NCBI GenBank assembly: GCA_003290165.1
Contig: QNQO01000590.1
Coordinates: 248,001 to 312,000, forward strand
Length of the DNA stretch: 64,000 bases
Direction: 5' to 3'
DNA from: Berberis thunbergii
Lineage: Eukaryota > Streptophyta > Magnoliopsida > Ranunculales > Berberidaceae
The notes beneath the pieces are model-generated. The model worked only from the letters and a program-made list of their open reading frames with translations, was not told the origin of the DNA and searched no databases. Of this stretch, positions 1 to 64,000 are shown piece by piece. The position numbers were made by a program, and so were the translations under genes. How positions within the stretch are numbered: position 1 is the stretch's first letter; every line of letters starts with the position of its first letter.

Positions 1-3000
1 AAACGTGTCCATATAAACTGGGAGGAAGAACTTAAAAGACTCGGTGAGGACTAAAACTTCATTGTAATTTGAGTTTGAATTATCGTTTTTTGTATTACTA
101 GTTTGGCATAAAGGGATGTATGATTTTTCAGTTAAAAGTAACCATCTTCAAAAATCTTGTCTTCAGTACAACATATCAAAGGTCTTGAAGTGGCTTCCTC
201 TTCATATCATAAACTTATGGATGAAAATCGCCAACTCTACAATCAAGTACAAGACCTGAAGGGTAACACTACTTGATATATTATTTTCTTTAAACTTAAA
301 ATTCTATTCATATTTGTCACTAAGAACTATTTGATGGTTTATGGATTTCTCACAGGGAGCATTAGAGTGTTTTGTAGAGTGAGACCCTTTTTACCAGGGC
401 AATCTGACGGACAATCCACAGTAGATTATATTGGAGAAAATGGAAACATTATGATTGTCAATCCAAATAAGCAAGGAAAAGATGCAAGGAAGGTCTTCAC
501 ATTCAACAAGGTGTTTGGAGCCAATGTGACGCAAAGTGAGTATATTCATTCACTGAGCAAGACGTGCAATTGATCTTATAACCTTAGTCGAAAAGAATGA
601 GCCACTTAAACTTAGGAAATAGGAACATCTTAATCTAATCAACTTTGAAAATTTGAAAAAAAAAAAAAAAAAAAACTTTGTTATTTTCATGTAGTTAAGA
701 TACGTCTGTGGGTTGAAATTTTTGTTTACTTACATGAATTTTTGTTCTTTTTATGCAGAACAAATATTTGCAGATACCGAACAATTACTCAGATCTGTCC
801 TAGATGGTTACAATGTTTGCATATTTGCTTATGGACAGACCGGCTCTGGGAAGACATACACAATGGTAAGTAAAAAAAAATAGAGATTAATATATAACAG
901 GATTAGGTAATCGATTATTCTATCTTACGGTTGTGTACTAATCTTTTCTCACAAGAGAATGAGAAAAACTTTTATTGAAGTCTTGAATGAGATGATATTT
1001 GATATAAACAAAATGCAAATGGTAACAAGTTTTTTACTTTTGCAGAGCGGACCTGATTTAACAACAGAGGAAACGTGGGGTGTAAACTACCGAGCTCTAA
1101 ATGATTTATTCCAGATTTCAAAGTCTAGGATGAATTTTATTAGATATGAAGTTAGCGTCCAGATGATTGAAATCTACAATGAACAAGTGAGGGATCTTCT
1201 TGTCTCTGATGGTTCTAATAGAAGATATCCTTTTGTGATTTTCTTGATGTAGTAAATTTTTTTAATCATCTACTGGTCTAATTTACATTAGATTTTCAGA
1301 AGTTTACTTGTTTGCCTTAATTTTCCACACATTGGATATATTGAACAATACTCAACCATCTGGTCTAAACGTACCTGATGCAAGTTTGGTTCCAGTTAAA
1401 TGTACACAAGATGTCTTGGATTTGATGAAAATTGGGCAAAGGAACCGCGCTGTAGGAGCTACTGCTTTAAATGAACGAAGTAGTCGCTCTCATAGGTATG
1501 AACATTTCCTCTTATATTTTTGTTTTGGGACACTAATATTCTCGTCTTCTAATCATCCTTGTTTGTGTGTTTTCATTTCTTTTGTAGTGTGTTAACGGTG
1601 CACGTCCTTGGAAAAGAAATAGTTTCTGGGTCCATTCTCCGAGCATCCCTTCATCTAGTGGATCTTGCAGGAAGTGAGAGAGTTGATAGGTCTGAGGTCG
1701 TCGGAGAAAGACTGAAGGAAGCCCAACATATTAATAGATCACTTTCAGCACTTGGAGATGTTATATCCTCCCTTGCTCAGAAAAGTAAACATATTCCCTA
1801 CAGGAATAGCAAACTTACTCAAGTGTTGCAAGATTCATTAGGTAATAGTTAGTCTTTATAATAAAGGGTCTTTCATTTCAGTCGACAGAACATTCATTTC
1901 CTAGATGGATCGATGACCACCATCAAGATGAGTGTTGTTGGAGATCATCTAAGTTAGCCGCCGATTTACTGAAACCATGTTGTGTGATTACGTGTGCTTC
2001 ATTTACTTTTACTGATCACACTGTAGTTTTTCTATTATAGGTGGACAGGCTAAAACCCTTATGTTTGTACACATAAACCCTGAAGCCAATTCTATTGGAG
2101 AGACAATAAGCACACTGAAATTCGCTGAGCGAGTAGCCTCTATAGACCTTGGGGCAGCTCGATCGAATAAGGAAACGGGTGAATTAAGGGAGCTCAAGGA
2201 CGAGGTTTGATTATTACTGCCTGTTATTTGATTCTACTTTCATGGTTTTGTTTTGTTGAATTTAAATTAATTTTTTTTTTTGCTTTTCTAGATCTCAAAC
2301 CTCAAGCAAGCATTAGAGAGGAAAGAAACAGAGTTGCAACAGCTCAAATGTAGTAATTTGCATATGGGCGTAGAGTCACAAAAGGCGAGAGCAGTTTCGC
2401 CTTTCCATATGCCAAAAATTTGTCCTAATGCCAACTCCAGACCTGAAATAACTCAGCGATCCAACAGTGAAAGAGGCAATGAGGTGTGTTATACAATCCG
2501 TAAACTCTTTGCTTAACAAAACATAGATGTGTTAAGAGTTGATCTTTATTAATTTTATTGGATTTCAGGTTAGGAGTTCTTCTTCTGGAAAGCAAAGGTC
2601 ACGTTTCCCCTTGACATTCACCAATAAGGAATCTATTCCCAGGATGCCTTTCCTTGCTGAAGAGAGCTTGACGAACTCTGGGAAGCCAAGATCACCATCA
2701 CCACCTGTGAGGAGATCAATATCTACTGATAGAGGGACATTCATTAGAAGCAAGCTCAAGCCTGATGCTTCCGAGAATCAACCGACAGTTAAATCACAGT
2801 TCCCAGCCAGAGTAGCTGTTAACAAATCTGTTGCTGCAGTACCTGCATTCCCTACAAATGAGAACAACTCAGGGCGGTATTTGGCCTCACAAACACTTGC
2901 AAAGCAAGAGAATGTTTCTGACACTCTCTACAATCTCCAGCGCAACAATTGGAGGAAAGTCCACCCAGAAAATGAAGATGAGCAATTCAAGCAAGTGCTT

Positions 3001-3503
3001 AATGTTAGGCAAGGCGGTATCAGGAAAAGCAAACCTGAGAATAAGGCTAAAGTCAAGCACCAGCAACCAGCTAGAACTCAGAAGATTGATGTAGCCCTAC
3101 AGTTACTTTCTGAAACAGAATTAGGAGAAAGGGTGGAGGAAAACCACAAAAGCGACTTCTTGGAGATTGAAATTGAGCATGGGTTTGTCGAGTCACCATT
3201 GCTTACTATGAAAAAGCAGCACGAAAACTATTCTAGGATATCTCAGAATCTTGAACCCAGGTAAGATCTTTTTCTTAAAATTATTTCTAGTGCATGTACT
3301 CTAGAAAACTCGGTAGAAATGTTTCACAGTGTTTTCTTCAGTCTTCACTAAAAAGCACCTACATGTTACCTCCTTGCAGAGTAATGGTGCAGACAGTTGA
3401 GCCTTTACTAGCAGAAAAATATGAGGAAAGCAACAACACTTCCATGGCTAGCTTCAGGAGAAGCCGTTCTACACCCCGTGGAAAGTTTCCAAACGTACAG
3501 TAA
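1..3503 (+). CDS. KIN14: KIN-14 type kinesin, 5' end outside the window
   Basis: This is a microtubule motor of the plant KIN-14 family, ATP-driven and expected to be minus-end directed. Eleven exons were joined by phase: 1-43, 182-262, 356-535, 759-865, 1046-1224, 1331-1495, 1588-1841, 2041-2204, 2292-2483, 2569-3260, 3380-3503. They sum to 2181 nt, or 726 codons plus TAA, with no internal stop. A short coiled-coil neck ([13 protein letters not shown]) precedes the motor start [11 protein letters not shown], so the motor is internal or C-terminal, as in KIN-14. Visible motifs are P-loop GQTGSGKT, switch I NERSSRSH, switch II DLAGSE, and [17 protein letters not shown]. After the motor a coiled coil ([13 protein letters not shown]) leads to a basic, Ser/Pro-rich tail with [11 protein letters not shown]. 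The missing N-terminus would carry a calponin-homology domain if this is the KP1/KCH subgroup; that is inference. One intron is AT-AC. Confidence 0.95.
1225..1330 (+). other. U12-type AT-AC intron in the kinesin gene
   Basis: The intron starts ATATCCTTTT, the U12 5' splice consensus, and ends in CAC. A branch-like GCCTTAAT lies about 13 nt before the 3' end. Joining AG at 1223-1224 to ATTGGATATA at 1331 gives SNRRLDI, the residues expected at this point of KIN-14 motors, and keeps the whole 2181-nt frame open. A GT-AG alternative (GT inside TTTTGTGATT to TTTTCAG at about 1299) would insert unrelated residues, so I prefer AT-AC. Confidence 0.82.
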
Positions 3504-5240
3504 AATTCCACAGGATACATATTTATAGAGAGGTTATTATTTTCCGGAAAATGTTGATTGTTTGTACAGTGTCATTAACCGCAAACTTGAAAAATTGCAC
3601 ACATCCTTTGATTGTATCGTTCTTGTTGTAATTCAGCTGGTACTACTACATGTTTACGTTTTGTACTCTCAGTACATCAATGAAAATTATATAAATTCAT
3701 TCAGCAAAGTTTCGAATAACTTGAAGCAAAACCCCAAATAACTCTAAATGATAATTTCTAACAAATTTCAAACACTCATATAGATAATATGCAGCATTTT
3801 TTTTCAAGGATTTATCATGAAATTTTTCCCAAAAAAAGACCAAACACACCATGGATATTGTTAGGACAAAATTTTGGAAAAAAAAGTTTAACCAACATTT
3901 AGATGAAGATGTTCACAATTCTCTATATATGTTCACAATTCTCTATGTCGCTTTGGTTGATGAAGATGAAGTGGCATTGTTGATAGGTGATATTAAGAAA
4001 AAGAGCCTACAAAAGAACCAAATCCAGACCATCCTTGATAAATGCTATATTAGTGTACAAGAAAGAACATGTTTTTGGTAAGAAATGTTTCTCAACAAGA
4101 GCAACGCAACGTTTGATCAGAGGAGGATGGTAAAGATCATAGTTTTATTGTGATGATCATTGACGAAAATATTAGGAAATCAGGTTTTTGCAACAGGTTT
4201 TGCAATCAAGGTGACATTGCGTGATTGCACGCTAATTATGCATGCTCAGGATTTGATTGTACAGATTGGTAAAGTTGTTTTTGTTTACCATTTCATTTCT
4301 TCATGGGGGATCAATTCCAGTTTATAATCTCATTCTTTATTTTTCCAATTTTATAATCTAAACTTACTGTTTGCTCAAATATTTTTCATGACTTAATTTT
4401 TATTTGTTTGTTTATCTATCTATCTACTTGTTAGCATCGAATGAAATTTATTGACTTTGCCACCAAATTCTGAAAACCATTATTGTCGAAGTAGATTGTA
4501 AACAAAAACCAACAATTCTGGTCAGTCAGGTTTGCTCGCCATTTTTGGTTTTCTTACACTTCTAATCCTTGTATAGATATTGTTTATGGTTGTGTTTTAA
4601 AGGAAAGTGATAAAAAGAGTAAAAAAGCCAAAACTTAGTAAAAAAATGGCTAAAAAACCTGACTTAAAAAAGCCAAAACCTGGCAAAAAAATGGCTAAAA
4701 AACCTAACTGACTAGACTTACTCAACAAAAACACAAACACGATTGCCAACGCTATCTCAAATCTTTTCGAAACAACCTTGTATTAGTCTTGTAGAGTGTA
4801 GACTATGGCATTTCAGTCATCTTTCTCCATTTTTATTGAGATGGACTAGTTTCACTGAAACAACAAAAATTCATACTTCATATTTTGTTTTTTAAGAACA
4901 TGAATGTCACCTACAAAAGAGTAATAAAAACACAAAAATATTAGAAAACCAAGTTTTTGTAACTAGGATGATGACGTAGAGTGATCTTGAAAGAATGATG
5001 AAATTTCCAAAGTATTTATGTATCTCGAGGTTGTAAAAACTTCTCTAATGATGCCACATCATCCCGATTGCAAAACTTGGTTCCCTAACCTCACTCAATA
5101 AAACATGGTACATGGTTTTTCATCGGCAGCGCACTCAAACGAGACGCGGAAAACTGGAATCAGTATTCCACAGAACTTGAAATTTTTCCCCTGTTCTAAT
5201 TTCTACTGAACCCTGAGGGTTTAAAGAGTGCTTATATGAT
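3504..5240. other. intergenic spacer, no gene seen
   Basis: This is AT-rich sequence downstream of the kinesin stop. A 3' UTR probably runs to about 3690, where AATGAAAA-type poly(A) signals occur. A 76-codon open stretch at 3851-4081 has no recognisable domain. Short internal repeats of GCTAAAAAACCT are present at 4650-4710. Confidence 0.5.
4941..5088. mobile_element. small palindromic MITE-like element
   Basis: The left end TTAGAAAACCAAGTTTTTG and the right end CAAAACTTGGTTCCCTAA are near inverted copies. The arms continue inward (GGATGATG / CATCATCC). The element is about 148 bp and non-coding. The superfamily is not clear. A related half-copy may lie at 4172-4205. Confidence 0.5.
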
Positions 5241-5339
5241 GGGCTTAAGAAAGCCCAACCCAAATAACAAGCCCAATAAGAGCATCCCCAATTGTCATAA
5301 ACCCTAAACCATCTCAAATTTCCCGCTCAATTAGGGTTT
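5241..5339 (+). promoter_or_regulatory. RecX promoter with site II and telo-box motifs
   Basis: Within 130 bp of the RecX start there are three GGGCTT/AAGCCCA (site II, TCP-binding type) motifs at 5241-5246, 5251-5257 and 5270-5275. A telo-box AAACCCTAA lies at 5299-5307 and an inverted TTAGGGTTT at 5331-5339. In plants this pairing is typical of growth-linked genes for organelle, ribosomal and DNA-maintenance proteins. The motifs are seen directly; TCP control is inference. Confidence 0.6.
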
Positions 5340-5368
5340 TCAGCTTGTAAAAAAAAATTCCCCAAAAA

Positions 5369-8300
5369 ATGGCGATTTTGGCCGCAAATCTGAGCTCTGC
5401 ACTCACATTCGAGCTTCGATTCAGCTTTCATCAACCCTATGGTACGAATTTTTCTTGTAATTTCAATTCTCTGTCGTTTGATTGATCAGAAAGTTCACAT
5501 TTTTATCAATTTTGAGATGTGGGTATTGAAATTTTTGGTGATTTCGTCGTTGGGTTTCTTTCTTTTCTTGTCCAGGGTAAGAAAAGGTGCAAACTTTATT
5601 AGGTGTTATAGTAGAGGTTATCAAAGTTCAGGTCCCATTAGGTACATTCCAAAGAAATGCTCTGATGTTAAAAAGAATCAAACTTTTTCGCCTTGGAAGA
5701 AATTGGAGAAACCTGAAGTTGAAAACTTTCCGGGTTCAGTTTCATTCAAAAATAGTTTTTCGCTGAATTCGGGCAAGACTTCTAGGGGAGAGCCCTGTGT
5801 CAAAGCTGGTACATAAATTTTTATTTATTTTATTTTCATTGTGATATTATTCATTAGCTTTATAGTTACATTTGTGATGTTGTGAAGTGAATATAGATGA
5901 TATGTTTGAAGACGCTGATGAATTTATTAAGTTGGAAGAAGAGGGTAATTCCGAGTCGGAGGACGTTATTGATGGACTGGGATTCTCGGCTGAGAATGAG
6001 CCATGTGATGAAGATACAAAATGGACCGGTAAAACGAAGCAAGATGCCGAAAAGGCTGCAATTGAAGCACTTGCAACTAGGTTTGAAAATCTCAATGCTT
6101 GGATGGTCGTATACTAGTTAGGTTTTTTTTAGGTGCATTTTGGTTCTGTCATTGACTCATTGTTTTGATTATAAGGTTTGACTCTACAGAGCTTATACAG
6201 CTATGGAGTTGCAGAAAAAACTACGAGGAAAAAAGTTTGCTCCCAAAGTAGTCGATGAAGTGGTAGCTGACTTGCGAAAGAGGTAATTAACAATGTAACT
6301 TGAGTATATCTAGCTGAATATGGCTAATAATGTATCACTACTATAGCTGTCTGGAATACGAGCACACTTTCAAAGAGCTATCTGCATCAGTTTAGAGCTC
6401 TCCAGTTATTATTTATTGGTCTTTCTCTATTCCATATCACTACCAGAATATTCATGACGAAGAGGGATGAGCTATGCCCATAATATTACTCGACTCCTGA
6501 GGTTTTATCAGTCTTGATGCCTCTTTACGCATTCAAAATCATTTAGGGTGGCCACCTTGTTGAGTCAGAGTCCAATTTTTTTGAGACTTACACACAATAG
6601 TTTTATTAACTCCTCTCATTTTGGGACTTTAATCTTTTTCTCCTAAGAAGATGAAACTTATAGTAGATAATGGGGGGCTCCTTGTTGCGAATGTAAACAT
6701 CGATGTCATTAGCAATTCATGAGAATTTAAGGTTAGTTGGGGATTGAATTTGAATCACAGTTACATCTTGCATTGTTTTCTTAGAATTTCAATTCAAAAT
6801 GCATATTCCATTCCTACTTCTATATCGTAAGCAAGTTTTTTCTGTTTTTTGTATCATGTAGGGGGGTGATAAACGACTATTTATACGCGGAAACATTTTC
6901 TCACTCTAGGTGGTCTACCTCAACTTGGGGGCCAAGACGGATTAAACAAGTAATTCTGCACTTCAGAACTCTCTTTCTCCCACATTTCTGTGTTTCCATT
7001 GTGCATGCACAAATTGTGTCTTTTCAATTGCTCCACCATTTAAGGTTTACATGTGGGTGTGGCAGATGATAGCCCAAAGCTATGGATCAAACCATGGTTC
7101 AGGGATCCATTAAGAACCTTACATAATACAAGCTTGCATTTTTTTTCTATTTCATGGTGTGTGCTAGAACAGTTTTCATGGCTGTGTATCTAAATCCCAA
7201 GCTCAAACTGTTCTAGCACACACCATGAAAACTGTTCTAGCACACACCCTGATGCTCACAATGCTGAACTTAACAACTTGCTACCATCTATGCGAATCAA
7301 ATCTTAGCCAATGCATCTGACTTCCAATGGCACATTAAAAATCTCGAGACTGAGGAGAATAATTAAATTATTTTAAGAAAATGTCAAGAGAGTTGCTTGA
7401 AACTTTAATGCAATTCATGGCAGAAGTTAAGGCAGGTTCTCCAAATTATACTGATATTAATACTGATTTGGACTCGGCCAAAAGTTGTGCAGATGGGTTC
7501 GATGGTTAGGAGGTTTAAAGTCTCCATTGACAAAGTAGTACAATATTTTCTCTCAATTCTCTGGAGTCTGGTTTGGGATTGTACTACCTGATTTCCTATT
7601 TAACTTAGAATTACTTGAGTTCTTGTGAATAACTTTCTTTTACTGCATTAGCTCTTCATAAGTTTCATTCTAACTATGTCAACATAAAAGATAAATAATT
7701 AAAATATTTCTTAAATCATATGGTGCACATGACCGCGTCCAGTAAAATCAAGTACCAAATTTTATTGATGCCATGATTAGTAACATATGTATGGTTTTGA
7801 TCAAAAAAACATGTGGGTAATGTCAAGGGCAATCAAGGCTGATTGAGTGTAATCATTATCTTCCTTTGTCAATGGAGATGCTACTTTCAGCTCCTTGAAC
7901 CCATTTTCACATGTCGAAGCCGCATCGATGGCAGAACTCATCTGAAGGTTAGCTCCCTGGTAATCTTTTGAGTTCATGTCAGTGATTGCCTCATCAATAG
8001 TGTCATCTGCATCAGAGTAAAGCTCCTTGCAGTCTTTTAAGGCTTTCTTAGTCGCTGAATCAGTGCTTTTGTCATTCAAAAGACTTTCAATGTGTGATTG
8101 GATAGAAGTTGATTTTGCTTTAGTCAATTTCATAGAGATGACACCAAGTCCTTGAAGGTCGGCACTGTGACTATCTGGGTCGGATTGGAAGGATGATACA
8201 CAAAAGTCATAGTTATATCAGGCCCTGCAATTTTTTTGCAAGTTTCAGTGACAATATCTGCACTTTGGGCACCCTGGAAGAGGCAAAGGACGAAAAAAAA

Positions 8301-9532
8301 GAGAGGGGATGATAGAGAAGAGGAATTCATGGTTTTGGGGTTTTCCTCTGACTAACTAATGTTTTATAGCTTGGGCAAAAAAAATATATGGGAGGAATAT
8401 TTATATGGATTTTGTCTTTCAGTTTCTATATTTTTGTGTGCATTTATTTCCTTTCTATTTTTGCTTTACATTAAAAGCTGTATATATTGACTAAGATTTT
8501 GATAAAATGTAAATACATGATGGGGAAATCAAATGGATTTGCATTAATTAAGGAGATCATTTAATTTAATCAGATGAATGTTTGGAAGAATAAATTTGCA
8601 AAATGGGAAGAAAGTTGGGTGAAATTTTAGACTGGTATCATATCAAGTATATGATATAAAGTTTATCAATCACAAAAGGTGTGGACCAACCTTATTCTGT
8701 GCATTCAATCGCTTGTGACACTGCCATATTGTGTGGCGAGTGAGATTCTTGCCAGTGGCCTGAGTATCCAACCCTCTTGTCGCCAGTGGATGTACCCAAA
8801 GTCAAAATGATCAACTATCAAGCTTTGACTGATCCTTGTGTCTCATTCAGCTGTTGACTATCAGTTAATGCTGTCAATCAACTATAACTATCAAGCTTTG
8901 ACTGATCCTTGACCTGGGTTGATTGTTTGAGAATTTGACGAGCCAGTTTAGTGACATTTTGAGCCCATTGTCTCCCTATCTGGCAAGAAATGACTATAAA
9001 AATGAGCAGGAGCGGCTAGTAGGAAACTCTTTTGAATTGTATCTGTTACTTTTTTTGTCTGTTTTATTTTATTTACTTTTGCGACAATACAATTTTAAGA
9101 ACAATGTTAAGACAATACAATTTTGGTACCGTTGATGATCCATTTGTAGCATTTGCCACTTCAATTGCTTGTATTTCTCTTAGTTATAGTTTGTACTTGT
9201 TAATTTTCTGCACGAGTTGCTTGAAACAAGAGATGCCAATTTTTTGACAGGCTCTTCACAAAAAGGGGGTGAGTAATGCAGATGCAGAAAAGGCGACAAA
9301 ATATGTTTTTGACAGTGATGATTCTGAAGGCGATCATGGATCAAATCTTGGTATGTCTAAACAATCCATGGACCGTCTCTTCCTTCAGGCATCGAAGCAA
9401 TGGCTACGGGGTCAAGATGTGCCACATGATAAGAGGAAAGCCAGGACCATTCGGTGGCTACAGTATCGTGGGTTTAATTGGGGAGTCACCAGTTCCATTT
9501 TAAAGAAGCTAGAATCTCAGTGTCCACCATAG
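5369..9532 (+). CDS. RECX: RecX family regulatory protein, organelle-type
   Basis: This is a plant homologue of bacterial RecX, a modulator of RecA recombinase filaments, probably acting in plastids or mitochondria. Exons by phase are 5369-5441, 5587-5808, 5888-6080, 6190-6282, 6862-6949 and 9251-9532, giving 951 nt or 316 codons plus TAG. The N-terminal 45 residues are rich in Ser, Ala, Phe and Arg, like a transit peptide. An acidic stretch (exon 3, DADEFIKLEEE) precedes the RecX core: RAYTAMELQKKLRGKKF, then GVINDYLYAETFSHSRW, WGPRRIKQALHKKGVS, and at the C-terminus WLQYRGFNWGVTSSILKKL. The second-exon acceptor at 5586 was chosen because the acceptor 11 nt upstream gives a stop. Bacterial RecX is usually 150-260 residues, so the extra length is the N-terminal extension. 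The last intron (2.3 kb) hosts two inhibitor pseudogenes. Confidence 0.9.
7150..7248. repeat. inverted repeat with an extra direct copy of one arm
   Basis: A 26-bp arm at 7150-7175 is a perfect inverse of 7205-7230, with a 29-bp loop. The core CTGTTCTAGCACACACC then recurs directly at 7232-7248. It lies in the last RecX intron, just upstream of the plus-strand inhibitor remnant. Confidence 0.8.
7298..7535 (+). pseudogene. decayed invertase/PME-inhibitor remnant
   Basis: Pieces of a plant invertase/pectin-methylesterase-inhibitor domain are readable in two frames. QILANASDFQWHIKNLE (7298-7348) matches the domain centre. After stops and a frameshift, SPNYTDINTDLDSAKSCADG (to about 7500) corresponds to the last helix with its conserved Cys. 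SPLTK follows after two more stops (about 7521-7535). No start or signal peptide is visible. The remnant lies in the RecX intron, opposite in orientation to the better copy at 7801-8330. It is clearly non-functional. Confidence 0.65.
7801..8330 (-). pseudogene. invertase/pectin-methylesterase inhibitor with one frameshift
   Basis: The family consists of small secreted four-helix proteins that inhibit cell-wall invertase or pectin methylesterase. Reading begins at 8330 with a signal peptide (hydrophobic SSPLFFFVLCLFQGAQSA), then IVTETCKKIAG with the first Cys. The frame breaks near 8205-8215. The next frame gives YDFCVSSFQSDPDSHSADLQ, the family's second-Cys region, and runs to the stop at 7801 through LKDCKELYSDADDTIDEA and AIDAASTCENGFKEL. 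All four conserved Cys are present across the two frames. Apart from one indel the gene has normal length (about 175 residues) and an intact end, so it is either a recent pseudogene or a sequencing indel. It is nested antisense in the RecX intron. Confidence 0.8.
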
Positions 9533-11129
9533 AAGCTTACCTACACTCTGTTGACAACCTCACGATAAGTTCTCCATTCTTCTTCTGCATCATGAAGTCC
9601 CATGGGATGTCTGGAATAGCAAGTAGCATACTACACACGGTTACTCAATTGATCTGTTTTCGTTAATCTGTTATTTGTAACTTGTATCACCATGTTGTCT
9701 TATGTGACAAGTTTATAGGGCTACTGTGCCACTTTGATGTACCATGTCACTGCATGGCTGTCAAAGATACCATTTCACCTGGAGTGATATATCCTGGCAA
9801 GCTTATTGCAGCGAATGACATGGTAATGATGATGAACATTTCTCAAAGTGGCACCAAGAAACATACTAGTCCCACTTTTGGTTGTTGATAATGCATTATA
9901 TATGTTTCACTCTAAAGGAATGTCTTCTCTGTGTTACGTACTATGAATGAAAATTGATAGCGTCCGTGAAAATCAAATTTCTCCTTTTCTCATACTGCGA
10001 TTCTGTTATGTCTTTTTTTGTGCAATTCATATTCATATCTAGGTAAACACTCAGGAGTAGATTAAAAACGTCAAATATGTACTGCATCGAAATTCTTATC
10101 CACCATTTTACTAGTCTAAGCAAAAATAGCCTTAGAGGAACCCCACTGGTCGAATATGCATCATTTATATAGTCAGAAAACACATTTTTTGTGTATGTAT
10201 GTACAGATCTAGGTACCATATATACTTTTGTACTGTAAGTATATAACTAACGTGTTGTAGATGGTGGAAAAGAGTAGGAGCTTTCATTGCTTAAAAGTTT
10301 CTTTCAGAACAGCACATGAGCTCTATTCAGGAAGTCGTGGAGCCATGTGAGCCCTGCTGTAAACCTAACAATGAGAGATGACTATTAGCTGAATCTATCA
10401 TGTTCTTTCTATAAATTCCAATAGTATAATCCAAAACACTCCCCAATCATTGCACCAATTTCAATTACACACACTCACTCCTTTAAACCTTCACTTCTCA
10501 TCTCCCAAGACATCCTTGCCCCATCTAGAATTGCAGGGATAGTAATAAACATTCATCCACTTAGAAATGTGTGTTTAGTCCATTATCATAAACTTGGTTA
10601 TTTTTTATATTAACATCCCCTGTTTTTGCTCATTTTTGTTTTAAGTTTAATCATGTTTTTATGAAGAATGGATGCATATTCTTGTGTTCTGTGTAATTCA
10701 TGGTTTTATATAAACACCTCAGTGAATTAATATCGTCCATTCGAACAAGTCAGTGGGTTTATCCATAAACTACCATGAAAAGTTGAAAACGATTGATCAT
10801 ACTATTGAAGTCTGTCTTGATTGCTCCTTTTTGTGCTATAAATTGTTGATTTCGACATATTATTAAGGTTGAAAAGATGATTTGTGTAGTTGTGTTACTG
10901 TTACGTACTAAGTTTTGGCATTAATGTGCAGATGTATATGTAAAAGCTTTGAGCCTCTGAGTGAAATTTGTTTGAATGATTCTCACTTGCAAAAGAATAC
11001 TAAACAATTAATATTATTACAATTTACAGGAATTACTAATTGAAAATTACACATCTAACTGTGGTTAACTCCTGTATTCTGTGATTCATCTTAGAATATA
11101 TGGTGTGATCGAAGCTTCCTAAACTGCGC
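9533..11129. other. spacer between the convergent RecX and receptor-kinase genes
   Basis: This holds the RecX 3' UTR (ending perhaps near 9950, AATGAAAATTG) and the downstream region of the minus-strand receptor kinase. I see no coding domain, tandem array or element boundary. The longest open stretches (9682-9888 and 9941-10219) look random. Confidence 0.5.
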
Positions 11130-14100
11130 TTAGAGTGAATGATCAGAAAATGCAAATGAGCAGCTGGATGATCCTTGCAAGACCATACTCCGAGTTGGTG
11201 GGGGTGGAGATGACACAGTTAGTGAGCCACCCTTGCAGAGATCTTGATCTGACCTGATGACATCTACGTGTCTGATCTCCTTGAGCATAGCAACTATGTC
11301 CTTCATCATCGGACGGTCATCAGCTCGGGTGTTGATACATAAGAATGATACTGCAAGTGTTTGAAGAATTTCATGTATCTGATGATCAGGCCTCCCTTGC
11401 AGCTTTGAATCAAGTATGTCAACTGGGTCCTTCTTGCTGTTTAAATGATCTCGAACCCATTGAACCATGTTTACGCCTCCAGGTAATGTTGGGTCTAGTG
11501 GATGTCTCCCTGTCAAGACTTCAAGCAAAACTACACCGAAGCTGTATGTATCACTCTTCTCATTGATACATTGCGCTGAAGCATGCTCTGAAAATAGAGA
11601 GACCAAAGTTTAGATTGACTAGTAAATGCCAAAGAAAGAAAAGTGGAAAGTGAATAGAATGGTTAAGATTCTTACCAGGAGCCATGTACCCATATGACCC
11701 TGCAAGCTGAGGTTTGAGATTCAATTTGTATTTTTCATCATCAGCATCACTATTCACAAGTCTGGCTAGTCCAAAATCTGCCAAGTAAGGCTCAAACTTA
11801 AGACCCAATAATATATTCATGGCCTTGACATCCCCATGCATGATAGCCGGGAGGCAGTCGTGATGCAGGTACGCAAGGGCGTGTGCTACCCCTAACACGA
11901 TGTCAAACCTCGTTTCCCATTCTGCAGCCCCGTTCCCACCTCCGTGAAGAAGTGCGCTTAAGCTCCCATTGGGGAGATAATCATAGAACAACAGCTTCAT
12001 GTTCTGATTGGAACACCAACCCAAAAGTCGCACAATGTTCCTGTGCCGAATGGATCCTAGGGTTCGAATTTCAGATTCGAATGCCCCCGACTCCTCGGAA
12101 GACCACATCTTCTTCACTGCAAGTGTTACCCCATTGAAATAGGAACCCGATAGACAACACCGGAACTCCCAGTGCCTATCACATTGGCTGATGTCAAATT
12201 GCGGACAATATCATCAATTGAGAAATCAAGCTTCTGGTAAAGTGTCATCTCCCATTTATCATCATCATCTGTATGCCCTTTCATTTCTACATTCGCCCGT
12301 ACTAATGTGTACACTGCAAACAGCAGTAGTATCACACTGGCACTGATGAGAAGAGCCATTGCTACTTTCAGTGCTGCTGATTTGGGGTGATGAGAAGCTC
12401 CCATGCGGACGGCAGATGCCACCACCCCATTTGGGATGTAAAGTGCCTTGTTTCCTGTAAGATCGTTAGCGGGAGTCTTCTGAAAATGGGGTGTCTGGCA
12501 ATTCACCAGAGAATTCATTGTATGATATATTCAGGGCAACCAGGTTCTGAAGACTGGCAAGCATGTTGACATTCCCGGCAAGCTTATTATGGGAGAGATC
12601 AAGAACACCCAGCTTGTCAAGATCGGAGAATTGGGATGGTATTTCCCCCGAAAGCTGATTACAGCTGAGATTGAGAGAAATCCCAAGTGCTGGAATCTCG
12701 CCAATTCCTTTGGTATATCTTCAGTGAAAGCATTGTCACTAAGATCTAATAACTGTAACCTAATACAAGAGACAAGCTCTGGGGGAATCCTACCTGAGAT
12801 TCGATTCTTCCTGAGATTGAGTTTAGTCAACTCAGTTAAGGATCCAAGATTGGGACTCAATGGACCTGTTAGCCTATTATCCGAAATGTCCACGAATTGT
12901 AGACTTTTGGGCAATGTTTCAGGGACAGAACCAGTCAGGCCATTTGAATGGAGATCAAGAAACTCAAGATTGGGACATTTGGATATTGATGGGGGGATTT
13001 CTCCTACAAACCTATTGCTACTCATGTCAAGGAAATTGAGGTTTTCTAAATTTCCTATTTCACTTGGAATTGTTCCTGCTAATCTGTTATCGTCCAAACG
13101 AAGCCGATACAAATTCGTGCAGTTTCCAATATCTGGAGGTATAAAACCAGATATATCATTAGACAATAAGAGTAACTTTGTGAGGTTTCTCAATCCAAAA
13201 CTTGTTTTGGTATTGATCCAGAAATGTGGTTGTAAGACAAATCAAGAGCCTGGAGATTTTCGCAGTCAGCTAAGCTGTCTGGGATATTCCCAGTAAGCTT
13301 GTTTTGCCATGCGAAGAACAATGTTAAGCTCTTCAAGTTGCCAATTCCAGCTGGTATCTCACCAGCTATGCTATTGTTGTCAAATTCAAGATGAGCCAAA
13401 GCTGTGCAGTTTGAAATTTCAGAAGGTATAGTACCTGATAATTGATTAATGCTCAGCTGAAGCTCTTGAAGTCCCCGAAGATTTCCGAAACTTGTTGGAA
13501 TGCTTCCTGTCAACATATTCTCTGATAAGTCGATGACCATCAGCTCCTTGCAGCTCCCTAGCTCATCCGGTATCGTCCCCACCAGGCTGTTCTGCCACAA
13601 CAGCAGACTCTGAAGCTTTCGAAGCTCCCCCATTCGCTTTGGTATCGAACCTGAGATTGAATTCTGATACAAGTACAGGTTCTGCAATTCAGTGCAGTTT
13701 CCAATCTCCTCTGGAATGGGACCGGATAAGAGCGACGTATAAATCGCTATAGTTTGAATCTTTTTCAAGGAACCTATGGAAGGTGGAAGACTTCCAGTTA
13801 TGCTGGTTTCTGCAAGACCCAACACCATCAAGTTACTGCAATTGCCAATCTCTGACGGCAGTTCACCTTTCAGATTTTGGTTCCCACCAGCTCGGAAGAT
13901 TTCGAGCTTACTCAATTTTCCAATACTTTTTGGGATTTCGCCACTGAGTTGATTGTCAAAGACTGTCAGATACATCAAACTTGAAAGGTTTCCAATATCA
14001 AAAGGAATTCCGCCTTCTAGCCGATTTGAATTAAGCCAAAGACTCCGCAACTTGCTTAGCTTGCATAGTTCTATTGGAATTTCTCCTGAGACAGCATTGC

Positions 14101-14506
14101 TACTGAGATCAACTAAGCTCAATTCTTTACATTCTCCGAGTTCTTTAGGAATAGGACCACTTATATTGGTTGATGAAATGATAAGAGTGCTCAAAGACTT
14201 GAGAGATTGGAAGTTTGAAGGCAATTGGCCTTGCAAAGCCAATGACTTCAAGCTTATCTGAGTTACTAGGCCATTCGAGTTGCAGGCGACTCCGAACCAT
14301 TTGCAAGGGTTCGGGTCAGTAGGATTCCATGTTCTCAACGCATCTGTAGAGCTGTTTAGGCTGTTTTTCCATGAAAGAAGTGCATGGCCTTGTTCATCTA
14401 TACAGAAGCAATTCAAGAAAAGGAGAGAGTTTATTGAAAGAAGGAAGGTGAAGGTGAAGATATTGGAAGAAAGAAGAAAGAAGAGATTCTTTGTGTTTGA
14501 AGTCAT
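11130..14506 (-). CDS. LRR receptor-like kinase, RGI3-like, broken by four small frameshifts
   Basis: This is a plasma-membrane LRR-XI receptor kinase, closest in my memory to Arabidopsis RGI3 (At4g26540), a receptor for root meristem growth factor peptides. Order: signal peptide, LRRNT (LLSWKNSLN, CKWFGVAC), more than 20 LRRs (TIAIYTSLLSGPIPEEIGNC is typical), a TM segment (MALLISASVILLLFAVYTLV), and a kinase with GTGSSGVVYRV, VKKMW, HGDVKAMNILL and ADFGLA. HGD instead of HRD makes it a non-RD kinase, as in RGI3. It ends CSFAFSDHSL. One phase-1 intron (11588-11675) splits APE. Length is about 1097 codons, as expected. The frame breaks at 13197-13200, 12697-12701, 12480-12486 and 12134-12135. 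At least three of these look like the loss of a single base. No in-frame stop lies between the breaks. Sequencing indels or very recent loss are both possible. Confidence 0.9.
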
Positions 14507-17500
14507 TGTTGGTGGTGGTGGTGATGGTTAGTGTAGTAGAGAATAGTTGATCTGTGGTTTTGGGATTGTAGAGGGGTGAACCCCATGTTTTGTTTATAGA
14601 AGAAAAGCAGAAGATCTGGATCCAAAACTCATCTTCTTTTTCTATTATTATCATTATTTTGTTGTCACTGATGGTGTTAATATTTGAGAGATGGTGATGC
14701 AGATGGGTTTTTTGTTTTAATATATGGAACTGGGGTTTAAAGGGTACTTGTTTTCTACTGCCATGGATGATGGGCAGGTGAAGTTTTGGGAGGGTTCCAT
14801 TTATGATTAGAAGTAACTGTCAAATATACTGAGATGAAAAACTGAAACTGTCAAATCTGATAGTTGGGAAACTTGGGATGATTTGATTGCCTATGAAGAG
14901 GTTATTTTGAGCTTCTCTGCAAAGTAATAAACCCTCTTTTTTTTACTAGGCTATTAGTGTGTTTGTTATGTATGTTTCCTTCTCTTGTTATGGTTCCTTG
15001 TTTTTTGTCAGAAATTTTTTTTTTATTGATTCAGACATTTCCTTTAGATTTTCTCTTGGATCTTTCCAAGATAGAATGGTTGGGTTAAGTTTTGCATTTA
15101 AATCTGGAATATCCAAGAGATGTTATAATCCGGTATGAACCGTTCAAGTTATGGACCACGACAGCTCAGAAAATGATTCAATGTAAGGAGTGGGGCGAGC
15201 GAAGGACCTTCCTAATTCATGCTTATAGGGTTTGGGGTCGCTAAATTTCCCTCGATCGGTCGGCTTTCCATCTTGTTTGACTGTGGAAAATATAATTGGG
15301 GTTAAAGTAAATCACAAAATGGGTGGATTTTTTGTTTATTTGTTGAGTATGAAATAAGCAGGAATTCAGGGATGTGTTTTGAGTGATTAGTTTAAGTGGT
15401 TGATTAAGAGATCTGTTTTTGCTTAGTTTATATTATATATAGTTCTGATGGAGTGTTGTGTGTGTGTGGAATCAAAAGGGAAATGAAGTGCACATGGAGG
15501 TTTATAAAATGCAAGTCTGAACATGTTGTTGGAGGCTTTTGTTTGTAAAGAAATAAAAAGAGAGAGATGTAGATGGGGGGTTGAATCGAAGAGACAAGAA
15601 GTCCCAAGTTGAGCTTTTATTTGTGTAACATCTTTATCCAAATTGATTTGTGATAGAGATATGGATTTTTAGGATTATTTTGGGGTACAGATAAAGCCTC
15701 AAAATTGTTGGGACCATGTGAGATCATGTGTGTGGTTCCTATGTAAGTTCTTCGCCATGATGCGCAAGAGTCTGTTTAGGGTTTTTTGGGTAATTAACTC
15801 AATTAATTGACTTGTGATGGATGGTATCGTAAGTTCAGAGTTCAAACCCAAAAGATACATTAATAAGTGATATGGTAGCATGCATTATCTCAGTATTTTG
15901 AAATTATTATGATCGAATTGATCAAAAATGTACTTCGACTAAAACATGTCATATTCAAAATGGGTGGATATTTAAGAACGATAAATACTATTGTCACTAA
16001 CCATATCTAATAAATACACATCATTCTCATGCACCATCGATGCAGAAAGTGATTTGTACGCGATGTTTAGATGTACCAATCAATTTCATCGAGCAAAACA
16101 TAGCAAGGCTTGTTGAATTTTAGTTTCAATTTATTGATTTTTGGAGGCAATGGTATAAGCCTCGAAGCCCCTTTTTTAGCATTTGAGATAAACTTGATTT
16201 TTATTTTTATTTTTCTTATTCCTATGTTCAGTTGATTCATAAAAGGTTGCAGGTTTAAGACTCACTGGCATTAGCATTTACAGTTCAACACCAGGAAGGC
16301 TTTTTGGCTGTGTGTTTGTGTTCGATTGGTGAATTATGAGTATCTCTAAGTTGGTGAAGGGTATTAAGACAATCTGACACTGGCCTGACTCTCTAGACTG
16401 ATTCATCTTTGTATTGACTTGGGTGAAGGGTATGAGATTCCATTACCATTTGCATGGCCATGTTATTAACAAAGAAGAAAAAGATGAAGAAGAAGAAGAT
16501 CTAAGCACATGGAATAGAGTGAGGTGTGAAGTCACTCACACACTATCAAGAAACTAGCACATGATTTGTGAAGAGAGAAAGGAAGGCACTTACACTGTTT
16601 CACTTATTATGCTAATTTTTTTTTTTTTTTACATTAGTTTATTCAACATTTGCAGAGCTCCATTAGGTGTCATGTTTCATACACACAAACCCATCCATCC
16701 CCCATGTTTGATTTCACTCTCTTTCATTTCCAATACAACCTTCTCTTCTTTGTGATCTGATCACTTCTGGTGTTCTGCATGTGATGTTTATCTTGGAAAT
16801 GTTGTAGAGAAGAATGAAAGAGAGAGATATTGATGGTCCAATGTTGAACTATTTTTGGGCATGGCTCTCAAAAGGAGGTACAATCCAGAATTTCTCTGTC
16901 TTTATTATTTACTACTTGGAAGATAATTGATTCGCAACAATTTGAAGGAGTCATATTTGATAGCCACTTTTTTTTTTTAATTCTAATTTTATGTCAGATA
17001 AATTATTCAATAATTTTTTACATTCTTCATTTTGACATAACATCGACGTGGCACTCTTCCCCTATTGGTTTTTCCAAAGCATGGATTAAAAACCAAAAAT
17101 ACTAGTAATAAGTTGAAGAACATCTGTGAACAACATTTATTTACCACACGAGATGTGAGATTATTCAAGTCAACACAAATAATCCAACATTTTGTAATAC
17201 CTCGACAAAATATTAAAAAAAAAAAAAAAAAAAACTACATCATTCAGAATTGTTCGAGTGTGTGTGCTAGTGAAGGTAAATCAAAATCAAACCTCTATGC
17301 ACTTTAGCTTTTGTTTCTCACAAGCCAAATGGTCCAACTCACTTTAGCTTTCATTGCCTTTGGTTTATACTCTAAACCAAGCTTTGCAACCTTTTACTTA
17401 TAATTAAAATTTTATTCTACTTTCAAAGACTGTTATTTGGCTTTTGGTTTTGATTGTGTTAAAATAAAGAGCTTTGCTAGGGGTCGAGGGAAAGGGGCGA

Positions 17501-19171
17501 GGGATGGGTGGTATTCGCGCATCGGATTTGAGATGCACGATAGCGCTCATCTCGAGGTGGATACAAACCCCATCTCGCTCCCTTCCTCGTTCCCTCCGTC
17601 GACCCCTAGAATTTTCGTAAAATAAAAATAGCTTGGTTGGGTACAAACCCCATTAAGTTCAAATCATTGTTCAATAAATAATATATGCTTTGTCCCCATA
17701 AGTCCTTAATTTCAGGTTTGGGGTTCCCAAAGCAATTGTGTTTTAAGCTTATATAAAAAACGTTACTGATTGAAGTGGGGAAGGCTTTCCATATTTTCTG
17801 CTCAGCAAAGTTGTTTAGAATATCAAATTCATACAACATGCCCATATGTCTTGATCAAATTATTAGTCAAAACACTTGCATACTAATCACCTTTGAATAA
17901 CTTACTTTTGAGAAAGCATAATGTTTATTGCCTAATTGGAAAAATGCCCTCTAACAAAGATTTGAGAACTCATGACTTAGTGGTAGCATTCGCCAAGTTT
18001 TAACCGTTGAGTTGTCATGTCATTGGCTTCATATACAATGTTGAACGTGAATAGCAACATGGAGAAGAACGGGTGAGGAAGTTAATGTCTGAAACAAATG
18101 CAACCTTCTTCCACCTCAACCATCATGCATGGTTGATGCAACGGATTAAGGAAACCAGAGTGATGGTTGGAGTGTCATGAACGAGGCATGGAAATGATGG
18201 GGCTTGTGGTATGGAGGTACATGATGTGAACACATTACCAAACCTTTAATATCCATTAAATTTTATGGTACCATTTAGATGCTTTAATTTTAAGGTCTGT
18301 TTCATTGAACGGAAAATAGACATGAAAATTGAAATTATTTTCATGAATTCATTCTACTTGGACTTGAATTCCCATGAGTCGCGTACTGAGTGGGAAACAA
18401 GAATTGATTTCTTGTCAGTAAATCAACAAAAGCCTGAGATTGTTTTGGATCTTCTTTGTTGTTATTCCTACAAAAAGTTAAACATACTTTGGATCTTATT
18501 CTGGTTACACTCTCCTTGTCACGTAGCATTCCATATGCTGAAAGTTGTCCAACGGATTTAGATATCCAACTATCGGGACTCATAGACAAATAACAGCCAG
18601 AGGAATAACGGCGAGGGCAACCATATTCACAAGCCTCTTAGCTGGGGAGCGTCACGGGTTTATGGTCTATCCAATAACTTGATCTGCTATGTACATGCAA
18701 TTACTGGTCTTTAAACTTGTTTAACTAAAAGTCTAACCGAAGTCCAATTTTTACAGGGGTTTATGGATTGCACGGGTTTTAAAACCTGCAAGAACATTTC
18801 ATAAGGTGGATATAAGCTAGCAGTTCAGGTTTATTAATCAATGGAACGAGAACATTTCCGTGTTCTCGCAGAGAAAAGGAAAAGACCATTTTTCTTAAAA
18901 TCAGTAAACTATAACATTAGTTTTCCAATGAGAAGTTCTGAAATCTCACCATGTTTCATCTCTGATTGGTAAGATTGAGAGACCTGCTCAATACTGGCCA
19001 ATCAACTGAAGTTTAGAAAAACACTTAGAAGCGCCGAGATTGAACTGTATCATGTAAATCTGATTGTATTCAAGCAGTACCTAACTCAACAATTACAATA
19101 CAAGGATACTTTCGGATGAAACAAAGAAATCAAGGAAAAAGGGGGGGTATAAAATTGATAACATATCACTG
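14507..19171. other. gene-poor spacer upstream of the receptor kinase
   Basis: This includes the receptor-kinase promoter and 5' UTR. A run of GGT triplets at 14512-14522 (ACC on the coding strand) is probably in the leader. The rest is AT-rich with homopolymers (A21 at 17214-17234; T13 at 16618-16630). I see no conserved protein. Open stretches below 100 codons (16561, 17065, 18265) show no domain. Confidence 0.5.
17477..17609. mobile_element. GC-rich palindromic MITE-like element
   Basis: CTAGGGGTCGAGGGAAAGGG at the left mirrors CCCTCCGTCGACCCCTAG at the right, with the arms continuing as GCGAGGGATGGG / CCCATCTCGC. It is about 133 bp and strongly GC-rich inside AT-rich DNA. The style recalls the palindrome at 50000-50173 (GAGG/CCTC-rich arms), but the ends differ. 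Confidence 0.5.
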
Positions 19172-22100
19172 TCACCTGCCAAAACATCTCATTACCGATG
19201 AGATAAGACTTGAGAAAAGGAACTTCATCCCAGCCGATCCTCCCGGGAAGTAGGATAATGCATAGTATGAAAGTGCAAGGACCTACGATAACATTGGGTG
19301 AAAATCAGTTAACGTAAACCTCTATCTTTTACTTTTTATTTGGAAAAAAAAAATTACTAAAACAAGAAAACTAATAAAGAACTAAAAGAGAAAGACAGCA
19401 CGCAGCAGTTGTAAACTAAATATTTAAAACTAAACTTGCAATTAGCAAAGACGGCAGAAAATTCAAATGGAAAGGTTACTAGGGAAGGAAGGAAACAGGG
19501 AGGATTCTCATACCTGTATTACAGAGAAAAATACAGAGAGGATGTAACTGTGAAGAACCATGGACACATAAATGGTACCAACCATACTGCCAAAGAATCC
19601 AACTGTGAATGGAAGTCTCTGCAAGAATGGGAAAACAGATAAGTTATGATTGTTACTCGGACAAAACAGATATGAACATGCTACATAAGAAGAGAATGAA
19701 ATATTAAAGGCACGCACCTCTTTTGATATCATGTGAGCAAGCTGATTCTTTGGACCTTTGAGAGCGAAGAATGATCCAATAATGAAAGCACATCCCAATG
19801 TAAAGCAGATAGCAAATTTCTGCGGCATCAGTACCATGATCGGAAGGAACATAGTGAATGCAATGAAAATGAAGAAAACTCCAGTGGCTAGGAGTAGCCC
19901 AAAGTACATGAGAGATTTTCCAGAAGGAACATTGCTTGTAGCAGATTGCAAATTTCCAGGCAAATCTTTCACTCCTTTTGAAACCCTGCATTATATCAGA
20001 GAAAAATGGAAAAAGTTCGATCACCTACCAATCTCATTAAATTCAGAAGAAGACCGACCCAGCCTACTAGTATTAGACCATTTGAAAATAGATGACCACA
20101 AAACAACTATCAAAAGGAATCGTGCACGATCATCACTCGCGTGCTTGGGACAGTCAAACTTCTTGATATTGCTCAAAACCTATGCAATTAAAACGGACAA
20201 CGGACCCATAACGGTCCAAAAGTGTTATAGGTTATAACGGGATATAATGTTACATAACGGAATAATTTTTTAAATATATTTTTAATACCCCCACAAAGTA
20301 TTAATATATCATTCAGTCAAAAAAGTAAATCATGTTCATAACATTAAATTAAAAAAAACATTAATAAAAACATCTTTTTTATATGAGAATGAGATCCCAA
20401 CCGAGTGCAATTGACTCTTCGTCTTCTTCCCTTCTTCTCTCATTCTCTGTCAAACGGCGAGGTCCGATTCTTTGTTGATTGGCGATGGCGAGTTCTGGTC
20501 CTTCTTTCTTATGAGTCTAGGGTTTTGGTTCAATCGAGAATGAAATGGATGAATTTTTTTTATGTATTAGAACAAAACGTTAAATGACGGTATTAAAAAA
20601 AATGTTATCTCAATAACGGTCATATAACGCCGTTATATCGGAGTTGTGATACCATAAGGTGATAATATCATAACGAAATGGCTCATCCCCGTTAAGTAGT
20701 ATATCGGAGTTATATCGGCGTTATAACGTCGTTTTAACTGCACAGCTCAAAACAAACGATAAAATTTTATCTCAAAGTTTTACTTATACAAGACGAACAC
20801 ATCTGGAAAAACTTTTTCCAACCAATATTGCTAAATGAGTGGTGGTTTTTTATGTAGAACGAAACTATACAAAAATATCATATTTTTTTCTGCCCTCTCA
20901 TTCCTCTACTAATTTTATCGTGTTCCAGGTAATTGTTTTTAACAAAACACAGCCTAAGTGACTAGTTGTTACAAAAATCTAGGTTGCAAGGACAAAAAAG
21001 ATGCAATGTTCTCTACTCTTATCTCATATCTCAATTAAGATCCTCTACCCTTGGAAGAATGACATCCAATCCTCTGCTAGTGGCTACTCAGATGAAACCA
21101 GGATGTCGAGATGGAGCAAATGAAGAAAATCAGGACTGTAACTTCAAAAAATTCAAGTTGGTGTTACCAATGAACCTCAAGCAAATACCACCTCCTCTTG
21201 GTCACAATTGCAATCAAGTTGATGTCGGTCCCTTCTGCTATTGGGACAAATGTCCTGATCTCGTTTACAAATAGTATTTGACTTTGGTCCATTGACTGTC
21301 GTTGATCGTCTACTCAACAATTAAGTTGGCATGTGCCTTGCATGTGATCAATTATTTACTCAAATACCTTTGCTCTCATCCCACCAAACACATCTCAAAA
21401 TTCTAACACATATCCCAATTAAGTACAACCTAATGGTATTGATTTAATTAAAAAATATCCAATCTTTTTCCTCAACTTCATCTTCTCCTCCCCCTATTGT
21501 ATCATGATTCTCATCATCATCATCAAATACCATTAGATGTCTCAAAATTCCCCTACAAATTGAAAAACCAAAGAGATTAAAACCTCACAAAAACGTCTAC
21601 ATATAACTCCTCCCTCCTTGCTTTTCACATCATAAACATGTCTCCATTGCCTGAGTACATCCTTCATTTCAGTCTAAAGCCACCAAGTCAATTGTCACCA
21701 AGAAAAGAAAGAGAAGCAAAAAACCCCCCTTCAAGACATCACCCATCTCTGCTGCAACAAATGCAATTGAAAAACTCCTGAGCTCGAAGACTTCAACTTG
21801 ACCTACTTCTTCTGCCAATGCCAAAACTTATTGGATTATGTTTCATCAATTTCAGATAGAAACAACAATCCCCCACTTGTTATTCCTTCGAATTTGATGG
21901 TTTGGTCCTCATTATCAGCAAAATCAAATTTACAGAGATAAGTGATTTGTTGCTGGCGATGAGCAAACCTACTCCTTCGAATCTGATTGTTTGCTCCTCA
22001 TTATTAGCAAAACCAGATTCGAATAAGGAGTACTTGGCCACTCCTATTTCAAATCTCACACTCTTAAGAATTTCAGAATTTCATAGATTCCCCTTTGGAT

Positions 22101-25100
22101 GGAAAAATGGGTTGTACTGAATTCTGCAAACATACAGATACAGATCATTAAAGGCTCTGCAGATGAAATTTCATTCATTCTTAACTCGAGATTATACAGA
22201 TTAGAGTTCAGAGAAAGAGTGTGGGAGGGGATGATCGGTGGTATGTAATCAGAGAGAGTGGAAAAGATGATTTTGATATGTATTTGGTTAATTATGTGAG
22301 GGTATTTGATTTTTAAAAAATAGTCACGTGATGCAAGGAACATGCCAACAATAGTCAAGGGACAAATACGATTTGTAAATAGGATCAAAAACATTTATCC
22401 AATTAGTAGAAGAGACAAAAATCAAATTTACCCAAATCTATATCCTGGTGCTGGGACGGTTGGCCTTGTTGTGTTACTGTTGTATGATGCTTTTAATAAA
22501 TTTTGCCTTTCAAAAAATAATAATAATGGCAAGGACCCAACCTGCATGTTCAGATGTTTTCAATGAAACCTTACACTAAGCAAGTTTGCAGGATTCAACC
22601 TAAGGGAGCATTTCAATGGCACCATTTGCTGGAGAGATGGGTGGCATTCCTTCATAGGACACCAACAATGTGCACGTAACTCGGGCCAAGAAAATTTACA
22701 CTCACAACACCCGTCAAGAAGCAGCCACAGGCATCTCTAGGTAGAAGAGTGTCGAACAAAATATGAATTGGGAAGTCATGGTCAGACGTTGGAAATAAAT
22801 AAATATATTAATTAATCAATTTAAAAATAGGCAATCAAATTTGTAGATGATGAATTGGGTTCTTCTTACTTGATGGAGTCAGCCAATGACGATCTGGATC
22901 ATGTCGAGTCATTGAAGACTAACTTGGGTCCTAATGCTTTGGTCTTAGCAGACATGTTATTGATGCAAGAAGAATAATAGGAGAAAATAGTGAGTGGTTT
23001 CTTGGTTGGTTCAGGGCGAGGCATTTTGGCTACCATGTAGGTTATTGCGGTGGTTTGAAATGTTCGGAGTTTAAGATGGGTATTTTTTTTTTCTCTGAGC
23101 AGCTCATGATTGAAGATTTGAAGCCAATGGTGTGTTTGGTAGCATAAAAATCTATAAGGGGACCCCTATATTTTAGGCTAATTTGAGGTATCACTTCACA
23201 TCCACCATTTGATTTTGTGATCAATGGTGGGAGTGAAAGTCTCATAAACATGGGAATCACATGCCTTGGGGGACCAAGGAGCGTGATTCTCATGTTCATG
23301 GGACTTTCATTTCCACCATTGATCAGAAAATCAAATGGTGGATGTGCAGTGATACATCAATTTAGCGTAAAATGTAGGGTCCTCTCATGGATTCCCATGG
23401 CATAGGATTCCATATAACCAAACACACCCCATGAGTCTACTCTCCTTGATAAAGAATTTTCAAGGCTTTGGAGGCAAAGTCATTTCAGCACTTAGGCCTA
23501 CGTCATTTATTGGGAGCTACCAAAATCACGAGGTTATTTTTCGGGGAATTGATGATGCTTGAAGCATTTGGTGTTTTCTTAAATTGGCAATGTCTTGAAA
23601 GTGCTCAAGTCTTTGGGTGGCTTATTATCACATGGCACCTTTTATCTTCAAGGGGAGATTTAGTCACTCGTAAAGCCTGGCAACTGTGTTCACAACATAT
23701 TTAGAAACCGCCTTCGGACTCAATAAAGTTAAGGGATTTTTTCACTCCCCCACTCCACACACACTCATTGAAATTTTAATGCAACCCCCCACCCCAAAAA
23801 AAATTTATTTTCATGACTGGCTTTATCCCCAGACTAACTGTTTAGACCAACACATTAAGAGTTATAAAAAGTACCCAAATTACCCTAATGAGTGTGTATG
23901 GTGCATTTTACGTGACAACTAATATTCCTTTTATGTATGCCTCGCGATTATTAAAAATAAAAGTTCACATCTCAATGATCAAAATCAATAATATAAACCC
24001 ATCTTCTTCCAATGGCATGAACCTTTTACATAGTTGCCGCCCACCACCACTATAACAACCACAAATTGCCTCTTTCAACTCTCTCCTATCTCCTCCAACT
24101 TCATTCTTCTTTCCATTCCCTCTCCCTTATACCCTCTTTTATTTGATTCAACAAAACAGCCTCGAAGATATTTCAAATCCAGTTGAAATAGCCAATAGTG
24201 TTATGGTCGAGTGGTTAGGGATGTATGGGTTTATCCCCCACGTCCTAGGTTCGAGACCCGCCGGCGGCATGGTTACTTTCTTATGGTATTGACCTGTAAG
24301 TCGCACCTTGTTGATAGGTTATGGGATCCTACAAAAACCCAGCTCGCTTTCCAAAAAAAAAAAAAATCCAGTCGAAATAAAAATCTTCCTCATTCATCAC
24401 AAGCAAGGGAATGCTATCAAAAACTTTCCTTTCTCCTCAATTTCGTGCAAACAAGCACAAATAACCTATTTGTTTTGAGATGTTGTCCTTTTTACTCCCT
24501 CTATGTTAGGTCAAACTCTAAATTTTCTTTAAATATTATGTTCCTTTGTCTAACACCAGGAGGGGCGAATTTCGTCTCTATTTGTTTCTTCTCTCCATTA
24601 TGGTGTAGGAAAAAAGAAACGACAAATGAAAGGTGTGGAATAAATTTTCATATGGATATTTCAATATTTCTTGCATGTCGTGTTTGTTAGCGCTTGAATG
24701 CTCTGCTTGTATTGCTTTGAACTTGGGAACCCAGGTGCTTTGAACCTGAGAACCTGGGTGCTTTGAACTTGGGAATCCAAGAAACAAAAAGAGAAATGCG
24801 GATAAAAAGATTTATGTGATTAAAATATATCAACCCCAGATATAAACTTTATTCTTCTAAGACAAAGACAAGTGCCTGCCTATTCCGATAATTAGAAGGC
24901 AATGAATTGAGCATTCCAAATAATACACTGCTAAAAGAAACACTTTTGCATGCAGAAGTTGAAATATATTGGAATGTGGATATTTCAAAAGCATAGATTA
25001 TGTGATTTCTTTATACTTTTCATTTTGTTGCTTAAAGGGAAATATTATTAGTAATCCGGACCAAAGGTAAAGGAAACTTAGAAAAAATCAGAAAATTTGG

Positions 25101-26156
25101 CAAAATAAATAGCTTAAAAAAGAATTAGTTTTAAGAAAAATGATTTTACTTGGAAGAACTTGAAGCCTACTGAGCCCTATCTCATATGTGAATCGTGATC
25201 AATATGCTTAGATTGATTTCAACACTGGCATTTAGTATTTCCACCCATGGTAAGGTTTGCACAATCATATACATCGCGCAAAAATTCTCATACCAAAACA
25301 CTAACATTGTGGCCTCACAGTTTTCCTTTTCGATTTTAACTACAAATACTTGGTGGTATGTCAGTAACAAATTTAGGGCAGTTTTATGTGGGGCTTCAAC
25401 GCAGACAAACCTATTGTCATCCCTTTGAATAAGTGGCTTAGTAGTTCGACTCGCAGTGATCTGCTCACAAATGTTAATGGTTGTAGCTCCTAGATGCCCT
25501 ATGTGGTATTTATCGAAATAGCGTAATACTAGGATATTCAAAGGCAAGATCCAATCACAGATGCATATTATCTAGGATATTAAGGCAATTTTTTTTTAGA
25601 GATGGAACAATTCATGGAACATTCTAACAAAAATCTCCTTTATATTTGATTGGTAAAACCTTGTAATTGAGCTTTCTCACTCACCTTGTAGAGTTTCTTT
25701 ATGATGAATCGAATTCGCAATAACTCGAACACAACTCAAGCAATTCAAAGCAAAATTAATCAAATCAATCAAGAACCTTAACCCTAGAATTCACCACAAA
25801 AACACAAAATTTAGATCATAGAGTTGGATCTTCTTACACGTTAAAGGTGCCGGAAACAGTATCATTGGCGGTTTTCACAGCGGCTTCGAGATCGAAACCT
25901 AGATTAGAAGATCCAGTCTCCTCCGAAGCTCTTGAAGCAGCGTATGAGTTCCAATCGGCAAGAAGAGACGATCCTTTCTGCTGATCGCTGCTGCTCGGAC
26001 CTCCCATGAACCAAGATTGAGCTGTGTTCTGCATAAGTTGAAGGGGGAAAAAGAGAAACACTGATTCTCTGAGAGATGAGGAGGTGAGCAAAGTGTGTGA
26101 AGATAATTGTGAAAGAGATCTGAAGACGAGTGTTAGCTTACCTTGATGTCTGCCAT
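19172..26156 (-). CDS. SFT2: SFT2-like vesicle transport protein
   Basis: This is a tetraspanning Golgi/endosome membrane protein of the Got1/SFT2 family, needed for retrograde vesicle fusion with the Golgi in yeast. Exons in transcript order are 26156-26142, 26028-25838, 19985-19718, 19618-19514 and 19282-19172, giving 690 nt or 229 codons plus TGA. The first coding exon is only 15 nt (MADIK) before NTAQSWFMGG. The soluble N-terminus (SLLADWNSYAAS, ANDTVSGTFNVVSKGVKDLP) is typical of plant SFT2. Four membrane segments follow, from LMYFGLLLATGVFFIFIAF and FAICFTLGCAFIIGSFFAL to the last exon. KGPKNQLAHM and FPGGSAGMKFL are conserved, and the end CFGR is typical. All phases agree. The intron 19986-25837 is 5.85 kb and full of mobile DNA. 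A start at ATGCAG (26035) is also possible if the first intron is retained. Confidence 0.93.
20160..20760. other. possible unclassified element inside the SFT2 intron
   Basis: ATAACGG-rich motifs recur at both sides (CCATAACGGTCC, GGTTATAACGGGATA; ATAACGCCGTTATATCGG, GGCGTTATAACGTCG). A less AT-rich insert between them (20400-20540) resembles a 5' UTR plus ATGGCGAGTTCTGG. No clear terminal inverted repeats or target duplications could be fixed by eye. Confidence 0.3.
21205..22440. mobile_element. long-TIR element, Mutator-like, non-autonomous
   Basis: The two ends are long imperfect inverted repeats. Left pieces TGGCATGTGCCTTGCATG and TTACAAATAGTATTTG face right pieces TGATGCAAGGAACATGCCA and CAAATACGATTTGTAAATA. 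Similarity continues outward for roughly 150-190 bp in all. Arms this long suggest a MULE. No transposase is present. The centre (21480-22100) is Ser/Pro-codon-rich and UTR-like, possibly a captured host fragment. I could not settle a 9-bp target duplication. Confidence 0.5.
23129..23429. mobile_element. Tourist-like MITE, copy 1
   Basis: The ends GGTGTGTTTGGT and ACCAAACACACC bound a nearly palindromic 300-bp element. The same element recurs at 42700-43001, with shared inner pieces such as CACCATTTGATTTTGTGATC. It lies in the large SFT2 intron. The classification comes from the better copy, which has a TTA target duplication. Confidence 0.75.
24191..24364 (+). mobile_element. tRNA-derived SINE with A tail
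   Basis: The Pol III box A-like TGGTCGAGTGGTTAGG (24205-24220) and box B GGTTCGAGACCC are followed by a 3' CCCAGCTCGCTTTCC and a poly(A) run at 24353-24366. A flanking duplication AAATCCAGT(T/C)GAAATA at 24175-24190 and 24364-24379 has one mismatch, as left by LINE-driven insertion. It sits in the SFT2 intron, in the orientation opposite to transcription. Confidence 0.78.
24714..24781. repeat. 23-bp tandem repeat, three units
   Basis: GCTTTGAACTTGGGAACCCA plus GGT is repeated three times at 24714, 24737 and 24760 with a few changes; the third unit is cut at its end. Confidence 0.85.
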
Positions 26157-26382
26157 TAATGGAGTTTTCGAGTGCGTTTTGTGAAGAGTGAAGAGAGAGA
26201 TGTCACCTCTCTACCTACTTGATAGTAAATTACAGGGGGTACCCTTGTGTCTTTTTATGTTTTTCATAGGTAAGCAATGGGTTTATTGGATCCCAGAACT
26301 ATTAAACGCCAGCTTTCGAATTCCAATTTCAAATAAGAGTGAGGCTAGAGAGCGAGGAAACGAGCGAGAGGGGGGGGGCTGC

Positions 26383-27495
26383 GTGCCGCAATTTTTTGTG
26401 CGCGCTTTCCAAGCGGAGTGGACGGCCACCTCTCTTTCCTCACTTTTTTCCTCGCCATTTAGAATTTCCGTTCAAATAAATTCCAAATACTTGTCGATTC
26501 AAATAAATCCCCATGAAATGTTTTGGTGTAGGGAATATAATTCAAATACTTTGTATTTCTTGTTGAGCTTGAAGTGCCAAATAGATAAGATATATTAGAT
26601 AGGGGTGGGCATGATCCGGATCAGTTTCAATCTTAAAAGAACTGAACCGTTTAAATTTAACGAATTTGGTCCAATCCGGAGTTCGTCATTTTAAAGATTG
26701 GGACCGAACCTAATTCAAACCATTTAGAACTGTCTGGTTACTACGGTTGCAAACGGTTCCAAAATAGTAAAATCATGACACGTTCAAGCCATTTAGAACT
26801 CCTTCCCAATGCAAATCCATCGTACTCATTTCCTCTCCCGAGATACCCATTTCTTCTTAGGTACGGTACCTACTCTTAAACCCTAACTCTTCTCTTTTTA
26901 ATTAAAACCCTAATGTTTTCACCTGAATTTTCTGTGCCGCAATTTTTTGTGCGCGCATCCCAAGCGGGGTGGACGGCTCCCACCCCGCCACCTCTCTCTC
27001 CTCGCTCGTTTCCTCGCCATTTAGAATTTCCGTTCAAATAAATTCCAAATACTTGCCGATTCAAATAAATCCCCATGAAGTGTTTTGGTGTAGGGAACAT
27101 AATTCAAATACTTTGTATTTCTTGTTGAGCTTGAAGTGCCAAATAGATAAGATATATTAGATAGGGGTGGGCATGATCCGGATCAGTTTCAATCTTAAGA
27201 GAACTGAACCGTTTAAATTTAACGAATTTGGTCCAATCCGGAGTTCGTCATTTTAAAGATTGGGACCGAACCTAATTCAAACCATTTAGAGCTGTCTGGT
27301 TACTACGGTTGCAAACGGTTCCAAAATAGTAAAATCATGACACGTTCAAGCCATTTAGAACTCCTTCCCAATGCAAATCCATCGTACTCATTTCCTCTCC
27401 CGAGATACCCATTTCTTCTTAGGTACGGTACCTACTCTTAAACCCTAACTCTTCTCTTTTTAATTAAAACCCTAATGTTTTCACCTGAATTTTCT
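26383..27495. repeat. tandem duplication of a 0.55 kb unit
   Basis: 26383-26933 and 26934-27495 are nearly identical direct copies beginning GTGCCGCAATTTTTTGTGCG and ending CACCTGAATTTTCT. They differ by a 12-bp insertion in the second copy (GCTCCCACCCCG region) and scattered substitutions. Each copy includes a TAGGGGTGGGC end motif (26605, 27162), typical of hAT termini, and a leader-like AAACCCTAACTC. Confidence 0.92.
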
Positions 27496-27573
27496 TCGCG
27501 GTGCTCGCAATACGATTCGCAATTGACAGACATAGAGCTAAAGCAATTCGACTAATTCAACGAAGACTACAAA

Positions 27574-27843
27574 GTGATTTGGCACTTGAATCGCTTACGG
27601 AGTTTACTGAACCCAACTTCGGATGAGGTGAGGTCTCGAATAGTGACGGTGAAGAACATAAGGATAACATACTTGGATAAGCTCGTTTCTGATGGGAATT
27701 ACTTATCTGTAGCTGTAACTTGTGTGAGAGTGAAAGTGCAGGAGAATAAGGATTTAGGCTTTACAGTTTTTATGGTTCAAGTAAAATTAGACATGTGTCA
27801 ATTTATGTTAAAAAAAAGGCGGGTTAGAACCAAACTATTTTAA
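27574..27843 (+). other. open stretch of unknown nature next to duplicated DNA
   Basis: About 89 codons read without a stop from ATTTGGCACTTG. The frame also reads upstream to about 27490 with one TAA, starting PEFSSRCSQYDSQLTDIELK. The inner part has protein-like periodicity (LRSLLNPTSDEVRSRIVTVK, ITYLDKLVSDGNYLSVAVTC). I do not recognise the family. It may be a captured or decayed exon, because it lies between the tandem duplication and the large duplicated units. Confidence 0.35.
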
Positions 27844-27925
27844 TTCAAATAATTGGAACCAAACTCGAACCGTTCTACAACGAATCTAGTCGTTTAATAA
27901 TTTACACTATAAGAACCGAACCGTT

Positions 27926-29638
27926 TAGGGATGGCAATGGGGCAGATTTTAGCAAATCCATTATCGTCCCGTCAGTGATTGTGGAGCCTCGAATCCGCCC
28001 CACCAATCAGTTTATATTTTTATTTAAAAACTATTCCCGACCCACACGGATTGGTGAATATCCATCCCACCCCGCCAATCCATTTATGGATCTATGATTT
28101 TAGTGGTGGATGTTGGTTCCCCACCCTAATTTGCCTCGCCAAGCTAAATAAGAAATTGCTTCTTTGGAGTTAAGGGTTAGGTTTGGCTCTGAGTCTGAGT
28201 GAAAAGAGAAAATCAAATCAAAGACTGAAGAATAAAGCAAGGGTCAGATGGTGGATGATCTGATCTGTTAGAGCATTTCCAATCATCTTCCTATAATAGC
28301 TAAAAAGCTATTTTAGGGGTTTCATAAAGAAATTTTTTTCTCTAATCATCCCTATAATAATTCCACAGACAACTTCACCCTAAATTTAGGGGAAAGTTAA
28401 CAATCCTCTATATCTCATATAATAATAATATATTCTCAATATTTAATTTTTTAAATTAAAAACAAATCAAATATAAAAACAAAAGGAAATTAAATTAAGT
28501 TGAAATTAATACTAAATTTTTAAATAATGATAAAAAATCCCAAATTATATTTAAATTAAATTATATTTAATTAGTCAGATTAAATTATATTTAAATAATG
28601 ATAAAAATTAATTACTAATACTACTTTTTTTAACTCTCAAATATTTTATTTAGTCAAATTTAAATTAAGTTGAAATTAATAATAGGATAATAAAAAAAAA
28701 AGTATTTGAATAATAGTATAATTGAAATGCGCAATATTATATATTTAAGTTGAAATTAATAATAGTATATATTTAATAATATTAAAATAATATAATTGAA
28801 ACCAATAATAGCATAATTATATTAAATTGAAATTAAATTGGTATAGAAAAGTTGAAGATATATTAAAATAATGATGAAAAAATTAAAATATGGGATGTGG
28901 TTGGAGGGATGAAGAAATATGGGGATCCATAAATTTAGCTTTTGATAAACATGAGGATGGTCATCCTCATTTTAACTTTTACGATTTGAGATGTTCTTAC
29001 ATATTATATTCTTTCATTTTTATTTTATTTTTCATTTCCCTTTACTGCAAGGGCTTCCCTTTCCATTTACCTTTCATTTTCAATGGAGTGCTTTGTGGTG
29101 GATTCAACAGAAGACATCTCCAAACTCGTTTTCAATGTAGCTTCTCTCATCCCTATTCCCTACTATCTCTTCTCACTCTCATCTATTCTTTTTATTTTTC
29201 TCTTCCCCGACTGCCATTTCCTTAATGATATCCTTCACGCCTTGAGAGGGAATCTTGTCTCTCTCATTTACATTCCTTGCTCAGAGATCTACGCCGGGGT
29301 TGTTTCAAAGTGATAGATTCTTCATACCAAGTACCACCCATCATCATTCCATATTTTCTTTCAAATGAAGGAGTTCTCAAAAGAATAGTGAAAAAGACAA
29401 TAGAGCATTGTCTCATTGCGTATAGGAAGGAGGCCAAGTGAGAGAGAAACAAAGATGAGAGATTGATTGGATTTAGGGTTAGGTATTTTTAATGGCTAGG
29501 GGAATTTCTATAATTTTCTATGCCTAACGGATATCCGTGGGGCGGATATGGCCAAATCTGTATCCGTCCCGAATATTTGATGGATGTTGTTTGGATATCC
29601 ATATCTGCCCTGAAGTTCCTTTAGGCATATCCAAAACT
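27926..29638. mobile_element. hAT-like non-autonomous element, copy A (right end deleted)
   Basis: The left terminus TAGGGATGGCAATGGGGC is preceded by GAACCGTT. The body matches the full copy at 35655-37402. Relative to that copy, about 144 bp including the right terminus is missing: CATATCCAAAAC joins directly to TTCCATGG. The inside is extremely AT-rich at 28380-28880, then holds a coding-like fragment at 29083-29313. Confidence 0.72.
29083..29313 (+). pseudogene. captured first-exon fragment, perhaps ABHD/EMB8-type hydrolase
   Basis: 76 codons from ATG at 29083 give an N-terminus with a membrane-like stretch (LIPIPYYLFSLSSILFIFLF) followed by DILHALRGNLVSLIY and SEIYAGVVSK, then TGA. This order resembles the N-terminus of plant EMB8/ABHD alpha-beta hydrolases, in which a membrane anchor precedes the catalytic domain. 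No catalytic domain follows. The fragment lies inside a transposable element and recurs in copy B, so it looks like transduced host exon DNA. Family assignment is from memory and tentative. Confidence 0.4.
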
Positions 29639-30814
29639 TCCATGGTCGCTCAGGAATTCTATATTACAAATCAGAATGATGTTTGAGGTTGAAGATAAAA
29701 GACGGTTAATATTTACCAAAATATATGAATCTAACGGATCACATAGAAGAGATAAGTTTTATTTAATGGTTGAGATTCATTTCATCCAATGGTTGAGACT
29801 TAAAGTTAGCATTTCTGTCTTACCTTCAATCAATCATTAATAAGAGTGCATGAGTTCGACTCCCATAACTAACATTTTAATATTTATTTATTTTTCTTCA
29901 ATTGTTGATGGTGGCGATTAGGCGTGTAAGTATGAAAGATGAAAACTTGAGGGTAATCATGTTTTGATAAGTTTTAAACTTTTATCATACCAACGACACA
30001 GAAAAATACCCTATTATAGTTATAACGAAAATGACAACTTAAAAACACTTAGTCACCAAAGGAGAACAATTCAAGAGCCCAATAAAAAACCTCCTAGAAA
30101 GAAACATAAACTTAATAAAATAGAGTAAATTAATCATTCATTGAACATAAAACATGCATCTCGAGCAACAACATCCAATTCTCTCTTTGCAAAAATAAGC
30201 ATTTTCAAAATTTTGCAGATCAACTCGCTTTTGCAAATCTTCATGCTGCCGATTACTGTTAGGCAACGAGTATTCCACACCATCATAAGTGTTTTCCCAC
30301 ACAATTATAGTTTCTCATATTATCTACTTTCTTTTTCACACCACCATACTTTTCTACACCACCTACAAAACACAAAAAACCAACATTTTCCCTCCCCATT
30401 CAAATATTTCCCCTCTTCCACATTCACACCTCTTACAAATCTCTCGCCACATTCAAATTTATTGCAAAATCAAAACCAATTTCTTCCATCTTTCTCGAAA
30501 ATCTCTTCATTCTCCCTCAAAATCTCTACACTCTTACTTAAAATCGAAACCCTTAAAAATCGCAACCTTCCCAAAAAGTTTAAGAAAAACAAAGTAATCT
30601 CATGAAAACTTCAGAAATTTTTAATCACAAAAACAAAATAAACTTCATAAATAAAAATATTGTTTGCTTGAGACAGTGCAAGTTTTTTTTTTGCAAAACC
30701 TCGCATTGATTTGGGCGAACAGTAAAAAATTTGATAAAATTTCATGTTCGCTCGGAACTCTGCGAGTTTTTGCAAAAACCTCCCATTGTTCAAGACGAGA
30801 TTTTTCTTTGAGAT

Positions 30815-31720
30815 GGATTTGCGCGACTTTAATAAAATGACCATAACTTGCTAATTTCAAAACATTTTCAAGTGATTCAAGTTGTGTTTATTAAATAACA
30901 ACTTTTATGTTTTGGATAAACTTGAGAATCGGTATTGATCGAGCACATAAGTTGGTCGAAAGTCAGAAATACTATCCCATTTTTATTGCAAGACAAATTT
31001 GCGCGACATTAGTAAAATGACCATAACTTGATCGTTTTAAAACATTTTAAAGTGATTCAAGTTTCATTTATTAGGTAACTCGGAACATTATAATTTTTAT
31101 GTTTTGATCAACTTGAGAATCGGTCTCGATCGAGTACATAAGTTGGTCAAATGTCAGAAACACTATCCTATTTTCATTGTGAGACAAATATGCACAACTT
31201 TAGTAAAATGACCATAACTTGCTAATTTCAAAACATTTTCAAGTAATTCAAGTTATGTTTATTAGATAAATTAGAGTACTACAATTTTAGTGTTTGGATG
31301 ATCTTGAAAATCTATCTTGATCGAGTATATAAGTTAGCAAAAAATCAGGATAACTATTATGTTTTCATTGTGAGACAGATTTGCGCGACTTTAGTAAAAT
31401 GATCATAACTTGTTCATTTCAAAACATTTTCAATTGATTCAAGTTGTGTTTATTAGATAAATTAGAGTACTATAAATTTTGTGTCTCAACTTGAGGATCG
31501 GTATTGATCGAGTACATAAGTTGGCCAAAAGTCAAGAATACTATCCCATTTTTATTGCAAGACAGATTTGCGCGATTTTAATAAAATGATCATAACTTGC
31601 TCATTTCAAAACATTTTCAAGTGATTAAAGTTTTGTTTATTAGATAACTCATAATACTACAACTTTCATGTTTTGATAAGCTTGAGAATCAGTATCACTT
31701 GAGGGTCTAAATTGGTCGAA
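30815..31720. repeat. satellite array, five units of about 188 bp
   Basis: The marker GCGCGAC/GCACAAC recurs at 30821, 31001, 31192, 31383 and 31570, so periods are 180-191 bp. Each unit carries AAATGACCATAACTTG, AAAACATTTTCAAGTGATTC and TTGAGAATCGGT. Units differ by about 10-20 percent, so the array is not very recent. Unit B carries a single copy at about 37850-38060. Confidence 0.88.
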
Positions 31721-31739
31721 AGTTATCTTATTTTCAACT

Positions 31740-32265
31740 TAAGTTTTTGGGTGGTGGTGGTGAAAAGGTAAAAAGCAAAACACAAATAAAAAAGCCCAAC
31801 AATTATTGGGTATCCAATTGGCGAACATTCTAGCCCAAAAGGCTCATTCCTTTCTTCAACCTCGCTTCATCGCCATTTTCACCCTTCAAATCAAACTCAC
31901 CTCTTCATCAACGATCGATTGCAGCAAAGTGTTTGTGAATTCTCTGTTATCTGAGGTTCGTTTTCTTCTATATTCAACTTATCTTTCTTTTCATTCAACT
32001 TATCTTTCTTTTCATATCGATTGAAGTTGTATTTTATGTTCATATTTATAGTTTTGAACTAGTTTGGATGATTAGGGGCGAATTTGCGTTCGTACTTCGT
32101 TTAGGGGTTTTCGGGGTTTGAGCCTTTGAAACTGTGAAAGTTTTGGGGTTCAGGGTATTGGATTGGAGTCTGTAGTCCTCTAAACCACCAAACTAAACCA
32201 CCAAATTTCCCTCCAAAATGGGGTTTTTAGGGTTTCCCAGTGGAGATTTTCTAGTAGAAGTAGAT
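31740..32265 (+). promoter_or_regulatory. duplicate of the TPR-gene promoter and leader exon, cut by a retroelement
   Basis: This matches 38085-38587, directly upstream of the TPR1-like gene: AAGCCCAA... site II-like motifs, the leader CTCTTCATCAACGATCGATT, a donor GAGGTTCG, and intron with GGGTTTTTAGGGTTTCCC. In unit A the copy is followed by the LTR retrotransposon rather than a gene. Whether it still starts transcripts is unknown; if so they would read into the 5' LTR. Confidence 0.7.
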
Positions 32266-32555
32266 TGTTAGGATACCAATCCTATTTAGTATTTACTTGA
32301 GATTAGAATGTCTTAGTTATAACAATATTCTATATAGGGAATATTAGCTTGTTTTGAATTAGGAGTTATTGTTTGATTAGAATTAGGATTGAATTCAATT
32401 AGGAAGTATTATTCTTTGCTTTCAGTTATAAATATATATGATGTAATAGAGTTTAGGTAAGCAATACAAGTTTTATTTAGTTTATTTGGTGGTTGATCCC
32501 CAATCAAAGGATCTAGGTGGTTTGATCTCCAATCAAAAGGTCAAGGTCTCTATTA
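32266..32555 (+). repeat. 5' LTR of the LARP1-carrying element
   Basis: The LTR runs from TGTTAGGATACC to GGTCTCTATTA. It contains the TATA-like TATAAATATATATGATG at 32426-32442, which is the likely promoter. It is followed by TC and then the primer site. Confidence 0.85.
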
Positions 32556-32557
32556 TC

Positions 32558-32570
32558 TGGTATCAGAGCA
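32558..32570 (+). other. primer-binding site, initiator tRNA-Met type
   Basis: TGGTATCAGAGCA is complementary to the 3' end of plant initiator tRNA-Met. It starts two bases after the 5' LTR, as expected. Confidence 0.88.
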
Positions 32571-32674
32571 TCATCGATTCTGAGCCAAATTTTTTCTTGT
32601 TATTTCGTTCTTCACCCTCCGCAACAACCTCCGATCTCCCATATCTTTATCCCAAAAAAAAAAAAAAAAAAATT

Positions 32675-33125
32675 ACCTCGCATCAGCACCGCCGTCGCCA
32701 TCATCAGCATCAACTTCGCAGCAACCGCCGTCGCCATCATCATCAGCATCGACTTCGCAGCAACCGCCGTCGCTACAGCACCGCCTTCGCCACAGCACCT
32801 CCCTTCGCAACATCACCGCCCTTAGCAACCGCACCAACCTTCGCAACAACACCGCCCTCGTAATAGCACAACCTTCGCAGCAACCGCCGTCGCCGTCACT
32901 CCTTCTTCATCTTCGATTCAGCGCATCATCAGCATCATCTTCGATTCCGCGCATCATCTTCCTCTTCGATTCAGCACATCATCAGCATCATCTTCGTTTC
33001 CGAGCATCTTCATCTTCAACCGCAGTCTGTTTCTTCCTCGCAGTCCGTCCCTTAATCGGAACCTCGACACCATCTTCAATCGCAGTCCGTCCCTTAATCG
33101 CAGTCCTCTTCCATCGAAACCTTCT
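32675..33125 (+). repeat. GC-rich low-complexity leader of the LARP1-carrying element
   Basis: Diverged tandem copies of short units such as CGCAGCAACCGCCGTCGCC and ATCATCAGCATCATCTTCG fill the leader between the primer site and the ORF. The composition is unlike the surrounding AT-rich DNA. No long ORF reads through toward 33327. Confidence 0.8.
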
Positions 33126-33326
33126 TCATCGCCTTCATCACATAGAGATATTCAGTGAAGCAGAAATCGCCTTCATCACAAGTAGCAGCAGAAATCGAAA
33201 AAAAAAAAAAAAAACTATTGCTGAATTTCAGTGAAGCAACAGTAGCAAAACCGCGATTTGCACCCATAAAGATATTCACACCGGGATTTTGGACCATCGA
33301 GATTCGCACCAACAACCCTTTTTATA

Positions 33327-35048
33327 ATGACGATTACTAAATTACAAGAGCAGGTCAATGCGCTTACTACTCAAGTTAGCGGGATCTCTTCCCGCCTATA
33401 TACACTTGAGACCACTAATGCCACTATTCTAGAGACATTAAGGAATCTCCAGCCATATCGCCTGGCACCATACGTTCACCCGGAACAACAACGACCAATT
33501 ATTCCAATTTATGGCAAAGCCCTTGATGACGCTAGACCCAAAAATTCTGATATTGTTGTTTCCAAGGCACCACCAACATTGGCCACCACTCCAAGGCGCA
33601 ATCCTGTGCAGAGACCATTCGTGCCACAAAAAATAGATGAGTTTGGTAGCCATAATCCTTACCATAAACACCCACCTCCCCATCATCCAAAAGTGGGTAT
33701 TATTAAGTGTAACCATCCAACAATTGGCGTGCCGCCCTTTCCTGTAACCATACCTTATCCCCTACCACCAATGCTGCCTGTTTTTCAACCAGTTGTACCT
33801 ACTCCACACATTCCAGTACATGAACATGTTTACCAACATTATCCTGGCAACTTCGATCCTCATATGTTAAGATCTCCATATGGAACCCCCGCGCATAATT
33901 TTGGTGCACCACTTGGTCATGTTGGTGCTATGGATTACAATAGAAGCTTTCAACCTCCACCGAGAGAAACCAATGCATATGCTGACAATTTTGCTAATCG
34001 GAGACAAGTTGTACACGAACATGCTGGTCGTTTAAATAAATTACGGCGCCATCATCGAGCATTCAATCCGAGAGAAAATATTAGCATGCATCGAAGTGGA
34101 CCATGGCCTTTTGTGTGGCCCCCTCCCTATCTTGGTCCTAGTCCAGGGCTTATGGAGGGCCCTTGTTTTTCTAGCCCTATGTATCATCATCCAAGTGCAT
34201 TAGGAGGTCCTCCTCTTCGCGTTATTCCACATCCTTGGATTCCTGCAACTGCCTCAGAGACATTGATTTTGAGGGCTAATATTGTTAAGCAAATTGAGTA
34301 TTATTTCAGTAATGAGAATTTGAAAAAGGACAACCACTTGATTTCTTTGATGGATGACCAAGGATGGGTTCCGATAACCAACATTGCTGACTTTAATAGA
34401 GTGAAGAGAATGACTACAGACATTTCTTTAATTTTGGATGCAATGCATAGTTCTTGTAAGGTAGAAGTTCAGGATGACAGAGTTCGAAAGCGTGATGGCT
34501 GGTCGAAGTGGGTCTTGGCTTCTAGACAAAATGCATCTTCAAATGATCAGCAAATGCAAGTCGATGTACGAGCTACTATGACAAGGCTTAGTGAGTGCAA
34601 TGATAATAGTGACAACAATGATAGCAATGCATTAGACACAGATTCAACTATTTTAATTGCTCGGGAACATGCTGGAAAGTTCGATACCAACTTTCGTATC
34701 ATATCTGATGTTGAAACGGCTAATTTTATTGTACCTAAAACTGAGAGTCTCTCTTGTTTGACAAAGCAAAAATCACACAATTCCCAATCAAATAAGCCCC
34801 GGAGAGACTACTTGATTGAGGATTCTTTGAAAGCCATAATAAGCCCATTACACGCTGGCTTAACAAGGGGACCGACCGTCCTGTGGAGGAAGCTACTTGG
34901 GAAGACTATGAGCAGTTTCTTGTTCTTTTCCAGATTTTCAAGCTTGAGGACAAGCCTTGTTTCAGACAGGAGGATACCAATCCTATTTAGTATTTACTTG
35001 AGATTAGAATGTCTTAGTTATAACAATATTCTATATAGGGAATATTAG
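33327..35048 (+). CDS. LARP1-derived La-motif ORF inside the LTR retrotransposon
   Basis: 573 codons without a stop. Residues 1-45 form a coiled-coil-like start (LQEQVNALTTQVSGISSRLY) that reads like the head of a retroelement gag. Residues about 70-310 are Pro/His/Phe-rich and follow the order of plant LARP1 linkers (PPFPVTIPYPLPP, FNPRENI, PPPYLGPSPGLM). Residues about 312-398 are a complete La motif: RANIVKQIEYYFSNENL, LISLMDDQGWVPI, IADFNRVKRM, and the end KRDGWSKWVLAS. The motif's key aromatics (Tyr-Tyr-Phe) are kept. No intron interrupts it, so it came from a spliced RNA. The LARP1 C-terminal DM15 region is absent. The last roughly 60 codons run across the integrase-like tail in the wrong frame and into the 3' LTR. 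LARP1 binds mRNA 3' or 5' ends and controls translation; any role here is unknown. Confidence 0.85.
   Translation: MTITKLQEQVNALTTQVSGISSRLYTLETTNATILETLRNLQPYRLAPYVHPEQQRPIIPIYGKALDDARPKNSDIVVSKAPPTLATTPRRNPVQRPFVPQKIDEFGSHNPYHKHPPPHHPKVGIIKCNHPTIGVPPFPVTIPYPLPPMLPVFQPVVPTPHIPVHEHVYQHYPGNFDPHMLRSPYGTPAHNFGAPLGHVGAMDYNRSFQPPPRETNAYADNFANRRQVVHEHAGRLNKLRRHHRAFNPRENISMHRSGPWPFVWPPPYLGPSPGLMEGPCFSSPMYHHPSALGGPPLRVIPHPWIPATASETLILRANIVKQIEYYFSNENLKKDNHLISLMDDQGWVPITNIADFNRVKRMTTDISLILDAMHSSCKVEVQDDRVRKRDGWSKWVLASRQNASSNDQQMQVDVRATMTRLSECNDNSDNNDSNALDTDSTILIAREHAGKFDTNFRIISDVETANFIVPKTESLSCLTKQKSHNSQSNKPRRDYLIEDSLKAIISPLHAGLTRGPTVLWRKLLGKTMSSFLFFSRFSSLRTSLVSDRRIPILFSIYLRLECLSYNNILYREY
34841..34990 (+). 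pseudogene. Ty3/gypsy integrase C-terminal tail remnant
   Basis: In the frame offset from the LARP1 ORF, 49 codons read KPITRWLNKG, then VEEATWEDYEQFLVLF and FKLEDKP, ending TAG in the 3' LTR. The EATWE and LEDK pattern is typical of the C-terminal end of plant Ty3/gypsy polyproteins. It is the only pol sequence left and marks the 3' junction of the captured gene. Confidence 0.65.
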
Positions 35049-35252
35049 CTTGTTTTGAATTAGGAGTTATTGTTTAGAATTAGGATTGAATTCAATTAGG
35101 AAGTATTATTCTTTGCTTTCAGTTATAAATACATATGATGTAATAGAGTTTAGGTAAGCAATACAAGTTTTATTTAGTTTATTTGGTGGTTGATCCCCAA
35201 TCAAAGGATCTAGGTGGTTTGATCTCCAATCAAAAGGTCAAGGTCTCTATTA
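34970..35252 (+). repeat. 3' LTR of the LARP1-carrying element
   Basis: AGGATACCAATCC to GGTCTCTATTA. Compared with the 5' LTR it lacks GATT after TTGTT (about 35075) and has C for T in AAATACATATG. A purine-rich CAGACAGGAGG lies at its start, in the place of a polypurine tract. The first TGTTA of the 5' LTR is not preserved here. Confidence 0.85.
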
Positions 35253-35654
35253 TAGATAGATGGATAGATAGATAAAAACTAACAAGCGAGTTGAATTGTG
35301 GGACTAATAACAATTGTGTGCAACAGCAATATTTTGGGGTATTGGGAGAATCAGGGTTTGTAGTAGAGTAGTGTTGTTCGGTGAAAGATTATCTGGTCTT
35401 TCATAGGTGTATTATTGTTTAGATGAATGAACTATGGAATTTGTCGAATTCTGATAGTGCGAATAGTAGGGAAATGTCAGAAGGAATAAGGCTCTTTCAT
35501 GAGAAAGTCCCATTTGGCAAACAAGGAATAAGAAAAATACCCTTAAAACATGGATATACACACTATTTTAATTCAAATAATTGGAACCGAACTCGAGCCG
35601 TTCTACAACGAATCTAGATCGTTTAATAATTTACACTATATGAATCGAATCGTT

Positions 35655-37402
35655 TAGGGATGGCAATGGGGCGAATTTTAGCAAATACATTCCCGCCCCC
35701 GTCAGTGATTGTGGAGCCTCGAATCCGCCCCACCAATCAGTTTATATTTTTATTTAAAAACTATTCCCGACCTGCACGGATTGGTGGATATTCATCCCGC
35801 CCCGCCAATCCATTTATAGATTTATGATTTTAGTGGCGGATGCTGGTTCCCCGCCCCTGATCCACCCCGCCAAGCTGAATAAGAAGTTGCTTCTTTAGAG
35901 TTAAGGGTTAGGTTTGGCTCTGAGTCTAAGTGAAAAGAGAAAATCAAATCAAAGACTGAAGAATAAAACAAGGGTCAGATGGTGGATGATCTGATATGAT
36001 CTGATCTGTTAGAGCATTTCCAATCATCTTTCTATAATAGCCAAAAAGTTATTTTAGGGGTTTCATAAAGAAAATTTTTGCTCCAATCATCCCTATAATA
36101 ACTCCACATACAACTTCACCCTAAATTTAGGGGAAAGTTAACAATCCCATATATCTCATATAATAATAATATATTCTCAATATTTAATTTTTTAAATTAA
36201 AAACAAATAAAATTTAAAAACAAAAGAAAATTAAATTAATTAAGTTGAAATTAATACTAAATTTTTAAATAATGATTAAAAAAACTCACAAATTATATTT
36301 AAATTAAATTATATTTAATTAGTCAAATTAAATTATATTTAAATAATGAGACAAAATTAATTACTAATACTACTTTTTTTTAACTCTCAAATATTTTATT
36401 TAGTCAAATTTAAATTAAGATGAAATTAATAATAGATAATAAAAAAATATCTGAATAATAGTATAATTGAAATGAGCAATATTATATATTTAAGTTGAAA
36501 TTAATAATAGTATATATTTAATAATATTAAAGTAATATAATTGAAACCAATAATAACATAATTATATTAAGTTGAAATTAAATTGGTATAGAAAAGTTGA
36601 AGATATATTAAAATAATGATGAAAAAGTTAAAATAAAGGATGTGGTTGGAGTGATGAAGAAATATGGGGACCCGTAAATTTAGCTTTTTTACCATTTGAG
36701 ATGTTCTTACATATTATATTCTTTCATTTTTTTTTTCATTTCCCTATACTGCAAGGGCTTCTCTTTCCATTTACCTTTCATTTTCAATGGAGGAGTGCTT
36801 TGTGGTGGATTCAACAGAAGACATCTCCAAACTCGTTTTCAATGCAGCTTCTCTCATCCCTATTCCCTACTATCTCTTCTCACTCTCGTATATTCTTCTT
36901 ATTTTTTCTTTCCCGACTGCCATTTCCTTAATGATATCCTTCACGCCTTTAGAGGGAATATTGTCTCTCTCATTTACATTCCTTGCTCAGAGATCTACGA
37001 TGGGGTTGTTTCAAAGTGATAGATTATTCATACCAAGTACCACCCATCATCATTCCATAATTTCTCTCAAATGAAGGAGTTCTCAAAGGAAGAGTGAGAA
37101 CGGCAATAGGGCATCGTCTCACTGCGTATAGGAAGGAGGCAAAGTGAGAGAGAAACAAATATGAGAGATTGATTGGATTTAGGGTTAGGTATTTTTAATG
37201 GCTAGGGGAATTTCTATAATTTTCTATGCCTAACGGATATCTGTGGGGCGGATATGGCCAAATCTGTATTCGTCGCGAATATTTGATGGATGTTGTTTGA
37301 TATCCATATCCCCTCCGAAGTTCCTTTAGGCATATCCAAAACTGCCCCAAACGGAGCGAGCGGGATGAATATCTGCGAAAATTCGCCCCATTGCCATCCC
37401 TA
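35655..37402. mobile_element. hAT-like non-autonomous element, complete copy B
   Basis: Perfect 19-bp termini TAGGGATGGCAATGGGGCG and CGCCCCATTGCCATCCCTA enclose 1748 bp. The flanks GAATCGTT and GAACCATT (GAACCGTT in copy A) are compatible with a diverged 8-bp target duplication of the hAT type. It contains no transposase. It carries a coding-like host fragment at 36787-37017. Confidence 0.78.
36787..37017 (+). pseudogene. captured hydrolase-like exon fragment, copy B
   Basis: This is the same fragment as 29083-29313 with one extra GAG codon after the start (MEECFVVDSTEDISKLVF). A frameshift near 36915 breaks the reading after the membrane-like stretch. The 3' part (SEIYDGVVSK) is readable in another frame. 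Confidence 0.4.
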
Positions 37403-38084
37403 GAACCATTTGGAGCAAATCGGTCTGATTTGGTTTGAAACCGCAATTCTTGGACTCATTTGCCCACCCATAAGTTGAAATTGCTTCCATGGTCGCTCAG
37501 GAATTCTATATTACAAATCAGAATGATGTTTGAGGTTGAAAATAAAAGATGGCTAATATTTCCCAAAATATATGAATCTAACGGATCACATAGAAGAGAT
37601 AAGTTTTATTTAATGGTTGAGATTCACTTCATCCAATGGTTGAGACTTAAAGTTAGCATTTGTGTTTTACCTTCAATCAATCCTTAATAAGAGTGCATGA
37701 GTTCGACTCCCATAACTAACATTTTAATATTTATTTATTTTTCTTCAATTGTTGATGGTGGTGATTAGGCGTGTAAGTATGAAGAATGAAAACTTGAGGG
37801 TAATTATGTTTTGATAAGTTTTAAACTTTTATTATACCAACTTTTGATAAGTTGGCCAAAAGTCAGGAATACTATCCCATTTTTATTGCAAGACAGATTT
37901 GCGCGACTTTAATAAAATGATCATAACTTGCTCATTTCAAAACATTTTCAAGTGATTCAAGTTGTATTTATTAGATAAATCATAATACTACAACTTTCAT
38001 AATTTGATGAGCTTGAGAATCAGTCTCAATTGAGGATTTAAATTGGTCAAAAGTTACCCTATTTTCAACTTAAGTTACTCAGTT

Positions 38085-40149
38085 TTTTGGGTGGTGGTGG
38101 TGAAAAGGTAAAAAGTAAAACATAAATAAAAAGCCCAATAGTTATTGGGTATCCAATTGGCGAACAGTCTAGCCCAAAATCTATAAAGCCTAAAAGGCTC
38201 ATTCCTTTCTTCAACCTCACTTCATCTCCATTCTCACCCTTCAAATCAAACTCACCTCTTCATCAACGATCGATTGTAGCAAAGTGTTTGTGAATTCTCT
38301 GTTATTTGAGGTTCGTTTTCTTCTATATTCAACTTATCTTTCTTTTCATATCGATTGAAGTTGTAATCTATGTTCATATTTATTGTTTTGAACTAGTTTG
38401 GATGATTAGGGGCAAATTTGCGTTCGTACTTCGTTTAGGGTTTTTCGGGGTTTGAGCTTTTGAAACTGTGAAAGTTTTGGGGTTCAGGGTATTGGATTGG
38501 AGTCTATAGTCCTCTAAACCACCAAATTTCCCTCCGAAATGGGGTTTTTAGGGTTTCCCATTGGAGATTTTCTAGTAGAAGTTGATAGATAGATAGATAA
38601 AAACTAACAAGCGAGTTGAATTGTGGGACTAATATCAGTTGTGTGCAACAACAATATTTTGGGGTATTTGGAGAATCAGGGTTTGGAAGAGTAACAACGG
38701 AAAGCGATATCGGTTTGGATTTGTAGTAGAGTAGTGTTGTTCGGTGAAGATTATCTGGTCTTTTATAGGTGTATGTATTATTGTTTTGATGAATGAACTA
38801 TGGAATTTGTCGAAATTCTGATAGTGCGAAATTTGGCAAACAAGGAATAAGAAAAATACCCTTAAAACATGGATATACAGACTTCCCAGGAATGGCCATT
38901 CCAACAGCCTACAATCCCTAAATTTATTGTCTAAGATTCCTATGTCGTGTTCTTTCCAAATAGGTAGCATTCGATGAAAAACAATAGTGGAATCTTCAAC
39001 TTCTCAAAAGAGACTCAATGGAACGGATCGTGGAAGAGCTCAAGTCACCCCAAATATCGCTGTCCAATTGGCAGTGAAGAAACTTCTGTGAATCACTTTC
39101 TATTTCCATGTCACACAACAAACAAAACCTATCAATCTAAAGAAGCCTACCCCAACCCAAGGTCTATGTAAGATCACAAACCCCTAATGGGATTTCCTTT
39201 CGTCATACCAATTTCACTGAAGTGAATGAACCAGGGTTTTTAATTGGTTCTTACGCTTTTCTTTTTGTAATTACTTGGAATATGTTTTTTTTCCCTAGAC
39301 TTTAGATAATTAATAACTCCTTTTTTTCAACAAACGCGGGTTAAGTAAACTGTCGCTCTACAAATTGCATCATTACAGCCTAGAAGAGGAAAGAAAATTG
39401 CACAAATACTGTTTGTTCTCCAATAATATGTAGCCAAAGGGAGAAAAGTTATGTTGAATTGTGTTATAACCAGCTGTCTTTGGAGATCTATCTTGTGGTA
39501 AAGTGTTATTTATGTCTTTGGAGATAAATTTTCTAGTTACAGTGTCATTTTCACACTATGAATTTGATGCATGTCTGTTTTTCAATTGTCTTATGTTGGT
39601 TTTGTGTTTATGTTGATGGATGGAATCTTAATAGAGATTCTATTGAAGTTTTCTGTTAAATTCTAAGTCTTTGGAAGTGTTCCTTGACAGTTTGATAAAC
39701 TTACTATTATAGACGATGAAACACAAAGAGGGATACAATTTTGATTAAGTTTTTGAGACAATAATTATCTTCTATATTTTGACTTCTTGGTGCTTAATAT
39801 CTAGTGGAAATTGGAACTGGAATACAATACAGTGACACACTGTCAGCTAAGCATTAATGAAGCTGATACTTGTTAACGATTGTCAATAGGTGGACCAAAA
39901 AGATATATGCTTGACTTGAATTTATTCTGGCACTGAAAGTGTTTTATTGTGGATTTCATATTTGCATTTTTCTATGAAGCAGGGCAGCTATGAGCTTTTA
40001 GAACTAAGCTTTCGATGGCACTAAACATACTTTATCTTTTGTAGTGACGTTCAAATCTTAAGCAGAAATTTAACACTGATTTTTGCTCTTATGAATTCCA
40101 CCAGGGTTTCCTTAAAACCTCTACAACTCAACCTTCGGTTCAATTGATA
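38085..40149 (+). promoter_or_regulatory. promoter, leader exon and leader intron of the TPR1-like gene
   Basis: Site II-like AAGCCCAAT and AGCCCAAAATC, then TATAAAGCC at 38181, precede a pyrimidine-rich leader (about 38200-38310) ending in the donor GAGGTTCG (38308-38315). The acceptor CCACCAGGG is at 40099-40107. The 5' UTR resumes at 40105 and the ATG is at 40150. The intron is about 1.8 kb. This 5' region is the part copied in unit A. I see no other gene between 38880 and 40100. Confidence 0.6.
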
Positions 40150-43100
40150 ATGGTGGTGATAGAACCAGCTACAACATCTGTTGAGGATCAAAATGCTGAA
40201 AAACATGTGAGCCCTATTGAAGAAGATCAAAATGCTGAAAAACATGTAAGACCTATTGAAGAATCAGTGAGTGAGGAACCAGATGGCTTTGAGACAGCAA
40301 GCGAAGGTGAAGAAGAGAAGGAAGGTGAAGGCAGCAAAGATGATGAAAATCAATCTGGGCATTCAAAAGAAGATTCTTATGAGGATGCATTGACGGATGA
40401 GCAGCTGAAACAGGTTGTTCTCATCTCCCGTCTCTAAAACTCATAAAACATCTGTGTGACACGTTTTTGCATCACTTTACACTATCTTTACAAACACTGA
40501 TGAGTTGTAGAGCTAGAAGCCAATCAGCTGAAGTGAATGGGATCAATTTCATTTTAGTGGATTAACATTATATCCTATATTTTGTATTCAAATCATCTTA
40601 TTTCTTTTGTTTCGTGTACGTAGAGGGCTTTAGACAAAGCTAACGATGCAAAAGCTGAAGGCAATAAACTTTTTGGGTCTGGGCAATACGAAGAGGCATT
40701 GTCACAATACGAGCTTGCTCTAAATGTTGCATCCGACGTGCCTTCGTCAGTGGAGATTCGTTCAATATGTCATGCAAATCGAGCTGTATGCTTCTTGAAA
40801 TTGGTATGTTGAAAGTGCATACTCAAGTGATATCATGTAACAAATACGGTTTCTAGATTAAAAAAAGTTGTTAAAATCACCATTTCATTATGTTGCACAT
40901 CGTAGTTGGGGAAACATTGAAAATGAAAGAAAATGGTGTTATGAGTGAGACGGTTCTCAAGCACATGGTATTTGATTATGCTTTTTGGACCTTTGAGTGT
41001 GTTACCTAGTTGCAAATCATACAAGTGTCATGGTTGGATGTTTTGATGAACCCGTCAGATTGAACTAATGTTTATGGAACACTTAACATATCTTCATCCT
41101 GTTGTCTTCCTTAGCTTGTTTGTTGTAAAGCCTTTGACTCTTCCTTGTTTCTCTTGCATATATCTAAGTCAAGTTTGGTTCATTTATTTTCTTCTTGCTT
41201 CATATATTATTACTTGAATTCTTTTTAATGGTGAAACAATATGCCAGGGGAAATATGAAGAAACAATTAAGGAATGCACAAAAGCAGTGGAGCTAAATCC
41301 CACATATATGAAAGCTCTGATTAGGAGAGGAGAAGCGCATGAAAAGCTTGAACACTTTGACGAGGCTATTGCAGGTAAGTTTGGATTTCAGAATTCCTAT
41401 AGATGTAACTCACTCTATTTGAGTAGGGCCGTAGGGGTAAGCAGGCATAAGTAACAATAACTAAACCTCCTGCATAATGAGACCAATGTTTTTATTTTAT
41501 TATTTTATTTTTGTAGAAAGTAGAACTTACATTTAAAGCAAGATAACATCATTATAATAAATTTCCAAAGTGGAATTAAAGATGACCGTCATTCTGTGCC
41601 CAATTTACTAAAAGATATTCAAATCCCTGCGAACACCACAAGTTTGAAACTAGTCATTTATGAAGCACAATTTCCAAACACAAGCACAAAGAGATTGACC
41701 TACTCCATACCTCTTGGGTAAAAGGTACCCCACACTCAAGGAAAACATAATCCCTGGACTTCACACCATCCTTACACATCCTCTCAGTCACACGAGACAG
41801 ATTTAAGATTAAACTTGCATGTCCCTTCTAGATAACAGATCCCTCGTAGGAAGGCTATTCCTAAACAAACTCTACATAAAGTGATCGCTTGGGAGGGGAA
41901 TTTGTACCACATCAAGTACTAACCCTAAAGGAAAGATTTGGAACAAGAGGTTTTGGAAGGAAGGATGAGATAGCTAGTCATAAACTGAGGAAACTGAAAA
42001 GACCCCTTCCTTAGGTCACCGCTAAGAACAATGGTCTTCCTCCTGAAATCACTACACCATATTGGCATTTTTGTAACATCCCCTAAAACAGTATCACTTT
42101 TGAAGTGTAACAATTCACTTAACAACTTTACACATTTTCACAAACAAAATGATACAATAATAGTATCACCATGAAGAGTATGATTATAAAAGTGATACTA
42201 TTCATGGTGATCCAACTTATAGTATCATTTTTTTTGTGTTACTGTTTTTCATTTTTTAACTAAATTTAGTTTTGATTTGAAATTGTTTGGTGAATTGTAA
42301 CATCTCAAAAGTGATACTGTTTTTAGAGTTGTTACAAAAGTGCCAATTTGGTGTAGTGAATGGACTTTGAAGATAAGAGAGCACTGAGTTGGCTGCCTCT
42401 TATGCTTCAAACTCATTAGGAGCCCTTCTAAACTGACAGTTCTAACCAAAAACTTCTTTCAAACCATGCCAAACTCCCTCACCATTCCTTCCTGAAGTGC
42501 ATGCTAAGGAATGTAGGCAATATGCTACTCAAAGGAGAGTCACACTCCCAGACAAAAACATCAAGCTAACACTATTATTTTCTAGAGAGAAAAGAGAAGC
42601 CCCTCTCCTATGCTCAACCTTAATGTTCGGAATAGCCTAAGCCTTCTACAAATTACAATACGGTGTTATGATATATTTCGTAATCCACCATTTCCCTTAG
42701 GGTGTGTTTGGTTTCATGGAATCCATGAAGGGACCCCTATATTTTAAGTTAATTTGAGGTATAACTCCACATGCACTATTTGATTTTGTTATCAATGGTG
42801 GGAATGAAAGTCTCATGAACATGAGAATCACATGCCTTGGGGAACCAAGGAGTAGGATTCCCATGTTCATGAGACTCTCATTCCCACCATTGATCACAAA
42901 ATCAAATGGTGGATGTGGAGTGATATGTCAATTTAGCCTAAAATGTAGGGGTCCCCTCATAGATTCTCATGGCATAGGATTTCATGCAACCAAACACACC
43001 CTTAGTTCCATCATGCATACTTCTCTTGAATAATTATCCTTTGAAGGCTGAAAGGTTCTTTCACATGCCACCGAAGCCAATTCCCAAGAAGGGATGAGTT

Positions 43101-45852
43101 TTTGCACCTCCCTTTTCTATTTAATTAATTTGTGCCCAAACACCCACTTTTTATTTTGCTACTATTTTATTAGCTTCTTCACTAATATTCATGTACAATG
43201 TCATTCCTGTAGTAGTTAAATGGTCTATTTTTGTTTCTTTTCTTCTTAATTTTTTTTTTACTCTCCAGACATGAAGAAAATCTTGGAGTTAGATCCTTCA
43301 AATGACCAAGCTAAAAAAACCATACGGCGTTTGGAACCATTGGCTGCAGAAAAGCGTGAAAAGATGAAAGAGGAGATGATTGGTGAGTCCAGTGTATTGT
43401 CCTTCCTTATTAATCATGTTATCTTTTATGAGTCCTGGTGATCATGCATCTTTATTTCCAGTGTCATATGATTTATATTTCATGTCTAATGATCTTCCAT
43501 ATTTATAGGAAAAAAATCGCATAGATTTCACTTTGTTTCATGCTCAAATGAAGCAAACATAAATGCCAACATCTGTGAAATGTGGAAACACCTTCTACCT
43601 TCACAAACATCAAGAGACTACCAAGTTCGCAGATAAAAAAAAATAAAAAAAATAAAAAATAAGTTGCAGATCAAAACAGGTGTCCCTTTCGATAAAATCA
43701 AATAGATGACAAGAAAGTAAACTTTTTTTTTTAACCTTAACCCTCCCCACCCATGCCGCCAGCCGGGTTCGAATCTGCGACATGTGATTCTATCCGCCAC
43801 ACCTCTACTCTACCAACTCGGCCGGTACACCTTTGGCGACAAGAAAGTAAACTTGATCCTTTTATTCGATAATGAATTAAGATGCATGGATTGATTGAAG
43901 AGAATGTTAGAATATAGATCTGTGATCACAGTTTAGGGGTAAAGGTATGGATGATGATGAAAGATTAATTCAGAAAAATCCACCAACTCACTCTCTACTC
44001 GCCTTTGAAAGTACTTGCTCTTACTATGCTCGGAGATCACTTTTGTTTTGCTTTCCCTTTCTCTCTTCAATGGATGACTTCATCATAGTCCTTAGTTTGT
44101 AGCTGTAGCGAGTTGATATCTCTGTCCGATTTTGCTCTAAAGAATCTGTTTTTCCATATCACGCATCCTACAAAAAATTGAAGTTGCTAACGTGTACGGT
44201 TAAAACTCCAAATTCAGCTGTTAAAGAGAGCATAAAATGGAAGGAATTTCCATCACAATGTAAGTCAACTATAGTATCAGTTAAGGTGCCTAACTATTTC
44301 CAAGTTAGAGACAAAATCTTAACATTTTGTTTGGCAAATATGAAAGCATATAGTGCACTCAAGGTGCAGTGAGTCATCATTCTTCCTTGATTCGAATTCG
44401 AGCTAATTCCGCTATCGAAGCGTTGAAGGTGACGAGATTTGCCATTAATTGATCCTCATGAGGGTGCTTTAGGGAAATAAGGGTGACCAATATGAGCTGG
44501 TGTTTGTTGTCAGTCCCTCGTCTTCGTCTGCTTCCAACTCTTGACTATATATTAGTTTTTAGAAACGTAAGAGAATTTGAAGGTAGGAGATGATGGAATG
44601 GAAGGCCTGGGTGGTGGAGGTTTGAGGAAGGTGGCGGATTCAGATGGTACCTAGGAACCACCAATACTTTAAAACACCAATCATACCAATATCAAATACG
44701 AACTGGATGCTGATACGGTTCCGTTACGATCCTGTAAGGATTGGACACTCAACAGACAGGATATGTCCAAGACAGTCTTATGACTTGTGTTGTTTGTAAG
44801 GTGTTATGACTTATGACGAGGATGTGTATGTTTATGACTTGTGAGGTTTTTGGTTTAACAAATGAGCAATTGAATGACTTTGGTTTTTGTTATTAATTAT
44901 TTTACTAACGTAATTGTATGAGTTTATGGTTTATATATTGATTAATTTACTATATCTTTAATGATATTCAATATATTATTTAATGTCATATCATACCCAT
45001 ACCCGTATCCTAGTTTTTGAAAGTTTGTTGCATCATCGCATCCATACCCATACTCGTATCAATGCAACCCAGGATGATGCTAAATATAAGACGAGGTTGG
45101 ATAATAGATTAAAGAAGGTGAACCCTGGGGAGGATCAGATTTAAGCAGTGGAGGGGTAAGTCACAAGTGGAAGTGGGGAAGAAGCAACAGGACTAGTGAT
45201 AAGGGTGAAACAATATTCAAACAAAGGCAAAAATGATGTGCAGCTAGGCACCCCTTTCCAAGCATTTTGGCTACTTTTTTCATATCTTTCCATTCTGCTT
45301 TTGGTTTAGAGCGCAAAACACTTCATAGTTTGGATTTCATGATGCTCATTGAATACTTGATTGTTTTTGGAGTCCTGACATAATTTTGAGGATCGATATC
45401 TCAACGATTAGTCAGGTGTTTGGCTATTGATATGTGATTTTCTTTCCATTTTGTTGGGTTATATGGTCTAGTGCATGTGTGTTTGTGTTTGACATGTTTA
45501 TTTTTCTCTGTCAGTCTCAATTGGCTATTGAGCTTTCTGTAAGATTCTATTATGATCATTAGATTGGTAGCGAACAGGTGTGTATGTATCGTTCAATGAT
45601 AGGCTGTTTTGTTCCTTTGTGACTATTGATTAGGGTGATTGTCCTTTGTGTGCGTAATCATTTAATTACTAGCTCTTTGTTATTATATGCCCAATTGATT
45701 TAGGGCAGCTGAAACTGATCCGCATACTGTTTGCAGGAAAGCTAAAAGAAATGGGAGACTCGCTTCTAGGCCGTTTTGGGTTGAGCACCGACAACTTCAA
45801 AGCTGTTAAAGATCCGAACAGTGGATCATACTCCATTTCATTTCAGCGCTAG
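40150..45852 (+). CDS. TPR1: TPR protein, TPR1/TTC1-like
   Basis: This is a tetratricopeptide-repeat adaptor resembling Arabidopsis TPR1 (At4g30480) and animal TTC1, proteins that bind Hsp70/Hsp90 C-termini. Exons are 40150-40413, 40624-40803, 41248-41374, 43269-43382 and 45737-45852, giving 801 nt or 266 codons plus TAG with all phases consistent. Residues 1-90 are acidic and disordered, and include a 13-residue direct duplication (EDQNAEKHV.PIE at 12-37). Three TPRs follow: AKAEGNKLFGSGQYEEALSQ, then ICHANRAVCFLKLGKYEETI, then AVELNPTYMKALIRRGEAHE and KILELDPSNDQAKK. The carboxylate-clamp type residues (N in EGNK, N in HANRA, K and R in MKALIRR) are present. It ends KEMGDSLLGRFGLSTDNFK, typical of TTC1 proteins. 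Introns carry MITEs and a SINE. Confidence 0.93.
42050..42358. mobile_element. CACTA-type MITE in a TPR1 intron
   Basis: The terminal repeats CACTACACCATATTGGCA and TGCCAATTTGGTGTAGTG match as inverted copies over about 68 bp, flanked by AAT on both sides (3-bp target duplication). Internal AGTATCAC motifs mirror each other. It is 309 bp with no coding capacity. Relatives lie at 55430-55716, and a right end at about 45970-46030. Confidence 0.8.
42700..43001. mobile_element. Tourist-like (PIF/Harbinger) MITE, copy 2
   Basis: A 302-bp palindromic element starts GGGTGTGTTTGGTT and ends AACCAAACACACCC, flanked by TTA at 42697-42699 and 43002-43004. The TTA duplication and end sequence fit Tourist MITEs. 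The related copy at 23129-23429 sits in the SFT2 intron. Confidence 0.85.
43724..43837 (-). mobile_element. tRNA-derived SINE, minus strand
   Basis: On the minus strand, box A-like GGCCGAGTTGGTAGAG and box B GATTCGAACCCGG precede a GGGTTAAGGTTAA stretch and an A tail (T run at 43723-43732 on plus). A perfect 16-bp duplication GACAAGAAAGTAAACT lies at 43708-43723 and 43838-43853. It is in the fourth intron of the TPR1-like gene. Confidence 0.85.
45163..45355. repeat. dispersed repeat shared with 50451-50643
   Basis: About 193 bp, from TAAGTCACAAGTGGAAGTG to CTCATTGAATA, are over 90 percent identical to 50451-50643. The shared part includes an open stretch VEEATRLVTRVKQYSNKGKN that I do not recognise. 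One copy lies in the last TPR1 intron, the other in repeat block 1. Confidence 0.8.
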
Positions 45853-48639
45853 AACTGCAGGATTAGCATCCCACAGAAATTTTGGAGAAATCGTATAAAT
45901 ACCTTTCAGTTATCATAGAGTTATTTGTGCATATCAAATAATCAAATATGTAAATTGCTTTGTGGATTGTTATAACTAAAAAATGTTACTATTTTTTATA
46001 TTGTTACAAAAATGTTAATTTGGTGTAGTGCGTGTTGGGCTTAATCAATGTGTCCTGACTATTGACCACGTGTTGAATACGTATCGGGCGCGTGTCAGAT
46101 GCGAGTCTTTGTCTGACACATCCGACTCTCTAAACGAGGATTTTTCGAATAGTCCATGCATACTCGCTGCAAATCAAACTTCAAAAATAAATGATTAATG
46201 GATTCCACTTGATGACTCATTAGTCTCCTCTAGTTGTATAACCTTCGTTTTTGCAAACATGTGTGAAAAATGTTTCATGCATTCGAAATATGACATTCCA
46301 GGCATAAAATCCTATAAAAGCCTGAGGTTGAAAAAAATCTTCAGTGTCTCATTGATATGGTGACGACAATTTAGCTGTCTGTTTATTTTCTAATTTGATG
46401 GAAAAATCATGCATGTCATTAATCCACTTCATGGCAGAGTACAAACAATTTTAGCCAGTCATGTTTCCTTGTTTTTTTTTTTTTAATAAATTTTTTACAC
46501 TTCTATCCATTCTATAGATATTGTTTTTGTTGTGTTTTAAAAATAATGGATAAAAAGTATATAAAAAAAACTAATAAATATGGCTGGCTAGACTTACTCG
46601 TTCTGAATAGCTTCTAATTAGAACTCACAAACAAATAAATACATTTACTATATAAAGAGAGACTTGGACCAAAAAAAGACATTTCACAAGTAATCTATAT
46701 AACAATTCAGAATGATGTTTTACTATTTATTGCTGACTGGGACAAAGTCACAAGCATTGGAGATAGAAGATGGTTAAGATTAAAAGTTGAAAAATATTGA
46801 GGGTTGATATTCGTTTGTTATGATGACATGTTTGTAAATATAAAATTAGTGAAATGTACATGTGGTGGAGAGAGAAAGTATTGTGTGTTTTTTTTTCAAA
46901 ATAAAAATTATCAACTATCGTAGTTGTACGATTTTAGTAAGTGTGGTATCTTTGAAATGCAATTTTGAAGATTTTTCCAAGAAAACCAATGATCAATACC
47001 ATCACTATAAATTTAAAAATGTGTTTTATTTTTTAAACATGAAAGTATTTTAAATATTTTCATGTCTAAGTATAATATTTTTTTTAAAAAAACGAACGAA
47101 CATTTTAATAAACATTCAAACAAAGACTTGAAACATTCAATCGATTATAAGTTTATCCGAATTTAACTATAAGAAAATAAGTATTTTTATCGTAAAACAG
47201 ACTTACATTTAAAAAAAAATTACTTTATAAATTATGTTTTTTTTTAATGAACTGATTGAGAGCAATGGTGGAGATAATGATGAGAGTGTCAAAAACAATG
47301 ATGAAATAATGATAGAATGCCAACGACACAAGTAATATGCTAATTAATCACAAGAGATATGGTCTTAATAAAATGACCCCTTCAATTGACACACTAACAA
47401 GTATGAGGTGATGGAAAAATGTTTTATCAGATCACCAAATTAGGACTTTTCTCCAAAAGAAAGAAGAATTAAAGTTGAACTAACAAAAGTTGAGTGACTA
47501 TATCAAATGGGCACCTAATGTCTCCATCCTAAGGATCATTATTAGGTTTTGCTAAAATGAAAAAACCCATGATGTTCAACTCTTATCATCTCATCTCTTT
47601 AATTCACTCAAAATATTTTTTCTTTCTTCTATGTCACATCAAATTTTCCATCCTATTGAATTGCTTTTAGTTGTAAGTGAAGTAAATCTCAATTCAAATT
47701 ACAAGTCAATCAATCAGTGAGTCACATAACTAAAATAGTATGAACTTTGATATTTATAGAGAGATATTTTTTTTCTTTCCAATTTGGGTAAAGTCCAAAA
47801 ATAGAAAAAGACATCTAAGCTGGATTCAACTAAACATTTTCCTTTTAATATTGTGGATTCATGCATGAATAGTAAAGGGAAAATCTAACTGTCGAGGGAA
47901 TGGACAACCTAATAATAACAATGAAAAAAAAAAGGGAATTGAAATGAGGGTTTGATAGGTGTGTTAACCAAATATTGGAGGAGCTACCACTATACCACCT
48001 TGAGTGGGGCTGGCTGGCTGGACTATTAGGACACCTTAGCTAAAGCTTTATAGAATTTATGATGAAGTCAACTCAAACCTAACTTCACTTGGGATACTTA
48101 ATGACGTTTATTCGAAAACTACTTTAAAAAATCAATAGAGGAAAAAAAGAAAAAAAAAAGAGGAAAAAAGAAAAAAGAAAAAAAAGAAGAAGGAAAAAAT
48201 CAAGAAAAAAAAGGAAAAAACTATTGGCCGTGTTAAGCTCAGTCAATGTGTCCTGACCGTTGATCATGTGTCGGATAAATATCAGGCGCGTGTCGGATGC
48301 GAGTCTGTGTCTAACACATATTCGACTATCAAAACAAATTTTTTTTGAAGAATCCATGCATCCTTGTTGCAAATCAAATTTCAAAAATAAATGATTAATG
48401 GATTCCACTTGATGACTCATTAATCTCTTCTAGTTTTATAACCTTCGTTTTTGCAAACATGTGTGAAAAATGTTTCATGCATGTGAAAGACAGACATTCC
48501 AGGCATAAAATCCTATAAAAAGCCTGAGGTTGAAAATATCATCAGTGTTCCCATTGATATGGTGATGCCAATTCAGTTGTCTATTTATTTTCTTATTTGA
48601 TTGAAAAATCCTGCATGACATTAATCCACTTCATGGCAG

Positions 48640-49318
48640 AGTACTTTATTTTTTTTTTTTAAATTAACCTTCAGTGGGGAGGGGCAACTATGGAATGCCA
48701 GACTTTCATTACTTATCAAAAAATGACTTACATACACTACGGAGGTACATGATGACGTTACCCGTATTAAAAAACCAAAAGCCAAAAAAATTAATAACAA
48801 AAACTGATCTTGACTTAGATGCCAGAATACCAACCTAAAACAAACAAGAAAAACTTAAAACTTCAAAAAGGAATGAATCCAACCTTTTGCCTCCTGAAAA
48901 CAAAACAAAATGCAAAATGACCCATTCAGATTGAACGCAATTCTGCCCAAGCAGTCAGCTTGCACACACTGAAGAGCAGCAGCGCACGCTGACAAACACA
49001 CTGAAAAGCAGCAGAAAACTCAGCGACAGAACGCTGAAGAGCAGCAGTGCGCACTCTGTAATTACAGGGCGCACTCTGTGTTGCAGCAGAGTGCAGAAAT
49101 CTCGAGCCTGTTCGCTACCTGTTCCAATGCCATCATGCACCTCCCTGCCCAATTCGAAACACCAAGCAAGCATCCCCTGTCTACATCACTTCCTGCAAAG
49201 TACCTGGACCCCGACAGCATGATCTGTCCCGACCACCGAGTGCCCTGCAACTCAACACTGACTGAATCATGCTTCGCAGCCGAACCGCCAGCAAGTTCGG
49301 CCATAAACAACTTGTTGC
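48640..49318 (-). mobile_element. insertion in repeat block 1, LINE-tail-like, unclassified
   Basis: Relative to other copies of the repeat, extra sequence starts after GGCAGAGTAC (48635-48644) and ends before the shared ATGAAGAAGATGCATGGTG. It opens with a T run (48650-48660), as for an antisense A tail. Then comes AT-rich DNA, and then a GC-richer part (48950-49310) with AGCAGCAG repeats. On the minus strand 60-115 codons are open, but no domain is recognised. Confidence 0.45.
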
Positions 49319-49999
49319 TAAAATGAAGAAGATGCATGGTGTAACTTGTGAGCACTGGAAGTAAGTAGGACCATAAACAACTTGTTATTGCTATGTTATA
49401 AGGAGACACTTGGACAAAAAAAATACATCTCCCAAGTAATTAATTATAGGAGACATGGTCTTTCAATGTAGTGTATGTTGTAAACTTGAGAAAATAACCC
49501 CTTCCATTGACACACTGATAAGTATGAGGTAATGGAAAAATGTTTTATGAGAAGGTGTAAAAAATAAGTCTCTAAAGATATTACAAGTCGAATTCATCTT
49601 TCAAAGCAATTCTCTAATCTCGATAAAGATAGAGTGTTTCGATATGTTAAGCCATTCAAAAATCCTCTTATTTTTTTCTTTCCACACACATTACATTAGC
49701 ACACGAAGAACTCTCCGAGATAGATTAGCTTATGACCACCAACTTAATCAATCCAAAAAGAAATCTTGAAACATCAAATTCAGAAAGAATTTTGATAAGA
49801 AACTGTTTCAAATGAATTTGAAGAATCTGCAACAAAGCATATAGTGATCTAGAATTTCATCGTTTTCATTACAAAGCACACAAAGACATGAAAGCCATGT
49901 TTAATTAATGGGCACCTAATGTCTCCATCCTAATAAAAGCAATGAAGCATCAATTGATCCATTAGATGTAATAAGCACCTAATAAAAACAACAACTTGG

Positions 50000-50173
50000 C
50001 TAAATGTCGAGGAAATGGGTGAGGAAAACAGCGAGGAGGGGTGGTGTGACCACTCATCCCCCTCGCAATGCACGCGGTTGTTCATCTCGAGAGTGCTGCT
50101 GTGCATCATGAGGGGAATGAGCGGTCACACCAACCCCCCTCGCTAGTTTCCTCGCCCATTTCCTCGACAATTA
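50000..50173. mobile_element. palindromic GC-rich MITE
   Basis: CTAAATGTCGAGGAAATGGG at the left and CCCATTTCCTCGACAATTAG at the right begin arms of about 62 bp that mirror each other with few mismatches (GTGTGACC / GGTCACAC inside). A related but damaged palindrome with GCGAGGAAACGAGCGAG lies at about 26340-26480, at the edge of the tandem duplication. Confidence 0.72.
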
Positions 50174-50643
50174 GACATTTTGTAAAAATAATGAAGCATC
50201 AGGTGATTCAAAGTCTCGTCATTCTCGCTCACAAATGGACACCTAATGCCTCTGTCCTAAAGATCATTATTAGGTTTGCTAAAATGAAAGCCAAACTCTT
50301 ATCATCTCTTTAATTCACTCAATATATTATTGTTTCTTTCTTCCATGTCACATCAAATTTTCCATCCCATTGAATTGCTTATAATTATAAGTGAATTAAA
50401 CTCAATTCAATTTAATTACAAGTTCGAGCCAAAGTCAATCAATGACAAAGTCACAAGTGGAAGTGTAGAAGAAGCAACAAGACTAGTGACAAGGGTGAAA
50501 CAATATTCAAACAAAGGCAAAAATGATGTGCATCTAGGCACCCCTTTCCAAGCATTTTGGCTACTTTTTTCATATTTTTCCATACTGCTTTTGGTTTAGA
50601 GCGCAAAACACTTCATAGTTTGGATTTCATATGCTCATTGAAT

Positions 50644-51740
50644 AGTTACAAACAATTCTCATGTTTCTCAACTCAAAAAACCTTTACTACCATAAATATT
50701 TTCATCAGTTTTTGTTGGTCTGAAATTCTTTGGACATCCAAGGGTCTCTTTGGTTGCACAAAATAGATGTGGAAATTGAAACTATTTTCGTGAATTTAAT
50801 TTTGAGGCTTCTCCTTCGGAATTTTCATGAGTAATGGGAAAACAATTTGAGATGCACCCGTGTTGAACATTGTACTTAGCTAAAAAAAAACATTTTCATC
50901 AGTTTTTGTTGGTATGAAATTTTGGACACTGAATAGATATGGAAATTGAAGCTATTTTTGTGAATTTGATTTCGAGGCCTTCCTCTCGGAATTTTCATGA
51001 GTAGTGGGAAACAGTTTGATGAAGAATCAATTTTCTGTCAGTATATAGACAATCAAACAGCGAAAATATGCATAACAAGGGAAATAGATTCCATTTTTTA
51101 AGAAAAATGGCTAACCAAACATAACTTAATATTTTTCTGATTTAGAAAGGTCAATTTTTTTATTAGGTGCTATTCTTGGAGCTCACAAATTCCCCAAAAC
51201 TTGGAAATTTATGAAAATCAAGTTATAAAACTATATGTTAAAAAACAAATCGTTTGGAAACTTTGGACAACTCTAGGCACTTCTAAATTATGAGAAAAGA
51301 AAAACGAGATGAAACTAGAATTTTAACAAAATGTAAACAACTTCCTAATCAGAATTTAAACTCTAAAAGTTTCTAAACTTAACAAATTGTGAACAAAATT
51401 AGCAAACTTGATAGTTTGAGGAACTTATTTCCTGCAAAAAAAATTTAGTAGAACGAAGGTACTTCCTAATAAAAAATTTAACCCCTAAAATTTTCAAAAC
51501 TTTTACCACTTCTTATCAAATTTAGTTTCCCGAACACATGTCCTGCATCATAAGAACAAAATTTAGTGTAATGAAGGTTCTAGAAATTATTTCTTCCATC
51601 ACAATAAATAAATAAATAAATAAAACAAAATTTAGTTTGGCACTCAATAGTTTATACCTATTAGAGTTTAGAACTCGTTTTGAAAATTAGGCAAGCCCAA
51701 GTCCAAGACTGATTCACCTCTACAAGAAGAAAAGTCGGAA
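50644..51740. other. AT-rich spacer between repeat block 1 and the copia fragment
   Basis: A short motif GATATGGAAATTGAA...GGAATTTTCATGAGTA occurs twice (about 50768-50845 and 50935-51005) and resembles 18308-18385. An (AAAT)n microsatellite lies at 51605-51626. I see no gene. Confidence 0.5.
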
Positions 51741-52200
51741 TATGTACAAGAATATGAAAGTCAGAATAGTATCAAAGCAAGGAATAATAGAAACAATAAT
51801 ACACTTCTCCAAATATTTTCTTTATATGGTATCAAAGCAACTTCCATGGGCGACAATACAAGCAGTGGTTCCAACACCACCATATGACAATCATCATCAC
51901 CCATATTTTCTTCATCACTCCGATCAACCTAGAGTGGCTCCTGTTTCACAGCCACTTACTTCCACCAATTACAACATATGGAGTCGAGCAATGACCATGA
52001 CTTTCAAAGCCAAAAACAAATTGGGTTTTGTTAATGGATCTATCAGAAAATCCGGTGACAGAGCCAAATCGATGAACTACTACAATGTGATCGTTGCAAC
52101 AGATTGGTGAAATCATGGTTCATCAAACCATCTCACCTGACATCAAGGCAAGTGTCATGTATTTTATTTTTAGCCATTGAGACTAGGGTGAGTTTTGTCA
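51741..52200 (+). pseudogene. Ty1/copia gag N-terminal fragment, frameshifted
   Basis: TGGTATCAAAGCAA (51827-51840) resembles a tRNA-Met primer site. Downstream, HPYFLHHSDQPRVAPVSQPL and NYNIWSRAMTMTFKAKNKLG match the start of plant copia gag proteins. After codon about 120, NRLVKSWFIK and SPDIKASVMYF continue the family order in other frames. No protease, integrase or RT follows. Confidence 0.75.
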
Positions 52201-52828
52201 GCTTAAATCACTAAGATCGAATTCGGCTTCTGATCAGGAGGAAGAACTGTCTGTTGCCAGGATTTCAAGAAACCTCTTGCTGGTAACGAATCATCGATTG
52301 CCAACATTGGTGATCCATGTGAGATAAAGAAGGCTCTGCTAGGGTTTACAAAACAACAGTCGCGCCACAATCCAGGCCGCTAGATCAATCGGCTGCACTC
52401 TGCCTGGATTTAGATAGACCAGTCCACTGCCTGGATTTCGATCAACCGACTGCTCTCTGCCTGGCTTCATTCACTTCCAAAAGAATTGTAGAGGAAAAGG
52501 TTTAGAACCAACAGTCACCACCACTGCTTGGCCGCCGCCGCCGCCTCTTGTTGTCTTCTCTCTGCCTGGCTTTGCTCAACCGTGCAGACCTAGCTAGGGA
52601 AGGGAACATTGTGATAGGACGGCTCCTCTAGCCATCAACACTTCCCCTCCCTCAATGTGGAGCAAGGAACCTGCGGTAGAGGCTACTAAGCCGTCTTTCG
52701 CCCAAATACTTGGAAACATACTGGTTGATGAGGTTAAAGAAACAATTGTCAAGGGGACTAGATTTCGTAAAGAATGAGAGCTAGCCATTGGGCTTACGAC
52801 ATCTGATGAAACACGTGGGAAAGCTTTC

Positions 52829-53809
52829 ATGGAAAAACACGTGATAATCTTAAAATTCTGTAGCTACAGACCAACATTGGAAGATATTAGAGATTCGATA
52901 CATCGAACCTGGGGGATCCTAGGCGATTTCTCGCTAGGTTTGCTAGACCAACGTCACGTTCTTGTCCGGCTTCAATTTGAGGCGGAAGCAAATAAAGTAT
53001 TGGCAATGGACTCTTTCTTGATTCGGGGAGTCCAATTCAAAGCTTTCCACTGGCATGATGGTTTCAGTCTGAAAGCAGATCCGATATCGGTTCCACTATG
53101 GGTAAAGTTGCCTAACTTGCCTTTGCATTTATTTCATCCCTCTCTTTTGAAAGCAAGTGTGAACTCTTTTGGTGTCTTTTTGCGCATGGATGATCATACT
53201 CTATGTCTTTCACGCCCGGGTTATGCCCGTGTTTGCGTGGAGACAACTTTGGCAGAAAAGTTACCGAGTAGAATTTGGATAGATAGATCTAACAATAGGG
53301 GCTTTTGGCAAAAGATTGAATACCCGGGTTTCAAATATTGTGATTATTGCTCATTGCTAGGACATCAGGAGGATTATTGCAGAAAAAAGTTAGGTCATAA
53401 GGGGAATGTGAGAACACCCAACTTGGTGAAAGAAGATAAGACTGATAAACAAAAAGTGGAAGCCAAAGTCCTCAAGCAACAATATGTCCCAGTGGTTAAA
53501 AAAAATAAAGTTTCAAAGCCAGAAGCTGGCACTGGTGGTGTAAAAAATAATCAGGGTGAGGAAATCCAGGAGGGAGTTGGTGTTGAGAGGTCGATGGTCA
53601 AAGATTCAGGGAATGTCATGTTGTCAAACAAATTCGAGTCACTTACGGAGAACATAGTTGAAGATGAGAGTAATCTAATGAATAATCAATTGCCTTGTAA
53701 GGCGAAGGATCCAGTCAGTGACATGGTAGAGCCAGAAACAACGGATGAAGGACTTCTTAAGGCGGGGTACACAGCTGTTGCGATTGAAAAAGTAATTGTA
53801 AGACAATGA
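52829..53809 (+). pseudogene. LINE ORF1: DUF4283 plus zinc knuckle
   Basis: This is the nucleic-acid-binding ORF1 protein of plant L1-like retrotransposons. The DUF4283 core (DQRHVLVRLQFEAEANKVLA, VPLWVKLPNLPLHLFHPSLL, PGYARVCVE) is followed by a knuckle CDYCSLLGHQEDYC at about residues 172-185 (C-x2-C-x4-H-x4-C). The frame is open upstream of 52829 back to about 52625 (SFAQILGN) except for one TGA at 52775-52777, so the true start is upstream and the ORF is interrupted. It ends VIVRQ at 53809, where a new frame opens. Confidence 0.8.
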
Positions 53810-54540
53810 GAGACAATTTCAGGGCTTGCTTCGTCCCAGCCAGAGCGTGTTCTGCCAATAACAGGGCTTGCTTCGTCAGAGCATGTACTCTCAATTTCTG
53901 TAGAGCACGTCGCGTCACCAATAGAGCAGGTGATTTGGTGACCATAACATCACATGTTGTAGATGATGATCCAAAGAAGTTGATCCCTAGGAAAAATGCG
54001 AATGATGACCAAGCTTTTTTGCAAGAAGGTGATAATGCTTCAGGTAGCAGCTCAAGGCCGCAGAGAGCGCACGAGTATGTTAACCAATTGGAACCAGGGA
54101 GGGCGCAGGGGGTTTCGATCAAGACTGTAGGCGGGGATGTCAGGATCCCTAGCCCTGGGAAAAAGAAGAGCAGTGAGAATGCTTCTCTACAGATAAATGC
54201 AATGATTTCAGGCAGCAACTCCGGGCCAACAAAGGAGGACGCAGTAGCTGAAGATGATCACGTTGACAGTGGGTTTGTCTATGGCGCTGGCAATTGTGCT
54301 GGCAGTGGAGCTCACGTTGGTGCTCAGGCTCGCGTTCATAGTGGTGACAAGGTGCATGACTGGAAGGTAGGGGCTCCAGCAGATGCAGATATTGTACAGG
54401 ATGACAAAACTTTAGTGGACGCAATAGTACTTGAAGCACTGGATATAAAACATATTAACTATTTGGTTCGTAACGCTAACAACGAAACTGAAATGGAGAC
54501 CGATACCGATATTTCAGATACAATCAGTTCAGAAGAATAA
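53806..54540 (+). other. low-complexity acidic ORF at the end of the LINE ORF1
   Basis: 244 codons overlap the ORF1 stop. The first 50 come from short imperfect repeats of AGGGCTTGCTTCGTC and AGAGC(A/G)(T/C)GT, Cys/Ala/Arg-rich. The rest is Asp/Ser/Gly-rich and disordered, like the variable tail of LINE ORF1 proteins. It is probably the ORF1 C-terminus after a frame change. Confidence 0.45.
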
Positions 54541-55429
54541 GATTTGGATGAATACACCATTAGGTCAAGAGTAGTGTCAGGTTTAAAGACAAACCAACCT
54601 GATTATCGAAAAGATTTGATGCGACGAACTTCAAAGACATTAAGGTATCTCCTCGAAGATCATCTAGAATGAAGAAAAGTAACAACAAGTACAGACATTG
54701 ATCTAGGGGTTGGTCAGTATTTATTTTGGATTTGCTATGATGTATGTACTCTGGTTCTTTTTATCGGGTAAATTTGTCATGTACCCCCGACGACTGATGT
54801 AAAAGATTTTTTCAAGTAATAAAAATCCTAGTATTCTATAAATAAATAAATAAATAATTGGCTTATAATGTTTAGGTTGATTTAAAAGAAATATATGCAC
54901 AACCTAATTACATGCAAATCTATTTTGTGATTTCGGATTTTGAAATAAATGTCTATAACTCGAAGAAAAAAATATTTTATGAAATTTTGAAATTTTTTTT
55001 CCGAGAAATCACATTTCTTGCTTGAGGTATTGAAAGGGTCATGTTCCTCAACAGTGTTGGATGGCTTAAAACAAGGCTCCAACCACTCCTGTTTATCAAT
55101 CTTCCCGTCATGTTTTTTGTATCATTAGCTTCTTCAAATGTATGAAAGAAGAAAAACAAAAGAAGAGTTTCAGACAAAGACACTTAGATACTCTATTCGA
55201 GATTTTATGAAACATCAAGAATGTCCATCTTTCCTTGTCTCGTCTCCTTATCGCAAAAGATTTCTATCTCATAACATTATTTGAGGCTTGTATTTCAGAA
55301 GTTTATAAATGAATACGATGCACGGACACGACACGACGATTAGTCAAAATAATTAGGACCCAGCAACACAGTCGAGCTTAAAGTCAAAATATAAAAAAAA
55401 TCTCGAATAGAGAATTACAATTAAATAGA

Positions 55430-55716
55430 CATATTTGTAACAACTTTAAAAATAGTAACACTTTTGAGCTATTACAATCCACCCAACAATTTAAAGTCAA
55501 AATTAAATTTAGTCAACAAAATGAAAAATATATACAAAAAAATGATACAATAAATTAGATCATTATGAATAACATCACTTCTAAGGTCATACTATTTGTG
55601 GTGATACAATTATTTAATCACTTTGTTTGTGAAAATGTGTAAAATTGCTTTGTGGATTGTTATAGCTAAAAAAATTATTATTTTTTATATTGTTACAAAA
55701 ATGTCACTTTGGTGTA
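55430..55716. mobile_element. CACTA-type MITE, second copy
   Basis: The right end CACTTTGGTGTAGTG and the internal TTGTTACAAAAATG, AGTAACACTTTTGAG and ATGATACAATAA pieces match the MITE at 42050-42358. The left CACTA terminus is lost or mutated. Confidence 0.6.
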
Positions 55717-55940
55717 GTGCGTGTTGGGTTCAGTCAATGTGTCATGACTATTGACCACGTGTTGGATACGTATCGGGCACGTGTCAGATGCGAGTCTAAC
55801 ACATATCTAACTCTCTTAAACGAGGATTTTTCGAATAGTCCATGCATCCTCGCTGTAAATCAAACTTCAAAAATAAATGATTAATGGATTCCACTTGATG
55901 ACTCATTAATCTCATACCATTCTATAGATATTGTTTGTAG

Positions 55941-56401
55941 TAAGGGTGGGCAATATTGGTTCAGTTCGATTTTGAGCCCCAAACCGATTTCATTCGGTTT
56001 GCCCAAAACCCAAATCGAAAGCGAATTTTGTATTTGCAAATCGATGAATTCGGTTGAACCGAATTTCGGACCGGTTCGGTTAGGTTGGGCCGAAATTTTG
56101 GGCTCAAACACTTGAAAGACTTTCATTAAAACATGCCCAATTTTTTTATAGATCAAATTTTTAGCCCAAAATTGTAAACTTTATGAGAAGGGGACGATTC
56201 AGTGCAACAAGGTGTACTACAGTGCATTTGTTGCACTAATCAGGTATTGACACCTACATGTTATTTATTTATTTATATATATCTAATTAATCGATCGGTT
56301 CGGTTATAAATCGGTCGGTTAAAAATCGTAAACTGATTTTAAACCGTTTATAATCGGTTCGGTCGATTAACCGAATTTAAATCGGTTTTCGCCCACCCCT
56401 A
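55941..56401. mobile_element. hAT-type MITE with 8-bp target duplication
   Basis: The termini TAAGGGTGGGC and GCCCACCCCTA are flanked by GTTTGTAG at 55933-55940 and 56402-56409. The 461-bp element is full of CGGTTCGGTT-like motifs and has no gene. Block 1 has the empty site near 46520 (ATAGATATTGTTTTTGTTGTG). Confidence 0.88.
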
Positions 56402-57920
56402 GTTTGTAGTTGTGTTTTAAAAATAATGGATAAAAAGTATATTAAAAAAAACTAATAAATATGGTTGGCTAGACTTACTCGTTCTGAATCGCTTCTAATT
56501 AGAACTCACAAACAAGTACATTTACTATATAAATATAGACTTGGACCAAAAAAAGACATTTCACAAGTAATCTATATTACAATTCAGAATGATGTTTTAC
56601 TAATTATTGCTGACGGGGACAAAGTCACAAACATTGGAGATAAAATATGGTTATGATTGAAAGTTTAAAAATATTGAGGGCTGAGATTCATTTGTTATGA
56701 TGACATGTTTGTAAATATAAAATTAGTGAAATGTACATGTGGTGGAGAGAGAAAGTATTGTGTGTTTTTTTTTTCAAAATGAAAATTATCAACTATCTAT
56801 GTAGTTGTCCGGTTTTAGTAAATGTGGTATCGTTGAAATGCAATTTTGAAGTTTTTCCAAGAAAACCAATTATCAATACCATCACTATAAATTTCAAAAT
56901 ATGTGTTTTATTTTTTAAATATGAAAGTATTTTAAATATTTTCATGCCTAAATATAATATTTTTCAAAAAAACGAACGAACATTTTAATAAACATTCAAT
57001 CGATTCTAAATTTATCCGAATTTAACTATAAAAAATAAGTATTTTTACCGTAAAATAGGCTTGCACTTAAAAAAAATAAAAAGTTTACATTCTAAAATCT
57101 AAACTATGGTTTTTTTTTTTAATGAAACTAATTGAGAACAATGGTGGAGATAATGATGAAAGTGTCGAAAACAATGATGGAATAATGATGAAGTGCCAAC
57201 GACACGAGTAATAATCCCTTCCATAAACACACTGACAAGTACGAGGTGCTGGAAAAATGTTTTATCCGATCACCAAATTAGGACTGAATTAAAGTTGAAC
57301 TAACAAAAGTTGAGTGACTATATCAAATGGGCACCTAATGTCTCCATCCTAAGGATCATTATTAGGTTTTGCTAAAATGAAAAAAAGCCATGTTCAACTC
57401 TCAGCATCTCTTTAATTCACTCAAAATATTTTTTCTTTCTTCTATGTCACATCAAATTTTCCATCCCATTGAATTGCTTTTAATTGTAAATCTCAATTCA
57501 AATTATAAGTCAATCAATCAATGAGTCACATAACTAAAATAATATGAACTTAGATATTTACAGAGAGATATATTTTTTTCTTTCCAATTTGGGTAAAGTT
57601 CAAAAAATAGAAAAAGACATCTGAGCTGGATCCAACTAAACACTTTCCTTTTGATACTGTGGATTCATGTGTGAATAGTAAAGCTATTAAAATACCCTTT
57701 TTGAAAATTTATACTACGAATTTTTGTATTCAGGTATTTGAGGAGAGTGTACAATATGTGAGTGTCAATTTTATCCATTTTTCCATTTTTTCTAAACTTA
57801 TGAAGACATTGATAGAGTTGACACTCACATACTGAACATCTTCCCCAAATATTAACCAGACAGAAAGACCAATCTGATTAAATAGTTGCCAATTAAGCAA
57901 AAGAGACAACGTAGAGTAAG

Positions 57921-58009
57921 TCTACAGTTATCAGGCACCGTCCATTTGCTTCGAAATATGAAATAATTCATATCTCGATGCAAATGAATGATGCCTGATA
58001 GTCACCAGA
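57921..58009. repeat. imperfect 89-nt stem-loop
   Basis: TCTACAGTTATCAGGCACC and the following bases to 57962 pair with 57967-58009 (TTCATATCTCGATGCAAATG, then GATGCCTGATAGTCACCAGA). Arms are about 42 nt with roughly ten mismatches and a four-base loop, ATAA. The size resembles a young plant miRNA precursor or a tiny MITE. Confidence 0.6.
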
Positions 58010-58573
58010 AACAACACCACACACAACACTACTGCACTTAAGAATTTATGGACAACCAAATAACAATAAAAAAAAAAAACAAAGGGAATTGAAATGAAGG
58101 TTTGATGGGTGTGTTAACCACATATTGGTGGAGCTATCACTACACCACCTTGTGTGGGGCTGGCTGGCTGGACCATTAGGACACCTTAACTAAGGCTTTA
58201 TAGAATTTATGATGAACTTAACTCAAGCCTAACCTCACTTGGGATTCTTAATGGCATTTTTTTGAGAACTACTTTCAAAAATTAGTAGAGAAAAACAAGA
58301 AAAAAATCAAGGAAAAAAAAAGGAAAAATTTATTGGCCGTGTTAGGCTCAGTCAACATGCCCTGATCATTGACCACGTGTCGGATACGCATTGAGCGCGT
58401 GTCAGATGCGAGTCTGTGTCTGACACATATCCAACTATCGAAACGGGGGTTTTCTTATATCACTCCAATATACAAACATATACTCTCTCTTGTTGATTTT
58501 CTTATATCACTCCAATATATGGCATTTTTCTACCTCTAAAATGAAGAAGATGCATGGTGTAACTTGTGAGCAC

Positions 58574-58710
58574 GCCAATGGCATGACAGCTCAACGGTTA
58601 GAGTTTGGCGGATAGTACTACTAGGTCATGGGTTCAAATCCATTTTGCGGCATTTTTATGGGCTTTGAAATTCTATAAAAACCCTGCTTGCCTTAAAAAA
58701 ATAAAAAAAA
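58574..58710 (+). mobile_element. tRNA-derived SINE with perfect target duplication
   Basis: Box A-like CAGCTCAACGGTTAGAG and box B GGGTTCAAATCC precede AACCCTGCTTGCCTT and an A-rich tail. AACTTGTGAGCAC flanks it at 58561-58573 and 58711-58723. The empty site, with one copy of this 13-mer, is at about 49342 in block 1. Its 3' end resembles that of the SINE at 24191. Confidence 0.9.
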
Positions 58711-59163
58711 AACTTGTGAGCACTGGAAGTAAGTAGGACCATAAACAACTTGTTGCTTACCAATTCTGAACAGATGTTATAAGGAGAGACTTGGACAAAA
58801 AAATACATCTCCCAAGTAATTAATTATAAGAGACATGGTCTTTCGATGTAGTGTATGCTGTAAAATAACCCCTTCCATTGACACACTGATAAGTATGAGG
58901 TAATGGAAAAATGTTTTATCAGAAGGTGTAAAAAATAAGTTTTTTTTTGGAAAGCGAACGGAGTTATATATTTAGGATCCCCGAACCTTAGAAATGAGAA
59001 AAAAAATAAGTATCTAAAGATATTACAAGCCGATTTTATCTTTCAAAGCAATTTTCTAATCTCGATAAAGATAGAGTGTTTCGATTTGTTAAGCCATTCA
59101 CAAATTCTCATATTTTTTCTTTCCACACGCACTACATTAGCACACGAGAAACCCTATGCTGTA

Positions 59164-59319
59164 ATCACTCTATACGTCGGGATGGATTAACTTATAACCA
59201 CCAACTTAGCCAATAAAAAAAAATCTTGAAACATCAAACTCAGAAAGAATTCTGATAAGAAACTGTTTCAAATGAATTTGAAGAATCTGCAACGAAGCAT
59301 AAAGTGATCCAAAATCTCA
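59164..59319. repeat. 156-bp direct repeat, left copy
   Basis: ATCACTCTATACGTCGGGAT to CCAAAATCTCA. It is 98 percent identical (three differences seen) to 61696-61851 and brackets the LTR fragment. Confidence 0.9.
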
Positions 59320-61695
59320 AAATAGTAGAGTTTAAAAATTATTACACCACACGCTCGTAAAACGAGGTGAAAATAAAATTAAAACTCTCCTCACAAAATA
59401 AAAATAATAAAAACTTTGCTTGACGTTGGCAGGATCGTTCAATTTTCTCGAGAAGCGTGTAATTTGAAATATATGCTTTCTATTAATACCTGCAAAAAAA
59501 AAACAAAAAAACAAGTATCAAAACTTCTAAGACTTAAAAGAAATAACTAAAAAAATAAAATCAAGCCTATCCTAAAAGCAAAAGCAATCTTATATCTGAC
59601 CTAATTTTTTTTTTAAACCTAAACTACAAACTAGTGAAAATAAACTCTTAAATCCAATTACACTGCTACAGTCCCCGGCAACGGCGCAAAAAACTTGATG
59701 CAAATTTAACTAACCTAAATAAATAGGTTAATTTAGCATAATTTTAATAACTGCAAGTGCATAGTGTCTAACTGGTAGACAATGGCAAGTACAGGTCGAT
59801 CCCACGAGGACTGTGGTTGCAATTAAATTTTTCAAGTTGACTTAAACTAATTTAAATGAGGTTACAACAATTAAAATATCTAAATAAAAATCAAATTAAA
59901 AACAAAATAAAAAGTTTTAAAGAATATGAGAAAGGAAACCAAGGCATTGAATCCACCACAGGTTCTTTGAGATTTGTGTAATCAAAAAATATTGTTTTCA
60001 AGATTTAACATGATTAACCTAAAGATTAATCTAAGTTCGCAATTGATTTTAGCAAAGGTATAAACCCCTAGCATTGCGTGTCTTCTTACGGCACACACAA
60101 TCACAGGTTTATTTTAACTAATCCTAAATCTCTAGCATTGTGTGTCTTCTTACAGCACACACAATCACATATTCAGATTTATTGATTAAATCATGCTTTA
60201 ATTTCAACAAAGGGTATTTCTAACTACCGACTAGTCTAGATAATTAATCAGGATATAATTGGTGAAAGCAAGTTATTGAAAATCATAAATCAAATGTGTT
60301 TAACGTTCAAGCATAAAGAAAACAATAAATGTAAATACACAAACTCTAGGAAATCCTTTGGTTTCATCGTAGCCTTGGCGAAGGGTTTAGTTATCTATGG
60401 TAGCGGTGGTCACAACATCAATGGAGGTGGAAGTCATCTCTGCACGGATGCGAATCCCGAGAAAACTGGCTAAAAGCACTATGTGGTGGCTCTTACAGAT
60501 AGCTGGGGTGTGAATAGACAATTAACCGAATTAACCAATTCCCGCCTCTGCTACAGTACTGCGCTGGTCCACCGTCTTCTCCAGCGCGACAGCGGCTGTT
60601 CTCGCGGCCTTCCTTCGATCCTCGCGACCGTCCTTGACCTCAAATCGCTCCCAGAACCTACACAAGAAGAGAAAATGTGAGGAAACAGTTAGATATCAAC
60701 AAAAACGCAAAGGAGGGCGAGGAACAGGGCTCCCTGTTTCTGTGATTGCGAGCTCTGTCTCGCGAGGTGGTGGTGATGGTGTTTGGTCTGGTCCTGACGG
60801 TGGTCGTGAGAGAAGGAGGCAGGAAGGAGCTCGAGACGAAGAGATGCCGAGAGAAGAGGGGAAACAAGGTCTGTGGCGAGGCGGAACAAAGTCGCGGTGG
60901 TTGCGGCTCTGTTTCGTGGCAGTGGCGGCTGATGGCGTGTTCTTTCATGGTCTGGTGGCGAGGTTGGAGCAGATAGAGAGAAGTGCAGGAGGTAGAGACC
61001 GTGGATAAGAGAGGAAAACAGGAAGGAGAGAGGCTGCGAGGGAGGAAAACAGGGACTATGCACGCGGTGGTGGTGGTGTTCGTTGCGAGGAATGAACAAC
61101 AGGGACAGATGGAAGGTGGTGTCTGGTGGAGATGGCAGCTGTGGTTGTCAAGGAGGGAAGAAAGGGGGACAGAAGAGGGTATTGGTGAGATGAGGTGGTG
61201 ATGGTGATGATTGCAGGATGATCACCCTGCCGATTTCCTATCGAACGAGGATTGCCGGTAGGGAGAATTAGTGTGGTGGCTGAAAAAGAGAAGAGGAGAG
61301 AAAAAACGTAGAAAATGAGAGGAAAAAGAGAAGGGATGTGGAAGGAGAGAGAATAAGAGATGAGCTCCTTTCTCTAAGATGGGGAAGCTAAATAGGGTTC
61401 TCATATTATATTGGGCTTGGGTTTTTAGGTTAGCATTTTTTTTGTTTGGGCTTAGGTTAAATTAGGTGGACTTAGGTTTATTAGGGTTAGGTTTAGATAT
61501 GTGTCTCTTTGTTTTGTACCACCACTCGAATCGACCAATTGTCATTCCTTAAATTGTCGCCTTAACATCATTTCATCGTTAACGCTCAAATTTCTGCCAA
61601 GACATGAAAACGAAATAATTATTATAAATTATACTAATCGAAACACTAACATAAATAAATTAAGGGATATATTATGTAATAATTACGTGAATATC
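59320..61695 (-). mobile_element. LTR plus primer site of an Athila/Tat-like element, minus strand
   Basis: On the minus strand, TTGCGCCGTTGCCGGGGACTG (complement of 59675-59695) is a tRNA-Asp-type primer site, the one used by plant Athila/Tat Ty3/gypsy elements. It follows a long LTR (about 59700-61650), and about 350 bp of internal leader follow the primer site before truncation at 59320. The LTR contains two near copies of CTAGCATTG(C/T)GTGTCTTCTTAC (60070, 60133) and a GA-rich zone (60700-61350) whose open stretches are not proteins I recognise. There is no gag-pol and no second LTR. Confidence 0.7.
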
Positions 61696-61851
61696 ATCAC
61701 TCTATACGTCGGGATGGATTAACTTATGACCACCAACTTAGCCAATAAAAAAAAATCTTGAAACATCAAACTCAAAAAGAATTCTGATAAGAAACTGTTT
61801 CAAATGAATTTGAAGAATCTGCAACGAAGTATAAAGTGATCCAAAATCTCA
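61696..61851. repeat. 156-bp direct repeat, right copy
   Basis: Matches 59164-59319; the surrounding repeat block continues directly after it (CTTTCATTACAAAGCACAC). Confidence 0.9.
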
Positions 61852-62254
61852 TCACTTTCATTACAAAGCACACAAAGACATGAAATCCATGTTCAATTAA
61901 TGAGCACCTAATGTCTCCATCCTAATAAAAGCAATGAAGCATCAATTGATCCATTAAATGCAACAAGCCCCTAATAAAAACAATGAAACGTCAAATGATT
62001 TAGAGTTTCGTCATTCTCACTCAAATGGGCGCCTAATGTCTCCGTCCTAAAGATCATAATTAGGTTTGCTAAAATGAAAGCCATGTTCATATCTTATCAT
62101 CTCTTTAATTCACTCAATATATTATTGTCACATCAAATTTTCCATCCCATTGAATTGCTTATAATTATAAGTGAATTAAACTCAATTCAATTTAATTACA
62201 AGTTCGAGCCAAAGTCAATCGATGACAAAGGAAGAAAACTTTTGAGTCACATAA

Positions 62255-63651
62255 TGTTAGAGAATAGAAGTCCACCTATGTTACAACATAGGAAAGTGTC
62301 ACAGAATAAAAGTCTACCTATGTTACAGAATAGAAAAGTGTTACAGAATGGGTTAGGAAGACTTTCCTATTGTATTTTGGTTTCCTAACAATAGAATGTA
62401 TTGACTTCTATTCTCTAATATGACTTCAAAGTTTTCTCCAAGCTGCACATTTCGTCTGCATCTACATACTACATGTCCAGCTTGCGGGGGGGGGGGTATT
62501 AGAGAATAGAAGTCAATACATTCTATTGTTAGGAAAATATCTTTCAGTATTAGTAAATACATCCTATTGTTAGGAAAATATATTTTAGCATATTGTGTTG
62601 CAAGTTTTATGGGGTTAGAAGTTTTATGGGGTTAGAAAACTTTTCGATGGCTAGTGATTTGTTTCCTTGGTTTGGGAGGTTTCCTAGTGTATGCTGATTT
62701 CCTATTGTATTTTGACTACAATATTTATATTGGTGATGAATGAATGAAAGAACACAATTTGACATTAAACTTTACATGGTATCAGAGCTACTTTCTTTGG
62801 TGACCTAAGACTCTGGGGATTCAAGCTCTTCCCCGCCTCTGACGACTATGCAAGAGGCGGGGGAGGGATGACAGCAGGAGAAACACCCTCGATAGCAAAG
62901 TTCAACTAAATTGAAGGGAAATTGCACTCTACAACAACTTCATGCATATCAGCAACACGCCGCCAACCTGAAATTCAATCAAGGAAGGGGGGCCAACAAT
63001 ACCAAAACCTGTCTTGTCTCGCATTGAGCAATACCAAAATCTATGTTGTCTCGAATTGAGCTATACCACTCAAATTGAGCAATACCTAAATCTATGTTGT
63101 CTCGAATTGAGCAATACCACTCGAATTGAGCAATACAAAATATGTGTTGTCTCGAATTGAGCAATACCACTCGAATTGAGCAATAGCAAAATCTATGTTG
63201 TCTTCACTTGAGCAATACCACTCGAATTGAGCAATACCAAAATCCGTGTTGTCTCGACTTGAGCAATACCAGGACTCGTCCAGACTCGACGATAATGATT
63301 TCATCACCAAATAGGTCTTCAAAGTTTCCTTCAAGCTGCACATTTCGTCTGCATCTAGATGTCCAGCTTGCGGGGGGTATTAGAGAATAGAAGTCTGCCT
63401 ATATTACAACATAGAAAAGTGTCACAGAATAGAAGTCTACATATGTTCCAGAATAGAAAAGTGTTACAGAATGGGTTAGGAAGACTTTCCTATTGTATTT
63501 TGGTTTCCTAAGTTTGATTAGATTTCCTATTGTATTTTGGTTTCCTAAGTTTGCTAGGTTTCCTATTTCTATTAGGTTATGTCAAAGTTAGCTCTATATA
63601 AGCTTGTATTCTATTCAATGAATGAGAAACAATATTTTCAATACAATTCTT
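62255..63651 (+). mobile_element. small composite LTR element (TRIM-like) with three LTR pieces
   Basis: A partial LTR (62255-62393, TGTTAGAGAATAGAAGTC) is joined to an inverted LTR fragment (about 62386-62425). Then comes an internal 3' end with the PPT GCTTGCGGGGGGG (62479-62497), then an LTR (62498-62775). The tRNA-Met primer site TGGTATCAGAGC (62776-62787), about 590 bp of internal DNA, a second PPT (63367-63378) and the last LTR (about 63379-63651) follow. The flanks CATAA and CGTAA may be the target duplication. It has no coding capacity and depends on a helper. Confidence 0.75.
63000..63270. repeat. about 50-bp tandem array inside the TRIM-like element
   Basis: Five imperfect units carry TGTTGTCTCGAATTGAGCAA and CCACTCGAATTGAGCAATAC, with the TGTTGTC marker near 63044, 63094, 63144, 63196 and 63246. 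Minus-strand open stretches across it (IAQFEWYCS repeats) are repeat artefacts. Confidence 0.88.
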
Positions 63652-64000
63652 TACACGTAACTATAGTATAAACTTACATATTTCTCACATAGATATTTAT
63701 GGAGATAATTTTTTCTTACCAACTTGGGTAAAGTCCAAAAATAGAAAAGAAATCTAAGCTGTAAAAGGATCCAACTCAACAACTTTCCTATTTAATATTG
63801 TGGATTCATGCATGAATAGTAAAACTATTAAAACACCCTATTTGAAAATTTATACTACTTTACCCATCTCTCCGTCTTCTCTAAACTCACCGACAGTGAC
63901 GGAGCCAGAAAATTTATGAAGGGGGCGGAGTGATGTCATAGTTAATATAAGAAATATATGAATTAATTACTTTAATAAAAAATTTAATTCGAACAATACA

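Follow-up and report, generated by a model that had tools for sequence, protein, structure and literature searches.

A recently inserted LTR element carrying a far-diverged LARP1A segment, probably captured from a plant host gene

Introduction

A 2987-bp LTR element lies at positions 32266-35252 of the 64-kb stretch of DNA analysed here, which we call the window. It raises the question of what kind of unit combines a young insertion with a far-diverged and apparently still constrained host coding segment, a contrast that we consider worth following. An earlier note, made from the sequence alone, had read the locus as a young LTR retrotransposon whose coding space is a captured host LARP1 gene.

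In maize, the LTR element Bs1 lacks a reverse transcriptase (RT), and its open reading frame (ORF) includes gag sequence. According to the available text of one review, Bs1 carries pieces of three genes, those for a proton ATPase, a xylan endohydrolase and a beta-1,3-glucanase (PMC13317346). The accessible parts of three papers present host gene capture by plant LTR elements as well documented (PMC3726574, PMC7264820, PMC13317346), and one of them counts 672 LTR-captured genes in rice, 1343 in sorghum and 424 in maize (PMC3726574). In the open-licence papers searched we found no LARP1-carrying LTR retrotransposon, nor was one evident by title among the matches listed, and "LARP" has 0 occurrences in the portion of the 2026 review that was available (PMC13317346). 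Thus host-gene capture by plant LTR elements is known, and a LARP1 cargo is, as far as we have searched, without precedent in the open-licence literature.

Results and discussion

A single young insertion

The element is bounded by paired LTRs in direct orientation (Table 1), which are identical at 282 of 283 aligned bases and differ further by one 4-bp gap. The primer binding site (PBS), TGGTATCAGAGC, begins two bases past the end of the 5' LTR and is presumably the complement of tRNA-iMet; a tRNA scan of the 64-kb window returned none. The target site duplication (TSD), TAGAT, is present on both sides. These three features had been described in the earlier note and are borne out here, the primer site being presumably of the tRNA-Met type. 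Because the TSD adjoins a GATA-type simple repeat, it is weak by itself, and more weight falls on an empty site in a tandem copy of the flank, 6 kb downstream. There, tandem copies of the two flanks (37847-38585 and 38584-38883) cross the insertion point without the element. The empty site backs the TSD and shows that the 3-kb unit entered as one insertion. It also rules out that the LTRs are unrelated. We observed one copy of the element in the window.

Table 1. Features of the element and of its insertion site (window coordinates)
Feature	Position	Strand	Basis or remark
TSD TAGAT, left copy	32261..32265		sequence inspection; empty site
5' LTR, 290 bp, TGTTAGG...CTATTA	32266..32555	+	LTR alignment
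PBS TGGTATCAGAGC	32558..32569	+	two bases past 5' LTR end
Leader	32570..33326	+	CpG o/e 1.54 (on 32563-33326); A tracts 32654-32672, 33198-33214
Chimeric ORF, 573 codons	33327..35048	+	ORF list; stop codon within 3' LTR
First 58 codons, outside LARP1 match	33327..33500	+	LARP1A profile, tblastn, predicted structure
LARP1A-derived part, ORF residues 65-460	33519..34706	+	profile positions 82-495 of 1039
La motif, residues 312-400 (Pfam La 319-374)	34260..34526	+	Pfam, PDB, AlphaFold, Foldseek
56-codon pol-like tail (...RPVEEATWEDYEQFLVLFQIFKLEDK...), other frame	34820..34990	+	reading-frame translation
3' LTR, 282 bp, without first 4 bases of 5' LTR	34971..35252	+	LTR alignment
TSD TAGAT, right copy	35253..35257		sequence inspection
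Empty site: tandem copy of flanks without element	38522..38625	+	window self-comparison

Two LTRs could in principle stem from two insertions, and the locus might then be a LARP1 retrocopy flanked by LTRs by chance or through separate events. We regard this as very improbable, given a single TSD pair lying outside both LTRs, the near identity of the LTRs, the position of the PBS and an empty site at which the whole 3 kb is seen to have entered as one unit; the retrocopy reading would require an exact loss of that unit from the downstream copy. A parent LARP1A locus at this site was also considered. Four LARP1A proteins matched the window by tblastn only inside the element, which excluded a parent gene lying here.

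The tandem-duplicated pairs around the element are 27831-29994/35559-37841, 31516-32264/37847-38585 and 35259-35564/38584-38883. Over 774 columns of gapped alignment the flank duplicates differ by 36 mismatches, and over a further 358 by 13; the LTR pair has 1 in 283. Since they are more diverged than the LTRs, the insertion is later than the local tandem duplication, and it is young. At a substitution rate of 1.3e-8 per site and year its age would be roughly 0.1-0.2 million years, a figure to which a single substitution gives no precision.

The 3' LTR lacks the initial TGTT that the 5' LTR retains. As both U3 copies of an LTR element derive from one template, the loss at the 3' end most likely came after insertion. 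No clear polypurine tract (PPT) precedes the 3' LTR, the longest purine runs in 34850-34975 being 7-8 nt and the one at the LTR junction, AGGAGGA, 7 nt. With no PPT and a clipped 3' LTR the present copy is probably immobile, and further movement is unlikely.

The leader has a composition of its own. Over 32563-33326 its CpG o/e is 1.54 and its TpG o/e 0.35, compared with 0.52 and 1.39 in the LARP part of the ORF, and its two A tracts measure 19 and 17 nt.

A chimeric ORF with half of LARP1A

Between the LTRs there is a single long ORF, in which the host coding sequence lies in sense orientation. The La family (PF05383, E 1.5e-23) is the only Pfam family found in it at E up to 1, and the best PDB sequence matches are human LARP1 (E 1.8e-18). 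Pfam domains for gag, protease, RT, RNase H and integrase are absent from the ORF, in agreement with the previously noted loss of RT, protease and RNase H; the check covered the ORF, its start and the tail. All of the best 120 of 249 protein matches carry the La domain, and the named proteins among them are mostly plant LARP1A or hypothetical proteins. A second protein search, with a full-length match (P0004) as query, added longer LARP1A sequences from Aquilegia, Coptis, Macleaya and Papaver.

To delimit the cargo we used a LARP1A profile of ten proteins, eight of them named Ranunculales sequences and two unnamed ones that group with them. It matched most of the ORF (Table 1) with an E value of 5e-131 in a one-sequence search, so that the La motif and the LARP1-like linker reported earlier both hold, and LARP1 homology by profile search is found. 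The tblastn match with Macleaya LARP1A begins at 33501. At the other end the last ~50 residues of the match, to residue 460, are weak, and phmmer of residues 399-573 against the ten LARP1A proteins gave a best E value of 0.0035 (P0004, a 31-residue stretch). The LARP1 homology could therefore stop before residue 460. PF21071, which we take to be the C-terminal DM15 region, is present in 111 of the best 120 protein matches and was not found by Pfam in the ORF. Judged by sequence, the cargo is about the first half of LARP1A, consisting of the linker and the La motif without DM15. Plant LARP1A and the ORF have this region in common (profile positions 82-495), whereas DM15 and the sequence past position ~495 are found in LARP1A and not in the ORF. 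The conserved N-terminal MGAESWPAL of LARP1A aligns to YGK-AL in the ORF.

The ends of the coding space have another character. The first ~55 residues of the ORF resemble, we presume, a gag N terminus, and include a short predicted helix at residues 4-17. The tail containing RPVEEATWEDYEQFLVLFQIFKLEDK, which extends into the 3' LTR, resembles what we take to be the end of a Ty3/gypsy pol. The ORF reads this tail out of frame and ends inside the 3' LTR, as would be expected of a chance junction. Pfam returned nothing for the tail and three matches for the ORF start, all at E 0.12 and taken as chance. A protein-collection search with both non-LARP1 ends gave 38 candidates, none at E <=10, and tblastn of both ends against the 64-kb window found the element itself only. 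Searching the literature with the tail motif gave matches unrelated by title. The chassis may be Ty3/gypsy, the gag and pol ends being assigned by resemblance, to which the Pfam and protein searches add no support. The claim that the coding space is a captured LARP1 gene thus stands in so far as the ORF is LARP1A-derived, but the ORF is a chimera, in which the first ~55 residues and the tail are not LARP1, and LARP1A is represented by roughly its first half.

We put a probability of about 80% on a non-autonomous LTR retrotransposon, of probable Ty3/gypsy descent, that has exchanged most of its gag-pol for roughly the first half of the coding sequence of a host LARP1A. On this reading the LARP1A sequence would have been placed in frame behind ~55 gag-like codons and out of frame with a pol-end-like remnant. 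The available part of a review describes abnormal template switching among packaged RNAs as one of the capture routes in plant LTR elements (PMC13317346). The likely route here would be a switch of RT between the element RNA and a co-packaged, processed LARP1A mRNA, which would account for half a gene standing unbroken between the gag start and the pol end. Lacking enzyme domains, the element would need a helper, and helper proteins acting in trans may then have moved the chimera. Its movement as a family is something we infer, since a single copy is known. Its insertion here came after the local tandem duplication, as shown above. The LARP1 part has diverged strongly with its frame and La fold kept, either within the element or, before the capture, in a host paralog that evolved fast.

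Divergence under constraint

The closest LARP1A among the matches listed is identical at 182 of 345 aligned residues (53%). Because the LARP1 part is only ~50% identical to its nearest known relatives among those matches, the capture or the divergence of the parent is old. The description of the element as young therefore applies to the insertion, with its LTR divergence of 1/283, but not to the cargo, which is not fresh. Neither a second copy nor a related element protein was found among the matches listed or in viral contigs, where the one pattern match to the ORF was unsupported by tblastn.

A tree of 167 sequences places the ORF in a group with the LARP1A proteins of Coptis, Thalictrum, Aquilegia, Ranunculus and Kingdonia and with two unnamed proteins. 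Aquilegia and Ranunculus belong to the Ranunculales, and a taxonomy look-up placed Coptis, Thalictrum, Kingdonia, Macleaya, Papaver and Stephania in the same order. Support for the grouping is 0.864, with 0.019 for the node inside it. Stephania falls near the root of the tree, away from its order, which indicates that long branches are placed loosely. The tree gives the grouping of the ORF with Ranunculales LARP1A moderate support. The host itself probably belongs to this order. The ORF branch of 0.74 is the longest of all (median 0.088), followed by those of P0097 (0.69) and the Stephania protein P0023 (0.55).

This branch is unevenly distributed along the protein. On the ORF branch the La part measures 0.335 against 0.795 for the preceding linker, a ratio of 0.42, compared with 0.65 for the other tips together. 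The ratio remained below 1 in 50 of 50 bootstraps, and relative to the other tips it is 0.63 (95% range 0.32-0.99). Because of missing data, three of the 167 sequences did not enter the partition trees, and ORF residues 401-480 were omitted from the constraint argument because of bad alignment (branch 3.1; 6 of 20 near-invariant columns kept). The ORF keeps 22 of the 23 La positions with at least 98% conservation, 35 of 38 at 90%, and 18 of the 28 linker positions at 90%.

We also simulated neutral decay of the 1188-nt LARP part in 2000 runs, with indels set at an assumed 10% of substitutions. At 0.05 per base the sequence was stop-free in 17% of runs and free of both stops and frameshifts in 0.25%, and at 0.02 per base the frame was still open in 8%. 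When only stops are counted, the 5% point falls at 0.07-0.1 per base. The unconstrained share of the divergence is therefore small and amounts to a few per cent per base, or up to ~0.1 by stops alone. Constraint on the La motif and an intact frame together argue that the long ORF branch is not mainly neutral decay. In statistical terms the comparisons show that most of the cargo's divergence was gathered under protein-level constraint.

It is possible that this constraint acted in the host. We give nearly even odds to a recent capture from a fast-evolving host LARP1A paralog, in which case the host gene accumulated the divergence and the cargo is a functionless passenger that has not had time to decay. 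The low LTR divergence would fit such a history, and so would the long branches among Ranunculales LARP1A, of which that of Stephania is an example, the occurrence of two LARP1A proteins of Macleaya among the matches listed (P0125 and P0133) and the frame left open in 8% of runs at an unconstrained 0.02 per base. However, no close LARP1A was seen among the best 120 matches of each of two protein searches, the 53% match being the top one, in a collection that may not include the host.

A La motif of the poly(A) 3'-end type

An AlphaFold model built with 35 sequences has block means of 82-96 pLDDT over residues 311-400 and mostly low values outside the La region (mean 56). The first six Foldseek matches are all human LARP1 LaM, with an rmsd of 1.4-1.5 and 48-49% identity. 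In the accessible text of a study of human LARP1, the LaM alone, with no RRM, binds the poly(A) 3' end, and Q333, Y336 and F348 are most critical (PMC9458460). Mapped by hand from the PDB alignment, these residues correspond to Q322, Y325 and H337 of the ORF. All 166 homologs share both Q322 and Y325; at position 337, 152 of them have Y, 10 have H and 4 have F. Of the 11 Ranunculales-group sequences checked, 8 have the histidine, as do P0014 and P0155 from outside that group. With the critical human phenylalanine replaced by H337, affinity for poly(A) is not assured. If translated, the ORF product would combine a short gag-like end with a La motif of the poly(A) 3'-end type, without DM15.

An old capture, selected within the element lineage, is a further reading, to which we assign a fair but less than even chance. 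The gag-La fusion would then serve the element, for example by guarding its poly(A) 3' end. The longest branch of the tree combined with intact La constraint argues for this, as do the two invariant contact residues and the ability of the human LaM alone to bind poly(A) 3' ends (PMC9458460, in the part available). It is weakened by the single copy, with no related element protein among the matches listed or in viral contigs, and by the histidine at position 337. We are more doubtful of the full form of the idea, namely that a non-autonomous LTR lineage adopted the LARP1 La motif as a working part, the selected gag-La fusion passing through many rounds of transposition, protecting or marking the element RNA via its poly(A) 3' end and perhaps acting as a competitor of host LARP1. 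The earlier note also raised the possibility that the element could make small RNAs against the host gene. Should an old selected capture prove true, this would be a retroelement that exploits a host module for the 3' ends of mRNA. The frame, the fold and most RNA-contact residues are kept despite the divergence, which makes the cargo a candidate, accessible to testing, for a captured gene serving its carrier instead of riding along.

Both Bs1 and the captured-element reading favoured here describe an LTR element with host coding segments in a chimeric ORF. In the available account Bs1 carries pieces of three genes (PMC13317346), whereas the present element has one contiguous half of a gene for an RNA-binding protein. 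The captured genes of rice, sorghum and maize are likewise host genes within LTR elements; that set, as far as its accessible text describes it, comes from a genome-wide survey with gene annotation (PMC3726574), in contrast to the single case here, which was examined for its fusion frame, its empty site and its fold. Set against the survey captures, the present cargo lies far from its relatives.

Genomic surroundings

The window is plant-like, with a GC content of 0.36 and LRR-kinase and TPR domains. In the tandem duplication (27831-32264/35559-38585) the upstream unit holds the element, and the aligned pieces are 88-96% identical with gaps counted. Repeats of ~200 bp at 30816-31532 all match one stretch, 37847-38054. 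Downstream of the element, 40048-45852 holds a gene with TPR exons (Pfam TPR_1, E 1.1e-08 in 41218-41451), presumably for a TTC1-type protein, and the duplicated flank may be the 5' leader of this gene. An ORF at 52829-53809 contains DUF4283 (E 3e-22), which is frequent in plant proteins linked to retroelements. On the minus strand, 11130-14506 holds an LRR receptor kinase gene with LRR and kinase Pfam domains.
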